Positions 1 through 64,000 of a stretch of 64,000 nt of DNA are shown here, piece after piece. Below the pieces are notes generated by a model. That model did no database searches. It was given only the letters and a program-made list of their open reading frames with translations, and was not told the DNA's origin. The stretch comes from Paracidovorax anthurii. GTDB taxonomy: Bacteria; Pseudomonadota; Gammaproteobacteria; Burkholderiales; Burkholderiaceae_C. Position 1 is the first letter of the stretch, and the number at the start of each line of letters is the position of its first letter. Where the stretch lies: NCBI RefSeq assembly GCF_003269065.1, contig NZ_QLTA01000006.1, positions 62,001 to 126,000 of the forward strand, given 5' to 3'. The translations under genes and the position numbers were made by a program.

Positions 1-3000
1 GTGAGCACGATCGGGCGCAGCCGGCGCACGGCCGACTCCACGATGGCCTCCCACGCGGGCACCCCGCGCGAGCGGTCGCTCTCGATCTGGTCGATGAGGA
101 TCACGGAGTTGCGCTGGATCATTCCCATGAGCGCGATGACGCCCAGCAGCGCGACGAACCCGAACGGGCGGCCGAGCAGCAGCAGGGCGCCGGCCACGCC
201 CGCGATGCCCAGCGGGCCGGTCAGGAAGACCAGCACCGCGCGGCTGAAGCTGTGCAGCTGGAGCATGAGCAGCGTGAACGTGATGAACAGCATGATCGGC
301 ACGCCCGCGGCGATGGAGGCCGAGCCCTTGGAGCTTTCCTCGACCGCGCCGGCCACCTCGATGCGGTAGCTGTTCTCGCCGGCCGCGTGCCATTTCGCCT
401 CCAGTGCGCGCAGGTCCGGCAGCAGGGCCTGCGTCACGGTCGCGCCCTGCAGGCCTTCGATGACGTCGCCTTGCACGGTGATGGCGTATTCGCGGTTGTG
501 GCGCCACATGACCCCCGGCTCCCAGGTGAACACGGGCTTGGCGATCTGCGTGAGCGGGATCGAGCGGCCCGAGGCGGTGGGCAGGTAGGCGTTGGCGATG
601 TCCGTGATGGCCTGCCGCTCGTCGGGCGGCTGCCGGAAGACGATGTCGATGAGCTTGTCTCCCTCGCGGTACTGACCCACGGTGGTGCCGGTGAACACCG
701 TGCGGGCGGCCTGGGCGATGGACTGGCTCGTCACGCCCAGCGCGCGGGCCTTGTCCTGGTCGATCTCCAGCCGCATGACCTTGACGGACTCGTTCCAGTT
801 GTCGTTCACGCCCCGCATCTGGGGATGCTCGCGCAGGATGGTGCGCACCTGGTCGGCGCGGACGCGCAGCGTGGCGGGGTCGGTGCCGATCACGCGGAAC
901 TGCACCGGATACGCCACGGGCGGGCCGTTGGGCAGCAGCTTCACGCGGGCGCGTGCCTCGGGAAACTCCTGCGCCAGCACGGCGGGCAGGCTGTGGCGCA
1001 GCGATTCACGCTCGGCCAGGCCCTTCGGCAGCAGGATGATCTGCGACACGTTGGTCTGCGGGAACACCTGATCGAGCGGCAGGTAGAACCGCGGCACGCC
1101 CGAGCCGACCCAGGTGCTCACGGAGGTGACGCCGGGCTCGGCCAGCAGGCGCTGTTCCATGCGCTTGAGCACTTCTTCGTTGGCGGAGAAGGACGTGCCT
1201 TCGGGGAACCAGGCGTCGATGAGGATTTCCGGGCGGCTCGAATCGGGAAAGAACTGCTGCTGCACGCGCCCCATGCCCACGATGCCGAGCACGAACAGCA
1301 GCACGGTGAGGCCGATGGTGATCCAGCGGTGCTCCACGCAGGCATCCACGGTGCGCCGGAAGGCGTTGTAGAACGGGCTGTCGAAGACTTCGTGGGGGCC
1401 CTGTTCGTTGCCCGGCCCGGGGTGGGTTTCCGCCTTGGGATGTGCCGGTGCCTTGAGCAGCAGCGTGCCCAGGTAGGGCACGAAATAGACCGAGACGATC
1501 CACGAGAGCACCAGCGCGATCACGGTGACGGCGAAGATCGCGAACGTGTATTCGCCGGTGACCGATTTCGCGATGCCGATGGGCAGGAAGCCCGCCGCGG
1601 TGATCAGCGTGCCCGTGAGCATGGGCATGGCGGTGATCTCGTAGGCGAAGGTGGCGGCCCGCACCTTGTCGTAGCCTTCCTCCATCTTGCGCACCATCAT
1701 CTCGACCGCGATGATCGCGTCGTCCACGAGCAGGCCGAGCGCGATGATGAGCGAGCCGAGCGAGATCTTGTGCAGGCCGATGTTCCAGTACCACATGGCC
1801 AGGAAGGTGACGGCCAGCACGAGCGGAATCGTGATGCCCACGACCAGGCCGGGTCGGATGTCCAGCGTCCAGCGGCGCCACAGCGGGTTCTGGCCGGGCC
1901 GCTTGTGCATGCCCAGGCTGAGGAAGCTCACGGCCAGCACGATCACCACGGCCTCGACGAGCACCTTGACGAATTCATTCACCGAAGACGACACGGCGCT
2001 GGGCTGGTCCTGCACGTTCACGAGCCGCACGCCCACCGGCAGGGTTTTCTCGATCTGCTGCGTGGCCTCGTGCAGGGCCTTGCCCAGGCGGATGATGTCG
2101 CCGCCCTTGGCCATCGAGACGCCCAGCGCGACCACCTCGCGCCCCTGGTGGCGCACCTTGATCGCGGGCGGCTCCACGTAGCCGCGCCGCACCTCGGCGA
2201 TGTCGCCGAGCCGCAGCTGGGCGCCCGAGGCGCCCCGGATCGGCATGGCGCGAAGCTCCTCCACGGCGCCGAACTGGCCGGCGACGCGCACCTGGACCTG
2301 GTCCTGCGGGGTCTGGATGGTGCCCGCGCTCTCCACCGCGTTCTGCTGGCTCAGCTGGTTCAGCACCTGGTTCATGTCCAGGCCCAGTTGCGCCAGGCGC
2401 TTCTGGGAGATCTCGATGTAGAGCTTTTCGTCCTGGACGCCGAACTGCTCCACTTTGGCCACGTCCTTCACCCGCAGGAGCTGCTGGCGCACGTCGTCGG
2501 CGAAGGTCTTGAGCTCGGCGTAGCTGAAGCCGTCCGCTTCCAGCGCGTAGATCACGCCGTACACGTCGCCGAATTCGTCGTTGAAGAACGGCCCCTGGAT
2601 GCCCTGGGGCAGGGTGCCGCGCATGTCGCCGATCTTCTTGCGCACCGTGTACCAGACGCCGGCCACGTCGCCGGGAGGCGAGGAGTCCTTGATCTCGAAA
2701 ATGATCTGCGACTCGCCCGGCTTGGAATAGCTGCGCATGCGGTCGGCGTAGGGCACTTCCTGCAGCGTGCGTTCGAGCTTGTCGGTGATCTGCTCGGCCA
2801 CCTGCTGCGCCGTGGCGCCGGGCCAATAGGTGCGCACCACCATCGCCCGGAAGGTGAAGGGCGGGTCCTCGTCCTGGCCGAGCTGGAAATAGGCGCTGAT
2901 GCCCAGCAGCATCAGCACCACCATGAGGTAGCGGGTCAGCGCCGGATGGTCCAGCGCCCACTTGGAAAGATTGAACCCCGCTTGGGGCTGTTGCGGTTGG

Positions 3001-3008
3001 TGCTCCAT
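1..3008 (-). CDS. RND efflux transporter permease (inner-membrane pump), 3' end cut by window edge
   Basis: Inner-membrane, proton-driven pump of the resistance-nodulation-division family; it works with the adaptor encoded just upstream and an outer-membrane channel not seen here. About 1,002 residues are visible from the ATG at 3008; family members are about 1,030-1,050, so only the last few dozen residues are missing. The first membrane helix lies near residues 24-42. The fourth-helix proton-relay pair is visible as LVDDAIIAVE (Asp429-Asp430), followed by the RND membrane blocks and, near the truncated end, ALLGVIALMGMIQRNSVILI. The start is 10 bp from the adaptor stop, so the two are one operon on the minus strand. 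Substrate cannot be told from sequence; the HAE-type hydrophobic/amphiphilic exporter branch fits better than metal pumps. Confidence 0.93.
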   Translation of the reverse strand, partial: MEHQPQQPQAGFNLSKWALDHPALTRYLMVVLMLLGISAYFQLGQDEDPPFTFRAMVVRTYWPGATAQQVAEQITDKLERTLQEVPYADRMRSYSKPGESQIIFEIKDSSPPGDVAGVWYTVRKKIGDMRGTLPQGIQGPFFNDEFGDVYGVIYALEADGFSYAELKTFADDVRQQLLRVKDVAKVEQFGVQDEKLYIEISQKRLAQLGLDMNQVLNQLSQQNAVESAGTIQTPQDQVQVRVAGQFGAVEELRAMPIRGASGAQLRLGDIAEVRRGYVEPPAIKVRHQGREVVALGVSMAKGGDIIRLGKALHEATQQIEKTLPVGVRLVNVQDQPSAVSSSVNEFVKVLVEAVVIVLAVSFLSLGMHKRPGQNPLWRRWTLDIRPGLVVGITIPLVLAVTFLAMWYWNIGLHKISLGSLIIALGLLVDDAIIAVEMMVRKMEEGYDKVRAATFAYEITAMPMLTGTLITAAGFLPIGIAKSVTGEYTFAIFAVTVIALVLSWIVSVYFVPYLGTLLLKAPAHPKAETHPGPGNEQGPHEVFDSPFYNAFRRTVDACVEHRWITIGLTVLLFVLGIVGMGRVQQQFFPDSSRPEILIDAWFPEGTSFSANEEVLKRMEQRLLAEPGVTSVSTWVGSGVPRFYLPLDQVFPQTNVSQIILLPKGLAERESLRHSLPAVLAQEFPEARARVKLLPNGPPVAYPVQFRVIGTDPATLRVRADQVRTILREHPQMRGVNDNWNESVKVMRLEIDQDKARALGVTSQSIAQAARTVFTGTTVGQYREGDKLIDIVFRQPPDERQAITDIANAYLPTASGRSIPLTQIAKPVFTWEPGVMWRHNREYAITVQGDVIEGLQGATVTQALLPDLRALEAKWHAAGENSYRIEVAGAVEESSKGSASIAAGVPIMLFITFTLLMLQLHSFSRAVLVFLTGPLGIAGVAGALLLLGRPFGFVALLGVIALMGMIQRNSVILIDQIESDRSRGVPAWEAIVESAVRRLRPIVL

Positions 3009-3018
3009 GGACCGGCCT

Positions 3019-4197
3019 TCAGCGGGCAGACGCCGCGGCCGTCGGTGCGGATGCCGTGGGGTTTGCTATGTTATTGGTAGCGCTCTGCGTAGATTTATCA
3101 ACGACATGGAAGTCTTTTGGCTGATAAACCAGCACTTTTTGCCCGGGGGAGAGCACGTGCACGCCGGCCGCCACCACCTGCATGCCCGGCGTGAGCCCCG
3201 AGGCCACGACCGCCTCGTTGCCGTCGGCGGTGGCGATCTGCACCACCTGCGAGCGCACGCTGCCGCTGGCAGGTTCGTACACCCAGACCGCCGTCTGCTG
3301 ACCCTCCTGGCGCAGGGCGCTCGTGGGCAGCTTGATGGCCTGCGCACCCTCATGGCTCAGTGCCGCGGGGATGACATAAGCCGTGGCGCCGAGGGGCGGC
3401 GGCGTGTCCGACTCGATGGCGACCTTGATCTGGAACGTGCGCGTCGCAGGATCGGCGCTGGCGGCCACTTCGCGCACCCGCCCCGGCAGCGTCTCGCCGG
3501 CCGACCAGGTCCGCACGGACACGGACTGGCCTGTCCGCATGCGTGCGATCTTGTCCTCGGGCACCGCGAACACCACGTCGCGCGGGCCATCCTGCGCGAT
3601 CCGGACCACCGGCGCGCCGGCGGCCACCACCTGGCCCGGCTCCGCATCGATCCCCGTGATCACGCCGGCCGCATCGGCCACGAGTCGCGTGTAGGCCGCC
3701 TGGTTGCCCTGCGACGCGAGCTGCGCGCGGGCCTGGTCGAGCGAGGCTTCTGCGGCCTTGAGCGTCGCGGAGCGGCGATCCAGCTCCGCGCCGCTGATGA
3801 AGTTCTGCGCCTTCAGCGCGGAAAAGCGCTGGTAATCGGCCGCGGCAAGATCCCGCTGCGTGAGGGCGGACGCCACCTGCGCGCGTGCCGCGTCGGCCGA
3901 CAGTTGGTAGTCGCGCGGGTCGAGCTGCGCGAGCACCTGGCCGGCCTGCACGCGCTGCCCCGCTTCCGCCTGCCGCTGGACGATCTTGCCGGCCACCCGG
4001 AAGCCCAGCCGCGATTCGATGCGAGCGCGGACCTCGCCCGCGTATTCGAGCTGGGTGTGCAGCGGCCCCGTGCCCACGGTGAGCAGCTTGACCGCGCGCA
4101 CGGGCTCGGGCGGCGGTTCCTGCTTGGAACAGGCCGCCACCGCGGCGATCGCCGTGGCCACTGCGGCCCAACGGGCGGCCGACCGGAGGGGGCGCAC
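3019..4197 (-). CDS. RND efflux periplasmic adaptor (membrane fusion lipoprotein)
   Basis: Adaptor that links the downstream RND permease to an outer-membrane channel. The mature part shows the usual order: lipoyl-like half motifs (GKIVQRQAEAGQRVQAGQVL), an alpha-helical hairpin rich in Ala/Gln/Arg, the second lipoyl half and a beta-barrel (GPRDVVFAVPEDKIARM). I prefer the GTG at 4197 (392 aa): it gives a clean lipoprotein signal (basic start, Ala-rich core, VAAC at Cys23). The ATG at 4272 would give 417 aa with 25 extra residues read through a terminator-like hairpin. The last ~20 residues include NNIAN, encoded by a copy of a dispersed TTTGCTAT...GGTAGC element (3062-3081), so the tail is probably an acquired extension. 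Divergent from the squalene synthase gene. Confidence 0.9.
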   Translation of the reverse strand: MRPLRSAARWAAVATAIAAVAACSKQEPPPEPVRAVKLLTVGTGPLHTQLEYAGEVRARIESRLGFRVAGKIVQRQAEAGQRVQAGQVLAQLDPRDYQLSADAARAQVASALTQRDLAAADYQRFSALKAQNFISGAELDRRSATLKAAEASLDQARAQLASQGNQAAYTRLVADAAGVITGIDAEPGQVVAAGAPVVRIAQDGPRDVVFAVPEDKIARMRTGQSVSVRTWSAGETLPGRVREVAASADPATRTFQIKVAIESDTPPPLGATAYVIPAALSHEGAQAIKLPTSALRQEGQQTAVWVYEPASGSVRSQVVQIATADGNEAVVASGLTPGMQVVAAGVHVLSPGQKVLVYQPKDFHVVDKSTQSATNNIANPTASAPTAAASAR

Positions 4198-4202
4198 CCA
4201 TG

Positions 4203-4223
4203 AAAAAGCCCCGCAAAGGGGCT
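4203..4223 (-). terminator. Terminator-like hairpin in the efflux adaptor leader (possible attenuator)
   Basis: On the minus strand AGCCCC, a short UUUGC loop and GGGGCU are followed at once by five U residues: the form of a rho-independent terminator. It lies between the two possible adaptor starts (ATG 4272 and GTG 4197). No other leftward gene begins upstream of it, because the next gene at 4363 reads the other way. It therefore sits in the adaptor's own leader, where it would reduce read-through unless relieved. Confidence 0.55.
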
Positions 4224-4304
4224 GATGCTGGAGTGGCGGTGCGGACTGTGGCAGCGGGGCAAGGGGAAGCATGTCGGTGTCCGGGGAAAAGAAGAATTTT
4301 AATG

Positions 4305-4318
4305 ACTGACTGGTTAGT
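4305..4318. promoter_or_regulatory. Imperfect palindrome, candidate TetR/AcrR-type operator between divergent genes
   Basis: ACTGACTGGTTAGT matches its own reverse complement at 10 of 14 positions and lies in the AT-richer gap between the efflux adaptor and the squalene synthase gene. Operators of TetR-family repressors of RND pumps often look like this. No such regulator is encoded in the window, so the assignment is inference. Confidence 0.35.
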
Positions 4319-4362
4319 AATCTAGGGGAAACACTTGGCGACTGTCAAGCGACAATCGCGCC

Positions 4363-5373
4363 GTGAAATCGCCTGCACCGCCCCCTTCCGCATCGCGCTC
4401 CCCGGCGCCATCCGCAATGCATGCCGCGCTGCCGCCGCCCTCGGGCGGTGTGCCGGCGGCAGGTGATGGGGGCTCCCTCGATGCGAAAGGGCATCCGGAA
4501 TCCGCAGCAGTTGCCCCGGAGGGGCCGCCTCCGCGGCGTGCCCAGGCCGTCACGCACTACGAGAATTTCCCGGTCGCGTCGCTGCTCTGTCCTCCGGCAT
4601 TGCGAGAGCCCATCGCCGCCATCTATGCCTTCGCGCGCACGGCGGACGACATCGCGGACGAAGGGGATGCCACGGCTGTGGAGCGACTGGCCGCGCTCCA
4701 GGCCTATGCGCGCGAGCTGCATGCCGTCGCGGCGGGCGCTGTGCCCTCGGCCCGATGGGCGCAGGTGTTCGGTCCGTTGCAGGGCGCGATGCGCAGCCAT
4801 CGGCTGCCTGTGCCACTGCTTGCCGACCTGCTCAGCGCGTTCTCCCAGGACGTGGTTCGCACGTCCGAGGGGGCCTTCTATGCGGATCGGGCGGAACTGC
4901 TGGACTACTGCCGCCGCTCGGCCAATCCGGTCGGCCGGTTGCTGCTGCACCTGTACGGGGTGGCCGACGACCGCGCCCTGGCCCAGAGCGATGCCATCTG
5001 CAGCGCCCTGCAGCTCATCAACTTCTGGCAGGACCTGAGCGTCGATATCCCGCGGGGGCGGCACTATCTCACGGAGGCCGATCTGGCCGCGCATCGCGTG
5101 GAGCGCTCCGCAGTCCAGTCCTCGCCGCTCCTGCCCGAGGCCCGGGCCCTGGTGGCCGACTGCGCCGCATGGGCCCGGTCGATGATGGAGGAGGGGGCGC
5201 CGCTGGTGCACCGGCTGAGCGGGCGGGTCGGCTGGGAACTGCGCCTCGTCGTTCAGGGGGGGCTTCGCATCCTCGACAAGGTGGATGCGATGCAGGGCGA
5301 GAGCCTGCTGCACAGGCCGACGCTCGGGGCTTTCGACTGGCTTCGGATGTGCATGCGTACGGTGGCGATGTAG
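4363..5373 (+). CDS. hpnC: Squalene/phytoene synthase family protein, HpnC-like
   Basis: Head-to-head prenyl transferase of the squalene/phytoene synthase family. Both Asp-rich Mg-diphosphate sites are present: RTADDIADEGD (Asp95, Asp96, Asp99) and QDLSVDIPRGRHY (Asp224, Asp228). The block HYENFPVASLLCPP followed by AIYAFARTADDIADEG is typical of HpnC, which in hopanoid-forming bacteria turns presqualene diphosphate into hydroxysqualene. The first ~55 residues are a Pro/Ala/Ser-rich leader without a fold; the GTG start at 4363 has no clear ribosome-binding site, so a later start is possible. HpnD/HpnE partners are not in this window, and phytoene synthase (CrtB) activity is the alternative. 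It converges on hcp. Confidence 0.83.
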   Translation: MKSPAPPPSASRSPAPSAMHAALPPPSGGVPAAGDGGSLDAKGHPESAAVAPEGPPPRRAQAVTHYENFPVASLLCPPALREPIAAIYAFARTADDIADEGDATAVERLAALQAYARELHAVAAGAVPSARWAQVFGPLQGAMRSHRLPVPLLADLLSAFSQDVVRTSEGAFYADRAELLDYCRRSANPVGRLLLHLYGVADDRALAQSDAICSALQLINFWQDLSVDIPRGRHYLTEADLAAHRVERSAVQSSPLLPEARALVADCAAWARSMMEEGAPLVHRLSGRVGWELRLVVQGGLRILDKVDAMQGESLLHRPTLGAFDWLRMCMRTVAM

Positions 5374-5517
5374 GTCGTATTGCCCGGGCCCTCCGGAAGA
5401 TCATATTCGGATGAATATCTGCAACCTGTGGTGGATGTAAATCCTAAAAATGATATTCCTGCGATATTTGGCGATTTTCTCGTGCCTTGCGCGTAACGGT
5501 ACGTATCAAGACTTGCC

Positions 5518-5556
5518 ATAAAAAAAGCCAGGAGCCGTTTCGGCGTCCTGGCTTTT
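5518..5556. terminator. Bidirectional terminator between hpnC and hcp
   Basis: AGCCAGGA (5526-5533) pairs with TCCTGGCT (5546-5553), with an inner CCG/CGG extension. A run of seven T residues follows on the minus strand and four on the plus strand. It lies 17 bp past the hcp stop and can also end the converging hpnC transcript. Confidence 0.85.
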
Positions 5557-5572
5557 CGAGGAGTAAGGGAGC

Positions 5573-6055
5573 TTACGCTTCCTTGTTTTCCTTGATGTTG
5601 AAGCCCATCTGGCTTTCGGCACCCTTGCCGCCTTGATTGGTCTGTTCCCAGTATTGGGTCTTGATTTTGGCGGCCTGGAATGCGTAATCCACCAGCACGG
5701 CATCGCTGCCGTCCGTGCCGCGAACCGTCACGCTGGTCACCAGAACATCGGTCAGGGTGATTTTCCCGAATTCGATCTGCGTTCCACCGGCCTTGCACAT
5801 CGAGATTTCCACCTGGCCCAGATGCTTGCCGGTGGCGCAGTGCTTCAAGACGGCGGGATAGCATTTGTCGACCTTGGCGACAACGTTCAGATCATGGAAC
5901 GTCACCTTGCCGGCACCAGCGCCGCTGCCGGTGGCCATCGAGTTGGGCTGGGTGGCGCCCCAGGTGAAGGAGTGGATGTCAGTCCAGCCCTTGTGGTTGG
6001 AATCTTGCGACTCGCCACTGGCTCCTTCAACCTTCATGAACATATCGACCGACAT
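5573..6055 (-). CDS. hcp: T6SS tube protein Hcp (TssD)
   Basis: Forms the hexameric rings stacked into the inner tube of the type VI machine and is itself secreted. The 160-aa length is standard. Family features are visible: the start MSVDMFMKVEG, the segment HSFTWGATQPNS, the loop KVTFHDLNVVAKVDK, and the C-terminal strand block AVLVDYAFQAAKIKTQYWEQ. A purine-rich AAAAGGAAG lies upstream of the ATG. It is the only T6SS gene read leftward and stands as its own unit with a strong terminator, which suits a protein needed in large amounts. Its promoter must lie in the AT-rich gap shared with the kinase gene. Confidence 0.96.
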   Translation of the reverse strand: MSVDMFMKVEGASGESQDSNHKGWTDIHSFTWGATQPNSMATGSGAGAGKVTFHDLNVVAKVDKCYPAVLKHCATGKHLGQVEISMCKAGGTQIEFGKITLTDVLVTSVTVRGTDGSDAVLVDYAFQAAKIKTQYWEQTNQGGKGAESQMGFNIKENKEA

Positions 6056-6634
6056 GGATGCTTCCTTTTAATTGACTGCGCATGCGCGCATGGAAATGAA
6101 AATGAGCCACCGCGCACTCGGGGCGCTACTGGCGTGGATCGGACAAACGGGGTGTTTCATGAGGAGCCGTGGCTGCCTGGATTTCGCATCCGCATAACTC
6201 CCCTCCCGAGAGTCACGCAAGTACGATGACTGATTTGGCTCCTCCGAAAGCCTGATTGCGCCGGCGATCATAGAGGCCGCGCAACTCGTTTGGAAATACT
6301 CCAAGTTTCAACATTGTTTTAACTCGGGAAACAAAAGAAACAAATTGTCTTTTTTCTTTGCGATTTGAGGGTTATGTGGGGCGTGTCACATGTTCCCGTT
6401 ACACTTGCGCGCTCACATGCTGAGTTCAGGGCGGCTCGATGCAGGTGGATGTCAAACAACGGCGGATGGCAGTTATTACTGCGCATCTCATACACAGTTA
6501 AAAAATAGCCGCCCGGGAGTGGAACCTTGACTTTGGCGCTTGATGTGCGAGACGAATGGCAAGTCCCGGCAGCGAGGTCGGTCGAGTCCAACGACGTTCG
6601 CGCCGTTTCCCGCGGTGCTTAGAAGCGTGAACTC
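6056..6634. promoter_or_regulatory. AT-rich divergent promoter region between hcp and the T6SS kinase operon
   Basis: This 579-bp stretch has no convincing gene and is visibly more AT-rich than its surroundings, especially 6290-6380. It must hold promoters for hcp (left) and the long T6SS operon (right). Features seen: a TTGGA-N5-TCCAA inverted repeat at 6290-6304, and a GG-N10-GC pattern at 6535-6548 resembling a sigma-54 -24/-12 element about 85 bp before the kinase start. A 90-codon open frame at 6319-6591 (minus) has no recognisable features and is not called. Confidence 0.5.
6534..6548 (+). promoter_or_regulatory. Candidate sigma-54-type -24/-12 element
   Basis: TGGCGCTTGATGTGC keeps GG and GC exactly 10 bases apart, as in the sigma-54 consensus TGGCAC-N5-TTGC, but the second half is TGC without the usual TTG. 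It lies upstream of the kinase gene that opens the T6SS operon. No sigma-54 activator gene is in this window. Confidence 0.25.
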
Positions 6635-8626
6635 ATGCACAAGGAATTCAGTGGTTCTGCGAACTGCCTAGGCCCGGGCGCGAACGTCGGTGAATACCGG
6701 TTGAGCGATGTCGTCGGAGAGGGCGGATTCGGCATCGTCTACAAGGCGCGGGACCTGAGCCTGGATCGCGTCGTGGCGATCAAGGAATACATGCCCGCGA
6801 CGCTCGCCGGCCGCAAGGAGGGCAACGAGGTTCACGTGCGCTCCCAGCATCGGGGAGCATTCGACGCCGGTTTGCGGAGCTTCATCAACGAAGCCCGGCT
6901 GCTGGCCAAGTTCTCCCATCCGGCGCTCGTCCACGTCTATCGGTTCTTCGAGGCCAACGGTACGGCCTACATGGTCATGCAGTACTACGAGGGGCAGACT
7001 TTCCGCTCCTTCCTCGGGCAGCAGCACGCCATGGATGAGCAGTGGCTTTCAGCGATCATCGCCCCGATCCTGGATGTCCTTGAAATGCTGCACGCGGCCG
7101 ATTGCTATCACCGCGACATCGCTCCCGACAATATTTTCCTGCAGGATTCGGGCATGCCCGTGCTGCTCGACTTCGGTGCGGCGCGCCGCATCATCGGAGA
7201 CATGACCCAGGCACTCACCATGGTGCTCAAGCCCGGGTTCGCCCCCATCGAGCAGTATGTGGACGACGGTGCCATGCCCCAGGGTGCATGGACCGACATC
7301 TACCAGCTGGGTGCGGTGTTGTATCAGTCGATCACCGGCCGTCCTCCCGCCACGTCGGTGGCGCGCATGATCAACGATCCGTTGACCAGCCTGACCCCAG
7401 AGACCTGCCCAGGGTTCAGCGCCCAGTTCCTGCATGGGGTGCAGCGCGCCCTGGCGGTCAAGCCACAGGATCGGCCACAGAGCATTGCCGAGCTGAGGCA
7501 TCTGCTGGGGCTCAAGACGGTGACCATTTCCTGGCCCCATGCAGCGGCTGGCATCGCTGGTGGCGCGGATGCGGCGGCTCGGGCTTCCGAGGCCGCCTTG
7601 GAGCTTTCCCCCTTGGCTTCCGATGCGGCCCGGCGTTCTCCGGATGTCGTTGCCCCGCACTTGCCGTCGCCGGCAGAGGTGGGAGGCCGCGGCGAAGAGG
7701 TCGGCGGTGGTGCGCGGGAGACTGCATCGGGGGCATTGAGCGATCTCGTTGCGCCCCGGCCGTCTTTTTCGGTGCCTGAACCTTCTTCCGTGGGGACGTC
7801 AGCTGCCGCGGGCACTCCGGCCCAGGCCCCTGTGAAAGTTGAGGGGCGATCGCAGTCATCTCGCAGCAAGGAGGCCCCCGCGACGAAGGCGAGCGGAGCC
7901 TCTGGCGAAAAAACGGCCCAGAGGCCTGCATGGCTGCTCCCGGTGCTCGCCTTGGCGGTGCTCGTCCTGATCGGCGGGGTGTGGTGGACGGTCCAGGCCG
8001 CCAGCGAGTCTGCTGCCCGGGAGAAGATGGCGGTGCAGGAGGCGAGCCAATGGGAGCTTGCCTCGCGCCTCAATACGGTGGAGTCCGTCCAGGCTTACCT
8101 GGGCGCGTTTCCAAACGGCGCACACCGGCTCCAGGCAGAGGAGGCGCTCACACGGCTGGCAGCGCGTTCGCTGCAATCCGCGGCAACGGCTGCGGATCCG
8201 CTGAGTGCGCCCGCATCGGTCCCCATGGCGGCGACCTCCGCTGCAGTGGCGGCCGCCGTTGAATCACCGGCGCGGGCAAGTCATCCGGCGGCGGCTTCCG
8301 CGCCGGCCCTGCCATTGCAGCCTGTAGCGGCGGCATCCGTGCCAGCGGCGGCGTTGCCCCCGGGAGAAGATCCCGCGAGGGCGCAGCGTGCCGCATCGCG
8401 GGCCGCAGAGGCAGAGAACACGGGCAAGGTGATATTGCGCATCATGCCGTGGGGCAATGTGACGGTGGACCGCGTTCCGGCAGGCACGACTCCTCCGCTG
8501 ACCCAGCTCACGCTGTCGGAGGGGTTCCACCGGATCGAGATATCCAACCCGGCATCTGAGACGATCACGCGGATGGTGCAGGTGAAAAGGGGCGAATCCA
8601 TCGTATTGACGCACAGGTTCGAGTGA
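6635..8626 (+). CDS. ppkA: T6SS-associated Ser/Thr protein kinase, PpkA-like
   Basis: Transmembrane eukaryotic-type kinase expected to phosphorylate the FHA protein TagH and so switch on T6SS assembly. The 663-aa chain shows the Gly loop GEGGFGIV (28-35), Lys50, the catalytic loop HRDIAPDN (Asp161) and DFG (179-181), so the kinase looks active. A Pro/Ala/Ser-rich linker of about 120 residues follows the kinase. One membrane helix, LLPVLALAVLVLIGGVWWTV, sits near residues 430-450. The exported C-terminus ends in a PEGA-like beta domain (VILRIMPWGNVTVDRVPAG). This differs from the Pseudomonas PpkA layout, which carries a von Willebrand A domain. It is the first gene of the rightward T6SS operon. 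Confidence 0.88.
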   Translation: MHKEFSGSANCLGPGANVGEYRLSDVVGEGGFGIVYKARDLSLDRVVAIKEYMPATLAGRKEGNEVHVRSQHRGAFDAGLRSFINEARLLAKFSHPALVHVYRFFEANGTAYMVMQYYEGQTFRSFLGQQHAMDEQWLSAIIAPILDVLEMLHAADCYHRDIAPDNIFLQDSGMPVLLDFGAARRIIGDMTQALTMVLKPGFAPIEQYVDDGAMPQGAWTDIYQLGAVLYQSITGRPPATSVARMINDPLTSLTPETCPGFSAQFLHGVQRALAVKPQDRPQSIAELRHLLGLKTVTISWPHAAAGIAGGADAAARASEAALELSPLASDAARRSPDVVAPHLPSPAEVGGRGEEVGGGARETASGALSDLVAPRPSFSVPEPSSVGTSAAAGTPAQAPVKVEGRSQSSRSKEAPATKASGASGEKTAQRPAWLLPVLALAVLVLIGGVWWTVQAASESAAREKMAVQEASQWELASRLNTVESVQAYLGAFPNGAHRLQAEEALTRLAARSLQSAATAADPLSAPASVPMAATSAAVAAAVESPARASHPAAASAPALPLQPVAAASVPAAALPPGEDPARAQRAASRAAEAENTGKVILRIMPWGNVTVDRVPAGTTPPLTQLTLSEGFHRIEISNPASETITRMVQVKRGESIVLTHRFE

Positions 8627-8750
8627 CCTACCCGTCGTGCGGCCGGCCCATGGGGCATCCGAGGTCGCGGCGATAGGGGATGTGCGGAGGCGGTTCGCAG
8701 CTTCATGGCTGCACGGTGAACGGATGGTCACGATTTTTGACGAGGAGAGC

Positions 8751-9239
8751 ATGGCATCAAGAATGAAGCTCATTGTGGGGATGTGCCTGTTGAGCGGGCT
8801 GCTGAGCGCATGCCAGACTCCGCCGACGGGTGCTGCTGGCGGGCAGGCATCGGCCGAGCCGGCCGCAGGTTCCGAAACGAAAGAGGCATCGAAGCCGAAG
8901 GATCCGACGACCCTGAAGGAAGAAGCGCTGTCGCAGGCGCTGGATGTGTATGCCGATGGACGTTACGACGAGGCCATCGCCGCATTGACTCCGCTGAGCA
9001 CGGCACCTGAGCTGCCTTTGGCCTCACAGGTCAAAGCCTACAAATTCATCGCGTTCAGCCACTGCGCTGTCGGCCGGCTGCGCCAGTGCCGCCAGAATTT
9101 CGAGTCTGCCTTGCAGCAGGATCCGAACTTCCAGTTGAGCGATGTCGAGAGGGGGCATCCCGTATGGGGCAAGGAGTTCAATGCCGCGCGTGCGGCGGTT
9201 GCGGCACGTGGCAAGCGTGCCGTGAGGAAGACTCCATGA
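8751..9239 (+). CDS. TssQ-family T6SS-associated lipoprotein
   Basis: Small outer-membrane-type lipoprotein. The start at 8751 is supported by GAGGAG at 8742-8747 and gives a lipoprotein signal with lipobox LLSAC, then a TPR-like helical body of about 120 residues (ALDVYADGRYDEAIAALTPL, FIAFSHCAVGRLRQCRQNFE). It lies between the kinase and the FHA protein genes, where Burkholderiales T6SS clusters carry a lipoprotein annotated as TssQ. By analogy with the TagQ sensor lipoprotein of Pseudomonas it may act with the kinase on the periplasmic side. That role is inference from position; length is 162 aa. Confidence 0.8.
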   Translation: MASRMKLIVGMCLLSGLLSACQTPPTGAAGGQASAEPAAGSETKEASKPKDPTTLKEEALSQALDVYADGRYDEAIAALTPLSTAPELPLASQVKAYKFIAFSHCAVGRLRQCRQNFESALQQDPNFQLSDVERGHPVWGKEFNAARAAVAARGKRAVRKTP

Positions 9240-9260
9240 ACGGATGGGGCTGCACCCGAC

Positions 9261-11456
9261 ATGGATAAAGTCGAACTCCGGGTGACCCGCCAGGCGGGTG
9301 GTCACGTTGATCGTCTCTGGACGGCGGTGTTCGGTGTTGCGGGCGGAACCATTGGCCGTGGTGGCCAGAACAAGCTCGTCTTGCCTGACGGCGACGCGGG
9401 TGTCGCACGCGTGCATGCCATGGTGCGCATCGAGTCCGAGGCCGCCTATATCGCCAATCTGTGCGAGCGCCGGTCGATCTTCGTGGCCGGTGGTGAAGTG
9501 CGCTCTGGCGAGGAGGTTCGTCTTTCGGTAGGTGATGAGGTGCAGGTCGGCCCGTACACCCTGCGCTCCGTGATCCCTGGATCTCCCTATGTGGCGGAAG
9601 TGAGTGCACCGGCTCCTGCTGAACCCGCTCAGCCCCCGGCGCCGGAGGCCGTGGTTGCGGAAGAGGCCTTTGTGCCGCCTCCTTCCGTTCCGGCGCCAAG
9701 CCACGTGGCGGTCCTTGCCATGGCGGATGAACCGGAAAATCCTTTCGCGATGCTGGGTCGAGTGCCTGCAGCCGATGCGGGGACGCCAGCAACGCAGCTG
9801 CCCCGCGAGACGGGTCTTTCCGGGCCTGTCCCCGAGGTGCCATCCGAGACGGGACCCGCACATGCCGGGGCGTTTCCGTCGCCCATGCCGGGTGAGGGTG
9901 CTGCCGTGGCCAGGGGGAATATGCCTTCGCCACCACCGCCTGTTCCGGAAAAGCCCGTGACCTCCAGGCCCTTGGTGATTCCGGACGACTTCGATCTCTT
10001 TGCGGTCGACACGCGCCGCGTTGAGGAAAAGAAGGACGTCTGGGCGGGGGGGCTGCAGTCCAAGAGTCTTTCGGAAGTGGCGAATCTGCGCCACGACGAT
10101 CTGCTGCAATCGTTGCCCACAGGGAGCACGAAGTTCACCGAGGATATGGACAACCCGGCGCATACGGGTCTGCCCAAGGGGCTCGACCCAAGGCCTGAAC
10201 TGGATCCGTTGCGGCTTTTCGACGGGTCTTCGGCGCCTTCGTTGTTGCCATCCGGTTCTGAGCATGCGTCCATCGCCTTGGGGTCGGATCTATCGCAATC
10301 GTTCAGTTTGCCCAAGGGCTTGAGCGAGGGGGCGGGGCAGCGTCCCGGCACGGAGACCCGGACAGGTCCGGCGCTGCCTGTGGGCGCCACGCCCGCTCCC
10401 GGCGATGAGGCCGCACCGCGCAACATGCAGACGTTGACCGTGGGGGGCGCTGCGGCGTCTGTGACGCCATCCCCGGTTGCTCCGCCCGTGGCGGCGCCGA
10501 ACGTGCCTTTGACGGGGCTGCAGCGGGTGGACGGTCTGGATCTTGGCTCGTTCGGCGCATCATCCCTGTCCGGCGGTGATCTGGACTGGTCCCGGCCGGA
10601 AGCAAGCGCTTCTTCCTCGGGGCAGGTCGAGGTACCTGCCCTGGCTCACCCGGTGATCCGGGGGGATGTCGGCATCCTGGGGGCCGAGCCGCAATCCACG
10701 TTGCCTGAGGGGTATTCGGCATCGAAGCCGGAGGATATTCCGCAGGCACCGATGCCTCGGCAAGCGGTTGATCAGAAGTCGATTCTTGCGGAGCAAAGCT
10801 CCGCCTCTCCTCTCGCTCCTGTGCTTCCAGACCTGGAGTCCGCGTCTCCTGCCGAATTGCAGTCGCTGATCACGGCCTTCCTGGAAGGGGCGGGGGTTCT
10901 TCCGAAGAAGGTCGAGCCCCAGAAGCTTAGCCCCGAGTTCATGCGCTCATTCGGTGAAGCGTTTCAGGTCGCGGTGCAGGGAACGATCGATCTGCTGGCT
11001 GCGCGGTCGGAAATCAAGCGGGAGTTCCGCGCGGGCGTGACCATCATCGCCTCGGGCGCCAACAACCCGTTGAAGTTCTTGCCGACCCCCGAGGGCGTCA
11101 TCATGCAGATGATCGGGCAGAGCTTTCCCGGCTTCATGAAGCCGATTCCTGCCATGCAGGAGGCCTATGAGGACCTGCGGGTGCACCAGGTTGCCTTGAT
11201 GGCTGGGCTGCGTGCCGCCTATGCGGAAGCATTGGCACGGTTCGACCCCGCGGAGCTGGAGGGGCGGACGGATGTGACGGGAGGGGTGTTCGGCAAATTG
11301 TCGGCCACCAGCCGCAAGGCCGCGCTCTGGGACGAGTACAAAAAGAATTTCGCAGAGATTCGCCGTGGGGCCGAGGACGATCTGGCGGCTTTTTCCGGAC
11401 AAGCGTTTCTGGAAGCCTATGAGAACGCCGAAGCGGCAGCAAAGGCCAGAACGTGA
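9261..11456 (+). CDS. tagH: T6SS-associated FHA-domain protein TagH
   Basis: Phosphothreonine-binding scaffold of the T6SS. Residues ~5-100 form an FHA domain (GGTIGRGGQNKLVL, ARVHAMVRIE, GDEVQVGPYTLR). A long, low-complexity Pro/Ala/Ser/Gly linker of roughly 400 residues follows. The last ~190 residues are the conserved TagH domain (LITAFLEGAGV, GVTIIASGANNPLKFLPTPE, MQEAYEDLRVHQVALMAGLR). It should be the target of the upstream kinase and of the phosphatase encoded next, whose GTG start overlaps its stop by 4 bp. The linker is longer than in many homologues. Confidence 0.92.
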   Translation: MDKVELRVTRQAGGHVDRLWTAVFGVAGGTIGRGGQNKLVLPDGDAGVARVHAMVRIESEAAYIANLCERRSIFVAGGEVRSGEEVRLSVGDEVQVGPYTLRSVIPGSPYVAEVSAPAPAEPAQPPAPEAVVAEEAFVPPPSVPAPSHVAVLAMADEPENPFAMLGRVPAADAGTPATQLPRETGLSGPVPEVPSETGPAHAGAFPSPMPGEGAAVARGNMPSPPPPVPEKPVTSRPLVIPDDFDLFAVDTRRVEEKKDVWAGGLQSKSLSEVANLRHDDLLQSLPTGSTKFTEDMDNPAHTGLPKGLDPRPELDPLRLFDGSSAPSLLPSGSEHASIALGSDLSQSFSLPKGLSEGAGQRPGTETRTGPALPVGATPAPGDEAAPRNMQTLTVGGAAASVTPSPVAPPVAAPNVPLTGLQRVDGLDLGSFGASSLSGGDLDWSRPEASASSSGQVEVPALAHPVIRGDVGILGAEPQSTLPEGYSASKPEDIPQAPMPRQAVDQKSILAEQSSASPLAPVLPDLESASPAELQSLITAFLEGAGVLPKKVEPQKLSPEFMRSFGEAFQVAVQGTIDLLAARSEIKREFRAGVTIIASGANNPLKFLPTPEGVIMQMIGQSFPGFMKPIPAMQEAYEDLRVHQVALMAGLRAAYAEALARFDPAELEGRTDVTGGVFGKLSATSRKAALWDEYKKNFAEIRRGAEDDLAAFSGQAFLEAYENAEAAAKART

Positions 11457-12241
11457 TTTTTCACATCGCAGGTGAGGAATACAACTTCCGGCTCATGGCC
11501 GCCTCCATGTCGGAAAAGGGGGGGCGGGAAGTCAATGAGGACTTTCTCGGCGTGGTGGATGTTGGGGCCCGCGGGCTGTGCTGCGTGCTGGCCGATGGCG
11601 CGGGAGGGCATGGGCACGGCGGGCTTGCCGCGCGCATGACCGTGAACGCGGTCCTGGATGGTTTCAGCCACAACCCCCTTTTCGCGCCGGCGGGCCTGGC
11701 ATCGCTCATCTCGCTGGCGGAGCATGCGGTGGCGGGAGCGCAGCCGCTGTCGGTTTCCCGCAAGCACATGAGTGCAACGGTCGTGCTGCTGTGCATCGAC
11801 CGGAAGACGGGGCGTGCCCTGTGGGCGCATTGGGGTGATTCCCGGCTTTACTGGTTCAGGGGACAGGCGGTCCACCAGATCACGGAAGACCACAGCGTCG
11901 TGCAGCAGCTTCTGCATGCCGGTGTCTACCGGAACGAAGATCCCCGGCGCCTTCCCAACAGAAGCGTTCTGGCCGGAGCCATTGGCGCAGAGTCCCAGAT
12001 TCCGCCCACGGTGCTGTCGAAGGCGGTGGATCTGGCGGCCGGGGATGCCTTTCTCCTGTGTTCGGACGGCCTGTGGGAGGGACTTCACGAAGAACAGATG
12101 GAGAGTGCCTTGCGCCACAGCCAGACGCCTCAGGAGTGGCTGGAGCACATGGAGGCTGCGGTTCGGGCCCAGGGAAAGTCGTACCAGGACAACTTCAGCG
12201 CACTGGCTGTGTGGGTCGCCGCCAATGAGGATGCGGCCTGA
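11453..12241 (+). CDS. pppA: PP2C-family Ser/Thr phosphatase, PppA-like
   Basis: Metal-dependent protein phosphatase expected to remove phosphate from TagH and switch the T6SS off. The PP2C motifs are in order: GGREVNEDF near the start, VLADGAGGHGHG, LWAHWGDSRLYWF, EDHSVVQQL and FLLCSDGLWEGL; these supply the Asp residues that bind two Mn/Mg ions. Length 262 aa matches PppA/Stp1. The GTG start overlaps the tagH stop (GTGA), indicating translational coupling. Confidence 0.92.
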   Translation: MIFHIAGEEYNFRLMAASMSEKGGREVNEDFLGVVDVGARGLCCVLADGAGGHGHGGLAARMTVNAVLDGFSHNPLFAPAGLASLISLAEHAVAGAQPLSVSRKHMSATVVLLCIDRKTGRALWAHWGDSRLYWFRGQAVHQITEDHSVVQQLLHAGVYRNEDPRRLPNRSVLAGAIGAESQIPPTVLSKAVDLAAGDAFLLCSDGLWEGLHEEQMESALRHSQTPQEWLEHMEAAVRAQGKSYQDNFSALAVWVAANEDAA

Positions 12242-12288
12242 GCGAGGCCTGCAGCATCGCCTATTTATCGGATCAAGGGAGTCGAAAC

Positions 12289-12852
12289 ATGCACCGTATT
12301 GTCATGACGCGGCGGGGATGGGGAGGTCGGGGTGTGGCTGCGGCGGCCGTCGTGGCTACCGCGCTCAGTGGCTGCGGGGTGATCAGCAACCTGAATCGCC
12401 CCCAGGAGACGCCGACTGCGGTGCCCTCGGCCCTGTTCGAGATCGTGGCGGACCGTGACATCAACCCGGATATCCATGGCGCGCCGAAGCCGATCATGAT
12501 CCGGGTCTATGAGTTGCGTGCCGCGGCTGCATTCGATCGTGCCAGCTACCTCGATCTGCAGGACAAGGACGAAACCCAATTGGGTGCCGACTTCGTTCGC
12601 CGGGAGGAGATCCTGCTGCAACCCGGGGAGCGCCGCACGATCGAGCGCAAGGGGAGTGCCGATGTCAGGACGTTTGCCGTCTTTGCCGGCTATCGGGATC
12701 TTGAGCGCAGTACATGGCGTGCCACCATCGGTGCCCCCAATTCTGTGGAGATGCGCAGGCGATGGTGGGGGCTTGGCGAGACGGAGCGCCTGAAGCCTGT
12801 CCAGTACCGCATCACGGTGGGCAAGGACACCGTCAAGATTCAGTCCCTATAA
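12289..12852 (+). CDS. tssJ: T6SS outer-membrane lipoprotein TssJ
   Basis: Anchors the T6SS membrane complex to the outer membrane and binds the periplasmic end of TssM. An N-terminal signal ends in the lipobox ALSGC (Cys29). The mature domain carries the TssJ blocks KPIMIRVYELRAAAAFDRA and FVRREEILLQPGERRTIE, forming a beta-sandwich. Length 187 aa is normal. A purine-rich AAGGGAG lies before the ATG. It opens the structural part of the operon, 47 bp after the phosphatase gene. Confidence 0.94.
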   Translation: MHRIVMTRRGWGGRGVAAAAVVATALSGCGVISNLNRPQETPTAVPSALFEIVADRDINPDIHGAPKPIMIRVYELRAAAAFDRASYLDLQDKDETQLGADFVRREEILLQPGERRTIERKGSADVRTFAVFAGYRDLERSTWRATIGAPNSVEMRRRWWGLGETERLKPVQYRITVGKDTVKIQSL

Positions 12853-12875
12853 GAACGAAATCCAGAAGTCTCACC

Positions 12876-14210
12876 ATGGTTTGGCAGCGCAAGGTCGTTT
12901 GGGCGGAGGGCATGTTTCTCCGCCCGCAGCATTTTCAGCAACAGGATCGTTTTACCGATTTCCTGGTGCAGTCCCGCGCGTTGCCCGCGCAGTTTTTCTT
13001 CTGGGGATTTTCCAAGCTGGTCCTGGATACCGAGTTGCTGGCGCTCGGCAAGGTCGGTCTGCTGTCCGCGGAAGGCGTATTGCCCGATGGCACTCCCTTC
13101 AGCTTTCCTCACCACGATGAGCTTCCTGCCGCGTTGGCCATCGGCAAGGACGTGAAAGACACGGTCATCCATCTCGCTTTGCCGATGCGGCGCAGGGCCG
13201 GGGCTGAGGTGACGCTGGGCACGGCGGGTGCAGGCCCTGTGCGTTACGCGGCGCAGGTGGCGGAGGTGGCCGACGTGAACGACGTGGGTGCACAGCCCGC
13301 CGAAGTGCAGGTGGGGCAGATCCAGCTGGCGCTGCGGCCCGCCCCTGATGTGACGGATGGCTGGGTCAGCTTGCCCCTGGTGCAGGTGGTGGAGCGCCGC
13401 GCGGATGGTTCGCTGCTGCTGGACCCGTCGTTCATTCCCACGGTCGTCAACAACTCCGAAATCTCGGGGCTGGCCGTCTTTTGCCGTGAACTGTTCGGCC
13501 TGCTGCGCCAACGGGGGGCTGCGCTGGAAGAGCGTCTCAGCCAGCCAGGGCGTGGCGGCGTGGGCGAGGTCGGCGACTTCCTGATGCTGCAGTTCCTGAA
13601 CCGGTGGGAGCCAGCGGTCGAGCACTGGGTGCGGGTGCGTGCCATTCATCCCGAGCGACTGTTCGACGATCTGCTGAAAATGTCGGGAGAGTTGGCAACG
13701 TTCACGCGCGAGCAGCGCCGCCCGGCGGCGATGCCCAGCTATGACCATGACGACCTGCGCAGCTGCTTCCTGCCGCTGATGCTGGAGTTGCGCCGCGGTT
13801 TGTCTTCCGTGCTCGAGCAGAACGCCATCCAGATCGAGCTCCAGGAGCGCCAGTACGGCGTGCATGTGGCGCTGATCCCCAGCACGGAGTTGCTGACGAG
13901 TTGTGTCTTCGTTCTGGCCGTGCATGCCCAGACCGCCGTGGAGTTCCTGCGCGCGCATTTCCCGACGCAGATCAAGCTGGGCCCCGTGGAGCGCATCCGC
14001 GATCTCGTGAACCTGCACTTGCCCGGTGTGCCCTTGCGTTCCTTGCCGGTGGCGCCGCGCGAGATCCCCTACCACGCAGGATATTCATACTTCGAACTGG
14101 ACACAGGGCATGACCTGTGGCGCCAGTTGCAGAACTCCGGTGGCCTGGCGCTGCATGTCTCTGGCGGATTCCCTGAGCTGCAGCTCGAGATGTGGGCCAT
14201 TCGGCGCTGA
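12876..14210 (+). CDS. tssK: T6SS baseplate subunit TssK
   Basis: Trimeric adaptor tying the baseplate to the membrane complex. The start MVWQRKVVWAEGMFLRPQHF is the strongly conserved TssK N-terminus and fixes the ATG at 12876 over longer in-frame extensions. Further blocks are PSTELLTSCVFVLAVHA and the C-terminal PREIPYHAGYSYFELD. Length 444 aa is typical. Spacing to tssJ is 23 bp and to tssL 14 bp. Confidence 0.95.
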   Translation: MVWQRKVVWAEGMFLRPQHFQQQDRFTDFLVQSRALPAQFFFWGFSKLVLDTELLALGKVGLLSAEGVLPDGTPFSFPHHDELPAALAIGKDVKDTVIHLALPMRRRAGAEVTLGTAGAGPVRYAAQVAEVADVNDVGAQPAEVQVGQIQLALRPAPDVTDGWVSLPLVQVVERRADGSLLLDPSFIPTVVNNSEISGLAVFCRELFGLLRQRGAALEERLSQPGRGGVGEVGDFLMLQFLNRWEPAVEHWVRVRAIHPERLFDDLLKMSGELATFTREQRRPAAMPSYDHDDLRSCFLPLMLELRRGLSSVLEQNAIQIELQERQYGVHVALIPSTELLTSCVFVLAVHAQTAVEFLRAHFPTQIKLGPVERIRDLVNLHLPGVPLRSLPVAPREIPYHAGYSYFELDTGHDLWRQLQNSGGLALHVSGGFPELQLEMWAIRR

Positions 14211-14224
14211 GAACGGAGAATCCG

Positions 14225-15589
14225 ATGCAAAACTCCGTCAACGTCTTTGCTGCAGAAAATCAAGGGCAGCGGGCTGCGCAGAATGCGCCATCGAATGCGG
14301 CCGGCATGCCCGGCGCTGCGGGCTCCGTGCCGGATGGTCTCTCCAAGGTGTCCGGGCTTCCGGATGTCGTGAGTGGCGGGAATCCGCTCGTTGCGGCCGC
14401 CAACACCTTGCTGAATCTGATCCCCCAGATTCGGAGGATGGCCACCAACCCCGATCCGTCCGCGTTTCAGCACTACCTCCTGGAGTGCATCCGCCAGTTC
14501 GAAAGCCGGGCAGGGGCCTCGGGGGTCCCGATGGAGACGATCATCGGTGCGCGCTATTGCATCTGCACGGCGATCGATGAGGCCGCCGCGCAGACCCCCT
14601 GGGGCGGCTCGGGCGTATGGCCCCAATACAGCCTGCTCGTGGCATTGCACAACGAGACCTGGGGCGGCGAGAAGTTCTTCCAACTGCTATCCAAGCTGGT
14701 GCAGACGCCTCAGCAGCACATCGACCTGATCGAGTTGATGTATTTCTGTCTGATGCTCGGGTTCGAGGGGCGCTACCACGTCATCGACAACGGCCGCAGC
14801 CAGCTCGAAAGCCTGAAGTCCCGCCTGCTGCAAGTGATCGAAAGCACCCGGGGGGATCGCAGTGGCGCCATGTCCATCCGCTGGAAGGGCGTCCAGCGGG
14901 CCGCGGTGCCCCCGTGGAGCCTGGTTCCTTTCTGGGTGGCAGCGGTCGTCACGCTGCTGATCGCGTTCCTCATTTTCCTGTGGTTCAACTATCGCCTGGC
15001 CTCGCGTTCCGATGAGTTGTTTGCCGCGATCAATGGCATCCGGCTGCCGAAGATGCCGACCGCGGTGGTCGCCGCGCCCAAGCCGCGCTTGAGGCAATTC
15101 CTGGAGCCGGAGATTCGCGAAGGGCTGGTGGAGGTGAACGACCAGGCCGACCGCAGCGTCGTCACATTGCGGGGAGATGGTTTGTTCGACCCCGCCTCCA
15201 CCGAGGTGAAGCCGCGCTATGTCGCCGTGATCCAGCGGATCGCCACGGCCCTCAACGAGGTGTCCGGCAAGGTCGTCGTCAACGGCTACAGCGACAACAC
15301 GCCCATCCGGACGGCACGCTTTCCTTCCAACTGGCACCTTTCGCAGGAGCGCGCGCTGGCCGTGGCCTCCATGCTCCAGCGCACGATCACGGACGGACAG
15401 CGCCTGCGTGCCGAGGGGCGTGCGGAGAGCGATCCGATCGCACCCAACACCACGCCGGAAGGGCGGGCCCTGAACCGGCGGGTGGAAATCATCCTGCTGG
15501 TTCCTCCCCAGGCGCGCGACGCCGAATTGCAGCTCACTCCCGGCCCGGCGCCTGGCGGGGCAGCGGTGAACAGCAACACCAAGAACTAG
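14225..15589 (+). CDS. tssL: T6SS membrane-complex protein TssL with OmpA-like C-terminal domain
   Basis: Inner-membrane subunit of the T6SS. Residues ~60-210 form the cytoplasmic DotU/IcmH domain (RQFESRAGASGVPMETI, YCICTAIDEAAAQTPWG, LMLGFEGRYHV). One membrane helix, VPFWVAAVVTLLIAFLIFLW, lies near residue 245. The periplasmic part ends in an OmpA/MotB peptidoglycan-binding fold (VNGYSDNTPIRTARFPSNWH, ESDPIAPNTTPEGRALNRRV). This is the extended TssL type, which holds the complex to the cell wall without a separate TagL. Length is 454 aa. Confidence 0.95.
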   Translation: MQNSVNVFAAENQGQRAAQNAPSNAAGMPGAAGSVPDGLSKVSGLPDVVSGGNPLVAAANTLLNLIPQIRRMATNPDPSAFQHYLLECIRQFESRAGASGVPMETIIGARYCICTAIDEAAAQTPWGGSGVWPQYSLLVALHNETWGGEKFFQLLSKLVQTPQQHIDLIELMYFCLMLGFEGRYHVIDNGRSQLESLKSRLLQVIESTRGDRSGAMSIRWKGVQRAAVPPWSLVPFWVAAVVTLLIAFLIFLWFNYRLASRSDELFAAINGIRLPKMPTAVVAAPKPRLRQFLEPEIREGLVEVNDQADRSVVTLRGDGLFDPASTEVKPRYVAVIQRIATALNEVSGKVVVNGYSDNTPIRTARFPSNWHLSQERALAVASMLQRTITDGQRLRAEGRAESDPIAPNTTPEGRALNRRVEIILLVPPQARDAELQLTPGPAPGGAAVNSNTKN

Positions 15590-15592
15590 AAC

Positions 15593-18500
15593 ATGCTGCG
15601 CAAGATTTTCTCTTTCTTCTTCAACCGGTTCACGCTGGTTCTGTGCGGCCTGGTATTGCTCAGCCTGCTGATCTGGTTCGTCGGTCCGCTGGTCTATATC
15701 AAGCCCTATCAGCCGCTCGAAAGCGAGGCTGTCCGGGCCTGGATCATCGTCGCGCTTTTCGCGATCTGGTTCATCAAGCTGTTCATCCAGTGGTGGCGTG
15801 CCAAGCAGATGAATGCCCGCCTGCTGGGGCAGCTCGCCCGTTTCGGTGCTTCGGATGCTGCCGCGCCGGATGCCGGTCCCGGCAAGGAAGAAGTGGCCGA
15901 GCTGGAAAAGCGCTTCAAGGAGGCCATCGACGTCCTCGGTAAGACGCGATTCGGGCAAACCGAGCAGGGCTGGCTGGGCCGGCTCACGCGGCGGTATGTG
16001 TACCAGTTGCCCTGGTATCTCATCATCGGCTCGCCAGGGTCCGGAAAAACCACGGCATTGGTGAACTCGGGGCTGGAATTTCCGCTGGCCGCCCAGTTCG
16101 GCAAGGCGTCGATACGCGGCGTTGGCGGCACGCGCAATTGCGACTGGTGGTTCACCGACCAGGCCGTGCTGTTGGACACGGCAGGGCGCTACACCACGCA
16201 GGAGAGCGATGCGGCGCAGGATGGCGCTGCATGGTCGGGATTCCTGGATTTGCTGCGGCGGTTCAGAGGGCGCCAGCCGATCAACGGTGTCCTCGTCACG
16301 CTCAGCGTGCAGGAGTTGCTGAGTGGCAGCGATGCGGAGCGCGAGCGGCTGGCCCGACTGATCGGATTGCGCCTTGCGGAGCTGTGCGAGGGGTTGGCCA
16401 TCAAGTTTCCGGTGTATGTGCTCGTCACGAAGACGGACTTGCTCGCGGGCTTCAATGAATTCTTCGGCAACATGACGCGCGAGGAGCGCGCCCAGGTCTG
16501 GGGCTTCACCGATTCCTACGTGGAGGGGGCGGTCCAGGACGATCCGGGATTGCTGTTCCGGAAAGAGTTCGACGCGCTCACGGAGCAATTCAATCGGTTG
16601 TTGCCGCAGCGACTGCTGGTGGAGCCGGATCTGGCCCGGCGTGGCCTGATCTATGGGCTGCCTCAGCAGTTCGTGGGGCTGCGCGACGTGGTCCAGCAGA
16701 CGCTTTCGACGATCTTTGCGTCGTCGCGTTTCAAGGAGAAGCCGCTCTTCCGGGGCGTGTATTTCACCAGCGGCACGCAGGAGGGCATGCCCTTCGATCG
16801 CGTTCTGTCCGCGCTGTCTCGCCGATTCTCGGTGTCGTCGCCTGCTGCGTCCGCGTCCGAGCCCCGATCCGGCAAGAGCTATTTCATCGAGACGCTGCTC
16901 AAGGGCGTCATCTTCAACGAGGCAGGGCTCACGGGCCGCAATGCCAAGAAAGAGCGGCAACTGCGGTTGCTGCAGATCGCAGGCTTCCTGGGGCTGGCAT
17001 TGGGGTTGGCGGGGGCCACGATCGCCTGGATGGTCAGCCATGACAACAACCTGAAGTACCTCGCTGAAGTGCAGTCGAAGGTGCCGGCGCTCAAGCAGGC
17101 CGTGGAGGAATCGCGCGACGCAGACCCGGAGAACATGGTGGCGCTGCTGCCATTGCTCAACCATGCGGAGGCGCTGGCCGTGAGCCAACGCTATACCGAC
17201 GACTCTCCGCCGCTGAGCTGGCGCTACGGCCTTCTGCAGGTACCCAAGGTCCAGGCGGCGACCGACGCCACGTACATGCGACTGCTGGAAGATGCCTGGC
17301 TGCCTCGCCTGGCCCGGCATTTGCGAACCTCGCTGCAGCAGGCCTCGAGCGCGAATCCGGAGGCGAGCTACGAAGCGCTCAAGGTGTACCTGATGCTCTA
17401 TGAGCCCGAGCGTTTCAATCCCCGCGTCGTGAAGGCCTGGATGTTGAATGAGTGGGAATCCACCTTGCCGCCCGCCCTGGTCCAGTCGGGCGTGGTGGAC
17501 CAGCTGGCGCACCATCTTGACCGGCTCATGGAGGACCGGGCCCTGGTTTCGCCGATCCCGATGGATCAGCAACTGGTCTCTGAGGTCCGCCAGCGCCTTG
17601 CCCAACTATCTCCTGCGCAGAGGGCTTACAGCCGGCTCAAGCAGTTGTTGACCACGGGAACCTCGCTGCCACCGGATTTCACCGTGGTGCGTGCCAGTGG
17701 TCCCGAAGCGCCGCAGGTGTTTTCGCGGCGCAGCGGCCGGCCCCTCACCCAGGGGATTTCGGGGCTTTTCACCTATGACGGGTATTACGGCGTTTTCTCG
17801 CATGAATTGCCGAAGGTCACGTCGCTGCTCGCCCAGGAGGAGACGTGGGTGTTGGGCAAGACGGAAGGCCAGCGCAGCGTCGCCAACGAGGTGATGACCG
17901 GGCAGCTCGCGCAGGAGGTGAGGCGCCTGTACCTCATGGAATACGCCAAGGTCTGGGAAGACTTCCTGGCGGATGTGCGTCCCGTGCGCATCGGTTCGCT
18001 GGACCAGGCCGGCGAACAGGCCCGCCTGTATTCCTCGGCCAATTCGAGTCTCGAGCAGTTCATCCGCGCCGTGGCGAAGGAAACCACCCTGGCGCAGAAA
18101 CCGGGATCGGGGGGCGGCACGAGCAGTTGGCTGGGAGAAAAGATCAACCGGATCAAGGAAGAGCAGGAGCAGCTCAGCCGCCTGACCGGAAAGCGGGTGA
18201 ACGTCGCGGGGCTGGCGGCCAGCACCACGCTGGAGGCGGACCTCGTCGATTTCCGCTTTCGGGAGTACCGTCGTCTGGCCACTTCCAACGGGTCGGGGCC
18301 GGCACCCGTCACCGCCAGCCTGCAGGTGTTGAACGAGGCCGCTGCCGTCATTTCTTCTGCGAGGCAGCAGGTCAGCGCGGGTGGCGCTGTGCCGCCATCG
18401 CTGGCGCCTGCGCTCGAGCGGGTGCGCATGGAGGCCAAGCGGGTGCCTCCGCCGCTCAACTCCATGTATGAGGAGTTGGCCTCATCCACATCTGCGCTGG

Positions 18501-19219
18501 TCGGGCGCGATGTGCGCGCGACGGTGGGCGGCAATCTCAATGCCACGATCGGCGCTTTCTGTCGCCGAGCGGTCGTGGGCCGCTATCCCTTCACCAAGGG
18601 TTCCGCCAGCGATGTGACGACCGATGATTTCGCCAGCCTGTTTGCTTCCGGCGGAATGATGGATGAATTCTTCCGGACCAATCTGCAATCCATGGTCGAT
18701 ATCTCGACCACGCCCTGGAGGTTCAGGCAGGGGGTGGATGGCACGCCCGTCGGGGGGTCCGCGGCATTGGCTTCGTTCCAGCGCGCGGCGACCATCCGTG
18801 ACGTGTATTTCCGGGCGGGGGGCAAGGTGCCTTCGATGCGCCTCGACATCAAGCCCCTGGAAATGGATGCTTCCATTTCACAGATGGTGCTCGATATCGA
18901 TGGCGAGGTGCTGCGCTATCAGCATGGACCGCAGATTCCCAAGTCGATGACCTGGCCCGGTACGCGGGGCACGGGGCAGGTGCGCCTGCAGATCACCGTG
19001 GCCGGCGCGGAGAACACGGGGCTCGTCACGGAAGGGCCTTGGGCCTTGCATCGGTTTTTCGACCGGGCACAGGTGCTGCCCGGCAATGCCCCCGAGCGCT
19101 TCGTCGCGGCGTTTGACATCGGCGGGCGCAAGATGCGCTTCGAGGTTACCTCCGGTAGCGTATTCAATCCGTTCCGTCTGAAAGCCATGGAGGAGTTCGA
19201 GTGTCCTGGCAATCTTTGA
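15593..19219 (+). CDS. tssM: T6SS membrane-complex protein TssM (IcmF)
   Basis: Largest T6SS membrane subunit (1,208 aa), spanning the inner membrane and reaching TssJ at the outer membrane. Two N-terminal helices (LVLCGLVLLSLLIWFVGPLV and the next segment) are followed by a cytoplasmic NTPase-like domain with an intact Walker A, GSPGSGKTT (146-154). A third helix, AGFLGLALGLAGATIAWMVS, lies near residue 465. The rest is periplasmic and ends in the IcmF C-terminal domain (ALHRFFDRAQVLPGNAPERF). It starts 3 bp after tssL and overlaps the tagF start by 19 bp, so the genes are tightly coupled. Confidence 0.96.
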   Translation: MLRKIFSFFFNRFTLVLCGLVLLSLLIWFVGPLVYIKPYQPLESEAVRAWIIVALFAIWFIKLFIQWWRAKQMNARLLGQLARFGASDAAAPDAGPGKEEVAELEKRFKEAIDVLGKTRFGQTEQGWLGRLTRRYVYQLPWYLIIGSPGSGKTTALVNSGLEFPLAAQFGKASIRGVGGTRNCDWWFTDQAVLLDTAGRYTTQESDAAQDGAAWSGFLDLLRRFRGRQPINGVLVTLSVQELLSGSDAERERLARLIGLRLAELCEGLAIKFPVYVLVTKTDLLAGFNEFFGNMTREERAQVWGFTDSYVEGAVQDDPGLLFRKEFDALTEQFNRLLPQRLLVEPDLARRGLIYGLPQQFVGLRDVVQQTLSTIFASSRFKEKPLFRGVYFTSGTQEGMPFDRVLSALSRRFSVSSPAASASEPRSGKSYFIETLLKGVIFNEAGLTGRNAKKERQLRLLQIAGFLGLALGLAGATIAWMVSHDNNLKYLAEVQSKVPALKQAVEESRDADPENMVALLPLLNHAEALAVSQRYTDDSPPLSWRYGLLQVPKVQAATDATYMRLLEDAWLPRLARHLRTSLQQASSANPEASYEALKVYLMLYEPERFNPRVVKAWMLNEWESTLPPALVQSGVVDQLAHHLDRLMEDRALVSPIPMDQQLVSEVRQRLAQLSPAQRAYSRLKQLLTTGTSLPPDFTVVRASGPEAPQVFSRRSGRPLTQGISGLFTYDGYYGVFSHELPKVTSLLAQEETWVLGKTEGQRSVANEVMTGQLAQEVRRLYLMEYAKVWEDFLADVRPVRIGSLDQAGEQARLYSSANSSLEQFIRAVAKETTLAQKPGSGGGTSSWLGEKINRIKEEQEQLSRLTGKRVNVAGLAASTTLEADLVDFRFREYRRLATSNGSGPAPVTASLQVLNEAAAVISSARQQVSAGGAVPPSLAPALERVRMEAKRVPPPLNSMYEELASSTSALVGRDVRATVGGNLNATIGAFCRRAVVGRYPFTKGSASDVTTDDFASLFASGGMMDEFFRTNLQSMVDISTTPWRFRQGVDGTPVGGSAALASFQRAATIRDVYFRAGGKVPSMRLDIKPLEMDASISQMVLDIDGEVLRYQHGPQIPKSMTWPGTRGTGQVRLQITVAGAENTGLVTEGPWALHRFFDRAQVLPGNAPERFVAAFDIGGRKMRFEVTSGSVFNPFRLKAMEEFECPGNL

Positions 19220-19905
19220 TGCCATCGTTTCGGGAGCGACCCCGGATCGCGTGGTTTGGCAAGCTTCCGGGGCAGGGGGATTTCGTCGGGCGGCGCATGC
19301 CGCGGGCCATGAGCGACCAATGGGACGAGTGGCTGAGCCACGGACTCGGGCATCTCAAGTCCACGGCGCAAGGCGATTGGGAGCGGACATTCACCCAGGC
19401 GCCTCTCTGGTCTTTCGTGGCGTGCGAGGGCAAGGCGACGGCTTCCTCCTGCGGCATCCTGGCACCGAGCATCGATCGTGTCGGGCGCTGCTATCCCTTG
19501 ACCGTGCTGGCGGTCGCGGAAGGACCGCAGCAGGTGCTGGAGGCCGATGGTGTGCTGAGCCGATTCTTCTCGGAGGCCGGCAATGCGGTGATCGATGCCC
19601 GGCGGCTTGCATTGCCGGCGGATGCCTTGGACGATCGCCTCTCCCGTCTGCCGTGGCCTTTCGCGCCAGCCCCCGCCAAGGGGCAGGGCGGCACGATGGC
19701 CAACATCCTGGCGGATCTGGGCATGGGAGCGGCCCATGGCGATGGGGCCGCATCGTTTGCCCGGGGCCGAGAGATCCTGCGGGCGGGGCAGCCCGCGAGT
19801 GTGTGGTGGCCCACCCAGGGGGGAGAGGGGCGAAGTTGCGAGCACTGGGGGGCCCCGAACGAGAGCCTCTTCGTGCGGCTTTTTGGCGGGGCATCGCATG
19901 CGTGA
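19201..19905 (+). CDS. tagF: T6SS post-translational repressor TagF (ImpM family)
   Basis: TagF proteins hold the T6SS off independently of phosphorylation, in known cases by sequestering the FHA protein. The family start is clear: RIAWFGKLPGQGDFVGRRMP, with QWDEWLSHGL and PLWSFVACEG following. Length 234 aa fits a stand-alone TagF without a fused phosphatase, consistent with the separate pppA here. The GTG start lies inside the 3' end of tssM. Confidence 0.93.
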   Translation: MSWQSLMPSFRERPRIAWFGKLPGQGDFVGRRMPRAMSDQWDEWLSHGLGHLKSTAQGDWERTFTQAPLWSFVACEGKATASSCGILAPSIDRVGRCYPLTVLAVAEGPQQVLEADGVLSRFFSEAGNAVIDARRLALPADALDDRLSRLPWPFAPAPAKGQGGTMANILADLGMGAAHGDGAASFARGREILRAGQPASVWWPTQGGEGRSCEHWGAPNESLFVRLFGGASHA

Positions 19906-19953
19906 GCCATGCATCGTGCCCTGCCCGCATGGCGGCATGGACCGACAAAGATC

Positions 19954-20982
19954 ATGATGGATATCGAAGCGCTTCTTGAACCCACTGCGGATACTCCACC
20001 CTGCGGCCAGGATCTGACCTATGACGCCGAGTTCCTCGCGCTCGAGAATGCCGCCAGCGGCAAGCCGGAGCAGCAGTTCGGCGAGACGGTCATACCGGCG
20101 GAGCCGCCGGATTGGCGGGACGTGGAGCGGCGCGCCGCCGCATTGCTGGTGCGTACCAAGGACGTTCGCGTCGTGGCGCTGCTCTGCCGAGCCCTGACCA
20201 ACATCCAGGGGGTGCGCGGCATGTCCAAGGGGGTACAGCTGATGGCCGGCATGTTCGCCCGCCATTGGGACGAACTGCACCCGCTACCGGAGGATGGCGA
20301 CCACTTCATGCGCATGAATGCGGTGGCGTCCCTCAACGAGATCACTGGCCAGTTGAGGGACCTGCGGCAGCAGGATTTTGTCCGCCTGCCGGCCGGCACC
20401 ATCACCGTGCGCGACGCAGAGGCGGTGGCACGCGGCATGACCAGCGAGGGGGGCACCAAGGTTTCGCTGGATCAACTGCGCATCGCTCTGGCCCAGGCCT
20501 GGCAGCAGGGCGATGAATCGCTCCGGGCCTGGACCGCGGCCTGCGAGGCCGTGCGCAGCCTGCAGGCGATTCTTCGGGAGAAGCTCGGACCCAGCCAGTT
20601 GCCCGACATGGATCAGTTCCAGTCATTGCTCGTGGCCTTGAACGACCTGGTTCCGCACAGCGCCATGGCCGTGGGGCACGTGGCCGTCCCGGTGGAGGAG
20701 GGCCATGGAGTGGCAGAGGCCGGCGTGCCGCAGATGCCGGATGGTGGCGCAGGCGTGGTGGTGGTCCGGGCTGCCGGACTGCGGACGCGGGACGATGCGA
20801 TGGCCCAGCTTCTCGAAGTGGCGGCCTTCCTGGAACGCACGGAGCCCACCAATCCCGCGCCTCTGCTGATCCGGCGCGCAGCCAGGCTGATGGGGCTGAA
20901 TTTTCTCGACATCCTGCGCGAACTGTCGCCGGACAGTGTCCATCAGGTCGAGACCATCACGGGCGCGCAGCAGTCTTCGTGA
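19954..20982 (+). CDS. tssA: T6SS protein TssA (ImpA N-terminal domain)
   Basis: TssA primes or caps sheath-tube polymerisation at the baseplate. The ImpA N-terminal domain is present (LLEPTADTPPCGQDLTYDAE, ALLCRALTNIQGVRGMSKGV, HWDELHPLPEDGD). The C-terminus has the short-type block ALLEV-like QLLEVAAFLERTEPTNPAPL with RRAARLMGLNFLDILREL. At 342 aa from 19954 (a second ATG lies at 19957) it is the short class of TssA. It is the last gene before a 153-bp gap that separates it from tssB. Confidence 0.92.
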   Translation: MMDIEALLEPTADTPPCGQDLTYDAEFLALENAASGKPEQQFGETVIPAEPPDWRDVERRAAALLVRTKDVRVVALLCRALTNIQGVRGMSKGVQLMAGMFARHWDELHPLPEDGDHFMRMNAVASLNEITGQLRDLRQQDFVRLPAGTITVRDAEAVARGMTSEGGTKVSLDQLRIALAQAWQQGDESLRAWTAACEAVRSLQAILREKLGPSQLPDMDQFQSLLVALNDLVPHSAMAVGHVAVPVEEGHGVAEAGVPQMPDGGAGVVVVRAAGLRTRDDAMAQLLEVAAFLERTEPTNPAPLLIRRAARLMGLNFLDILRELSPDSVHQVETITGAQQSS

Positions 20983-21135
20983 TTTGGAAAACGAAATGTA
21001 ACAGCGGTGTTTTGATGCTGGCGGATACTTGTTCCGCAGACTGGGGAGGCGGTGGGAGTCTCGTATGCGCGGGATGCGATGCGGCAGATGTCGACCGATC
21101 TCTGTTTTTAGCTTTATGAGAGAGAAGAGTTCAAT
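20983..21135 (+). promoter_or_regulatory. Probable tssBC promoter region
   Basis: A 153-bp gap inside an otherwise tightly packed operon, less GC-rich than its surroundings, with a T-rich segment (CTGTTTTTAGCTTTATGAG) and a good ribosome-binding site (GAGAGAAGAG) just before tssB. A second transcription start for the abundant sheath proteins is likely; no promoter boxes can be assigned with confidence. Confidence 0.35.
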
Positions 21136-21684
21136 ATGGTGACCTTAAGCAAGACCGGCAAAAGCGGTCAGAAGTTCATTGCCCGCAATCGTGCACCCCG
21201 CGTGCAGATCGAATACGACGTGGAAATCTATGGGTCCGAAAAGAAGGTCCAGATACCGTTCGTCATGGGGGTGATGGCGGATCTTTCCGGCAAGCCCGTC
21301 GATCCCTTGCCCGAGATCGCCGATCGCAAGTTCCTCGACATCGACATCGACAACTTCGATGCGCGGATGAAGTCGATCAAGCCGCGTGTTTCGTTCAACG
21401 TGCCCAACACCCTCACGGGCGACGGCCGGCTGCACATCGACCTGACCTTCGAAAGCATGGACGATTTTTCCCCTGCCGCGATCGCGCGGAAGGTGGGGGC
21501 CCTCAACTCCATGCTGGAAGCCCGTACCCAGTTGCACAACCTGCTGTCGTACATGGATGGCAAGCAGGGTGCGGAGGAACTGATCAGCAAGGTGCTGAAG
21601 GATCCCTCGCTGCTGAAGTCGCTGGCGTCCATGCCCAACAGGCTCGCCGACAGCACCGCAGAGAAAACCAACGACGCTCAGTGA
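21136..21684 (+). CDS. tssB: T6SS contractile sheath small subunit TssB (VipA)
   Basis: Pairs with TssC to build the contractile sheath around the Hcp tube. Family blocks are VQIEYDVEIYGSEKKVQIPF, VMGVMADLSG, FLDIDIDNFDARM and PRVSFNVPNTL. Length 182 aa is typical. GAGAGAAGAG precedes the ATG at 21136. Followed by tssC after 13 bp. Confidence 0.96.
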   Translation: MVTLSKTGKSGQKFIARNRAPRVQIEYDVEIYGSEKKVQIPFVMGVMADLSGKPVDPLPEIADRKFLDIDIDNFDARMKSIKPRVSFNVPNTLTGDGRLHIDLTFESMDDFSPAAIARKVGALNSMLEARTQLHNLLSYMDGKQGAEELISKVLKDPSLLKSLASMPNRLADSTAEKTNDAQ

Positions 21685-21697
21685 AAAGGACCGCGCC

Positions 21698-23197
<1,500 letters not shown>

Positions 23198-23284
23198 TCG
23201 GCCTGGCGCGGGCGGAGTCATCCGCCGCGCCGATGGAGAGGCGGGCGGCGTGGCAGGGCGCCTGCCCCGTGGCTCGCTCTCCGA

Positions 23285-23313
23285 GCACGCAGCGGCGCAT
23301 CGCCGCTGCGTGC
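23285..23313 (+). promoter_or_regulatory. Perfect 13-bp hairpin between tssC and tagJ
   Basis: GCACGCAGCGGCG (23285-23297) and its exact complement (23301-23313) are split by CAT. There is no T run after it, so it is not a standard terminator. It may shield the 3' end of tssBC mRNA from exonucleases or weaken transcription into the genes beyond, giving more sheath protein than baseplate protein. Confidence 0.5.
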
Positions 23314-23350
23314 GCACCATAACGATTCTGCGGACCACCGCATCCATTCC

Positions 23351-24130
23351 ATGAATTTCGATTTCAAGCGCCCGCTGGATCGCCAGTTGGCCGACCTCAA
23401 AGATGCCATCCGGGGAAAGCCGGAGGACTCCACGCTGCGGGTGTTCTATTTCCAGATGCTGGCGGTGCATGGGGAGTGGCAGAAGGCGCTGGATCAGCTG
23501 CAGATCTGCGCACGGCTGGACCGCAAGGCCGAGACGATGGCCCGGGCCTACCGCGAGGTGATCCTCTGCGAAGTCGCGCGGCGCGACGTGTTCGCAGGCA
23601 AGCGCACGCCCAACATCCTCGGGCAGCCCCCCGAGTGGCTTGGGTGGCTGGTGGAGGCCTTGCAGTGCCTGGCCAACGGCCAGGCGCAACAGGCGGCCGA
23701 CCTGCGGGCCGCTGCGTTCGAGCAGGCCCCCGCATCGGCGGGCGAGCTCGACGGGGATGCGTTCGAGTGGCTCGCCGACTCGGATGCCCGGCTGGGGCCC
23801 GTCTGCGAGCTGTACGCCAACGGCAGTTACTACTGGGTGCCGTTCGCGAGCGTGTCGCAGATCAGTTTCGAGAAACCGCAGGATCTGCGGGATCTGGTGT
23901 GGTCGGCCTGCGAGGTCACCCTGCTCAATGGCGGGGTGATGCATGGCTTCATCCCGACCCGCTACCCTGGCTCCGAGTGTGTCGAGCGGGACGAGATCCG
24001 TCTGGCGCGCGGCACGGAATGGCGGGACCTGGGCGATGAGCAGGCGTATGGCCTGGGCCAGCGGGTCTGGATCACCGACCGTGCCGATGTCGCGCTGCTG
24101 GATGCGCGGCGCGTGAAGTTCTCGGTGTGA
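23351..24130 (+). CDS. tagJ: T6SS accessory protein TagJ (ImpE/SciE family)
   Basis: TPR-like protein of the ImpE family; in some T6SS types it binds the TssB N-terminus and influences sheath recycling by ClpV. Blocks include LRVFYFQMLAVHGEWQKALD, RAYREVILCEVARRDVFAGK, NGSYYWVPFASVSQISFEKP and FIPTRYPGSE. Length 259 aa is typical. It lies between tssC and tssE as in Hcp-secretion-island-1-like clusters. Confidence 0.92.
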   Translation: MNFDFKRPLDRQLADLKDAIRGKPEDSTLRVFYFQMLAVHGEWQKALDQLQICARLDRKAETMARAYREVILCEVARRDVFAGKRTPNILGQPPEWLGWLVEALQCLANGQAQQAADLRAAAFEQAPASAGELDGDAFEWLADSDARLGPVCELYANGSYYWVPFASVSQISFEKPQDLRDLVWSACEVTLLNGGVMHGFIPTRYPGSECVERDEIRLARGTEWRDLGDEQAYGLGQRVWITDRADVALLDARRVKFSV

Positions 24131-24146
24131 TCGGGGCAGCCGACGT

Positions 24147-24668
24147 ATGGCAACGCAGAGCAAGGAGAACTACGGGCACGGCAAGGACCGTCTGCAGCCT
24201 GCGTTGCTGGACCGTCTGACCGATCATGAACCATCCCGGCGCACCGAGCGGGCGGATGCGGTGTACGTGACCGAGCCCCGGCTGCGCCAGGCGCTGCTGC
24301 GGGATCTCAACTGGCTCTTGAATGCGTCCGACGCATCGTCGCACATCGATTTCGATGGCTTGCCCCAAGCGGAGCGCTCGGTGCTCAATTTCGGCATGAA
24401 GCCGCTCGCGGGGCAATTGCTGTCCGAGCTTGACTGGAAAGACGTGGAGGCCGCGATCCTGAAGGCGATCCTGCTGCATGAGCCCCGCATCCTGCCGCGG
24501 ACCCTGTCCGTGGCGCTGGCGCCGTCCAGCAAGCTGTTCAGCCACCACAACACCCTGCAGTTCGAGATCCGGTGCCAGTTCTGGTCGTCTCCTTATCCGC
24601 TCGAACTGCTGCTCAAGACCAGCATGGACCTGGAGACGGGCCAGGTCGTGGTGTCGGACCAGCGATGA
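24147..24668 (+). CDS. tssE: T6SS baseplate protein TssE (gp25-like)
   Basis: Homologue of phage T4 gp25 that starts sheath growth at the baseplate. LQPALLDRLTDHEP at the N-terminus, SVLNFGMKPLAGQ in the middle and the closing strands TLQFEIRCQFWSSPYPLELL identify the family. Length 173 aa fits. An ATG start with AAGGAG-type purines lies 16 bp after tagJ. Confidence 0.93.
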   Translation: MATQSKENYGHGKDRLQPALLDRLTDHEPSRRTERADAVYVTEPRLRQALLRDLNWLLNASDASSHIDFDGLPQAERSVLNFGMKPLAGQLLSELDWKDVEAAILKAILLHEPRILPRTLSVALAPSSKLFSHHNTLQFEIRCQFWSSPYPLELLLKTSMDLETGQVVVSDQR

Positions 24669-24741
24669 TGATTTTCTCCGTTGGGTGCCTTTGCCGGCCC
24701 CGTGTGATCGCCGCGGGTACGCGGCCGGGAGCCCTTGAGAC

Positions 24742-26616
24742 ATGAACCCGCGGCTGGTCGAGTATTACAACCGGGAGCTGAGTTACCTGCGCGAGCTGGG
24801 GGCCGAGTTCGCGGCGGCGTTTCCCAAGATCGCGGGACGGCTTTCGCTGCGGGAGTTGGAGGTGGCCGATCCCTATGTGGAGCGGCTGCTGGAGGGCTTC
24901 AGCTTTCTGACGGCACGCATCCAGATGAAGATGGACGCGGAGTTCCCGCGCCTGTCCCAGCGCATCCTGGAGATGGTGTGCCCCCACTATCTGGCACCCA
25001 CGCCCTCGATGGTGGTCGTGCAGATGGAGCCCAGCGACAGCGAGGGCAGCCTGCAGGACGGCTACACGCTGGAAGCCGGGAGCGTGATCCGTGCCCGCAA
25101 GACGGCCGACAACCAGACGCCCTGCGATTTCCGGACGGGGCACCCCATCACGCTGTGGCCCATCGATCTCGCGCAGGCCCGCCTGGGCGGGCCGCCGCTC
25201 GACCTGCCGCTGTCGCGCCTGGGCCTCGCGGAAGAGGCCGCCGGCCATCTGCGCTTCACGCTGGCGACGCGCGGCGCGGCGCAGTGGTGCCATTTGCGCA
25301 TGGACCGGCTCGATCTGCACATCTCCGCGTCCGACACGGTGGCCTCGCACTTGCAGGAGCTGATCCACGAGTCGGTGATCGGGGTGGTCATCCACGATGC
25401 GCAGGATGCCTCGCGTGTCTGGGCCCACCTGCCCGCCGACGCGGTGCATGCCGAGGGCTATGAGCAGTCGCAGGCGCTCCTGCCCTATACCCATCGCAGC
25501 TTTCAGGGGCATCGCCTGCTGCACGAGTATTTCGCCTTTCCCGCGCGGTTCCGGTTCTTTTCCATCCGGGGGCTGCAGGAGGCCCTGGCCCGCGTGCAGG
25601 GGGCGCAGGTGGCGATCACCCTGCTGCTGCGGCGTGCCCAGCCCCAGCTCGAAGCACAGGTGGACCGCAACAAGTTTCTGCTGCATTGCGTGCCCGCCAT
25701 CAATCTGTTCGAGCGCGCCGCCGACCGCATTCATGTGTCCACGGGTGTGCACGAATACCACGTGGTGCCCGATCGGACCCGGCCCCGCGATTTCGAGGTC
25801 TACAGCGTGCTGGGGGTGACGGGGCATCGCGAGGGGCGGCTCAAGGACCAGGAGTTCCTGCCTCTCTTCGCGTCCATTCACGGCATCCGTGCCGGGGATC
25901 AGGCGTATTTCGCCATGCGGCGGGAGCCCCGGCTGTTCTCCGAGCATGCGGCGCGCTTCGGGCCTCGCACGCAGTATCTCGGCAGCGAGGTTTTCATCTC
26001 CTTGGTCGACCAGCGCGAGGCCCCGTTCTCCGACGACCTGAAGCAGCTCAGCGTGCGCACGCTGTGCACCAACCGCGATCTGCCGCTGCTCATGGGCGGG
26101 CGGGACGAACAGGGCGATTTCACGCTCGTGGAGTCCGCGCCCGTGGATGCGGTGCGCACGGTCGCGGGCCCGACGCGGCCGACGTCCAGCATCGCCGAGA
26201 ACGAGATCACCTGGCGCCTGATATCGCACCTGTCCATCAATTACCTGGCGATGACCGATCTCTCCGAGGAGGAAGGGGCGGCCACGCTGCGCGACCTGCT
26301 CAGGCTCTACCTGGACCTTGGAGACCGGGATCTCTCCGGCCAGATCGCGGCCATCCGGTCGATGGACATCGCCCCCATCACGCGCCGTCTGCCGCAGCAT
26401 GGCCAGCTGGTGTACGGGCGCGGCGTCGGCGTGACGGTGGGCGTGGACGAAGGGCCCCTGGCCGGCGTGAGCCCCTGGCCGCTGGTGGCGGTGCTGGAGC
26501 GTTTCCTGGCGCGCCACGTGGGCGTGAACAGCTTCACCGAGCTGTCGCTGCGCTCGCGCCAACGCGGGGCGATCGCGCGCTGGCGCGTGCGGCCCGGCCA
26601 GAGGCCCAGCACATGA
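24742..26616 (+). CDS. tssF: T6SS baseplate protein TssF
   Basis: Baseplate wedge subunit that works with TssG and TssK. The family start is clear: LVEYYNRELSYLRELGAEFA with FPKIAGRLSL, and RIQMKMDAEFPRLSQRILEM. The C-terminus has VYGRGVGVTVGVDE and VNSFTELSLRSRQRG. Length 624 aa is typical. The stop overlaps the tssG start (ATGA), so the two are translationally coupled. Confidence 0.96.
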   Translation: MNPRLVEYYNRELSYLRELGAEFAAAFPKIAGRLSLRELEVADPYVERLLEGFSFLTARIQMKMDAEFPRLSQRILEMVCPHYLAPTPSMVVVQMEPSDSEGSLQDGYTLEAGSVIRARKTADNQTPCDFRTGHPITLWPIDLAQARLGGPPLDLPLSRLGLAEEAAGHLRFTLATRGAAQWCHLRMDRLDLHISASDTVASHLQELIHESVIGVVIHDAQDASRVWAHLPADAVHAEGYEQSQALLPYTHRSFQGHRLLHEYFAFPARFRFFSIRGLQEALARVQGAQVAITLLLRRAQPQLEAQVDRNKFLLHCVPAINLFERAADRIHVSTGVHEYHVVPDRTRPRDFEVYSVLGVTGHREGRLKDQEFLPLFASIHGIRAGDQAYFAMRREPRLFSEHAARFGPRTQYLGSEVFISLVDQREAPFSDDLKQLSVRTLCTNRDLPLLMGGRDEQGDFTLVESAPVDAVRTVAGPTRPTSSIAENEITWRLISHLSINYLAMTDLSEEEGAATLRDLLRLYLDLGDRDLSGQIAAIRSMDIAPITRRLPQHGQLVYGRGVGVTVGVDEGPLAGVSPWPLVAVLERFLARHVGVNSFTELSLRSRQRGAIARWRVRPGQRPST

Positions 26617-27743
26617 GCGACCGCCTGCCGCCCAGCGCTGTCTCCCGTGCGGACGATGCCGGTGCGCCTGAGCAGGCCGCGCCGCGGGCAGGCGTGGACG
26701 CTGCCCTGTTCTGGCAGCGCCTGCGCCGGGACCCGCACCAGTTCGACCTGTTCTTTGCCTTGCGCATGCTCCAGGCGCGCGACCGGGCGCATCCGCGCTT
26801 CGGCAAGGCCCTGCGGCCTCGGGACGAGCCGCTGCGGCTGGGGCAGGACCCCTCGCTGGCTTTCGCGCCGGCCACCATCGCGGAGATCCTGCCGGCAGTG
26901 GCTGGCCAGCCCGAGCGGATGATGGTCTGGAATTTCGGCCTCTACGGGCCGAACGGGCCCATGCCCACGCACCTGACCGAATACGTGCGCGAGCGCCTGC
27001 GCCAGTACGACGATCCGACGCTGGCGCGCTTTTCGGACGTCTTCCACCACCGGCTGCTCATGCTGTTCTTCCGGGCATGGTCCGACCCGCAGCCGACCAC
27101 ATCGCTCGACCGGCCGGAGGACGACTCCTTCGGCCGCCACATGCGCAGCCTGATTGGCTACGGCGAGCGCACCCAGCGGGGCCGCGACGATGTGCCGGAG
27201 CATGCCAAGCAGTACGTGGCCGGGCATCTCACGCGGTGGACGCGCAACCCGGAAGGCCTGACGTCCGCGATCCGCCTGTATTTCCAGGTGCCGGTGGAGC
27301 TCATCGAGTTCACGCTGCACTACCTCGTGCTGGACCCCGACCAGCAGACCGCGCTGTCTCGGGTGCCGCGCAATGCCCGCCTGGGCCTCGATACCGTGGT
27401 GGGCAGCCGCGTGCCGGATGCGCAGGGCAAGTTCCGGCTGCGCATCGGCCCCTTGCCGCTCGCGCAGTACGAACGCTTCCTGCCCGGAGGCCCCGATTTC
27501 CAGGCACTCGTAGACTGGGTCCGCAACTACGTCGGCATCGAGTTCGCCTGGGATTTCGAGCTGGTCCTGCGCCGCGAGGACGTTCCGCCCTGCCAGCTCG
27601 GCGGGGCCGTGCGGCTGGGCTGGACCACCTGGTCCTTCAATGGCCCGGCGCAGCGCGATCCCGATGACTTCCGGCTCGATGCCGAGCAGTGGCTGGCACT
27701 GCGCCGGCAGAGGGCCCGCCCGGCCGCCGCCGCTGCGGCCTGA
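26613..27743 (+). CDS. tssG: T6SS baseplate protein TssG
   Basis: Baseplate wedge partner of TssF. The ATG at 26613 overlaps the tssF stop by 4 bp. Characteristic blocks are DPHQFDLFFALRMLQARD, MMVWNFGLYGPNGPMPTHLT, LLMLFFRAWSDPQPTTSLDR and RLGWTTWSF at the C-terminus. The 376-aa product is of family length. Longer in-frame extensions upstream are inside tssF and are not credible. Confidence 0.95.
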   Translation: MSDRLPPSAVSRADDAGAPEQAAPRAGVDAALFWQRLRRDPHQFDLFFALRMLQARDRAHPRFGKALRPRDEPLRLGQDPSLAFAPATIAEILPAVAGQPERMMVWNFGLYGPNGPMPTHLTEYVRERLRQYDDPTLARFSDVFHHRLLMLFFRAWSDPQPTTSLDRPEDDSFGRHMRSLIGYGERTQRGRDDVPEHAKQYVAGHLTRWTRNPEGLTSAIRLYFQVPVELIEFTLHYLVLDPDQQTALSRVPRNARLGLDTVVGSRVPDAQGKFRLRIGPLPLAQYERFLPGGPDFQALVDWVRNYVGIEFAWDFELVLRREDVPPCQLGGAVRLGWTTWSFNGPAQRDPDDFRLDAEQWLALRRQRARPAAAAAA

Positions 27744-27801
27744 GTGCCGCCGTTCCTTTCGTTTCCATTGTCCAGAACCCCGCATCCATCAACGAGGTCC
27801 C

Positions 27802-30522
27802 ATGTCTGAAATCAGCCGGCAAGCCCTTTTCGGCAAGCTCAATCCTCTGCTCTTCAAGTCGCTCGAGAGCGCGACGGTGTTCTGCAAGCTGCGCGGAAAT
27901 CCGTATGTGGAACTGGTGCACTGGCTGCACCAGTTGCTGCAGGAGACCGATTCCGACCTGATCCGGCTGCTGCGCCATTTCGGCATCGATGCCGACCGGT
28001 TGTCCGCCGACGTGCTGCAGAGCCTGGACCGCCTGCCGCGCGGAGCCACCTCCATCAGCGACTTCTCGGCGCAGATCGAGACCTCGATCGAGCGCGGCTG
28101 GGTCTATGCCACGCTGATGTATGGCGAATCGCAGATCCGCAGCGCGTACTGGCTGTCGGGCATGCTGCGCACGCGGGCCCTGGCCAACGAGCTGCGGGCG
28201 ATCTCGCCGGAATTGGGCAAGCTGGGCGAGCCCGCACTGAGCGATACCTTCGGGCGCCTGCTGCCGGATTCCCCCGAATCCCGCCTGCGGGCCGCGGACG
28301 GCTCCGGCGTGGGGGGCGTCCCCGGCGAGGCGAGCGGCGCCACGGCGCCCACCGCGGGGCGCGGCGAGGCGCTGCAGCGCTACACGGTCGATCTCACCGA
28401 GCGGGCGCGCCTGCAGGAGCTGGACCCCGTCACCGGGCGCGACGAAGAGGTGCGCCAGATGGTGGACATCCTCATGCGGCGCCGGCAGAACAATCCCATC
28501 CTGGTCGGCGAGGCCGGCGTGGGCAAGACAGCCGTGGTGGAGGGGCTCGCGCTGCGCATCGCCGCGGGCGACGTGCCGCCGCCGCTCAAGGACGTGCAGC
28601 TGCGGGTGGTGGACATCGGCCTGCTGCAGGCGGGGGCCAGCATGAAGGGCGAGTTCGAGAACCGCCTGCGGGCGCTGCTCGACGAAGTGCAGGCCAGTAC
28701 GGTGCCGATCGTGCTGTTCATCGACGAGGTGCACACGCTGGTCGGCGCGGGCGGGCAGGCCGGAACGGGCGATGCGGCCAACCTGCTCAAGCCGGCGCTC
28801 GCGCGCGGCGTGCTCCGCACCATCGGCGCGACCACCTGGGCCGAGTACAAGAAGTACATCGAGAAAGACCCCGCGCTCACGCGGCGCTTCCAGCTCGTGC
28901 AGATCCACGAGCCGGACGAGCCCAAGGCCGTGCACATGCTGCGTGGCGTGGCCGCCAAGCTGGAGTCCCACCACAAGGTGCGCATCGGCGAGGACGCGGT
29001 CGCGGCCGCGGTGACCCTGTCGCACCGCTACATCCCGTCGCGGCAGCTGCCCGACAAGGCCGTGAGCCTGCTCGACACGGCCTGCTCGCGGGTGGCCCTG
29101 GGCCTGCACGCGACCCCCGCGCGCCTGGAGTCCGTGGTGCGCCAGCTCGAAGCCCTCCAGGTGGAGAAGGGTATCGTGCAGCGCGAGCTGGACCTGGGCG
29201 TGGGCGATGCCGGCCGCTTCGACACCATCGTGGAATCGATCGCGCGGCTCGAAGCCGAGCAGGCCACGCTGCGGGAGCGCTTCGATCGCGAAAAGGCGCT
29301 GGTGCAGCAGATCGTGGACGCGGAGGCCGGGCTGCTGAAGCAGCGCGGGGCCGCCGCGGACGACGCCCCGCAGGCGCCGGCCACGCCGCCCGCCGCCGAG
29401 GCGCCCGTAGCGGGTGCCGCCGGTGCACCGGCCGTCTCCTCGCAGGCCCTGGGCGCCTTGCGCGATGAACTGGCGGGCCTGCAGGGCGAGGACCCGCTGC
29501 TGCAGCCCGTGGTCGATGCGAGCGTGGTGGCCGCCGTGGTGGCGGAGTGGACGGGCATTCCCGTCGGCCGCATGGTGCGCGACGAGGTGCAGTCGGTGCT
29601 GTCGCTGGCGGACACGCTGGAGAAGCGGGTGATCGGCCAGCGCCATGGCCTGGACGCCATCACGCGCCGCATCCAGACGGCGCGCGCGCAGCTGGACAAC
29701 CCGGGCAAGCCGATCGGCGTATTCATGCTGGCAGGCCCCTCGGGCGTGGGCAAGACCGAGACGGCGCTGTCGCTGGCCGAGGCGCTGTACGGCGGCGAGC
29801 AGAACCTCATCACCATCAACATGAGCGAATACCAGGAGGCGCACACGGTCTCCACGCTCAAGGGCGCGCCTCCGGGCTATGTGGGCTATGGCGAGGGCGG
29901 CGTGTTGACGGAGGCCGTGCGCCGCCGTCCCTACAGCGTGGTGCTGCTCGACGAGATCGAGAAGGCCCACCCCGACGTCCACGAGCTTTTCTTCCAGGTG
30001 TTCGACAAGGGCTGGATGGAGGACGGGGAGGGGCGCTACATCGACTTCAAGAACACCGTGATCATCCTCACGTCCAACGTGGGTTCGGACCTGATCGCGG
30101 GCATGTGCCGCGATCCCGAACTCGTGCCGGGGCCCGAGGCGCTGGCGAAGGCGGTGCGCCCGCCGCTGCTGGAGAAGTTTCCGGCCGCGCTGCTGGGCCG
30201 GCTGGTGGTGGTGCCGTACTACCCCATCTCGGACGCCATGCTGGAGCAGATCATCCGCCTGCAGCTGCAGCGCATCCAGACCCGGATCGCCGAGCGCCAC
30301 GGCGCGGCGTTCGAGTTCGACGATGCCGCCATCCAGCTCATCCGGCAGCGCTGCACCGAGGTGGAGTCCGGCGCGCGGATGGTGGACGGCATCATCACGC
30401 AGAATCTGCTGCCACGCTTGGCGATGCGCTTCCTGCAGAGTTCCGTCGAATCGAAGTCCATCCGCCAGATCCGGCTCGGTGCGGCAGACAGCGATTTCAC
30501 GATCGCCTACGAGGAGGCCTGA
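27802..30522 (+). CDS. tssH: T6SS sheath-recycling AAA+ ATPase TssH (ClpV)
   Basis: Hexameric ClpB-type ATPase that unfolds contracted TssBC sheaths for reuse. The 906-aa chain has an N-terminal Clp-N-like domain (to ~160) and a first AAA+ module with Walker A GEAGVGKT (236-243) and FIDEVHTLVGAGGQAGTGDA. A coiled middle domain follows, then a second AAA+ module with GPSGVGKT (645-652) and VVLLDEIEKAHPDV. Both nucleotide sites look intact. The start at 27802 follows a 58-bp gap after tssG; it is the last T6SS gene. Confidence 0.97.
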   Translation: MSEISRQALFGKLNPLLFKSLESATVFCKLRGNPYVELVHWLHQLLQETDSDLIRLLRHFGIDADRLSADVLQSLDRLPRGATSISDFSAQIETSIERGWVYATLMYGESQIRSAYWLSGMLRTRALANELRAISPELGKLGEPALSDTFGRLLPDSPESRLRAADGSGVGGVPGEASGATAPTAGRGEALQRYTVDLTERARLQELDPVTGRDEEVRQMVDILMRRRQNNPILVGEAGVGKTAVVEGLALRIAAGDVPPPLKDVQLRVVDIGLLQAGASMKGEFENRLRALLDEVQASTVPIVLFIDEVHTLVGAGGQAGTGDAANLLKPALARGVLRTIGATTWAEYKKYIEKDPALTRRFQLVQIHEPDEPKAVHMLRGVAAKLESHHKVRIGEDAVAAAVTLSHRYIPSRQLPDKAVSLLDTACSRVALGLHATPARLESVVRQLEALQVEKGIVQRELDLGVGDAGRFDTIVESIARLEAEQATLRERFDREKALVQQIVDAEAGLLKQRGAAADDAPQAPATPPAAEAPVAGAAGAPAVSSQALGALRDELAGLQGEDPLLQPVVDASVVAAVVAEWTGIPVGRMVRDEVQSVLSLADTLEKRVIGQRHGLDAITRRIQTARAQLDNPGKPIGVFMLAGPSGVGKTETALSLAEALYGGEQNLITINMSEYQEAHTVSTLKGAPPGYVGYGEGGVLTEAVRRRPYSVVLLDEIEKAHPDVHELFFQVFDKGWMEDGEGRYIDFKNTVIILTSNVGSDLIAGMCRDPELVPGPEALAKAVRPPLLEKFPAALLGRLVVVPYYPISDAMLEQIIRLQLQRIQTRIAERHGAAFEFDDAAIQLIRQRCTEVESGARMVDGIITQNLLPRLAMRFLQSSVESKSIRQIRLGAADSDFTIAYEEA

Positions 30523-30530
30523 GGGCCCCG

Positions 30531-30548
30531 GAGGGCCGGCCGGCCCTC
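30531..30548. other. Perfect palindrome after tssH
   Basis: GAGGGCCGG followed directly by CCGGCCCTC, 9 bp past the tssH stop. It has no loop and no T run, so it would make a weak terminator; the better terminator is at 30684-30710. Confidence 0.4.
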
Positions 30549-30598
30549 GGGATGGCCGTATTTCCACGGATGCCGGTCACGGGAAATTGGTACATAAT

Positions 30599-30710
30599 CG
30601 ATGTTTTCTGTGTGAAGGGCTGAGGAGCCTTTCGCAATCAGAACCACGCCGGGAACCACTGGTCATTCCCACTCCGTTCGATGAAAGGGAAGCTGCGGCT
30701 TCCCTTTTTT
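30599..30710 (+). ncRNA. Candidate structured small RNA ending in a rho-independent terminator
   Basis: Between tssH and tRNA-Leu lies a gene-free stretch that can fold into three successive hairpins: AAGGGCT/AGCCTTT with a bulge near 30615-30632, GGGAA/TTCCC near 30650-30670, and the terminator stem at 30684-30707. A CATAAT-like -10 box lies at 30593-30598 without a clear -35. It does not match the 4.5S, tmRNA or 6S patterns I know. It could equally be the tail of the T6SS transcript, so the call is tentative. Confidence 0.25.
30684..30710 (+). terminator. Rho-independent terminator upstream of tRNA-Leu
   Basis: AAAGGGAAGC (30684-30693), loop TGCG, then GCTTCCCTTT (30698-30707) running into a T tract. 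It is placed to stop transcription from the T6SS operon, or from a short RNA gene, before the tRNA. Confidence 0.9.
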
Positions 30711-30819
30711 ATTGCTGTGCAGGCGAGGCCTGCGTGTCCGCTGCGAGGCAGGGCGGGCATTGCGCGGGCCAATGTCCGGGGTTACGCTGCGATGCAGACA
30801 CCCGGGCCCCACGGCCGGC

Positions 30820-30911
30820 GCCCCGATGGTGAAATTGGTAGACACTGCGGACTTAAAATCCGCCGCTTCCTGCGAAGGGGCGTGCCGGTTCGATCCCGGC
30901 TCGGGGCACCA
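30820..30911 (+). tRNA. tRNA-Leu, anticodon TAA, CCA encoded
   Basis: Class II tRNA with a perfect 7-bp acceptor stem (GCCCCGA with TCGGGGC at 30901-30907), discriminator A and encoded CCA at 30909-30911. The anticodon stem is GCGGA/TCCGC around loop CTTAAAA, with anticodon TAA at 30854-30856. A long variable arm of about 20 nt is followed by a T arm GCCGG-TTCGATC-CCGGC. It reads UUA/UUG leucine codons. No duplicated 3' end (att site) is visible in the window. Confidence 0.97.
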
Positions 30912-30925
30912 CTAACGATTCGATC

Positions 30926-31555
30926 ATGTCAAGTTACAACGCTCCTTTTGAAATCCACGTCCACGGCCAGGTGCAATTGCGTGCCGACACCACCTTCGAG
31001 CAGCTGCAGGACGCCCTGAAACCCCTCTGGAAGTACGCGGGTGCCCGCTCCCTCGCGGATGGCGCCGCCAGTACCTACGAGGAAGAGCCGGGCATCCAGT
31101 TCGATGCGAAGGAGCACGTGCTGAACATCTGCTGGACCGTGCATGGCGACGAGGATTTCCGCCAGTCGCTCGACGAGATGTGCATGAGCCTGAACGAGCT
31201 GTCCGAGCAGGGCGCCGCCATCGAGGTGACGTTCTACGACACCGAGTTCGACGAAGAGGAAGAAGACGACGGCACCGAGGCGCGCGACGATTTCGTGATG
31301 CTGTTCGTCGGGCCCACGCCTGCGGCCATCATGCAGGTGCAGCGCGATCTGCTGGTGCAGGACGTGGTCCACATGATGGAGCGCCACTTCGACGGCGCGG
31401 AGCTCAGCGGCGTGGTGGCCGAGATCGACAAGCTCTTCTCCCAGCGCTTCGACGCCCTGGTGAACTCGCTGGAGATCGGCAAGCCCCCGCGCGGCGCGGG
31501 CGGCTCCGGTTCCGGCGGCCATGGCGGCGGCCGGCGGCCCCGGCACCTGCATTGA
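30926..31555 (+). CDS. Conserved protein of unknown function, acidic
   Basis: I recognise a conserved Comamonadaceae-type protein but no function. The 209-aa chain is soluble, with no signal peptide or membrane segment. It has an acidic stretch (DTEFDEEEEDDGTEARDD) near residue 110 and a Gly-rich, then basic tail (GGSGSGGHGGGRRPRHLH). The body alternates strands and helices (PFEIHVHGQVQLRADTTFEQ; QVQRDLLVQDVVHMMERHF). It begins 14 bp after the tRNA and lies 49 bp before the metallopeptidase gene, so the two may be cotranscribed. Confidence 0.8.
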   Translation: MSSYNAPFEIHVHGQVQLRADTTFEQLQDALKPLWKYAGARSLADGAASTYEEEPGIQFDAKEHVLNICWTVHGDEDFRQSLDEMCMSLNELSEQGAAIEVTFYDTEFDEEEEDDGTEARDDFVMLFVGPTPAAIMQVQRDLLVQDVVHMMERHFDGAELSGVVAEIDKLFSQRFDALVNSLEIGKPPRGAGGSGSGGHGGGRRPRHLH

Positions 31556-31604
31556 ATTGACGGGCGGCCCCACCCCGGCCCGCGTGCGGCCGCAGGCGGC
31601 TCCG

Positions 31605-32129
31605 ATGCCGGCATCCACCACCGATCTGCCCTATCTGCGGGGCTACCCCGAGGCGCTGTGCGCGCAGGTGGGGGCGCTGGCGTCCGCTGCGCAGCTGGGC
31701 ACGACCCTGCTGCGCCGTTATCCCCAGGCGCACGCGGTGCGCGATGACAAGGCCCTCTACCGCTATGCCGCCGAACTGAGGGCGCGCCACCTGCGCAATG
31801 CGGCGCCGGTGAACAAGGTGGCGTTCGACAGCAAGATCCACGTGATGCGGCATGCCCTGGGGCTGCACACGGCGTCCTCGCGCGTGCAGGGCGGGCGTCT
31901 TGCGGCGCGCCACGAGATCCGTGTGGCCTCGATGTTCAAGCAGGTGCCCGAGGAGTTCCTGCGCATGATCGTGGTGCACGAGCTGGCCCATCTGCGCGAG
32001 AAGGACCACGGCAAGGCGTTCTACCAGCTCTGTGAAACCATGGAGCCGCGCTATCACCAGTACGAGTTCGATACCCGTGTGTACCTCACCCACCTGGAGC
32101 TGGGGGGCGAGCCGCTCTGGCGGGGTTGA
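31605..32129 (+). CDS. YgjP/WLM-type zinc metallopeptidase-like protein
   Basis: Small soluble metalloprotein with the zincin motif HELAHLREKDHGKAFYQ, where the two His and the Glu of HExxH plus the later His of DHGKAF match the YgjP/M48-like fold. Before it are AFDSKIHVMRHALGLHT and RHEIRVASMFKQVPEEFLRM. Length 174 aa suits the family. The ATG at 31605 is preferred over upstream in-frame starts that would overlap the previous gene. Substrate is unknown. Confidence 0.82.
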   Translation: MPASTTDLPYLRGYPEALCAQVGALASAAQLGTTLLRRYPQAHAVRDDKALYRYAAELRARHLRNAAPVNKVAFDSKIHVMRHALGLHTASSRVQGGRLAARHEIRVASMFKQVPEEFLRMIVVHELAHLREKDHGKAFYQLCETMEPRYHQYEFDTRVYLTHLELGGEPLWRG

Positions 32130-32204
32130 GGTGATGAAACCGCCCCCTGTGGCGGTTGGGGGGTCGGAGAGCGCCTGAAGCGCGCAGGGCGGGCGCTCGC
32201 TCGA

Positions 32205-33122
32205 TCAGGGGGCCAGGGCCGGGAGCGTGGGCAGAGCCGGGGGGCAGGCCGCTTCTTCCATCGGGACCGACACCGTGCCGCAGGCCTGCGGCGGCAGGTC
32301 CAGCCAGCGCCCGGCGGCCGCCTGCAGCGGCGCCAGATCGCCGGTGGTGAACAGCCGCACCGTGCCCGCGCCGGGCCCGTCCGGGGCCTGCAGGCCCGCG
32401 GCATCGAGCAGGCGCCGGGTCTGCCGGGCCACCGGCTCCCCCGTCTCCACCAGTTGCACGCCCGGGCCGATCAGCGACCGCAATTCGGCTTCGGCGAAGA
32501 CGTAGTGCGTGCAGCCGAGCACCAGGGTGTCGATGTCGCCCGGTTCCTGGCCGAATCGGCCCATGGTCGCCGTGTAATCTGCGCAGAGTGCTCTTATTTT
32601 TGTAGCGGATGGCGCATCGCCGAGGGTGTCGGCGGTGCTGCATTCGATGGCGTAGGCCAGGCCGTCGCAGGGCTGGACCACGAATTCCGCCTGCCCCTGG
32701 AGGGATTCATGCAGCCGGCGGAACTTGGCGCTGGTGAGCGTGCCACGGGTGCCGATCACGCCCACGCGCCCGGTGCGCGTGAGCGCCACGGCCGGCTTGA
32801 GGGCCGGCTCCACGCCCACCAGGGGCAGCTCCGGGTACTGGCCGCGCACGTCGTGGATGGCCGCCGCGGTCGCGGTATTGCAGGCCACGACCAGGGCCTT
32901 GATGCCATGGGCCTGCCGCAGGTGGCGGGCGATGGCATGGGTGCGGCTGGCCACGTAGGCGTCGCCGCGCTCGCCATACGGCGCATGGGCGCTGTCGGCG
33001 AGGTACACGAAGCGCTCCCGGGGCAGGGCGGCGCGCAGCGCGCGCAGCACGCTCAGGCCCCCGATGCCGCTGTCGAAGACGCCGATGGGCGAGGCAGGAT
33101 CGGTCAATGAGGGCATGGGCAT
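32205..33122 (-). CDS. murI: Glutamate racemase MurI
   Basis: Converts L- to D-glutamate for peptidoglycan synthesis in the cytoplasm. The family start IGVFDSGIGGLSVL carries the catalytic Asp, and the two acid/base cysteines are present in VVACNTATAA (Cys81) and VLGCTHYVF (Cys204). At 305 aa it is longer than many homologues. Codons ~173-178 (ATKIRA) are encoded by a degenerate copy of the dispersed TGCTnTT...GTAGC element (32589-32606). It lies 34 bp after the class I fumarase and probably shares its transcript. ATG at 33122 or 33116 are both possible starts. Confidence 0.95.
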   Translation of the reverse strand: MPMPSLTDPASPIGVFDSGIGGLSVLRALRAALPRERFVYLADSAHAPYGERGDAYVASRTHAIARHLRQAHGIKALVVACNTATAAAIHDVRGQYPELPLVGVEPALKPAVALTRTGRVGVIGTRGTLTSAKFRRLHESLQGQAEFVVQPCDGLAYAIECSTADTLGDAPSATKIRALCADYTATMGRFGQEPGDIDTLVLGCTHYVFAEAELRSLIGPGVQLVETGEPVARQTRRLLDAAGLQAPDGPGAGTVRLFTTGDLAPLQAAAGRWLDLPPQACGTVSVPMEEAACPPALPTLPALAP

Positions 33123-33156
33123 GGCGCGCGCGGTGGTGGTCGTGCGGGAGGCCGAC

Positions 33157-34716
33157 TCAGGCGGCCACGAGGTCGATGGCCTTGAACTCGCCCGTGGCGA
33201 TGCGTTTCTGCCATTCGGCCGGGCCGGTGATGTGGGCGCTGGTGCCGCCCGCGTCCACGGCCACGGTGACGGGCATGTCCACGACGTCGAATTCGTAGAT
33301 GGCCTCCATGCCCAGGTCCTTGAAGCCCACCACCCGGGCCTTCTTGATGGCCTTGCTGACGAGGTAGGCGGCGCCGCCCACGGCCATCAGGTAGGCCGAC
33401 TGGTGCTTCTTGATCGCCTCGATGGCGACCGGGCCGCGCTCGGACTTGCCGATCATGGCGATCAGGCCGGTTTGGGCCAGCATCATGTCGGTGAATTTGT
33501 CCATGCGCGTGGCGGTGGTGGGGCCGGCGGGGCCCACGGCCTCGTCCTTGACCGGATCGACCGGGCCGACGTAGTAGATGACGCGGTGGGTGAAATCGAC
33601 CGGCAGCGGCTCGCCCCGGGCCAGCATGTCCTGGATGCGCTTGTGCGCGGCATCGCGGCCGGTGAGCATCTTGCCGTTGAGCAGCAGCGTGTCGCCGGGC
33701 TTCCAGCCCGCGACTTCCTCGCGCGTTAGGGTGTCGAGGTTGACGCGCCGGCTCTTGTTGTAGTCGGGCGCCCAGTCGATCTTCGGCCAGAGGTCGAGCG
33801 AGGGGGCTTCCAGGTACACGGGGCCGGAGCCGTCCATCACGAAGTGCGCATGGCGCGTGGCCGCGCAGTTGGGGATCATGGCCACGGGCTTGGAGGCGGC
33901 GTGCGTGGGGTACATCTTGATCTTGACGTCCAGCACGGTGGTGAGGCCGCCCAGGCCCTGCGCGCCGATGCCCAGGGCGTTGACCTTCTCGTAGAGCTCC
34001 AGGCGCAGCTCCTCGACCGGGTCGAGCTTCTCGCCGCGCCGGCTCTTGTCCTGCAGCTCGTACATGTCCAGGTCGTCCATGAGGCTCTCCTTGGCCAGCA
34101 GCACGGCCTTCTCGGCGGTGCCGCCGATGCCGATGCCCAGCATGCCCGGCGGGCACCAGCCGGCGCCCATGGTGGGCACGGTCTTGAGCACCCAGTCCAC
34201 GAGGTTGTCGCTGGGGTTCATCATGACCATCTTGGACTTGTTCTCGCTGCCGCCGCCCTTGGCCGCGACGGTGATGTCCACCGTGCCGCCCGGCACGATC
34301 TGCGTGAAGATCACGGCCGGCGTGTTGTCCCGGGTGTTCTTGCGGGCGAACAGCGGATCGGCCACCACGCTCGCGCGCAGGGTGTTGTCGGGGTGGTTGT
34401 AGCCGCGGCGCACGCCCTCGTTGACCGCGTCCTCCAGGCCCAGGCCGGCCGGAAAGCCCTCCCAGCGCACGTCCATGCCGATCTTGAGGAAGACGTTGAC
34501 GATGCCGGTGTCCTGGCAGATGGGGCGCTGGCCGGTGGCGCTCATCTTGCTGTTGGTGAGGATCTGGGCCATCGCGTCCCGGGCCGCCGGGCTCTGCTCG
34601 CGCTCGTAGGCGCGGGCCAGGTGGGCGATGTAGTCGGTGGGGTGGTAGTAGCTGATGTACTGCAGGGACGCGGCAATGGATTCCACGAGGTCGTGGTACC
34701 GGATGGTCGTGGTCAT
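33157..34716 (-). CDS. fumA: Fumarate hydratase, class I (iron-sulfur)
   Basis: Reversible hydration of fumarate to L-malate in the TCA cycle, using an oxygen-sensitive [4Fe-4S] cluster. Class I blocks are seen: GQRPICQDTGIVNVFLKIG, GGSENKSKMVMM, WCPPGMLGIGIGGTAEKAVL, and in the C-terminal domain GPTTATRMDKF. The N-terminal alpha and C-terminal beta domains are fused in one 519-aa chain. It lies only 2.5 kb from an unrelated class II fumarase gene, the iron-independent counterpart. Confidence 0.95.
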   Translation of the reverse strand: MTTTIRYHDLVESIAASLQYISYYHPTDYIAHLARAYEREQSPAARDAMAQILTNSKMSATGQRPICQDTGIVNVFLKIGMDVRWEGFPAGLGLEDAVNEGVRRGYNHPDNTLRASVVADPLFARKNTRDNTPAVIFTQIVPGGTVDITVAAKGGGSENKSKMVMMNPSDNLVDWVLKTVPTMGAGWCPPGMLGIGIGGTAEKAVLLAKESLMDDLDMYELQDKSRRGEKLDPVEELRLELYEKVNALGIGAQGLGGLTTVLDVKIKMYPTHAASKPVAMIPNCAATRHAHFVMDGSGPVYLEAPSLDLWPKIDWAPDYNKSRRVNLDTLTREEVAGWKPGDTLLLNGKMLTGRDAAHKRIQDMLARGEPLPVDFTHRVIYYVGPVDPVKDEAVGPAGPTTATRMDKFTDMMLAQTGLIAMIGKSERGPVAIEAIKKHQSAYLMAVGGAAYLVSKAIKKARVVGFKDLGMEAIYEFDVVDMPVTVAVDAGGTSAHITGPAEWQKRIATGEFKAIDLVAA

Positions 34717-34818
34717 GGTGGGGGTATCGTAGTTATGGAGCTGACGGCGGCAATTATCGCGCCGAGCCCCGGCGGGAGTGGCGCGGCGGCGCGGTGGCCC
34801 GTGCGTGGGTGCCGCCCG

Positions 34819-37029
34819 TCAGGCGGATGCCGCCGGGGGCGGCATCATGTCTTCCAGCGAGCCCACCACCGAGGGGGTGAAGTCGGCCGATCCTTCCGGC
34901 TTGTCGCCCAGGGCCCAGGCCAGCAGCGTGTCCGCCGGCATGGGGCGGGCGAAGAAGAAGCCCTGCAGCTCGTCGCAGCGCATCGCCAGCAGGATGTCGC
35001 GCTGCCCGGAGGTCTCGACGCCCTCGGCCACCACGCGCAGCCCCAGCGCATGGGCCAGCCGCACGACCGCATCGACCACGGCGCGCGCGTCCTCTTCGTC
35101 CTCCAGGTCGCGCACGAAGCTGCGGTCGATCTTGAGCTGCTGCGCCGGGAGCTGCCGCAGGTAGTTGAGGCTGGAGTAGCCGGTGCCGAAGTCGTCGATC
35201 GAGAGGAACACGCCGATGCGGCCGAGTTCCTCGAAGGTGCGCTGGGTGGCGCGCGTGTCCTCCATGGCGACGGATTCGGTGATCTCGCACAGCAGGTGCG
35301 AGGCCGGCACGCCATGGTGCGCGAGCGCCTGGCGGATGCGCTCGGCCAGGCCGCTTTCCCGCAGTTGATAGACCGACAGGTTGATGGCCACGCGCATGTG
35401 CAGGCCGGCATGCGTCCAGGAGGCCATCTGGCGGCACGCCTCCTCGATCACCCAGTTGCCGAGCTGGGCGATGAGGCCGAAGCGCTCGGCCAGCGGGATG
35501 AAGACCGCCGGGCTGACCATGCCGCGCTGCGCGTGCTGCCAGCGCAGCAGCGCCTCCACGCCGTTGATGCGGCCGCGCAGGCCGTCGATCTTGGGCTGGT
35601 AGTGCAGCGCGAGTTCGCCCCGGGCGATGGCGTGGCGCAGGTCGTTCTGCAGTTCGAGCTGCTCGGTGGCGTCCGAATCCATGTGCGACTCGAACAGCGC
35701 GAATCCGTTGCCTCCCGCGCGCTTGGCGGCATACATGGCGGCGTCGGCATTGGCCACGAGCTTGTCGCGCTCGCCGTGGTCGGGGTGCACGACGATGCCG
35801 ATGGAGCCGGTGATCTGCACGCTCTTGCCCGCCACTTCGAACGGCTCGCCGAGGGAGGCCAGCAGCCGGTGGGCCGCGGCGATGCAGTCGGCCGGGTCGT
35901 TGACCTCTTCGAGCAGCAGCAGGAATTCGTCGCCGCCCACGCGCGCGACCGTGTCGCTCTGGCGGGCCGCGGCCCTCAGCCGCGCCGCGGCGCTGCGCAG
36001 GATGGCATCGCCCGCGGCATGGCCGAAGGAGTCGTTGATGGGCTTGAACCCGTCGAGGTCCACGAACATCACGGCGAGCCGCGTGCCCGCGCGGCGCAGC
36101 AGCGTGCGGTCGAGCCGCAGCAGGGCGTGCGCGAGCCGGTCCTCGAAGAGCAGGCGGTTGGGCAGGCCCGTGAGCGGATCGGCGAAGGCCTGCTTCTGGA
36201 GCGCGGCATTGGCCGACTGGAGCTGGGCATTGCTTTCCTGCAGCGACGCATTGAGCCGGCGCGCGGTGTTCTGCAGCCGGGCATCGAGCAGGGCGGTGAA
36301 GAGCGTGCCCAGCAGCAGCATGCCGGTGGACATCAGCACCATCGCGGTGAGGCCGGTGCCGCCCAGGCCGTCGGCGCTCAGGCACACCGAGCCCTCGGGA
36401 AAGGAGGCCGCCGCCATGCCGGTGTAGTGCATGCCGCAGATGGCCAGGCCCATCGCCAGCGCGGCGGCCACCTGGCGCGGCAGCCGGCGCCGCGCGCCCA
36501 CGCGCAGCAGCCACTGGAACAGGGACAGGGCCGCGGCCGACGCCAGGAAGGCCACGGCCACGGACAGCACCACCAGCGGGCGGTTCCACACGATGTCGAG
36601 CGACATCACCAGGGCGTGCATGCCGATGTAGTGCATGCCGCTGATGCCTGCGCCCATGGCCGCCGCGCCGAGCAGCAGGTGCCAGGGCCGCACCCGGGGC
36701 AGGCTCGCGAGGCCCAGCGCCACGCCGGAGGCGGCCACGGCCGCCGTCCAGGACAGCAGCGTGAGGCCCCCGGTGAAACCCAGCGCGATGGGCAGCTCGA
36801 AGGCCTGCATGCCCAGGAAGTGCATGGTCCAGATGCCCGTGCCCATCACCAGCGACCCCGCCGCCCACCAGATGGCGCCCACCTGGCGGCGCGACGCGTG
36901 CACGCGCCGCGCCAGATCGAGCGTGACGTAGCTGGCCAGCACCGCGATGGCGAAGGAGGCCGCGACCACCAGCGGATCATGGCGCGAGGGCATGAACGCG
37001 GACGCGGCAAGGGCGGGATCGGCTGGCAT
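34819..37029 (-). CDS. Membrane MHYT-GGDEF-EAL protein (cyclic-di-GMP turnover)
   Basis: Probable bifunctional cyclic-di-GMP enzyme tied to a membrane sensor. The N-terminus (to ~250) holds seven helices with three MHYT-type motifs, MHFLGM (69), MHYIGM (132) and MHYTGM (200), proposed to bind metal and sense O2, CO or NO. A GGDEF domain follows (GGDEF at 365-369) with an intact inhibitory site RQSD at 356-359. The EAL domain has EALLRW at 492 and [10 protein letters not shown], so both catalytic motifs are kept. The ATG at 37029 gives 736 aa; the open frame continues far upstream but that part is not protein-like. It lies between the two fumarase genes. Confidence 0.92.
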
Positions 37030-37122
37030 GGAGGTGGCGGGCGGTACGGTACGGGGCCGGGTGGTGGCAGTGTATCCAGGGGTTACAGATCCTGCGTGCC
37101 CCGGGGAAACCCTGGAGTGCAC

Positions 37123-37136
37123 AAATGAGAATGGTT
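37123..37136 (+). promoter_or_regulatory. Weak Fur-box-like sequence upstream of fumC
   Basis: AAATGAGAATGGTT lies 119 bp before the fumC start. Extended to 19 bp it matches the classic Fur consensus at about 10 positions, mostly in the left half. Iron-repressed fumC is known in pseudomonads, which makes the site plausible, but the match alone is weak. Confidence 0.25.
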
Positions 37137-37255
37137 CCGTTTGGCGTATGCTGTGGCCGCCGGGCCGCCAGCGTTCGCCATGGCCGGACGCGCCAGGCGG
37201 TGCCGGGGTGCACCCCCTTGCCGGTGCTTGCTTTCCATCCATCAGAATTGACGAA

Positions 37256-38641
37256 ATGACCACCCGTACCGAACGCGATACCTTCGGCCCCATCGAGGTG
37301 CCGGCCCACCAGCTCTGGGGCGCCCAGACGCAGCGCTCGCTGCAGAACTTCGACATCTCCGGCGAGCAGCAGCCGCGCGAGATCATCAAGGCGCTGGCCC
37401 AGGTCAAGCGCGCGTCGGCCACGGTGAACCACGCGCTGGGCCTGCAGGACGCGAAGAAGACCGAAGCCATCCTGGCCGCGGCCGACGAGGTGATCGCCGG
37501 CCGGCACCCCACCGAGTTCCCGCTGGTCGTGTGGCAGACGGGCTCCGGCACGCAGACCAACATGAACGTGAACGAGGTGCTGGCCAACCGGGCGAGCGAG
37601 ATCCTCGGCGGCGAGCGCGGCGAGGGCCGCCTCGTGCACCCCAACGACGACGTGAACCGCAGCCAGTCGAGCAACGACGTGTTCCCCACCGCCATGCACG
37701 TGGCGGCGGTGGAGGCGCTCACGCACCGCCTGCTGCCGGCCATCGGCAAGTTGCGCGCCACGCTGGAGGCCAAGGCGAAGGCATTCGACGGCATCGTGAA
37801 GATCGGCCGCACCCACCTGCAGGACGCCACGCCGCTCACGCTGGGCCAGGAGATCTCCGGCTGGGTGGCGCAGCTGCGGCACGGCGAGAAGCACGTGCGC
37901 GATGCGTTGCCGCACCTCTATGAGCTGGCCCTGGGCGGCACGGCCGTGGGCACGGGGCTGAACGCGCCCAAGGGCTATGCCGAGGGCGTGGCGAAGGCGC
38001 TGGCCGAGCTGACCGGGCTGCCCTTCGTCACCTCGCCCAACAAGTTCGAGTCGCTTGCCTCCTGCGATGCGCTGGTGCACGCGCACGGCGCGCTCAAGAC
38101 CCTGGCGGCCAGCATGATGAAGATCGCCAACGACGTGCGCTGGCTCGCCAGCGGCCCGCGCAGCGGCATCGGCGAGCTCACCATTCCCGAGAACGAGCCG
38201 GGCTCTTCGATCATGCCGGGCAAGGTGAACCCCACGCAGAGCGAGGCCGTCACGATGCTGTCCGCGCAGGTGTTCGGCAACGACGTGGCGATCAACTTCG
38301 GCGGCGCCTCGGGCAACTTCGAGCTGAACGTGTTCCGCCCCATGGTGGCGCACAACTTCCTGCAGAGCGTGCGCCTGCTGGCCGACGGCATCGTGAGCTT
38401 CAACGACCACTGCGCCGTGGGCATCGAGCCCAACCGCGAGCGCATCGGCGAGCTGGTGGAGCGTTCGCTGATGCTGGTGACGGCGCTCAACACCCACATC
38501 GGCTACGACAAGGCCGCCTTCATCGCCAAGAAGGCGCACAAGGAGGGCACGTCGCTGCGCGAGGCCGCGATCGCCTCCGGCCACGTGACGGGCGAGCAGT
38601 TCGACCAGTGGGTCGTGCCCGGCAACATGGTGGGGCGCTGA
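37256..38641 (+). CDS. fumC: Fumarate hydratase, class II
   Basis: Iron-independent, oxygen-stable fumarase of the aspartase/fumarase superfamily. The signature [15 protein letters not shown] is intact, with [20 protein letters not shown] and [16 protein letters not shown] upstream. Length 461 aa is standard. The ATG at 37256 starts the conserved [17 protein letters not shown]; earlier in-frame starts lie in the GGDEF-EAL gene's promoter region. It would take over from the class I enzyme when iron is short or oxidants damage clusters. Confidence 0.96.
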
Positions 38642-38735
38642 CGCGAGGCACCCCCCTGGCTGCGCCGCTTTCCCTGGCGGCGGCGCGATGCCGGTGGCCT
38701 GATCCGCAGCCATGGACGGGGGCGCGGCGCCGGCT

Positions 38736-39959
38736 TCAGGCGCCCCGGGTGAGGCGGCGCAGCCGCAGGATCATCCCGGGCCCGAGCAGCGCGCCGGCGG
38801 CCACCGTGCTCCAGGCCAGTCCCCAGGCCATCGCCGGCGCGTGGCCCCGTCCCCAGTCCAGCGCGAGCCCGAACGCCATCGGGCTCACGGCGCCGGCGCC
38901 GAAGCCCATCACCGATCGCACCGAGTAGGCGGCGCCCAGCCGCTCGGGCGGCACCATGTCCGCCAGCGCGGTGGAATACACCGACGAATCCGCGATCGCC
39001 AGCAGGTTGTAGAGCGCGCCGGCCAGCGCCACGGCCCACAGCGGTGCACCGCCGATCCAGCCGAAGCCGAGGGCGCAGGCCAGGCTCGCGCAGGAGGCCG
39101 CCATCATGACGGTGGTGCGCCCGAGGCGGTCGGACAGGCTGCCGCCCGCCAGGCTGCCCGCCACGCTGACCAGGTGCGCCAGGGCCGCCAGCGCGATGCC
39201 CTGCGCGGGCGAGAGGCCCCCCTGCGCGGCGGACACCGCCAGATAGGTCGGCAGCCAGGCCCACAGCGCCATCAGCTCCCAGCAGTGCGCCGCATAGGCC
39301 CAGCTGCCGGCCATCGCCTTGCGGTCGCGCAGGGTGGCGCCGAGCGCGGAGCGCACCGACGGGCGCCGTGCGCCGCAGGCCGCCGGATCGGGCCGCATGC
39401 GGCGCAGCGCGGGCACGGTGAGCACCGCGCCCAGGGCGCACACGCCGGCGATCGCCAGCAGCACCGTGCGCCAGGGCAGCGCGTGGCTGGTGGCGGCGAC
39501 CAGCGCCAGCGACAGCCCGTAGCCCAGCGACGCGGCGCCGATGAACGCGCCCATGGCCCGGCCCCGCGCCTGCGGCGGCGCGTTCGCCGCCAGCAACTGC
39601 AGGCCGGGGCTGTAGCAGGCGCTTGCGCACAGGCCCGCCAGTCCGAAGAGCAGGGCCGCCGACAGCGGCCCGCGCAGGCCCAGCGCGAAGGCGAAAGCCG
39701 CCAGGGCCATGAGCAGGCTGCCCGCGAGAAACACGCGCCGGGGCCCCACGCGGTCCGCGATGAAGCCCACCGCGAAGAGCGACACCAGGTAGCCCGCGTG
39801 CCAGGCCCCCTGCACCATGCCGGCGCGCGCGGCGGACAGCTGCCAGTCCGCCATGACCTGCGGCAGCACGCCGGCCCAGGCCGTGGCCACCGTGGCCTGC
39901 AGCGTGCGGGTGGCGCACAGCAGGGCCAGCCAGCCGGGGGCGGGCCGCTGCGCCGTCAT
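38736..39959 (-). CDS. MFS transporter
   Basis: Major facilitator superfamily permease, 407 aa with about twelve hydrophobic segments. The loop between helices 2 and 3 carries GFIADRVGPRRVFLAGSLL, and the equivalent loop in the second half GSLSDRLGRTTVMM, both matching the GxxxDRxGRR signature. Substrate unknown. The ATG at 39959 overlaps the end of the acetyltransferase gene by 4 bp (ATGA), so the two form an operon, transcribed away from the LysR gene at 40.5 kb. It converges on fumC. Confidence 0.9.
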   Translation of the reverse strand: MTAQRPAPGWLALLCATRTLQATVATAWAGVLPQVMADWQLSAARAGMVQGAWHAGYLVSLFAVGFIADRVGPRRVFLAGSLLMALAAFAFALGLRGPLSAALLFGLAGLCASACYSPGLQLLAANAPPQARGRAMGAFIGAASLGYGLSLALVAATSHALPWRTVLLAIAGVCALGAVLTVPALRRMRPDPAACGARRPSVRSALGATLRDRKAMAGSWAYAAHCWELMALWAWLPTYLAVSAAQGGLSPAQGIALAALAHLVSVAGSLAGGSLSDRLGRTTVMMAASCASLACALGFGWIGGAPLWAVALAGALYNLLAIADSSVYSTALADMVPPERLGAAYSVRSVMGFGAGAVSPMAFGLALDWGRGHAPAMAWGLAWSTVAAGALLGPGMILRLRRLTRGA

Positions 39960-40504
39960 GCCGGGCCGGGGCACAGCGCCCGCTGCATCAGCACGGTGTC
40001 CAGCGCCACGCCGAACTTGCGGCCCACGCCGCGCAGCACGCCCACTTCGTGGAAGCCGGCGCGCTGGTGCAGCCGCAGGGAGCCCGCGTTGGCGCTGTCG
40101 CCCACGACGGCCACCATCTGCTCGTACCCCGCGCGGGTGCACTCGTCGATGACCGCATCGAGCAGCAACCGGCCGATGCCCCGCCCCTGGTGCGCGGCGC
40201 CCACGTAGACGGAGTTCTCCACCGTGCCCCGGTAGGCCGCGCGCGCCCGGTAGCGCACCGCATAGGCGTAGCCCAGCAGCTCGCCGTCCTCTTCCACCAC
40301 CAGCCAGGGCAGGCCCGCCGCGCGCACGGCCTGCAGCCGCTGGCCCATCTCGTGGAGCGAGGGCACCTCTTCCTCGAAGGAGCAGCGCGCGTGCAGCACG
40401 TAGGGCGCGTAGAGGCCGCGGATCGCGGGCAGGTGGTGGTCTCCGGCCGGGACGGGGCGCAGCCGGGGGCGGACGGGAAGGAGTGGGGGTGTGTCGTGTG
40501 TCAT
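39956..40504 (-). CDS. GNAT family N-acetyltransferase, phosphinothricin-acetyltransferase-like
   Basis: Acetyl-CoA-dependent N-acetyltransferase of 182 aa. The acetyl-CoA loop is visible in VENSVYVGAAHQGRGIGRLL (Q/R-x-x-G-x-G/A type), followed by AVVGDSANAGSLRLHQRAGF, the pattern of the Pat/Bar and YwnH subgroup that acetylates amino acids or analogues such as phosphinothricin or methionine sulfone. It leads the operon with the MFS gene, suggesting modification plus export of a small amine or amino-acid compound. The start MTHDTPPLL at 40504 is the likeliest. Confidence 0.88.
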   Translation of the reverse strand: MTHDTPPLLPVRPRLRPVPAGDHHLPAIRGLYAPYVLHARCSFEEEVPSLHEMGQRLQAVRAAGLPWLVVEEDGELLGYAYAVRYRARAAYRGTVENSVYVGAAHQGRGIGRLLLDAVIDECTRAGYEQMVAVVGDSANAGSLRLHQRAGFHEVGVLRGVGRKFGVALDTVLMQRALCPGPA

Positions 40505-40533
40505 GCGGCCGATGTTGACGGCGTGCCGCTGAT

Positions 40534-40575
40534 AAGGGAACCTTGTGCGTCTTGTCATCAGCATAAGGAATCCTT
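40534..40575. promoter_or_regulatory. Twin AAGG-N3-CCTT palindromes, candidate LysR operator
   Basis: AAGGGAACCTT at 40534-40544 and AAGGAATCCTT at 40565-40575 are perfect inverted repeats in a shared context (ATAAGG...CCTT) with centres 31 bp apart, about three helix turns. They lie exactly between the GNAT-MFS operon and its divergent LysR gene, where a LysR-type dimer of dimers would bind. Confidence 0.5.
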
Positions 40576-41501
40576 TGTCATCGAACTGGACCCTGGACCA
40601 ACTGGAAGTCTTCCTGCAGGTGCTGGAAGCGGGCAGCTTCTCCGCGGCGGCGGACCGGCTCGGCGTGAGCCAGCCGGCGGTGAGCCTGCAGGTGCGCCAG
40701 CTGGAGCGGCGCCTGGGCGTGCGCCTGATCGAGCGCGTGGGCAAGCGGGTCGCCCCGACGCCCGCGGGGGCGGAGCTGCGGCACCACGGCCAGGGCGTGC
40801 AGGCCGCGGTCCGCGCGGCCTCGGAGGCCGTGCGGGCCCATGCCGCGGGCGTGACCGGCACGGTGCGCCTGGGCACGGGGGCCACGGCCTGCCTGCATTT
40901 CCTGCCGGCGGTGCTGCGCGGCCTGCGCCAGCTCCATCCCACGCTGCAGGTCGTGGTGAGCACGGGCAACACGGCCGACTGCCTGCAGCAGGTCGAACAC
41001 AACCTGCTCGACATGGCGCTGGTCACCCTGCCGGCGGCCCGCCGCGCGCTGTACGTGCGGCCGGTGCTGCAGGACCCCTTCGCCGCCATCGCGCCGCCGG
41101 GCGCCGCCCTGCCGCGCACCCACGTGCGGCCCCGCGACTGGCAGGAGGCGCCGCTCGTGCTCTTCGAGCCCGCCGCCCACACACGCGCGCTGATCGATGC
41201 CTGGTTCGTCGCGGGCGGCCCCAAGCCCCGGCCCGTCATGGAGCTGGGCAGCGTCGAGGCGATCAAGGAGATGGTGGCGTCGGGGCTGGGCTACAGCATC
41301 GTGCCGGCGATGTCCCTGCGCGACGCGGACCGGCTGCGCCTGCAGGTGCGCCCGCTGCGCCCCGCGCTGGCCCGCTCGCTGGGCCTCGTCGTGCGCCAGG
41401 ACAAGCCGATGGCCCGCGGCATGCAGGCCCTGGCGGACGCGATCGTCGCCGGCGCGCGGGAGCGGCCGGCGCCCCCTGCAGGGGCTTCAGGGCCTTCCTG
41501 A
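40575..41501 (+). CDS. LysR family transcriptional regulator (of the GNAT-MFS operon)
   Basis: DNA-binding regulator with an N-terminal winged helix (LDQLEVFLQVLEAGSFSAAA, GVSQPAVSLQVRQLERRLGV) and a periplasmic-binding-protein-like effector domain. No ATG is available. TTG at 40575 (about 308 aa) gives a normal LysR N-terminus and has AAGGA five bases upstream; GTG at 40545 (318 aa) is the alternative and would put the second palindrome inside the gene. Divergent from, and probably controlling, the acetyltransferase-transporter operon. Confidence 0.9.
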   Translation: MSSNWTLDQLEVFLQVLEAGSFSAAADRLGVSQPAVSLQVRQLERRLGVRLIERVGKRVAPTPAGAELRHHGQGVQAAVRAASEAVRAHAAGVTGTVRLGTGATACLHFLPAVLRGLRQLHPTLQVVVSTGNTADCLQQVEHNLLDMALVTLPAARRALYVRPVLQDPFAAIAPPGAALPRTHVRPRDWQEAPLVLFEPAAHTRALIDAWFVAGGPKPRPVMELGSVEAIKEMVASGLGYSIVPAMSLRDADRLRLQVRPLRPALARSLGLVVRQDKPMARGMQALADAIVAGARERPAPPAGASGPS

Positions 41502-41550
41502 GACCGATTCAGGGTCAAAGGGGCTCCATGTCGCCGTATCCATTGGGTTG

Positions 41551-41570
41551 TTTGCTATTTAAATGGTAGC
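41551..41570. repeat. Dispersed TTTGCTAT...GGTAGC element, copy between convergent genes
   Basis: TTTGCTATTTAAATGGTAGC, with flanking G and AAAC extending the palindrome to GTTTGCTA...TAGCAAAC. It lies between the LysR gene and the response-regulator gene, which converge here. Other copies are at 3062-3081, 53093-53112, 60001-60020 and, degenerate, 32589-32606. Confidence 0.6.
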
Positions 41571-41618
41571 AAACGAAGTGGTGGCACGGACGGGCGTGCG
41601 GGACTCTCCCGCGCTGGT

Positions 41619-42326
41619 TCAGTTCTCGGGGGGGTCGAACGAGAAGCCCACGCCGTACACCGAGCGGATCCACTCGTGGTCGCTGCCGTCGGCGGCGCGC
41701 AGCTTGCGGCGCAGGTTCTTGATGTGGCTGTCGATGGCGCGCTCGTTCACGTCCAGGGTGTCGTCGTAGGCCATGTCCAGCAACTGGGCGCGCGAGAAGA
41801 TGCGCCCGCTCTGGCGCGCCATGGCCTGCAGCAGCCGGAATTCGCGCGGGGTGAGCGCCACGGGCGTGCCGCGCAGCATGACCTGCCAGAGCGCCTCGTC
41901 CATCACCAGCGGCGTGCCGGGCACGGCGGCGGCCACGCGCTCGGCGGCGCTGGCCGCGCCGCGGCGCAGCACGGTGCGCACGCGCGCCACCACCTCGCGC
42001 GGCGAGAAGGGCTTGCAGATGTAGTCGTCCGCGCCCAGCTCCAGGCCGATGAGGCGGTCCACCTCCTCCACGCGCGCGGTGAGCATGATGACGGGCCGGT
42101 CGTTGTGGCGGCGCGCCTGGCGCAGCACCTCGAGCCCGTCCATGCCCGGCAGCATGATGTCGAGCACCGTGAGGTCGGGCGGCGTGGGGCCGGTGAGGCG
42201 GGCGAGGGCGGTGGGCCCGTCGGCCGCGTGCTCGGCCTCGAAGCCCGAGTGGCGCAGATAGTCGAGCACGATGGCCGCGATGTCGGGTTCGTCCTCGACC
42301 ACGAGGATGCGTTGGACGTCGGTCAT
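41619..42326 (-). CDS. OmpR/PhoB-type response regulator, BaeR-like
   Basis: Two-component regulator of 235 aa. The receiver domain has acidic residues VVEDEPD, phospho-acceptor Asp in LTVLDIMLPGMDGLE, and Lys in GADDYICKPFSPRE. The winged-helix DNA-binding domain ends with RAIDSHIKNLRRKL and WIRSVYGVGFSFD. The ATG at 42326 overlaps the end of the sensor kinase gene by 4 bp, so it is the last gene of the operon. BaeR-like regulators answer envelope stress and control efflux; the specific signal here is unknown. Confidence 0.93.
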   Translation of the reverse strand: MTDVQRILVVEDEPDIAAIVLDYLRHSGFEAEHAADGPTALARLTGPTPPDLTVLDIMLPGMDGLEVLRQARRHNDRPVIMLTARVEEVDRLIGLELGADDYICKPFSPREVVARVRTVLRRGAASAAERVAAAVPGTPLVMDEALWQVMLRGTPVALTPREFRLLQAMARQSGRIFSRAQLLDMAYDDTLDVNERAIDSHIKNLRRKLRAADGSDHEWIRSVYGVGFSFDPPEN

Positions 42327-43894
42327 GGGGATGGGTTCTCCAGCAGGGGCAGGGTGAGGAGGATGCGCAGGCCGCCCAGCGGCGAGGCCTCGGCCGCGAT
42401 GCGGCCGCCGTGCGCCTGCACGATGGCGCGGCAGATCGCCAGGCCCAGGCCGGAGCCGCCCATGTCGCCCTCGGCGCGGGTGCGGGAGGCTTCGGCGCGG
42501 TAGAGCCGGTCGAAGACGCGCGCCAGTTCGTGGGGCGCCACGCCGGGGGCGGTGTCGTCCCACTGCAGCACGAGCTGCGCGCCGCCGTCCGCGCGCACGG
42601 TGCGCGCGGCGATGCTCAGCCGGCCGCCGGCATCGGTGTAGCGCAGGCTGTTTTCCAGCAGGTTGAGGAACACGCGGTGCAGCTGCGGCGCATCGCCGCG
42701 CACCACCGGCGGCGGGTGGCCGCCCGCGGCCGGCTCCAGCGCCGGGGCGTCCACCGCGATCTCGGCCTTGTCGAAGCGGGGCTGCATGGAGGCGATCGCC
42801 TCGGCCAGCAGGCCGAGCGGCAGCACGGGCACCAGCGCCGAGGGCATGCCGCCGCCGGCGGAGTCCAGGCTCGCGCGCAGGTCGCCCACGAGCTGGATCA
42901 GGCGCATCACCTGCCGGTGCAGGCGCAGCGCGGTCTTGTCGTCGAAGGGGCGCACGCCGTCCTGCACGGCCTCGATCTCGGCGCGCATGGCGGCCAGCGG
43001 GGTGCGCAGCTCGTGCGCCACGTCGCCGATCCACTGGCGGCGCGAGGCCTCCATGCCGCCGAGCTGCTCGGCCATGTCGTTGAAGGTGCGCGCGAGCCGG
43101 GCCAGTTCGTCGTCGCCCTGCACCGCCACGCGCGTGTCGAGCCGTCCTGCGGCCACGCCGCGCGCGCCGTCCACCAGCGCGCCGATGGGCGCCAGCCAGC
43201 GCCGCGCCAGCCACCAGGAGAGCCACAGCGCGAGCGCCAGGCCGGCGGCGCCGGTCCAGGCGACGAACACGAGCTGCTGGCGCAGGAAGGCGCGGTCGGC
43301 CTCGGAATCCACGCCGACGGGCGGCGAGAGCACGAGCTGGCCGATGGCCTCGCCCTTGGGGCCGCGCAGCAGGCGGCGCGCGGCGCCGTCGAGCGGCCGC
43401 GTGCCCGCCACGAGGTTCTGGTCCGCATCGACGAGGCCCAGGCGCTGCGAGAGGGCATGGCCCGTGGGCTCGGGCGGGGGCGGGCGGTAGGCGGGCGGCG
43501 GGGCGTTGCGGTCCGGCAGGTCCGCCGAGGGGCCCGTGCCGTCCGTGCTGCCCGGCCAGCCGCGCGGGGCGGGGCGGCCCTCCGCGTCATCGGCGCTGCG
43601 CGGGATGCGGCTGCCGTCGGGCATGCGGGGGGGCGGGGGCATGTCGCCGGGCCGGTGCATCTGGCGCCACAGTCCGGGCTGGGTGCGCAGGGTTTGCCAG
43701 CCGCCGTGCAGCACGTACATGCGCTCCAGCCGCGCCGCCAGCCAGTCGAGCCGGCCGAGTTCGATTTCGGCCACGTACGGCCCCAGCCCGCGCTGCAGGC
43801 CCAGTCGGGAGAACCCCACGAAGATCACGAGCAGTACGGCCAGAAGAATGCTCAGCGCGAGGAAGGCTTTGCTTTGGAGGGTGAGGCGGGGCAT
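42323..43894 (-). CDS. Sensor histidine kinase, BaeS-like
   Basis: Inner-membrane histidine kinase, 523 aa. A first helix (residues ~10-30, FLALSILLAVLLVIFVGF) and a second near residue 215 (FVAWTGAAGLALALWLSWWL) enclose a periplasmic loop with an unusual Pro-rich stretch (PPPPRMPDG; APPPAYRPPPPEPTG). HAMP, then a HisKA domain with DVAHELRTPLAAM (His294), and an ATPase domain with NLLENSLRYTDAGG and GGSGLGLAICRAIVQAHGG. All catalytic boxes are intact. Partner is the overlapping response regulator; the upstream secreted proteins may share its signal. Confidence 0.92.
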   Translation of the reverse strand: MPRLTLQSKAFLALSILLAVLLVIFVGFSRLGLQRGLGPYVAEIELGRLDWLAARLERMYVLHGGWQTLRTQPGLWRQMHRPGDMPPPPRMPDGSRIPRSADDAEGRPAPRGWPGSTDGTGPSADLPDRNAPPPAYRPPPPEPTGHALSQRLGLVDADQNLVAGTRPLDGAARRLLRGPKGEAIGQLVLSPPVGVDSEADRAFLRQQLVFVAWTGAAGLALALWLSWWLARRWLAPIGALVDGARGVAAGRLDTRVAVQGDDELARLARTFNDMAEQLGGMEASRRQWIGDVAHELRTPLAAMRAEIEAVQDGVRPFDDKTALRLHRQVMRLIQLVGDLRASLDSAGGGMPSALVPVLPLGLLAEAIASMQPRFDKAEIAVDAPALEPAAGGHPPPVVRGDAPQLHRVFLNLLENSLRYTDAGGRLSIAARTVRADGGAQLVLQWDDTAPGVAPHELARVFDRLYRAEASRTRAEGDMGGSGLGLAICRAIVQAHGGRIAAEASPLGGLRILLTLPLLENPSP

Positions 43895-43931
43895 CGGAGG
43901 GGCAGTGGGCGCACGGCGGCGCGGTCGGGCC

Positions 43932-44092
43932 AGAAGGTGTGAATGAATCCGGCGTGGGCCGATCGGCCGCCAGAATGCGCCCGATCCAGGCGCAAAGCAC
44001 AGCCGTAGCTCGGGCTACGGCGAGCATTTGCAACGCAGAGCGGGCGCATTCTGGCGGGTTGAGCGGCCATGGCGGGTTCTTTCACACCTTCT
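43932..44092. repeat. 161-bp inverted-repeat element (MITE-like or REP-like)
   Basis: Outer arms AGAAGGTGTGAA (43932-43943) and its exact complement (44081-44092). Inner arms CCGCCAGAATGCGCCCG (43967-43983) and its exact complement (44041-44057), with partly matching sequence between them. An internal hairpin GCCGTAGC-TCGG-GCTACGGC occupies 44002-44021. The arms therefore form imperfect terminal inverted repeats of about 52 bp with no gene inside. The right end touches the stop codon of the small secreted protein gene. Confidence 0.7.
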
Positions 44093-44385
44093 CAGCGTGC
44101 GGGCGGCGGGCCGCCTGCTCCCGGAGGCCCGCCGGCGGGCATGGCCACGAGGGAGCCGTTCATTGTGCGGCATGTGCCCTGCAGCGTCTTGCCGTCCGGC
44201 ATGGTGAGCGTGACCGTGGCGCCCTCTGTCTGGCCCTGGCAGGCGGTGTAGGCCTCGGGCGGCGGCGGGGGCGGCTGGTGGCCGTCGTGGGGCGGCTGCT
44301 GCGCGCTGGCCAGGGGGGCGGCCAGGGCGGCTGCCAGCAGGAACGCCGCCAGCGGCAGCGTGGAGGGGGTGCGTTGGTGTGTCAT
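44092..44385 (-). CDS. Small secreted protein of unknown function
   Basis: 97 aa with a clear signal peptide (PLAAFLLAAALAAPLASAQQ, cleavage near residue 28). A Pro/His-rich segment (PPHDGHQPPPPPPEAYTACQ) and a short beta-rich part with two Cys (TACQGQTEGATVTLTMPDGK; LQGTCRTMNGS) follow, probably one disulfide. No family recognised. It lies downstream of the intradiol-dioxygenase-like gene (94 bp) and upstream of the BaeS-like kinase, with the 161-bp inverted-repeat element between it and the kinase. Confidence 0.7.
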   Translation of the reverse strand: MTHQRTPSTLPLAAFLLAAALAAPLASAQQPPHDGHQPPPPPPEAYTACQGQTEGATVTLTMPDGKTLQGTCRTMNGSLVAMPAGGPPGAGGPPPAR

Positions 44386-44479
44386 GGCGTCGGTGGAAAA
44401 AAGAAAGCCGGCCGCGGGGCAGCCGGAAGGGGTGAGAAAAAAAGAGGGGGACGATGCCCCCCCAAGGGGATCGGTTCGC

Positions 44480-45391
44480 TCAGGCCGCGATGGAGATCGT
44501 GGCCGTGGCCGTGTAGCCGCCGCTGCCGTCGCTGGCCATGGTGGTCATCTGCAGCTCCACGCCGTCGCTGAAGATGTTGTCGGTGGCGAAGGTGATGCCG
44601 GCCAGGTTGCGCACGCTGGCGCTGTAGCCGGAGTTGGCGTTGTAGATGGCGCTCAGCGTCTCGGTGGGGAACGCGAGCTGCGTGGTCTTGACCTTGTTGC
44701 TGGCCGTCGTGGCCACGGAGAGACTGGGGTAGATCTCCAGGTGCATGTGCGGCATGCGGCCCGAGTAGCAGCCGGGCACGATGGTGGTGAAGGTCACCTT
44801 GCCGCTCGAATCGGTGGCCTGCACGCCGCGCAGGTAGTTCGCGGCGATGCTGTTCTCGTTGTAGACCGAGTAGTTGCCTTCCTGCGAGCAGTGCCAGAGG
44901 TAGATGGCATAGCCTTCCAGCGCCGCGCAGTTCGAGCGCGTGTTGGTGAGCGTGATGGTGATGGTCAGCGGCACGCCGCCCACGTTGCTGGTGGCGCCGA
45001 TGTTCTTGCGGATGTCGGTGCGCACGATGCCGCTCAGGGCCAGCACGTTGTAGGTGGCGTTGCTGGCGGTGGAGCCGTCGGCGGGGTAGGGGCCGGCGGT
45101 TTCCTCGGGCACGACGGAGCAGGTCTGCGTGGTGGTGCCTGTGCCCGTTCCCGTACCGGTGCCTGTTCCCGTGCCGGTGTCCGTCGTGGTGCCCGTGCCA
45201 GTGCCGGTGCCCGTCCCCGTTCCGGTGGTGGTGTCGGTCGCGGTGGCCGTGGTGTCCGAGCCTCCGCCGCAGCCCAGAATTCCGGCCACGCCGAGCGAGC
45301 TGATGGAGCCGAGGGTGCCCAGGGCCAGGCGGCGGCGGGTGGTGTCCGTGCGGTCGGCTTCCGCGGGGGTGCGGGTCAAGGTCTGTGCCAT
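44480..45391 (-). CDS. Intradiol ring-cleavage dioxygenase-like exported lipoprotein
   Basis: 303 aa. The N-terminus has a twin-arginine-type stretch (TTRRRLALGTLG) and a likely lipobox ILGC at Cys41. A tandem Thr-Gly linker follows (residues ~57-88, GTGTGTG... broken by TTT). The C-terminal domain resembles intradiol dioxygenases: GPYPADG near 100 and the non-haem Fe(III) ligand set, Tyr174, Tyr209 and the HxH pair His215/His217 in PHMHLEIY. Known relatives cleave catechols; an exported lipoprotein version has an unknown substrate, perhaps plant phenolics. The start has a strong AGGAGGA site. First gene of the run leading to the two-component system. Confidence 0.85.
   Translation of the reverse strand: MAQTLTRTPAEADRTDTTRRRLALGTLGSISSLGVAGILGCGGGSDTTATATDTTTGTGTGTGTGTGTTTDTGTGTGTGTGTGTGTTTQTCSVVPEETAGPYPADGSTASNATYNVLALSGIVRTDIRKNIGATSNVGGVPLTITITLTNTRSNCAALEGYAIYLWHCSQEGNYSVYNENSIAANYLRGVQATDSSGKVTFTTIVPGCYSGRMPHMHLEIYPSLSVATTASNKVKTTQLAFPTETLSAIYNANSGYSASVRNLAGITFATDNIFSDGVELQMTTMASDGSGGYTATATISIAA
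45129..45240. repeat. Hexanucleotide tandem repeat inside the dioxygenase-like gene
   Basis: Repeats of GTGCCN/GTTCCN-type 6-mers on the plus strand (Gly-Thr codon pairs on the coding strand), interrupted twice by Thr-rich codons. Six-base steps keep the reading frame, so copy-number change would only alter linker length. Confidence 0.75.
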
Positions 45392-45521
45392 CTTTTCCTC
45401 CTTCGTTGTGGGTGACGGGTTCCCACTTTGCGGGCCAATCGAGGAGAAAAATGGGCGGGCGCGTGCCCCGGGCCGCCCCGCAGCCCAACGCGGCGTTGGT
45501 TCTGCGATTACGGAAATTCAT

Positions 45522-45544
45522 GCAGCCCGCGGCCCGCGGGCTGC
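45522..45544 (-). terminator. Strong hairpin after the aminotransferase-fold gene
   Basis: GCAGCCCGCG (45522-45531), GCC, then CGCGGGCTGC (45535-45544): perfect 10-bp arms just past the stop at 45550 on the minus strand. There is no T run, so it is a possible terminator or mRNA 3' end rather than a certain one. Confidence 0.45.
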
Positions 45545-45549
45545 GGGGG

Positions 45550-46884
45550 CTATGGGGCCACCGCGCGGGCCTGCGCGATGTCCTGCGTGGCGCGCAGGAA
45601 GCGGTCCACGTCGGCCGCGCCGTGGCAGTGCAGGGGCGAGACGCGCACCGCGCCGTCGATGCCGAAGGATTCGAGCATGCGGCGCGAGTAGATGCTGGCC
45701 GTGCTGCGCTCATACACCGTGATGCCGCGCCGCGCGTATTCGCGCACCGCGTCCGTGCAGTCGAGGTGGTCGAAGCCGATGGCGATGATGAGGTCGCGCC
45801 GCGCGAGGTCGTCGTGGTCGAGGAACACGCGCACGCCCTCCTGCGCGCGCAGGCCCGGCGCGTCGCCCCCGCCCGCGAGCAGGCGCCGCAGCAGCGCGCG
45901 CTCGTGCAGTTCGATGCGCTCGATGCCCGCCGCGAAGCGCTCGCGCCGCGTGGCATCGGGCGCTGCGCCGCCGCCCTGCGGGTGCGTGCCGATCCAGCAG
46001 ACGTAATCCACGATCTCGGTCAGCACCGCGAACTGCCAGGGCGAGGCGCTGCCCAGGTCCCAGAAGCCCGGCGCCTTGCCCGAGAGCTTGTGGTGCGGCA
46101 GCACGGCGGCCCGGTCCGACAGCCATGCCAGGCCCGAGCCCCGGCAGCCGAAGAACTTGTAAGGCGCGATGTTGATGCCGTCCACCGGCGCGGCCTGCAG
46201 GTCGATGAGGCCGTGCGGCGCGTGCTGCACGGCGTCCACGAGGATGTGCAGGCCGGGCTTCACGGCGCGTGCGGCGCGCACGATGGCCGGCAGGTCGAGC
46301 TTGGCGCCCGAAATGTTGGAGGCATGGATCACGTTCAGCACGCAGGTGTCCGCGTCGATGAGCCGCGCGATCGCCTCCACGTCCACGCCGCCCGTGGCCG
46401 GGTTGCTGGGCGCCACGCGCAGCTCGCGCCCGGTCTGGCGCGCGTAGCGCTCCATCGCGTCGTAGGCCGAGGGGTGCTCCAGCACGGTGGTGACCATGTT
46501 GGTGCCCGGCACGTTCTCGGCCACGGCGCGCACCATGTCGAACATGGCGCCCGAGGCGGTGAGCGCCGCGTACACGCTGCCGCCCCGCGCGTTGAGCAGC
46601 ATGCGCAGGTCGTCCGCGCCGCCGGCCTGGATGCCCTGCAGTTCGCGCGCGGTGTCGTGAATGCGCTCGGTGTTGTCGGGCACCGCGTCCACCTGCGCGA
46701 GGCGCTCCACGGCGGCGCGCAGCCGCAGCGAGCCGCCCGCGTTGTCGAAGTAGAGCCGCTCGCGGCCCTGGTGGTCGCGCTCCACGTGCAGGAAGCGCGC
46801 GCGCACCTCGGCCATCAGCGCCGGCGGAAAGGGCAGGCCGTGGGGGTGCGCCGCGCCGCTGGGGGAAGGGCCGGCCGTCGTCAT
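45550..46884 (-). CDS. Class V aminotransferase-fold PLP enzyme
   Basis: 444-aa fold-type I PLP enzyme of the cysteine desulfurase/kynureninase-like group. The N-terminus has RLYFDNAGGSLRL. The aldimine Lys is Lys243 in INIAPYKFFGCRGSGLAWLS, with the upstream Asp in HILVDAVQHAPHG. The C-terminal part has GITVYERSTASIYSRRMLES. Reaction unknown: desulfurase, lyase or aminotransferase are all possible. Its ATG overlaps the stop of the binding-protein gene by 4 bp (ATGA), so the two proteins probably act on the same amino acid or amine. Confidence 0.85.
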   Translation of the reverse strand: MTTAGPSPSGAAHPHGLPFPPALMAEVRARFLHVERDHQGRERLYFDNAGGSLRLRAAVERLAQVDAVPDNTERIHDTARELQGIQAGGADDLRMLLNARGGSVYAALTASGAMFDMVRAVAENVPGTNMVTTVLEHPSAYDAMERYARQTGRELRVAPSNPATGGVDVEAIARLIDADTCVLNVIHASNISGAKLDLPAIVRAARAVKPGLHILVDAVQHAPHGLIDLQAAPVDGINIAPYKFFGCRGSGLAWLSDRAAVLPHHKLSGKAPGFWDLGSASPWQFAVLTEIVDYVCWIGTHPQGGGAAPDATRRERFAAGIERIELHERALLRRLLAGGGDAPGLRAQEGVRVFLDHDDLARRDLIIAIGFDHLDCTDAVREYARRGITVYERSTASIYSRRMLESFGIDGAVRVSPLHCHGAADVDRFLRATQDIAQARAVAP

Positions 46885-47801
46885 TGCACGCCCTTGTTGC
46901 CGGGGTTGCGGTAGGCCTCCCGCACGGCGTCGGTCATGGGGAAGTTCAGGTTCGCGTTGTTCGGCGGAATGGGCTGCGTGAACCAGCGCGCGTAGAGCCG
47001 CTCCATCTCGCCCGACTTCATGAGCTGGATCACCGTCTGGTCCACCAGCGCCTGGAAGGCCGGGTCGTTCTTGCGCAGCATGATCCCGTAGGGCTCCTGG
47101 CGCAGCGTCACGTCCTTGAGGATGCGGTAGTCGCCCGGGGAGGGCGAGGTGGCGATCAGGCCCGCGAGCTGCACGTCGTCCAGCACATAGGCATCGGCGC
47201 GGCCGCTGGCCAGCAGCAGGAAGGCGTCGGCCGTGTCCTTGCCCGAGAGCTCCTGCACGTCCACCTTCTCGGTGCGCCGCAGGTTGCGCAGCAACTGGAT
47301 CGAGGTGCTGCCGGCCACGGTGGCCACCGTCTTGCCGCCCAGGTCCGCGAGCGACTGGATGCCGGAGTTCTTCTTCACCGCGATGGTGATGTTGGTCACG
47401 AAATGGCTGGGCGCGAAGCTCGCGTGCTGCTGGCGCGCCACCGAGTTCGTGGTGGTGGCGCAGTCCAGGTCCACCGTGCCGTTCTGCAGCAGCGGGATGC
47501 GGTTGAGCGAGGTGAGCAGCGTGTACTGCACGCGCAGCGCGGGCAGCCCCAGGCGGGCCTTCACCGCATCGACGATCCGCAGGCAGATGTCGTTGGAAAA
47601 GCCCACCGGATCGCCGCTGCCCGTGGGCTTGTACGAGAACGGGATCGAGCTGTCGCGGCTGCCGATCACGATGGTGCCGGTTTCCTGGATCTTGCGCAGC
47701 GTGTCGATGTCCTGCGCGGAGGCGGGCTGGGACAGCAGGGCGGCGGCCAGGACGGCGGCCAGCGCCGGCAAGGCGGGGCGGGAGGGGCTGCGAGGGGGCA
47801 T
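46881..47801 (-). CDS. Amino-acid-type ABC transporter substrate-binding protein (orphan)
   Basis: Periplasmic binding protein of family 3, resembling glutamate/aspartate-binding GltI. The ATG at 47801 has a GGAG site and gives a good signal peptide (ALPALAAVLAAALLSQPASA). Family blocks: IQETGTIVIGSRDSSIPFSY, VDLDCATTTNSVARQQHASF and GGKTVATVAGSTS. The mature body ends in QALVDQTVIQLMKSGEMERL. Longer in-frame starts (47840, 47891) would block export. No permease or ATPase gene is nearby; it must borrow one or serve as a sensor. It is translationally coupled to the PLP enzyme gene. Confidence 0.9.
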   Translation of the reverse strand: MPPRSPSRPALPALAAVLAAALLSQPASAQDIDTLRKIQETGTIVIGSRDSSIPFSYKPTGSGDPVGFSNDICLRIVDAVKARLGLPALRVQYTLLTSLNRIPLLQNGTVDLDCATTTNSVARQQHASFAPSHFVTNITIAVKKNSGIQSLADLGGKTVATVAGSTSIQLLRNLRRTEKVDVQELSGKDTADAFLLLASGRADAYVLDDVQLAGLIATSPSPGDYRILKDVTLRQEPYGIMLRKNDPAFQALVDQTVIQLMKSGEMERLYARWFTQPIPPNNANLNFPMTDAVREAYRNPGNKGVQ

Positions 47802-47931
47802 GGCGGGCTCCGGAGTGAATGCGAAGGGGGTGGAAGGCATTCTGGAAGCCCGCTTGCGTAGAAAAAAAGCGATTTTTTGTGCTCGAATCACATGAGGAAA
47901 AGTGATTCATTCAATCGATGGGGCCTGGGCC

Positions 47932-48852
47932 ATGATGACCTTCAAGCAACTGGAAGCGCTGTACTGGATCGTGCAGCTCGGCGGCTTCGCGCCCGCGGCG
48001 CACAGGCTGCACACCACCCAGTCCGCCGTCTCCAAGCGCGTGCAGGAGCTGGAGCAGCTCTTCGATACGCCGCTCTTCGACCGCAGCCTGCGCACCGCGC
48101 GCCTGACCGAAAAGGGCGAGGAGATGTTCGTCATCGCCCGCAAGCTGCTGCGGCAGCGCGATGACGCCGTGGAGCAGTTCGGCAAGCCCGGCGTGATCGA
48201 GCGGCGGCTGCGCCTGGGCGTGACCGAGCTCACCGCCATGACCTGGCTGCCCCGGCTGGTGGCGCTGGTGCGCGCGCACTACCCGAAGGTGATCCTGGAG
48301 CCCGACGTGGACGGCAGCCTGCCGCTGCGCGACAAGCTCCTGGCCGACGAGCTGGACCTGGTCATCGTGCCCGATGCCTTCTCCGACACGCGCCTGGCCT
48401 CCACCGAGGTCGGCCGCGTGGACAGCGCGTGGATGGGCAAGCCCGGCCTCGTGGCCGGTGCCGCGCACGGCCCCGTGCGCCTGCACGAACTGGCGCGCCA
48501 CCGCATGCTGGTGCAGGGCAGCAGTTCCGGCACCGGCCGCATCTACGACGCGTGGATGGCCGAGCGCGGCGTGGAGCCCGCCGATTCCATCGTGGTGAGC
48601 AACCTCGTGGCGCTCACGGGCCTCACCGTCTCGGGCCTGGGCGTGGCCTACCTGCCCCGGGAATGCCTCGTGCCGCTGGTCGCGGCGGGCATGCTGGAGG
48701 TCATCGAGGTCGAACCTGCCCTGCCGCCCGTGCCCTACGTGGCCATGCACAAGGGCGAGCACCGCAGCGCCCTCGTGTCTTCCATCGTCATGCTCGCGCA
48801 GTCGTGCTGCGACTTCTCGCAGGCCTTCCAGAAGGAGGGGGCCGCGGCCTGA
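47932..48852 (+). CDS. LysR family transcriptional regulator (of the binding protein/PLP enzyme operon)
   Basis: LysR-type regulator with helix-turn-helix TFKQLEALYWIVQLGGFAPA and TTQSAVSKRVQELEQLFDTP and an effector domain (RLRLGVTELTAMTWLPRLV). ATG at 47932 gives 306 aa with the usual N-terminus; GTG at 47902 (316 aa) is an alternative. Divergent from the binding-protein gene with about 130 bp between starts, so it probably controls that operon in response to the transported compound. Confidence 0.9.
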   Translation: MMTFKQLEALYWIVQLGGFAPAAHRLHTTQSAVSKRVQELEQLFDTPLFDRSLRTARLTEKGEEMFVIARKLLRQRDDAVEQFGKPGVIERRLRLGVTELTAMTWLPRLVALVRAHYPKVILEPDVDGSLPLRDKLLADELDLVIVPDAFSDTRLASTEVGRVDSAWMGKPGLVAGAAHGPVRLHELARHRMLVQGSSSGTGRIYDAWMAERGVEPADSIVVSNLVALTGLTVSGLGVAYLPRECLVPLVAAGMLEVIEVEPALPPVPYVAMHKGEHRSALVSSIVMLAQSCCDFSQAFQKEGAAA

Positions 48853-48874
48853 CGGCGCGTGGCCGCGCCGGGCG

Positions 48875-49930
48875 TCAGTGCGCCGCGGCCGCCATGGCCT
48901 GCCGGACCCAGCCGTCGAAGGTCTGCTGGTGCGCGCGGATCCAGCCGTCCGCGTGGCGCTCGATGTCGGCCTGCTTGTTCTGGCCGTTCTTCATCGCCAG
49001 GTTCTGCGCGTTGATGTCGCCCACGGGCAATTGCATCGCCTCGAAGAGCTTCGCGGCGGCCGGGTTCTTCTCCGCGAAGGCCTTGTTGGCCACGATGCGC
49101 TGGGTGTTGAGCACGAAGCCGTAGTTCTTGCCGTCCGGCAGCTTCGTGTCGATGCCGGCCTGCTCGCCCGGCAGGGACGAGCGCGGCACCTGCAGCCACA
49201 CCACCTCCTGGCCCGGGCGCAGCACGCCGCTCACCCAGTAGGGCGTCCACGTGTAGTAGAGGATGGGCTGGCCCTGCTTGAAGCGCGTGATGGTGTCGGC
49301 CATCAGCGCCGCATAGCTGCCCTGCACGTGCGTGACCGTGCCGGAGAGGCCGAAGGCCTTCATCTGGTGCTCGATGACGGCCTCGCAGCCCCAGCCGGGG
49401 TTGCAGCCCGTGAGGTCCGCGCGGCCGTCGCCGTTGGTGTCGAAGAGCTTCGCGAGCTTCGGGTCCTTGAGCTGGTCGATGTGCGTGATCTTGTACTGCT
49501 CGGCGGTCTTCCGGTCGATCAGGTAGCCCTGGGTCGCGTTGGTCGAATAGGCGCCCTTGCGCCAAAGCTTCGCGTCGCCGCCCGCGTTCTTGTAGAAGTC
49601 GGCGTGCAGCGGGTCCCAGTGGGCGGCCATGAAGGTCGCGTCGCCGTTGGCGATGGCCACGTGGGCCGTGGCGTACTCGATCTCCTTGATGGGCTGCACG
49701 TCGTAGCCGAGCTTTTGCAGCCCACGCGAGACGAGCAGCGTCTGGAAGGCCTCCTCGGCGTTCGAGCTTTGCAGCGGCTGCACTTTCACGCCCTTGCCGG
49801 GCAGGTCCTGGGCGCGGGCCGCCGGCCCGGCCAGGGCCAGCAGGCCGGCGAGCGCGCAGAGCGCGGCGCCGGCCGCCCGGCGGAGCGAGGCGGGTGCGGG
49901 GTGGGGATGGCGGGTCATGGCAATGGTCAT
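48875..49930 (-). CDS. proX: Glycine betaine/proline ABC transporter substrate-binding protein (ProX-type)
   Basis: Periplasmic receptor of an osmoprotectant importer. A signal peptide ends near [10 protein letters not shown]. The mature protein matches OpuAC/Pro[61 protein letters not shown] and [16 protein letters not shown], whose aromatic residues would form the quaternary-ammonium cage. Three Met codons (49951, 49930, 49918) are possible starts; 49930 has an AGGAA upstream. Last gene of proV-proW-proX, 50 bp after proW. Confidence 0.92.
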
Positions 49931-49980
49931 GGGGGATGGATTCCTGGTCATGCGGATGGGAGGGAAGGGCGGTGGCGCAT

Positions 49981-51321
49981 TCAGCGGCCCGAGCCCGCGA
50001 GGGCGGGGCGCTGGCCGGCATGGGGGGCATCGCCGGCCTGCGCGGGGCTTGCGGCCTCCCGCGCGGGGCTGGCTGCAGGGCTGGCGGCCGGCGCCGCAGG
50101 GCGGCGCGGCGCGAGGAGGGCCGCCAGCAGGCCCGCGGGGCCCGTGCGCCACCACTGGCGCGCGCCGCGCCGGGGCTGGCCCAGCGCCTGCGTGAGCCGG
50201 TCCAGCGTGATCGCGAGCAGCACGATGCCCAGGCCGCCCACGGCGGCCAGCCCCATGTCGAGCCGGCCGATGCCGCGCAGCACCATCTGCCCCAGGCCGC
50301 CCACGGCGATCATCGAGGCGATCACCACCATCGAGAGCGAGAGCATCAGCGCCTGGTTGATGCCGGCCATGATCGAGGGCAGGGCCAGCGGCAGCTGCAC
50401 CTTCCAGAGCAGTTGCAGCGGCGAGGCGCCGTAGGCGCGCGCGGCCTCCACCAGATCGGGCCGCACCTGGCGCAGGCCCAGGTTGGTGAGGCGCACCAGC
50501 GGCGGCAGCGCGAAGACGATGGTCACCACCACGCCGGGCACGTTGCCGATGCCGAACAGCATCACCACCGGCACCAGGTACACGAAGGCGGGCGTGGTCT
50601 GCATCGCGTCCAGCGCCGGCCGCAGCAGGCGCTGCGCGCGGTCGCTGCTGGCCAGCAGGATGCCCAGCGGCAGCCCCAGCACCAGGCAGAACGCGAGCGA
50701 GGTGAGCACCAGCGAGAGCGTCACCATCGCCTCCGGCCAGATGCCCAGCATCGCCACCAGCAGCAGCGACACCACGGTGCCCAGGGCCAGCGCGCGGCCC
50801 GCGAACTGCCACGCGATCAGGCCGATCACCGCGATCATGCCCAGCGCGGGCAGGCCCATGAGCACCGACTGCACGCCCGCCAGCGTGGCATCCACCGGCG
50901 CGCGCACGCCCTGGAACATGGGGCGGAAATGCTCCACCGCCCAGGTGAGGCCCTGGTTGATCCAGTGCTCCACGGGCAGCGAGCCGTCCCAGAACTGCGA
51001 CAGGTGCAGGCCGCCGGCCGCCTGGGACGGATCGGCGCCCGCGAGCGCGTCCGGGGCCGCTGCGGCGCCCGCGCCGGGGTCGGGCGCGGCGTTCAGCCAG
51101 TCCGCGCCGCCGCTGCCGTCCGTGCCCCCTGCACTGGTGGAGGCCGCCCAGGGATCGGGCGCGGCCGGCTCCGTGGCGGGCGGTGCCTGCGGCGCATCGA
51201 GGGGCGTGGCGGCGGCCGGGCCGTCGCCCGCCGAGGCCCAGGGGTTGGTGTCCGGCGCCGTCGCGGGCAGGGCGGACGTGGCGCCGGTCTCGGCGGAGGT
51301 GGTCATCGGCGTGGCGTTCAT
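49981..51321 (-). CDS. proW: Glycine betaine/proline ABC transporter permease (ProW-type)
   Basis: Inner-membrane permease, 446 aa. An unusually long, Ala/Pro/Asp/Gly-rich N-terminal region of about 110 residues, with two NPWAS/DPWAAS motifs, precedes the ProW body ([20 protein letters not shown]). The permease domain has [20 protein letters not shown] and the ABC coupling loop [20 protein letters not shown]. It ends in an Ala/Pro-rich tail. The start overlaps proV's end by 4 bp. Confidence 0.92.
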
Positions 51322-52583
51322 GCGGGGCTCCTTGCCGCTTCTGCGGCGGCGGTGGTCGTGGCGGGCGGGGCCGTGGGCGGCAGGGGCGGCGTGTCGCGGT
51401 CGAGGAAGCGCAGCAGCGTGGTCTTGCTGATCACGCCGCGCAGCCGGCCGCCGCCCTCCACCACGGGCAGCGCGCAGGGCGCCTGCGCCACCTGGCCGAA
51501 CAGGTCCGCCACGGGCGCGTCGGCGGCGATCGCGTCCACGCCGGGCAGGTAGGCGTGGTGCAGGCCCAGCGGGCCCACGTGCCCGTCGAGCGCGCCGCGC
51601 AGCGAGTCGGCGGAGACGGTGCCCAGGTACTGGCGCGCGGGGCTCACCACGTAGGCGTAGTCGCGGTCCTGGTCCTGCAGCAGCTGCAGCGCCGCGCGCG
51701 CGCCCCGGTCGCGGTGCTCGGAGACCACGGTGAGCGGGCGCCGCGCGATGTCGCCGGCCTTGAACACGGCCGCCGCGTCCACCCCGCGCACGAAGTCGCG
51801 CACATAGTCGCCCGCCGGGTTGCGCAGGATCTCGTCGGGCGTGCCCACCTGCACCACGTGGCCGTCCTTCATGATCGCAATGCGGTCGCCGATGCGCATG
51901 GCCTCGTCGAGGTCGTGAGAGATGAAGACGATCGTGCGGCGCCGGATCTGCTGCAGCCGCAGCAGCTCGCTCTGCATCTCGGTGCGGATGATCGGATCGA
52001 GCGCCGAGAACGCCTCGTCCATCAGCAGGATCGAGGGGTCCGACGCCAGCGCGCGGGCCAGCCCCACGCGCTGCTGCATCCCGCCCGAAAGCTCGTCGGG
52101 ATAGCTCTGCGCCCAGCAGGCCAGGCCCACCTGCTCCAGCGCGGCGGCGGCCTGGCGCTGGCGCCCGGCGCGGTCCACGCCGGCCAGCTCCAGGCCGAAG
52201 GCGGTGTTGTCCAGCACCGTCATGTGCGGCATCAGCGCGAACGACTGGAACACCATGCTGATGTCCTTGCGGCGCAGCGCGCGCAGCTCGCGGTCCGCGA
52301 GGGCGTTGATGTCGGCACCCTCGACGAGGATGCGCCCGGCGGTGGGCTCGATGAGCCGGTTGAGCATGCGCACCAGCGTCGATTTGCCGGAGCCCGACAG
52401 CCCCATCACGACGAAGATTTCGCCGGCCTCGATGGTGAAAGAGGCGTCGAAGACGCCGATCGACTGCCCGGTGCGCGCCAGGATCTCCTGCTTGCTGCAG
52501 CCCTGGCGCACGAGTTCGAGCGCGGTCTCCGGCGCGTCGCCGAATACCTTGAAAACATGGTCGATGGTGATTTGCTTGGCCAC
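51318..52583 (-). CDS. proV: Glycine betaine/proline ABC transporter ATP-binding protein (ProV-type)
   Basis: ATPase of the osmoprotectant importer, 421 aa. Walker [21 protein letters not shown], signature [20 protein letters not shown] and Walker [14 protein letters not shown] with HDLDEAM are intact. A C-terminal CBS pair (from ~275; [40 protein letters not shown]) can sense ionic strength in related OpuA systems. The GTG at 52583 with GGAGG upstream fits the conserved start [14 protein letters not shown]. First gene of the operon, behind a long leader with a very strong hairpin. Confidence 0.94.
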
Positions 52584-52625
52584 GTCGTGGGTCCTCCCTC
52601 GGTTGGAAACGGGTTGAACGAACAC

Positions 52626-52665
52626 GCCCGGGCAGGCGCTCCATGGGCGGAGCGCCTGCCCGGGC
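52626..52665 (-). promoter_or_regulatory. Perfect 17-bp hairpin in the proV leader
   Basis: GCCCGGGCAGGCGCTCC (52626-52642) and its exact complement (52649-52665) enclose ATGGGC, about 43 bases upstream of the proV GTG. In E. coli the proU leader contains a stem cut by RNase III in an osmolarity-dependent way; this could be an analogue, which is inference. Confidence 0.6.
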
Positions 52666-52977
52666 CCGGGGCCGGTCACGCGGCGGAAAACCTGATGCGG
52701 CGGCGGCGCGCGGCGCGGGCGAAGGCGCCGGCGTCGCCGGAAAACGGTGGGCACGGAGAACGGCCCGGGTTTGGCCCGCATGGCACGCGAAGGCGGTGCG
52801 CAAGGGCAGGGGGCGCGCGCCGGAGAGGTCGGGGCTGCGAGGACTCCGCCGGCGCCCCGCGAAGGGGCATCAGGGCCGGGGACCGGCCATGGTGTCGGCG
52901 GCCGGATGCGGGGCAACGGCGGCCGACGGGGGGATCCAGGCTTGCGGGAAGCGCGGATTACCTGCGCTGCAGGTTGT

Positions 52978-53025
52978 AAAACACCGCGAAAGTGTAGGCA
53001 TTTGGTGTTATTGAGTCAAAACACC
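52978..53025. promoter_or_regulatory. Repeated AAAACACC boxes upstream of proVWX
   Basis: AAAACACC at 52978-52985 and again at 53018-53025, 40 bp apart, with the inverted form GGTGTT at 53004-53009 between them. The surrounding DNA is less GC-rich than average. Candidate binding site for a regulator of the transporter operon. Confidence 0.35.
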
Positions 53026-53092
53026 GGGATTTCGGGATGTGTTACTCGCGGGCGCGGCAAGGGCGCGGACCCGGCCGCGCCGGGCCATGACG

Positions 53093-53112
53093 CTTGCTAT
53101 CTTTTTGATAAC
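53093..53112. repeat. Dispersed TTGCTAT...GATAAC element copy
   Basis: CTTGCTATCTTTTTGATAAC, extended to CTTGCTATC/GATAACAAG (8 of 9 paired). Related to the copies at 3062, 41551 and 60001. Confidence 0.5.
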
Positions 53113-53138
53113 AAGAAAAGTCCATTCCACAACGACAT

Positions 53139-53178
53139 GGGCCCCGGAACACCCGATTTCTCGGGGTTGCCGGGGCCC
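53139..53178 (-). terminator. Long GC-rich hairpin after the UPF0114 gene
   Basis: GGGCCCCGG and CCGGGGCCC form the base of an 18-bp stem with three mismatches, starting 20 bp past the UPF0114 stop. There is no immediate T run, so termination efficiency is uncertain. Confidence 0.45.
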
Positions 53179-53197
53179 GGGAGGCTCGAAGGCGGGC

Positions 53198-53809
53198 TCA
53201 GTGCTTCTCGTGCGACACGTTCAGCAGCCTGTCCGTGTAGGCGATGGCGATCGCGCTCCCCAGGAAGGCCACGTGGATGATCGTCTGCCACATCAGCACC
53301 TTCTCGTCGTAGTTGGCGGCGTTGATGAAGGTCTTGAGCAGGTGGATCGAGCTGATGCCGATGATCGACAGGCCCAGCTTCACCTTCAGCACCGAGGCGT
53401 TCACGTGGCCCAGCCATTCGGGCTGGTCGGGGTGGCTGTGCAGGTTGAGGCGGCTCACGAAGGTCTCGTAGCCGCCCACGATCACCATGATGAGCAGGTT
53501 GGAGATCATCACCACGTCGATGAGCGCGAGCACCACCAGCATGATCACCGTCTCGTTGAGCATGGTGACCTCCACGCCGGGCTTGTAGCCCACGCTGTTG
53601 ACCAGCGCCTGCAGCGCGGTGGTGTTGCCGAAGGCGGCCTCCACCAGGTGCCACAGCTCCACGAGGAAGTGCCACACGTACACGCCCTGGGCGACGATCA
53701 GGCCCAGGTACAGCGGCAGTTGCAGCCAGCGGCTCGCGAAGATCAGCGAGGCGAGGGGGCTCAGGGAAGGGCTCCTGGAATGGGGAGCGTTGGAGTGCGG
53801 AGAAGCCAT
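53198..53809 (-). CDS. UPF0114/YqhA family membrane protein (TIGR00645)
   Basis: 203-aa integral membrane protein of unknown function. Four hydrophobic segments are visible ([80 protein letters not shown]). The family marker [20 protein letters not shown] is intact. The ATG at 53809 gives a usual-length protein with a short Ser/Pro-rich head; longer in-frame extension is not protein-like. Divergent from acs. Confidence 0.88.
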
Positions 53810-54036
53810 GGCGGGGTGGAAAAAGTCCGGGTAGTGCTGCGGTGAGCGGGAGTGCGGCGCGATTCTAGAGCCGATTCCCGGGACATCCCGGTGGCCCGGG
53901 GCGGGGGGCTGTGGTAGGCGTAGCATGTGGGCCGCGAAGGCGTGTGGGCGGTGCTGGAAAAGCGTCAGTGGCGTGTAAGTGCGGCCCCGGAAAGTACGCC
54001 GGAAACCTTTCAAAACGACCCCTGGAGACAAAGCCA

Positions 54037-56031
54037 ATGAGTGCGTCCTCGTCCGCGATCGAATCCGTGCTGGTGGAAAACCGCGTGTTTCCGCCCCCCG
54101 AGGCCTGCGAGAAAGCCGCCCGCATCTCGGGCATGGCCGGCTACGAGGCCCTGCAAGCCGAGGCCGGGCGCGACTTCGAAGGCTTCTGGGCGCGCCTGGC
54201 GCGCGAGAACGTGCGCTGGACCAAGCCCTTCACGCGCACGCTGGACGAATCCAACGCGCCCTTCTTCCAGTGGTTCGCCGACGGCGAACTCAACGCCAGC
54301 GCCAACTGCCTGGACCGCCACGTCGGCACGCCCACCGAGCACAAGACCGCCATCGTCTTCGAGGCCGACGATGGCGCGGTCACCAAGGTCACCTACCGCG
54401 AGCTGCTCGACCGCGTGGGCCGTTTCGCCAATGCGCTCAAGGCCGAGGGCGTGAAGAAGGGCGACCGCGTGCTCATCTACATGCCCATGACCATCGAGGG
54501 CGTGGTCGCCATGCAGGCCTGCGCGCGCATCGGCGCCACGCACAGCGTGGTGTTCGGCGGCTTCTCGGCCAAGGCGCTGCAGGAGCGCATCATCGACGCG
54601 GGCGCGGTGGCCGTCATCACCGCCAACTACCAGATGCGCGGCGGCAAGGAGTTGCCCCTCAAGGCCATCGTGGACGAGGCCCTGGCCATGGGCGGCTGCG
54701 ACACCATCCGCAGCATCCTCGTATACCAGCGCACGGCCACCGCCTGCGCCATGGTGGCGGGCCGCGACAAGACCTTTGGCGACGCCCTGGCCGGCCAGCC
54801 GGCCGAATGCGCGCCCGAACCGGTGGGCGCCGAGCACCCGCTCTTCATCCTCTACACCAGCGGCTCCACCGGCAAGCCCAAGGGCGTGCAGCACGCCACC
54901 GGCGGCTACCTGCTGTGGGCCAAGCTCACGATGGACTGGACCTTCGACCTGAAGCCCGAAGACGTCTTCTGGTGCACGGCCGACATCGGCTGGATCACGG
55001 GCCACACCTACGTGGCCTACGGGCCGCTCGCCGCGGGCGCCACGCAGGTGGTGTTCGAGGGCGTGCCCACGTACCCCAACGCCGGCCGCTTCTGGCAGAT
55101 GATCGAGCGCCACAAGGTCTCCATCTTCTACACCGCGCCCACGGCCATCCGCTCGCTCATCAAGGTGGCCGATGCCGACGAGAAGGTGCACCCCAGGAAC
55201 TGGGACCTCTCCAGCCTGCGCATCCTGGGCAGCGTGGGCGAGCCCATCAACCCCGAAGCCTGGATGTGGTACCACCGTAACGTGGGCGGCGAGCGCTGCC
55301 CCATCGTCGATACCTTCTGGCAGACCGAGACCGGCGGCCACGTCATCACGCCCCTGCCGGGCGCCACGCCGCTGGTGCCGGGCTCGTGCACGCTGCCGCT
55401 GCCGGGCATCGCCGCCGCCATCGTGGACGAGGCGGGCAACGACATCGCCAACGGCACGGGCGGCATCCTGGTCATCAAGCGCCCCTGGCCCAGCATGATC
55501 CGCACCATCTGGAACGACCCCGAGCGCTTCAAGAAGAGCTACTTCCCCGATGAGCTCAAGGGCTACTACCTCGCGGGCGACGGCGCCGTGCGCTCGGCCG
55601 ACCGGGGCTACTTCCGCATCACCGGCCGCATCGACGACGTGCTGAACGTCTCGGGCCACCGCATGGGCACGATGGAGATCGAGTCGGCGCTGGTCGCCAA
55701 GACCGACCTCGTGGCCGAGGCCGCCGTGGTCGGCCGCCCCGACGACGTCACGGGCGAGGCCATCTGCGCCTTCGTGGTCCTCAAGCGCCCACGCCCCACG
55801 GGCGACGAGGCGAAGGCCATCGCCAAGGAACTGCGCGACTGGGTGGCCAAGGAAATCGGCCCCATCGCGAAACCGAAGGACATCCGCTTCGGCGACAACC
55901 TGCCCAAGACCCGCAGCGGCAAGATCATGCGCCGCCTGCTGCGCTCCATCGCCAAGGGCGAGCAGATCACCCAGGACACCAGCACGCTGGAGAATCCTGC
56001 CATCCTGGATCAGTTGGCACAGGCCAACTGA
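54037..56031 (+). CDS. acs: Acetyl-CoA synthetase
   Basis: Activates acetate to acetyl-CoA through acetyl-AMP. The 664-aa chain has the AMP-binding motif [20 protein letters not shown], the block [20 protein letters not shown], and the C-terminal [10 protein letters not shown] with the Lys that is acetylated to switch the enzyme off in known homologues. The ATG at 54037 follows CCTGGAG. The last codons (LDQLAQAN-stop) lie inside a perfect 12-bp inverted repeat, and a copy of this sequence recurs 126 bp downstream. Confidence 0.96.
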
Positions 56032-56340
56032 TCCAGGAGCGCCGGGAGGCGCGCAGCGAAGCTGCTGGCAGGATTCGGGGAGCACTCATGTCGCGAAGCG
56101 ACGTGACGTGATCACCAAAACCCTGCGATCCTGGATCAGTTGGCGCAGGCCAATTGATCCAGCGGGGGCGCCGTGAGGCGACCCAGCGCGTAGCGCATCG
56201 CAAGGTTTGACGGCACTCATATCGCCGAAGGCGATGTGATGTGACGGCAGAATCAAGCGCTCCAAGGCGCGCAGCGAAGCTGCTGGCAGGATTCGGGGAG
56301 CACTCATGTCGCGAAGCGACGGCGCCGTGAGGCACCCCAC
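56007..56340. repeat. Array of three modular hairpin units downstream of acs
   Basis: Unit 1 (56007-56115) and unit 2 (56133-56253) each begin with a GGATCAGTTGGC/GCCAACTGATCC hairpin (one G-C to G-T change in unit 2). Then come a short CGCC/GGCG stem, a third small stem, a spacer ending in CACTCAT, and a GAA-loop stem: GTCGC/GCGAC in unit 1, ATCGCC/GGCGAT in unit 2. Unit 3 (56256-56340) repeats 57 bp of unit 1 exactly (56047-56103 = 56265-56321). Arms change in step, so the structure is kept while sequence varies. No open frame explains it. Confidence 0.75.
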
Positions 56341-56491
56341 CTGTGAGCACGTGTTTCCCCACTGTAGGACGGTGCCGGTTTCGGCGCCGTCCACCCCGGG
56401 CAGGCGCCAGGGCCGGGTTACAACCTCCGGCGAACGCGCCGTGGCGGCAGGCATGCCATGGCGTTCGGCATCCACACCGGGGAGAAACGCC
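56032..56491. other. Intergenic region between acs and the LapA-like gene
   Basis: 460 bp. The first 310 bp are taken up by the hairpin array described separately. The rest (56341-56491) is ordinary GC-rich sequence that must hold the promoter of the LapA-like gene; GGGGAGAAACGCC lies just before its start. Confidence 0.6.
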
Positions 56492-56959
56492 ATGTCCATC
56501 CGATCCATCGTCCTGCTGCTCATCGTGGCGGCCATCGCCGTGCTGGCCGCGCTCAACTGGAGCACGCTGGCCACGCCCTCGTTCATCTCGCTGGGCATCA
56601 CCTCGTTCGAGGCGCCGCTGGGCCTGCTGATGCTGGGGCTCACCGTGCTGCTGGGGGTCTTCTTCATCGCCTACGTGCTGTCGCTGCAAGGCTCGGTGAT
56701 GCTCGAGACGCGCCGGCACGCCAAGGAGATGCAGACGCAGCGCGAACTCGCCGACAAGGCCGAGGCATCGCGCTTCACGGAACTGCGGGTGTTCCTGGAA
56801 ACGCAGCACCAGCAGGGCCACGCCGCGCTCCTGGCGCGCCTGGAGGTGCTGGAGACGCACCTCGCGGCACGCGTGCAGGAGTCCGACAACACCACCGCCG
56901 CCTACGTGGGGCAGTTGGAAGACCAGTTGCGAACCAAGCGGCGCGATCCGGTGCTCTGA
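56492..56959 (+). CDS. LapA-domain (DUF1049-like) membrane protein
   Basis: 155 aa. Two membrane helices near the N-terminus (SIVLLLIVAAIAVLAALNW and GLLMLGLTVLLGVFFIAYVL) are followed by a charged coiled-coil-like cytoplasmic tail (ETRRHAKEMQTQRELADKAE). This is the plan of small LapA/LapB-type or DUF1049 proteins linked in enterobacteria to lipopolysaccharide assembly. The ATG at 56492 has GGGGAGA upstream. No partner genes adjoin it. Confidence 0.75.
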   Translation: MSIRSIVLLLIVAAIAVLAALNWSTLATPSFISLGITSFEAPLGLLMLGLTVLLGVFFIAYVLSLQGSVMLETRRHAKEMQTQRELADKAEASRFTELRVFLETQHQQGHAALLARLEVLETHLAARVQESDNTTAAYVGQLEDQLRTKRRDPVL

Positions 56960-57006
56960 AATCGCAGATCGCGCACGGCGCGAGACAGGGCCGGCGCCGC
57001 CGGGCA

Positions 57007-57037
57007 AGAAAAAGCCGCCTGGATCGCAGGCGGCTTT
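57007..57037 (-). terminator. Terminator after the cytochrome c gene (bidirectional)
   Basis: AAAGCCGCCTG (57011-57021), GATCG, CAGGCGGCTTT (57027-57037): perfect 11-bp arms. On the minus strand the stem runs into TTTTTC, so it ends the cytochrome transcript; it may also stop the converging LapA-like gene. Confidence 0.85.
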
Positions 57038-57063
57038 GGGGCCGGGCGGAGGGGCCGAACGGT

Positions 57064-57369
57064 TTACTTGATGGTCAGCACCCAGGCCGCGAGCTTCTTG
57101 GCATCGGCGTCGTTGACCTGCGCGTTGGCGGGCATGGGCACCGGCCCCCACACGCCCGAGCCGCCCTTCATGATCTTGGCGGCCAGCTTGTCCGCGGCGT
57201 CCTTCTGGCCGGCGTACTTGGCGGCCACGTCCTTGAACGACGGACCGACGAGCTTCTTGTCCACGGCATGGCAGGCCATGCAGTTCTTTGCGGTGGCGAG
57301 CGCCTGGTCGGCCAGGGCGGGCGTGGCGGTTGCGAAGGCCAGCAGGAGGAGGGGGAGCGTGCGCTTCAT
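57064..57369 (-). CDS. Small periplasmic c-type cytochrome (c551/c552-like)
   Basis: Electron carrier of 101 aa. A signal peptide (LLLLAFATATPALA, cleavage after residue 20) precedes a single haem motif CMACH (Cys30, Cys33, His34). The axial Met lies in VWGPVPMPAN, a typical class I arrangement. It is closest in pattern to cytochrome c551/c552 proteins that feed terminal oxidases or denitrification enzymes. Divergent from the Trp-rich small protein gene. Confidence 0.93.
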   Translation of the reverse strand: MKRTLPLLLLAFATATPALADQALATAKNCMACHAVDKKLVGPSFKDVAAKYAGQKDAADKLAAKIMKGGSGVWGPVPMPANAQVNDADAKKLAAWVLTIK

Positions 57370-57498
57370 CGGGTGGGCTTTCGTGTGGGGTAGTATGCGA
57401 CTCAATGAAATTGTAGTAGTCGGGGTTGACGGGGCCGGGGCCAGGGAGTTCCGCATCCGGCCGGCCCGCCGCACGGCGCAGCACTGGAGGTCGCCACC

Positions 57499-57741
57499 AT
57501 GTACACCCTGGGTCTCGGAATTCTCCTGGTGCTGCTCAAATACCTTGAAATCGGCCCCGTCGCGAACTGGAGCTGGTGGTGGGTGCTCACGCCGTTCGCT
57601 GTCACCGCGGCATGGTGGGCCTGGGCCGATGCCACGGGCTACACCAAGCGCAAGGCCATGGAGAAGATGGACCAGCGCCGCCAGGACCGCATCGACAAGA
57701 ACAAGGAAGCCATGGGCGTGCGGCCGCGGAAGCCGAGGTAA
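57499..57741 (+). CDS. Small Trp-rich membrane protein (TIGR04438-type)
   Basis: 80 aa. An N-terminal hydrophobic helix (TLGLGILLVLLKYLEI), the Trp cluster NWSWWWVLTPFAVTAAWWAW with a second helix, and a basic tail (KMDQRRQDRIDKNKEAMGVR) match a Burkholderiales family of unknown function. A GGAGG site lies 8 bases before the ATG. Confidence 0.82.
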   Translation: MYTLGLGILLVLLKYLEIGPVANWSWWWVLTPFAVTAAWWAWADATGYTKRKAMEKMDQRRQDRIDKNKEAMGVRPRKPR

Positions 57742-58064
57742 CCCCCTGAGCCGCCTTCGGCGTCTTCCCCCAAGGGGGACGACGCTGGTGGACGGGCGGA
57801 GCCCGATCCACGGCGTCCGCTGGCGTGGCCTGCTCCGCGGCCTTCGGATGGGTGAGGGCGTGCGGGTGCATGCGCTGCGGGCGAAGCGCACTCACTGCAT
57901 CGCACGGCGCCCGCTTTTGATCGGCAGACTGGATGCCCGCCTTTCAGATGGCGGGCCTTCATCGCGGCAAGGCAAGGGCACGTGGCCCGGCGGGAGAAAA
58001 GCACTGGAGGATAATCCTGTGTTGCCCTGCGCAACCGATCCCCCAACCGATCCCCCGACCCACG
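57742..58064. repeat. Hairpin-rich intergenic repeat between the Trp-rich protein gene and ilvD
   Basis: The first ~95 bp hold successive stems: GCCG/CGGC, CCCCC/GGGGG, and a longer nested one around 57780-57820 (GACGC...GGCGTC with TGGA/TCCA and GGGC/GCCC inside). From memory this resembles an abundant intergenic repeat in Comamonadaceae genomes. A CCCGCC/GGCGGG stem lies near 57935-57956. The last 30 bp contain two copies of AACCGATCCCCC (58033-58056). No gene is seen. Confidence 0.45.
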
Positions 58065-59924
58065 ATGCCCGCATACCGTTCCAAGACTTCCACCGCCGGA
58101 CGCAACATGGCCGGCGCCCGCTCCCTGTGGCGAGCCACCGGCATGAAGGACGAAGACTTCAGCAAGCCGATCATCGCCGTGGTGAACTCGTTCACGCAGT
58201 TCGTGCCCGGCCACGTGCACCTGAAGGACCTGGGCCAGCTCGTGGCGCGCGAGATCGAGGCTGCGGGTGGCGTGGCGAAAGAGTTCAACACCATCGCCGT
58301 CGATGACGGCATCGCCATGGGCCACGACGGCATGCTGTATTCGCTGCCCAGCCGCGACATCATCGCGGACTCGGTCGAATACATGGTCAACGCGCACTGC
58401 GCCGATGCCATGGTGTGCATCTCCAACTGCGACAAGATCACCCCCGGCATGCTCATGGCCGCGATGCGGCTCAACATCCCGGTCGTGTTCGTCTCCGGCG
58501 GCCCGATGGAGGCCGGCAAGACGCGCCTGGCCAACCCCGTCACCAAGACCATCGAGTTCAAGAAGCTCGACCTCGTCGATGCCATGGTGATCGCCGCCGA
58601 CGAAAACTACTCCGACGCCGACGTGGCCGAGGTGGAGCGCTCCGCCTGCCCCACCTGCGGCTCGTGCTCGGGCATGTTCACCGCCAACTCCATGAACTGC
58701 CTCACCGAGGCGCTGGGCCTCTCGCTGCCCGGCAACGGCACCGTGGTGGCCACGCACGCCGACCGCGAGCAGCTCTTCAAGCGCGCGGGCCGCCGCATCG
58801 TGGAGCTGGCCCGCCAGTACTACGAGCACGATGAAGAGCGCATCCTGCCGCGCTCCGTGGGCTTCAAGGCCTTCGAGAACGCGATGACGCTGGACATCGC
58901 CATGGGCGGCTCCACCAACACCATCCTGCATCTGCTGGCCATCGCGCGCGAGGCGGGCATCGACTTCACGATGGCCGACATCGACCGCCTCTCGCGCACC
59001 GTGCCGCAGCTGTGCAAGGTGGCGCCCAACACCAACAAGTACCACATCGAGGACGTGCACCGCGCCGGCGGCATCATGGCCATCCTGGGCGAGCTGGAGC
59101 GCGCCGGCAAGCTGCACACCGACGTGCCCACCGTGCACGCGCCCACGCTGGGCGACGCGCTGAACCAGTGGGACATTGTGCGCACGCAGGACGAAGCCGT
59201 GCGCCATTTCTACATGGCCGGCCCCGCGGGCATTCCCACGCAGGTGGCGTTCAGCCAGAACACGCGCTGGCCCAGCCTGGACCTGGACCGCGCCGAGGGT
59301 TGCATCCGCTCCTACGACCACGCGTTCTCGAAAGAGGGCGGCCTCGCGGTGCTGCGCGGCAACATCGCGCTCGATGGCTGTGTGGTGAAGACCGCGGGCG
59401 TGGATGAATCCATCCACGTGTTCGAGGGCTCGGCCCACGTCACCGAATCGCAGGACGAGGCCGTGGAGAACATCCTGGCGGGCAAGGTGAAGGCCGGCGA
59501 CGTGGTCATCGTGCGCTACGAAGGCCCCAAGGGCGGCCCCGGCATGCAGGAAATGCTCTACCCCACCAGCTACATCAAGTCCAAGGGCCTGGGCAAGGCC
59601 TGCGCGCTGCTGACCGACGGGCGCTTCTCGGGCGGCACCTCGGGCCTCTCGATCGGCCACTGCTCGCCCGAGGCGGCGGCCGGCGGCGCCATCGGCCTCG
59701 TGCGCGACGGCGACAAGATCCGCATCGACATCCCCAACCGCACGATCGACGTGCTGCTCTCCGACGAGGAACTGGCCCGCCGCCGCGAGGCGCAGAACGC
59801 GCTGGGCTGGAAGCCCGTCCAACCGCGCCCGCGCCGGGTGTCGGCTGCGCTCAAGGCCTATGCCAAGCTGGTGATGTCCGCCGACAAGGGCGCCGTGCGC
59901 GACCTCTCGCTGCTGGACGACTGA
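58065..59924 (+). CDS. ilvD: Dihydroxy-acid dehydratase
   Basis: Iron-sulfur enzyme of branched-chain amino-acid and pantothenate synthesis, converting 2,3-dihydroxy-isovalerate or -methylvalerate to the 2-keto acids. Cluster ligands and signatures are present: [40 protein letters not shown] and [20 protein letters not shown]. The 619-aa length is the longer IlvD class. The ATG at 58065 starts [20 protein letters not shown], conserved in the family, but lacks a clear ribosome-binding site. Confidence 0.96.
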
Positions 59925-59970
59925 TCCGCGAGAGGGCGGTGCCCCCGTGTGCGGGGCGCCCTGGAAACAA

Positions 59971-60003
59971 AAAAAAGCCGCACCGGCGACGGTGCGGCTT
60001 TTT
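59971..60003 (+). terminator. Terminator between ilvD and bfr (bidirectional)
   Basis: CCGCACCG (59978-59985), loop GCGA, CGGTGCGG (59990-59997), with AAAAAAG before and CTTTTT after. It can stop ilvD from the left and bfr from the right. Confidence 0.92.
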
Positions 60004-60020
60004 GCTATTGTTTTGGTAGC
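60001..60020. repeat. Dispersed TTTGCTAT...GGTAGC element copy
   Basis: TTTGCTATTGTTTTGGTAGC, starting in the T run of the ilvD/bfr terminator and 31 bp from the bfr stop. Fits the copies at 3062 and 41551 at both arms. Confidence 0.6.
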
Positions 60021-60051
60021 TAACGAGGCAGCATTCTCGCCGACATGGGGC

Positions 60052-60531
60052 TCATGGCGTGCCGGAAGCGGTCTGCGACTGCAGGTAGTTCGGCAGGCCC
60101 ACGCGCTCGATGAGGCCGAGTTGCTTTTCGAGCCAGTAGGCGTGGTCCTCTTCGGTGTCGCGCAGTTGCGCGAGCAGGATGTCGCGGCTCACGTAGTCGC
60201 GCACGCTCTCGCACAGCTGCACGCCCTTTTGCAGTGCGGCGCGCACTTCGTACTCGGTGTCCAGGTCCTTGCGCAGCATCTCGGGCACGGTGGTGCCCGG
60301 CGTGAACTCGCGCGGGCGCATGTCGGGCAGGCCGCCCAGGAAGAGGATGCGGCGCAGCAGCGCGTCGGCGTGCTGGGTTTCTTCCTCCATCTCGTGGTTC
60401 AGGCGCTCATAGAGCTTCACGAAGCCCTGGTCCTCGTAGATGCGCGAGTGGATGAAGTACTGGTCGCGCGCGGCCAGTTCGCCGCGCAGCAGGTCCTTGA
60501 AGTAATCGACGACCTGTGGGTTGCCCTGCAT
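60052..60531 (-). CDS. bfr: Bacterioferritin lacking the usual haem-ligand Met52
   Basis: 24-subunit iron-storage protein, 159 aa. The di-iron ferroxidase residues are kept: Glu18, Glu51, His54, Glu93 and the EEDH block near 126-129. The position of the haem-binding Met52 of E. coli Bfr is Thr here (EEETQHAD), confirmed by an ACC codon, so haem at the subunit interface may be lost unless a partner subunit supplies Met. Other blocks: [23 protein letters not shown]. It stands alone with a terminator behind it. Confidence 0.93.
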
Positions 60532-60829
60532 GGTGTTTTCCTTGTTTTCGTGAGGCGGGGAGTATCGCGCCGGCGCGGCGGTTTGTCGCGAAAGCCCCCG
60601 GACCGGCGGTTTGCATGCGCACGGGGATCAGAAGCGTTCGCATTGGGGCGGAACAGGGCGGCGATGCCCATGGGGTTTGTTGCGCTCGCACCCGCTCTTG
60701 TGGCGGTGTCGCCCCATCTTGTCGGGTTGGCTGTGCTGCCTGCGATTGAGCACTTGGGCCAGCACTGCTTTGCTGGACCTGTCCGTTGCTCTTCGCAAAA
60801 CATCCGTGGTGCGTGCGAAACCCAGCAAA
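60532..60829. other. Intergenic region between bfr and the next membrane protein gene
   Basis: 298 bp with no gene that I can support. It must contain the bfr promoter (leftward). No clear repeats or operator-like palindromes were seen. Confidence 0.4.
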
Positions 60830-61315
60830 ATGGACAAGTCACATTTTTCGGTTGCCGCGTCCATGGCCCTGCCACCCCTTCCCACCCCCCATGCACCATC
60901 CAACGGAAGGCGGTTCGCCGTGGCGCTTGTCTGCTGGCTGCTTTCGAGTATCGGGGTCGCCATGTCTCTGATCGGCGTTACAGGAGCGGCCGTGGTATCG
61001 CTGGTCCGGGATGCGACGGTCGGTCCTGTGGCGCTGATCGGCATGGCGGTACCCTACGCATGGCTGTCCCTGTATTTCATGAGCCGGGCCTGGGTGACGG
61101 GCCGGCCGGTCGCGTGGCACTGGCACGTCTTCGGTCCGTTCGCAGGTGCGCTGTGCGCTGCGTTCTTTTGGTCATTCGCATGGCTTTATGCGTCGGCACT
61201 CGCGCTGGGTGTTTATCTCACCTGGTTCCATTTCCTCGGGAAAGCGCCGCAAGCACGACCCGGAGAAGACAAACCCGTCGTCACGGTCGAGATTCGGACC
61301 TGGTGGGACAAGTGA
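60830..61315 (+). CDS. Hypothetical membrane protein
   Basis: 161 aa with about four hydrophobic segments (FAVALVCWLLSSIGVAMSLI; VVSLVRDATVGPVALIGMAV; PYAWLSLYFMSRAWV; FAGALCAAFFWSFAWLYASA) and a charged C-terminus. No family recognised. The ATG at 60830 has no strong ribosome-binding site, and codon use looks less biased than its neighbours, which would fit recent acquisition. Confidence 0.55.
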   Translation: MDKSHFSVAASMALPPLPTPHAPSNGRRFAVALVCWLLSSIGVAMSLIGVTGAAVVSLVRDATVGPVALIGMAVPYAWLSLYFMSRAWVTGRPVAWHWHVFGPFAGALCAAFFWSFAWLYASALALGVYLTWFHFLGKAPQARPGEDKPVVTVEIRTWWDK

Positions 61316-61382
61316 GCATGGTGCAGGTGCGAATGTCGTATCGGGTACCGGTGACATTCCGCAGTGCCATGGCCGCAGGCAC

Positions 61383-61760
61383 ATGCTGAGCCGTCCCCTG
61401 CACCTGCTGGCTGGCTGTGTTCTTGCCGGCTTAGGCCTTCAAGCGGCCAGCGGGACCAGACCCTATCCACTGGATTGGCCGCACTCCGGCGAAGTGCTCA
61501 CCTATCGCTCCTGCGGCTGCGCCGATGCCTGCTGGGTCGCCGAAGTTCGGCACAGGCGCACGCAGGCCCTCAAGGCCCGGCTGCGGTGCGACTGCGAAAC
61601 ACTCTCCTATGAGCAACCCTCCGCTCCGGCGCGGACGGGGCCCCTGGGAAGCTGCGAGCCCATCAATCGCAGCGAGCACAAGCCCGAAGCGATCCGCGAG
61701 AGGCTGGAGCGATCCTTGCACCCCGGTGCGGGCGGGCGACCAGAGGCCGCCCGTCCTTAG
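61383..61760 (+). CDS. Hypothetical Cys-rich protein ending at the IS insertion point
   Basis: 125 aa, possibly exported (LHLLAGCVLAGLGLQAASG) with a Cys-rich patch SCGCADACW and later RCDCETL. No family recognised. Its TAG stop (61758-61760) is made from the last two bases of the duplicated TTA target and the first base of the insertion sequence. Without the insertion the same TAG would be read, so the gene is not truncated. Confidence 0.45.
   Translation: MLSRPLHLLAGCVLAGLGLQAASGTRPYPLDWPHSGEVLTYRSCGCADACWVAEVRHRRTQALKARLRCDCETLSYEQPSAPARTGPLGSCEPINRSEHKPEAIRERLERSLHPGAGGRPEAARP
61757..61759. repeat. Left target-site duplication (TTA) of the insertion sequence
   Basis: TTA here is repeated at 62605-62607 on the other side of the element. 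A 3-bp TNA duplication is what IS5-family elements of the IS427 type produce. Confidence 0.8.
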
Positions 61761-62604
61761 AGCGTGTTCAAAGTCTCCCGCTGAGCCATGAGAAGCTCGA
61801 GGGATGAGAAAGAGCTACCCGAGCGACATAAGCCGATCCCAGTTCGAGGCCATCAAACCGCTGCTGGAGAGCGCGCGCAAGAAAACCAGCCCCCGGCGTG
61901 TGGACCTCTACGAGGTGTTTTGTGCGGTGCTCTACCTGCTGCGTAGCGGCTGCCAGTGGCGCATGCTGCCTGAGGAGTTTCCGAAGTGGCGCACGGTGCA
62001 TTCGTACTGGACCATCTGGAGCGAGCAGCGCGAAGGCGGTAGCCTGCTGGAGCGGGCTTTAAAAAAATCAGGTTGGCGCGGCCCGCGAGAGACTGGGGCG
62101 CAACGCCTGCAGCGCGTTCTTGATCGTGGACGCGCAGAGCGTGAAGAATGCGGACACGGCGGCCTTGAAGGGCTATGACGCGGGCAAGAAGGTTTCGGGT
62201 ATCAAGCGCCACATTGCGGTAGACACCCAGGGACTGCCGCACGCGGTGGCAGTCACTACCGCCGAAGTGACCGATCGCAAGGGAGCCCTGCAGGCATTCG
62301 CGCGGTGCAGGTCGGGCCTCGGGCAAGTCGAAAGCGTGCTGTGTGACAGCGGCTACGTGGGCGAGCCCTTCGCGCAGGGCGTACGAGAGGCGCTTGGTGA
62401 GCATGTCACGGTGCAGATTGCCAAGAAGAGCGAGTTGCACACCTTCAAGGTCATGCCCAAGCGCTGGGTGGTCGAGCGCAGCTTCGCATGGCTGGAGAAG
62501 AACCGCAGGCTGTGGAAGAACTGCGAGCGTTGGCTCAACACCAGTCTGCAGTTCGTCCACTTGGCCTTCCTGGCACTTCTGCTCAGGAGACTTTGAACAC
62601 GTTC
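61760..62604 (+). mobile_element. 845-bp IS5-family (IS427-type) insertion sequence
   Basis: Terminal inverted repeats of 19 bp, GAGCGTGTTCAAAGTCTCC at 61760-61778 and its complement at 62586-62604 with one mismatch at position 3, bounded by TTA duplications. One two-frame transposase occupies almost all of it. Both ends and the reading frames are intact, so the copy may be active. It lies between an unknown gene and the TonB receptor gene and disrupts neither. Confidence 0.93.
61804..62596 (+). CDS. IS5-family transposase in two frames (frameshift at an A7 run)
   Basis: DDE transposase. Frame 1 (61804-62178 as read straight) gives the N-terminal part (YPSDISRSQFEAIKPLLESA; LLRSGCQWRMLPEEFPKWRT). 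Frame 2 (open from 62063 to 62596) carries the catalytic residues: Asp in LIVDAQSVKNA, Asp in VLCDSGYVG and Glu in VVERSFAWLEKNRR. Joining them needs a net +1 shift (or -2) near AAAAAAA at 62061-62067, directly after a frame-2 stop at 62060-62062. Programmed frameshifting or transcript slippage at such runs is known in the IS427 group. The alternative is a broken copy with one extra A. Confidence 0.88.
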
Positions 62605-62607
62605 TTA
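62605..62607. repeat. Right target-site duplication (TTA) of the insertion sequence
   Basis: Matches the TTA at 61757-61759. Confidence 0.8.
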
Positions 62608-62629
62608 GGTTTTGCGATTGGCGTAAACC

Positions 62630-64000
62630 TCAGAAATCCACCGCCGCCGACAGCATCAGCGTGCGCGGCGCGCCCACGGTCACGTAGTTGCTGACCACCC
62701 AGTAGTTCTTGTCGAACACGTTCTCCAGGCTGGCGCGCAAGACCACGGGCTTGCCGGAGACCTTGGTGGCGTAGCGGGCGCCGATGTCCAGGCGCGTCCA
62801 CTGGCCCACGCGCAGGCGGTTGGCGGCGTCGGCATAGACCGGCGAGGTGTGGATCACGCGGCCGTTGAGGCTCAGGCCCGGCACCCAGGGCGTGTCCCAG
62901 TCCAGGCCCAGGTTGAAGGTGCGGTCGGGCACGCCGGCGGCGTCGTTGCCCTGGTTCGTGCCGCCGGCGGTGCGCGTGACCTTCGCGTCGTTGAAGGCGG
63001 CGCTGGCCATCAGGCGCAGGCCGCGCTGGATCTCGCCGTAGGCCGTCAGCTCCAGGCCGCGGTTGCGCTGCTCGCCGCCGAAGCTGTAGAGGTTGGTGAC
63101 GGGGTCGGTGATGGCGCCGGGGCGCTTGATCTGGTAGAGGGCCGCCTGGGTGGTCATGCGGCCCCAGTCCACCTTCACGCCCACTTCGTGCTGCTTGGAC
63201 TTCTGCGGCGCGAAGGTCTCGCCGGCGTTGGCGGTGGTGACGCCGGCCGTGGCACCGCGCGTGAGGCCGGCGGTGTAGTTGGTGTAGAGCGAGATGTTCT
63301 TCGCGGGCTTGAACACGAGGCCGGCCAGGGGCGTGACGGCGCTCTTCTTGTAATGGCTCGTGGCGGCGCCGCTGGCCGGGTTGTAGTTGTCCTGCTGCAT
63401 GGTCTGGTCGCGCAGGCCGAGCGTGACGAGGAAGCGGTCGTTCGCGAACGACATCGTGTCGGCGATGGCGATGCTGTGCTGCTTCGTGACGGAGCTCTTG
63501 CCCGGCGCGCCGCGCGCCACGGTCATGGGCGGCAGGGGGGCGGGGTTGTAGAGGCTGGAGGGGGCCGACGTGGCCGAGGTGGCGTAGAAGTAGCCCGTCT
63601 CCTGGTCCAGGAAGTTCAAGCCCAGCGCGAGCGTGTGCTTCACGCCGCCGGTGGAAAAGCGCGTGCGCAGGCCGGCGTCGGCGGCCTTGGATTTCGTGTA
63701 CTGGTCGTAGTAGGCGTTCGACACGTTGAAGTTGCCCGCCGCATCCGGGCGGCCGCTCGGGAAGGTCTGTTCGTAGTCGAGGTCGGTGTAGCCCACGCTG
63801 CCGTAGACGGTGGTGCTGTCGTTCAGGTCGTGCTCCAGGCGCGACAGGACGGTCTTCACGTTGTCCTGCAGTTTCGTGCCGGGGTAGAAGTTGAGCCGCG
63901 CATCGGGCACGGCGGGCACGGCCGTGGCCGAGCCGGCGAAGCTGGTCTGGGGCCGGAACTCCTTGGTTTCGCCGCGCGTGGCGATGGCGTCCAGCGACCA
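62630..64000 (-). CDS. TonB-dependent siderophore-type receptor, 5' part beyond window
   Basis: Outer-membrane gated barrel for uptake of ferric siderophores or similar ligands, powered by TonB-ExbBD. 456 residues of the barrel's C-terminal part are visible. Repeated amphipathic strands are seen (KHTLALGLNFLDQETGYFYA; ISLYTNYTAGLTRG; RNRGLELTAYGEIQRGLRLM; DIGARYATKVSGKPVVLRAS). The closing block is VLRASLENVFDKNYW...LMLSAAVDF with a terminal Phe, as barrel assembly requires. The frame stays open to position 64000, so the plug domain and signal peptide lie outside. Regulation by iron is likely but its promoter is not in view. Confidence 0.93.
   Translation of the reverse strand, partial: WSLDAIATRGETKEFRPQTSFAGSATAVPAVPDARLNFYPGTKLQDNVKTVLSRLEHDLNDSTTVYGSVGYTDLDYEQTFPSGRPDAAGNFNVSNAYYDQYTKSKAADAGLRTRFSTGGVKHTLALGLNFLDQETGYFYATSATSAPSSLYNPAPLPPMTVARGAPGKSSVTKQHSIAIADTMSFANDRFLVTLGLRDQTMQQDNYNPASGAATSHYKKSAVTPLAGLVFKPAKNISLYTNYTAGLTRGATAGVTTANAGETFAPQKSKQHEVGVKVDWGRMTTQAALYQIKRPGAITDPVTNLYSFGGEQRNRGLELTAYGEIQRGLRLMASAAFNDAKVTRTAGGTNQGNDAAGVPDRTFNLGLDWDTPWVPGLSLNGRVIHTSPVYADAANRLRVGQWTRLDIGARYATKVSGKPVVLRASLENVFDKNYWVVSNYVTVGAPRTLMLSAAVDF

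Follow-up and report, generated by a model that had tools for sequence, protein, structure and literature searches.

What is the function of a perfect 17-bp hairpin lying just upstream of proV? The hairpin, here called P10, is part of a 64-kb stretch of DNA (the window) whose genome is nearest to that of Paracidovorax konjaci among the named genomes fetched (ProV identity 92-93%). An earlier note on this DNA had placed it in the leader of a ProU-type operon and suggested a device comparable to the RNase III-processed stem of E. coli proU. The operon assignment holds: ProV and the substrate-binding protein encoded downstream exceed the NCBIfam equivalog cut-offs for ProV and ProX, respectively, and the permease matches PF00528 (Table 1). 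The proVWX genes encode an osmoprotectant (glycine betaine) transporter, and the leader probably controls the timing of its synthesis in many relatives of Acidovorax. To our knowledge, the induction of betaine uptake under salt stress is poorly known outside the enteric group. The names of elements (HA, H4, P1-P10) and of leader types (I and II) were coined in this analysis.

Table 1. Features of the proVWX operon, its predicted promoter and its leader (window coordinates).
Feature	Position	Strand	Sequence, evidence or remark
-35 hexamer, inferred proV promoter	53014..53019	-	TTGACT; TTGAC-N-(16-18)-TAYNNT scan
-10 hexamer	52991..52996	-	TACACT; spacer 17; transcription start inferred about 52984
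Helix HA, inferred 5' end of RNA	52960..52974	-	ACCUGC-AGC-GCAGGU
Helix H4	52874..52888	-	GGCCGG...CCGGCC; final two bases common to P1 5' strand
P1 5' strand	52867..52875	-	(C)CCUGAUGC; 8-pair partner downstream
Optional hairpin P5	52819..52850	-	conserved AGUCCUC...GACCUCU
Helix P6	52773..52808	-	GCCC-UUG-c-GCAC...GUGC-CA-UGC-GGGC; model R1
Helix P7	52749..52766	-	GGGC...GCCC
P1 3' strand	52690..52698	-	GCAUCAGG(U); pairs with P1 5' strand
Helix P10 (hairpin of the earlier note)	52626..52665	-	repeat search, RNA fold, own-arm test
Strand after P10	52610..52625	-	GUGUUCGUUCAACCCG; many relatives read GNGUUCAAYC or GUGUUCCAUC
Shine-Dalgarno region	52592..52600	-	GAGGGAGGA; sequence
proV (ATPase), GTG start	51318..52583	-	NF007480, 541.8 bits (cut-off 444)
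proW (permease), start codon approximate	49981..51312	-	PF00528, E 7e-29
proX (substrate-binding protein), start codon approximate	48875..49930	-	NF008334, 544.5 bits (cut-off 215)

The stem is as perfect and as stable as had been claimed. Its arms, GCCCGGGCAGGCGCTCC (52626-52642) and GGAGCGCCTGCCCGGGC (52649-52665), are 17 nt each and 100% complementary around a 6-nt loop; with arms no more than 60 nt apart, this is the longest fully complementary pair of the window among the matches listed (25 of 29). The fold energy of minus-strand RNA from 52570 to 52700 is -69.9 kcal/mol, compared with -53.6±4.0 in dinucleotide shuffles (z = -4.1), a stability matched by 1 of 200 shuffles. P10 lies in the sense leader, 42 nt from the proV GTG (52583), and is the 3'-most element of a 5' leader of roughly 400 nt. 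A search of the same genome for the stem with a 6-nt loop, allowing up to 3 mismatches, found a single copy, which rules out a mobile or repeated element, and the exact arms of P10 with a loop of 3-9 nt are absent from the other 199 family genomes searched.

The leader begins at a conserved sigma-70-type promoter (53019-52991). The promoter pattern was found in 90 of 126 distinct upstream regions, versus 0.5% of letter shuffles, and in those 90 it lies 263-551 nt from the start codon. The region upstream of proV is therefore probably transcribed, as the earlier note had supposed, and the predicted promoter, about 400 nt upstream, puts the transcript start well before P10 and not downstream of 52626. 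With transcription inferred from this promoter, P10 is a stem in a ProU-type mRNA.

An orthologue of proV (≥83% identity) is present in 16 of 17 genomes of the genus, the window's own included; the seventeenth has paralogue-level matches only. Alignment of 14 leaders from the genus revealed conserved blocks across about 450 nt, starting at the sigma-70-like promoter. In the family, 55 of 299 genomes have a proV match (E ≤ 1e-110). The 142 readable upstream regions included 20 stretches from family genomes and 80 named GTDB loci (the best 80 of 446); some genomes are in both sets, and 126 regions were distinct and long enough. We define type I as the 58 distinct leaders that match the genus profile with >40 bits; their hosts are Paracidovorax, Acidovorax, Delftia, Comamonas, Diaphorobacter and kin.

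Type I leaders have a recurring series of helices, some with clear compensatory change. A first MAFFT/RNAalifold analysis of all 58 was too gapped for the peripheral helices, many of which vary in length and sequence, and helices were also assessed by an own-arm test, which compares the pairing of a species' own arm with the cross-species mean; its sign tests count related species as independent, and two controls gave 25/58 each. Covariation in the aligned leaders is strongest in P6 (outer pairs, 49/50) and P2 (50/55). P6, the best supported helix by these sequence comparisons, was located by its nearly invariant internal loop in 50 of the 58 leaders, and three of the eight missed by the pattern (L110, L128 and L045, the last being G245) are matched by model R1. 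In an alignment of 45 P6 sequences (44 distinct copies, two of them hand-trimmed, and one typed from L110), 98.0% of 495 cells are paired, versus 93.1% in shuffles; both sides have changed in 7 of 11 pairs, a number reached by none of 500 shuffles, and sliding the partner lowers pairing to at most 38%. Five type I leaders (L094, L098, L112, L125 and L135, from Polaromonas glacialis, two Polaromonas MAGs, a Giesbergeria MAG and Acidovorax sp. SRB_14) retain P5 and have no recognisable P6.

P1 is a long-range helix, CCUGAUGC with GCAUCAGG, whose strands are about 180 nt apart and enclose P5-P7. For the 5' strand, the best match found downstream pairs at 8/8 positions in 43 of 53 leaders, versus 6% in letter shuffles; one or two pairs are broken in L012, L034 and L035. 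In L004, L017 and L135 a different site had been picked up by the pattern as 5' strand. When both strands are picked by pattern, a biased choice, 98.8% of cells are paired (50/58 leaders). Most of P1 is conserved in sequence, with compensatory changes in four leaders, three from UA to CG and one from CG to UA (CUCGAUGC with GCAUCGGG in three leaders, UCUGAUGC with GCAUCAGA in one). P1 cells include 17 G-U versus 3 C-A, as expected if the proV-sense strand is the folding strand.

The other helices are less well supported. HA gives no covariation signal (97.8% of cells paired versus 97.1% when re-dealt, 54/58 leaders scored). In H4, with arms chosen for at least 4/6 pairs, 90.9% of cells are paired versus 77.4% when re-dealt (53/58 leaders), and the position-anchored own-arm test is weaker (35/52). 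P7 passes the own-arm test in 35/50 leaders, a weak result, and the P5 loop pattern is found in 26/58, one of which (L110) sits elsewhere. On these comparisons P10, P7 and H4 have the least support among the type I helices. Among eight leaders of the same genus, with gaps counted as differences, identity is 92.7% in HA, 89.6% in P6, 80.2% in H4 with the P1 5' strand and 100% in the P1 3' strand (GCCGCATCAGG), against a reference of 73.9% at fourfold sites of proV. HA, P6 and the P1 3' strand are thus conserved above the fourfold sites and above P10 (50.2%). The stretch from the strand after P10 to the Shine-Dalgarno sequence (73.0%) is not above the fourfold sites, and the leader as a whole (55.8%) is below them.

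At most Paracidovorax proV orthologue loci a stem occurs in the same place as P10 with different bases, e.g., arms GCCCGGAAGGCGAUCCUG/CAGGAUCGCCGCCGGGC, GCCCGGAUGCGCCCUG/CAGGGCGCACCCCGGGC and GCCCCGCCCGCC/GGCGGCCGGGGC. A first stem scan often took competing hairpins and was replaced by the own-arm test, in which the species' own arm pairs better than the cross-species mean in 38 of 49 cases (9 leaders unscored); in the MAFFT alignment the inner arms of P10 are out of register with one another. Of the 38 hairpins beside the motif that follows P10, 12 beat all 12 shuffles, in a scan that missed stems ending 3-4 nt earlier; the core of that motif, GNGUU, is present in 38/58 type I leaders. The fully Watson-Crick 17-bp form is found only in the window's leader. 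L003 has an uninterrupted stem of equal length that includes G-U pairs, and mismatches interrupt the stem in L004 (one), L008, L009 and L012. Altogether, an uninterrupted stem of more than 12 bp near the start codon occurs in 2/58 type I leaders, and the longest is ≤8 bp in 42/58; the long uninterrupted duplex is not retained in the other 56. The alignments thus suggest that P10 retains pairing rather than sequence: many other leaders still have the stem, though its bases have changed. That note was right that the hairpin is real and belongs to a ProU-type leader; what it missed is the more important part, that the hairpin is only a part of a long leader RNA with covarying helices.

This RNA is closely tied to proV. 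Model R1, built on P6, matches 26 of 299 family genomes, once each, and 25 of these matches are directly before proV; the remaining one (G050, L183) is inside a coding frame and is taken as chance. In 399 genomes of the order R1 has five matches, all within the family, and among the 100 loci read (L058-L157) it matches 36 leaders and a weak second place in L058. The many-genome model searches used stricter filters, with which weak matches are lost.

R1 has no match in Variovorax, Roseateles, a Rubrivivax MAG and others, which carry a different conserved leader (type II). Its parts include a promoter of the form TTGAC...TATAAT, a hairpin resembling H4, two strands that pair over a long range, a large hairpin and, ahead of the ribosome site, a final stem. 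The long-range pair (CCACGUCA with UGACGUGG or UGGCGUGG) reaches 8/8 pairs in 10 of 29 leaders, versus 0.6% in shuffles (6 unscored), with a mean of 7.0 pairs versus 5.9. In the large hairpin, of which copies were picked for at least 10/14 pairs, 94.5% of 325 cells are paired, versus 92.7% in shuffles. Both of its sides have changed in 4 of 13 pairs (0/500 shuffles as high), and its covariation score is reached by 18/500 shuffles, which is a moderate excess only. Model R2, built on this hairpin, matches 9 of 299 family genomes, once each and always directly before proV, with no overlap between R2 and R1 genomes. Assuming that the same 299 genomes were used throughout, R1 or R2 is found in 34 of the 55 genomes with proV (21 have neither) and in one, by chance, of the other 244. 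Across 300 genomes of the order, R2 matched a single time (G486, L188); this match overlaps a coding frame, no proV-like frame is listed there, and the match is also regarded as chance. By sequence comparison, types I and II have a similar layout and different sequences, and the leader qualifies as a covarying, proV-linked candidate cis-regulatory RNA family.

Two observations concern leaders further afield. Upstream of proV in Massilia (L156), AAAAGUCCUGAACCCCAGCCUCUUUU resembles the P5 hairpin (AGUCCUC...GACCUCU), and part of the leader RNA may thus reach the Oxalobacteraceae. L067 and L073 share CAAGGACTTGCTGGG...CCACATCGCCCG within the last 420 nt before the proV start, possibly representing a third leader type.

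How the leader might act on the gene was approached through several read-outs, and neither masking of the ribosome site nor intrinsic termination finds general support in the sequences. In the 58 type I leaders, pairing of the ribosome site is 0.64, versus 0.62 in shuffled leaders, and that of the start codon 0.83 versus 0.80. Terminator-like sites (6 U in 8) occur in 8/58 type I and 2/30 type II leaders, at scattered positions. In the window, P10 and its tail are borderline terminator-like (5 T in 8) and do not combine a GC-rich stem with an immediate U-tract. We also rejected pairing of the P5 loop (GUCCUC) with the Shine-Dalgarno sequence (GAGGAC), since the full 6-mer is found in only 15 of the 26 leaders matching the pattern (L110 matching elsewhere) and the loop is retained where the Shine-Dalgarno sequence has changed. 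A leader peptide was rejected as well: an AUG inside P1 opens frames of 3-130 codons in 49 leaders, and its distance to P6 differs between species by numbers that are not multiples of three.

We consider it probable that the proVWX mRNA has a long, structured 5' leader, that P10 is the terminal stem of this leader, and that the leader RNA acts in cis on the level of the transporter. Control in cis is argued from the linkage to one operon, the leader's own promoter, the covarying fold and the nearly invariant internal-loop bases. In this proposal the leader RNA would be transcribed together with proV and fold around P1, displaying the conserved internal-loop bases, those of P6 above all; the displayed bases would bind a ligand, ion or protein that reports the osmotic state, and this signal would set the amount of transporter made. 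P10 would most likely serve as a structural end-piece beside the ribosome site, free in sequence and usually retaining its pairing. In common with a riboswitch, the RNA lies in the 5' leader of a single kind of gene and has a conserved structure with covariation. A bolder, tentative suggestion is that it represents a new and unusually large riboswitch-like class in the Comamonadaceae, made up of two or more sequence types with a common layout, which senses an osmolyte or the ionic state directly, through the P6 loop and the strand after P10, and sets ProVWX synthesis. A covarying leader of such size tied to one operon offers a defined molecule whose response to salt, potassium, betaine and proline can be probed, and two sequence types of similar layout allow testing which unpaired bases are the working site.

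Other functions can be imagined for P10 or for the leader as a whole. The RNase III site of E. coli proU is inside the proV coding sequence, not in the leader. P10 could be an RNase III site: under salt the enzyme would be less active, proV mRNA would stay intact and persist, and transporter output would rise, as described for E. coli proU. The perfect 17-bp RNA stem and the equally long, G-U-containing one in L003 suit this idea, as do statements in the available text of PMC4067347 and PMC8708148 that the enzyme acts on E. coli proU, betT and proP mRNA. The shortest substrate differs between these sources, 12 bp with a tetraloop sufficing for single-strand cleavage according to the portion of PMC8708148 at hand, and 22 bp being the minimum in that of PMC4067347. 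The rarity of stems longer than 12 bp (2/58) and the greater conservation of HA, P6 and the P1 3' strand make RNase III cleavage at P10 quite unlikely. An attenuator, in which P10 and its U-containing tail form a weak intrinsic terminator switched by upstream RNA, appears more doubtful still: P10 is the last hairpin before the gene and a pattern scan of the window lists it as terminator-like (GTGTTCGTTC tail), but the tail has few U, many relatives read GUGUUCAACC or GAGUUCAACC, and sites with 6 U in 8 are as few and scattered as described above.

A GC-rich leader that only protects the mRNA or slows its turnover, with no sensing, would account for the lack of a read-out in our searches and for peripheral helices that vary in length and sequence. 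We regard this as unlikely, as the nearly invariant P6 internal loop and the retained long-range P1 exceed what mere stability needs, and R1 and R2 both match at proV, bar the two coding-frame matches. A role of the leader as a separate small RNA acting in trans, alone or in addition, is very unlikely: its own promoter and a few hundred nucleotides of structure before the gene would fit, but there is no conserved terminator before proV, and the single match per genome is joined to that gene. A DNA-level element, i.e., operator palindromes or a cruciform, is already disfavoured and the least probable of these functions. The hairpin is palindromic and a separate GGTGTT...AACACC repeat overlaps the -35 box; against this, P10 is 50% identical in the genus with pairing usually retained, the reverse of what a protein site would show, and the G-U pairs of P1 lie on the proV-sense strand. 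A cis-acting leader RNA ending in P10 thus remains our preferred reading.

The leader RNA is apparently undescribed so far. A search of window positions 50000-56000 against Rfam 15 (E up to 5) gave three matches, none in the leader, and eight other loci (E up to 1) gave only a sub-threshold CRISPR-repeat match (24.3 bits, cut-off 39). No description of a proV leader RNA like type I or II was found in a literature search that included the accessible parts of PMC8632094, PMC11109978, PMC6429828 and PMC2864571 and was made without the Weinberg 2017 survey and supplements. The nearest functional parallel is the E. coli proU system, with which the leader would share the idea that RNA structure mediates osmotic control of a ProU operon after transcription. 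RNase III action on proU mRNA is credited to Kavalchuk 2012, as cited in the excerpts of PMC4067347, PMC5371410 and PMC8708148 available to us, and effects of the enzyme on this mRNA are stated in the first and last of these.

Among riboswitch candidates, the proX motif (SRC-29-1; 17 representatives, primarily Spiribacter) is similar in that it precedes a betaine/proline-betaine transporter gene and is a proposed osmoprotectant sensor, according to the part of PMC8632094 available. That motif lies before proX and has an occludable ribosome site, whereas the present leader lies before proV, in the Comamonadaceae, and shows no excess pairing of the ribosome site; at about 263-551 nt from promoter to start codon, it is set apart from the proX motif by the descriptions of taxon, gene and size. 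The opuB motif is likewise a riboswitch candidate before a compatible-solute ABC transporter (PMC11109978, in part); compared by description only, it differs through an unpublished ligand link to shikimate/aromatic metabolism, and the accessible text of that paper has no mention of Comamon, Acidovorax, Delftia or Variovorax. Burkholderiales-1 (Weinberg 2010, PMC2864571) comes from the same order and is a weakly rated RNA candidate with cis-regulation marked uncertain; judged by its table row, it may or may not correspond to the leader.

Some further elements lie near the operon. An inverted repeat, GGTGTT-N10-AACACC (53004-53025, minus strand), overlaps the -35 box, with 9-bp arms in several relatives, and an extra GGTGTTTT half-site is present beyond the -10; judging from their sequence, repeat and half-site are a possible operator for a regulator. 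The Delftia promoters listed lack the AACACC arm. At 53139-53178, after a UPF0114/TIGR00645 gene, there is a strong hairpin with 18-nt arms (83% complementary) and no minus-strand U-run, possibly the transcript end of that gene. A textbook terminator-like hairpin reading in both directions (AAAAAGCCGCACCG / CGGTGCGGCTTTTT) is located at 59972-60003.
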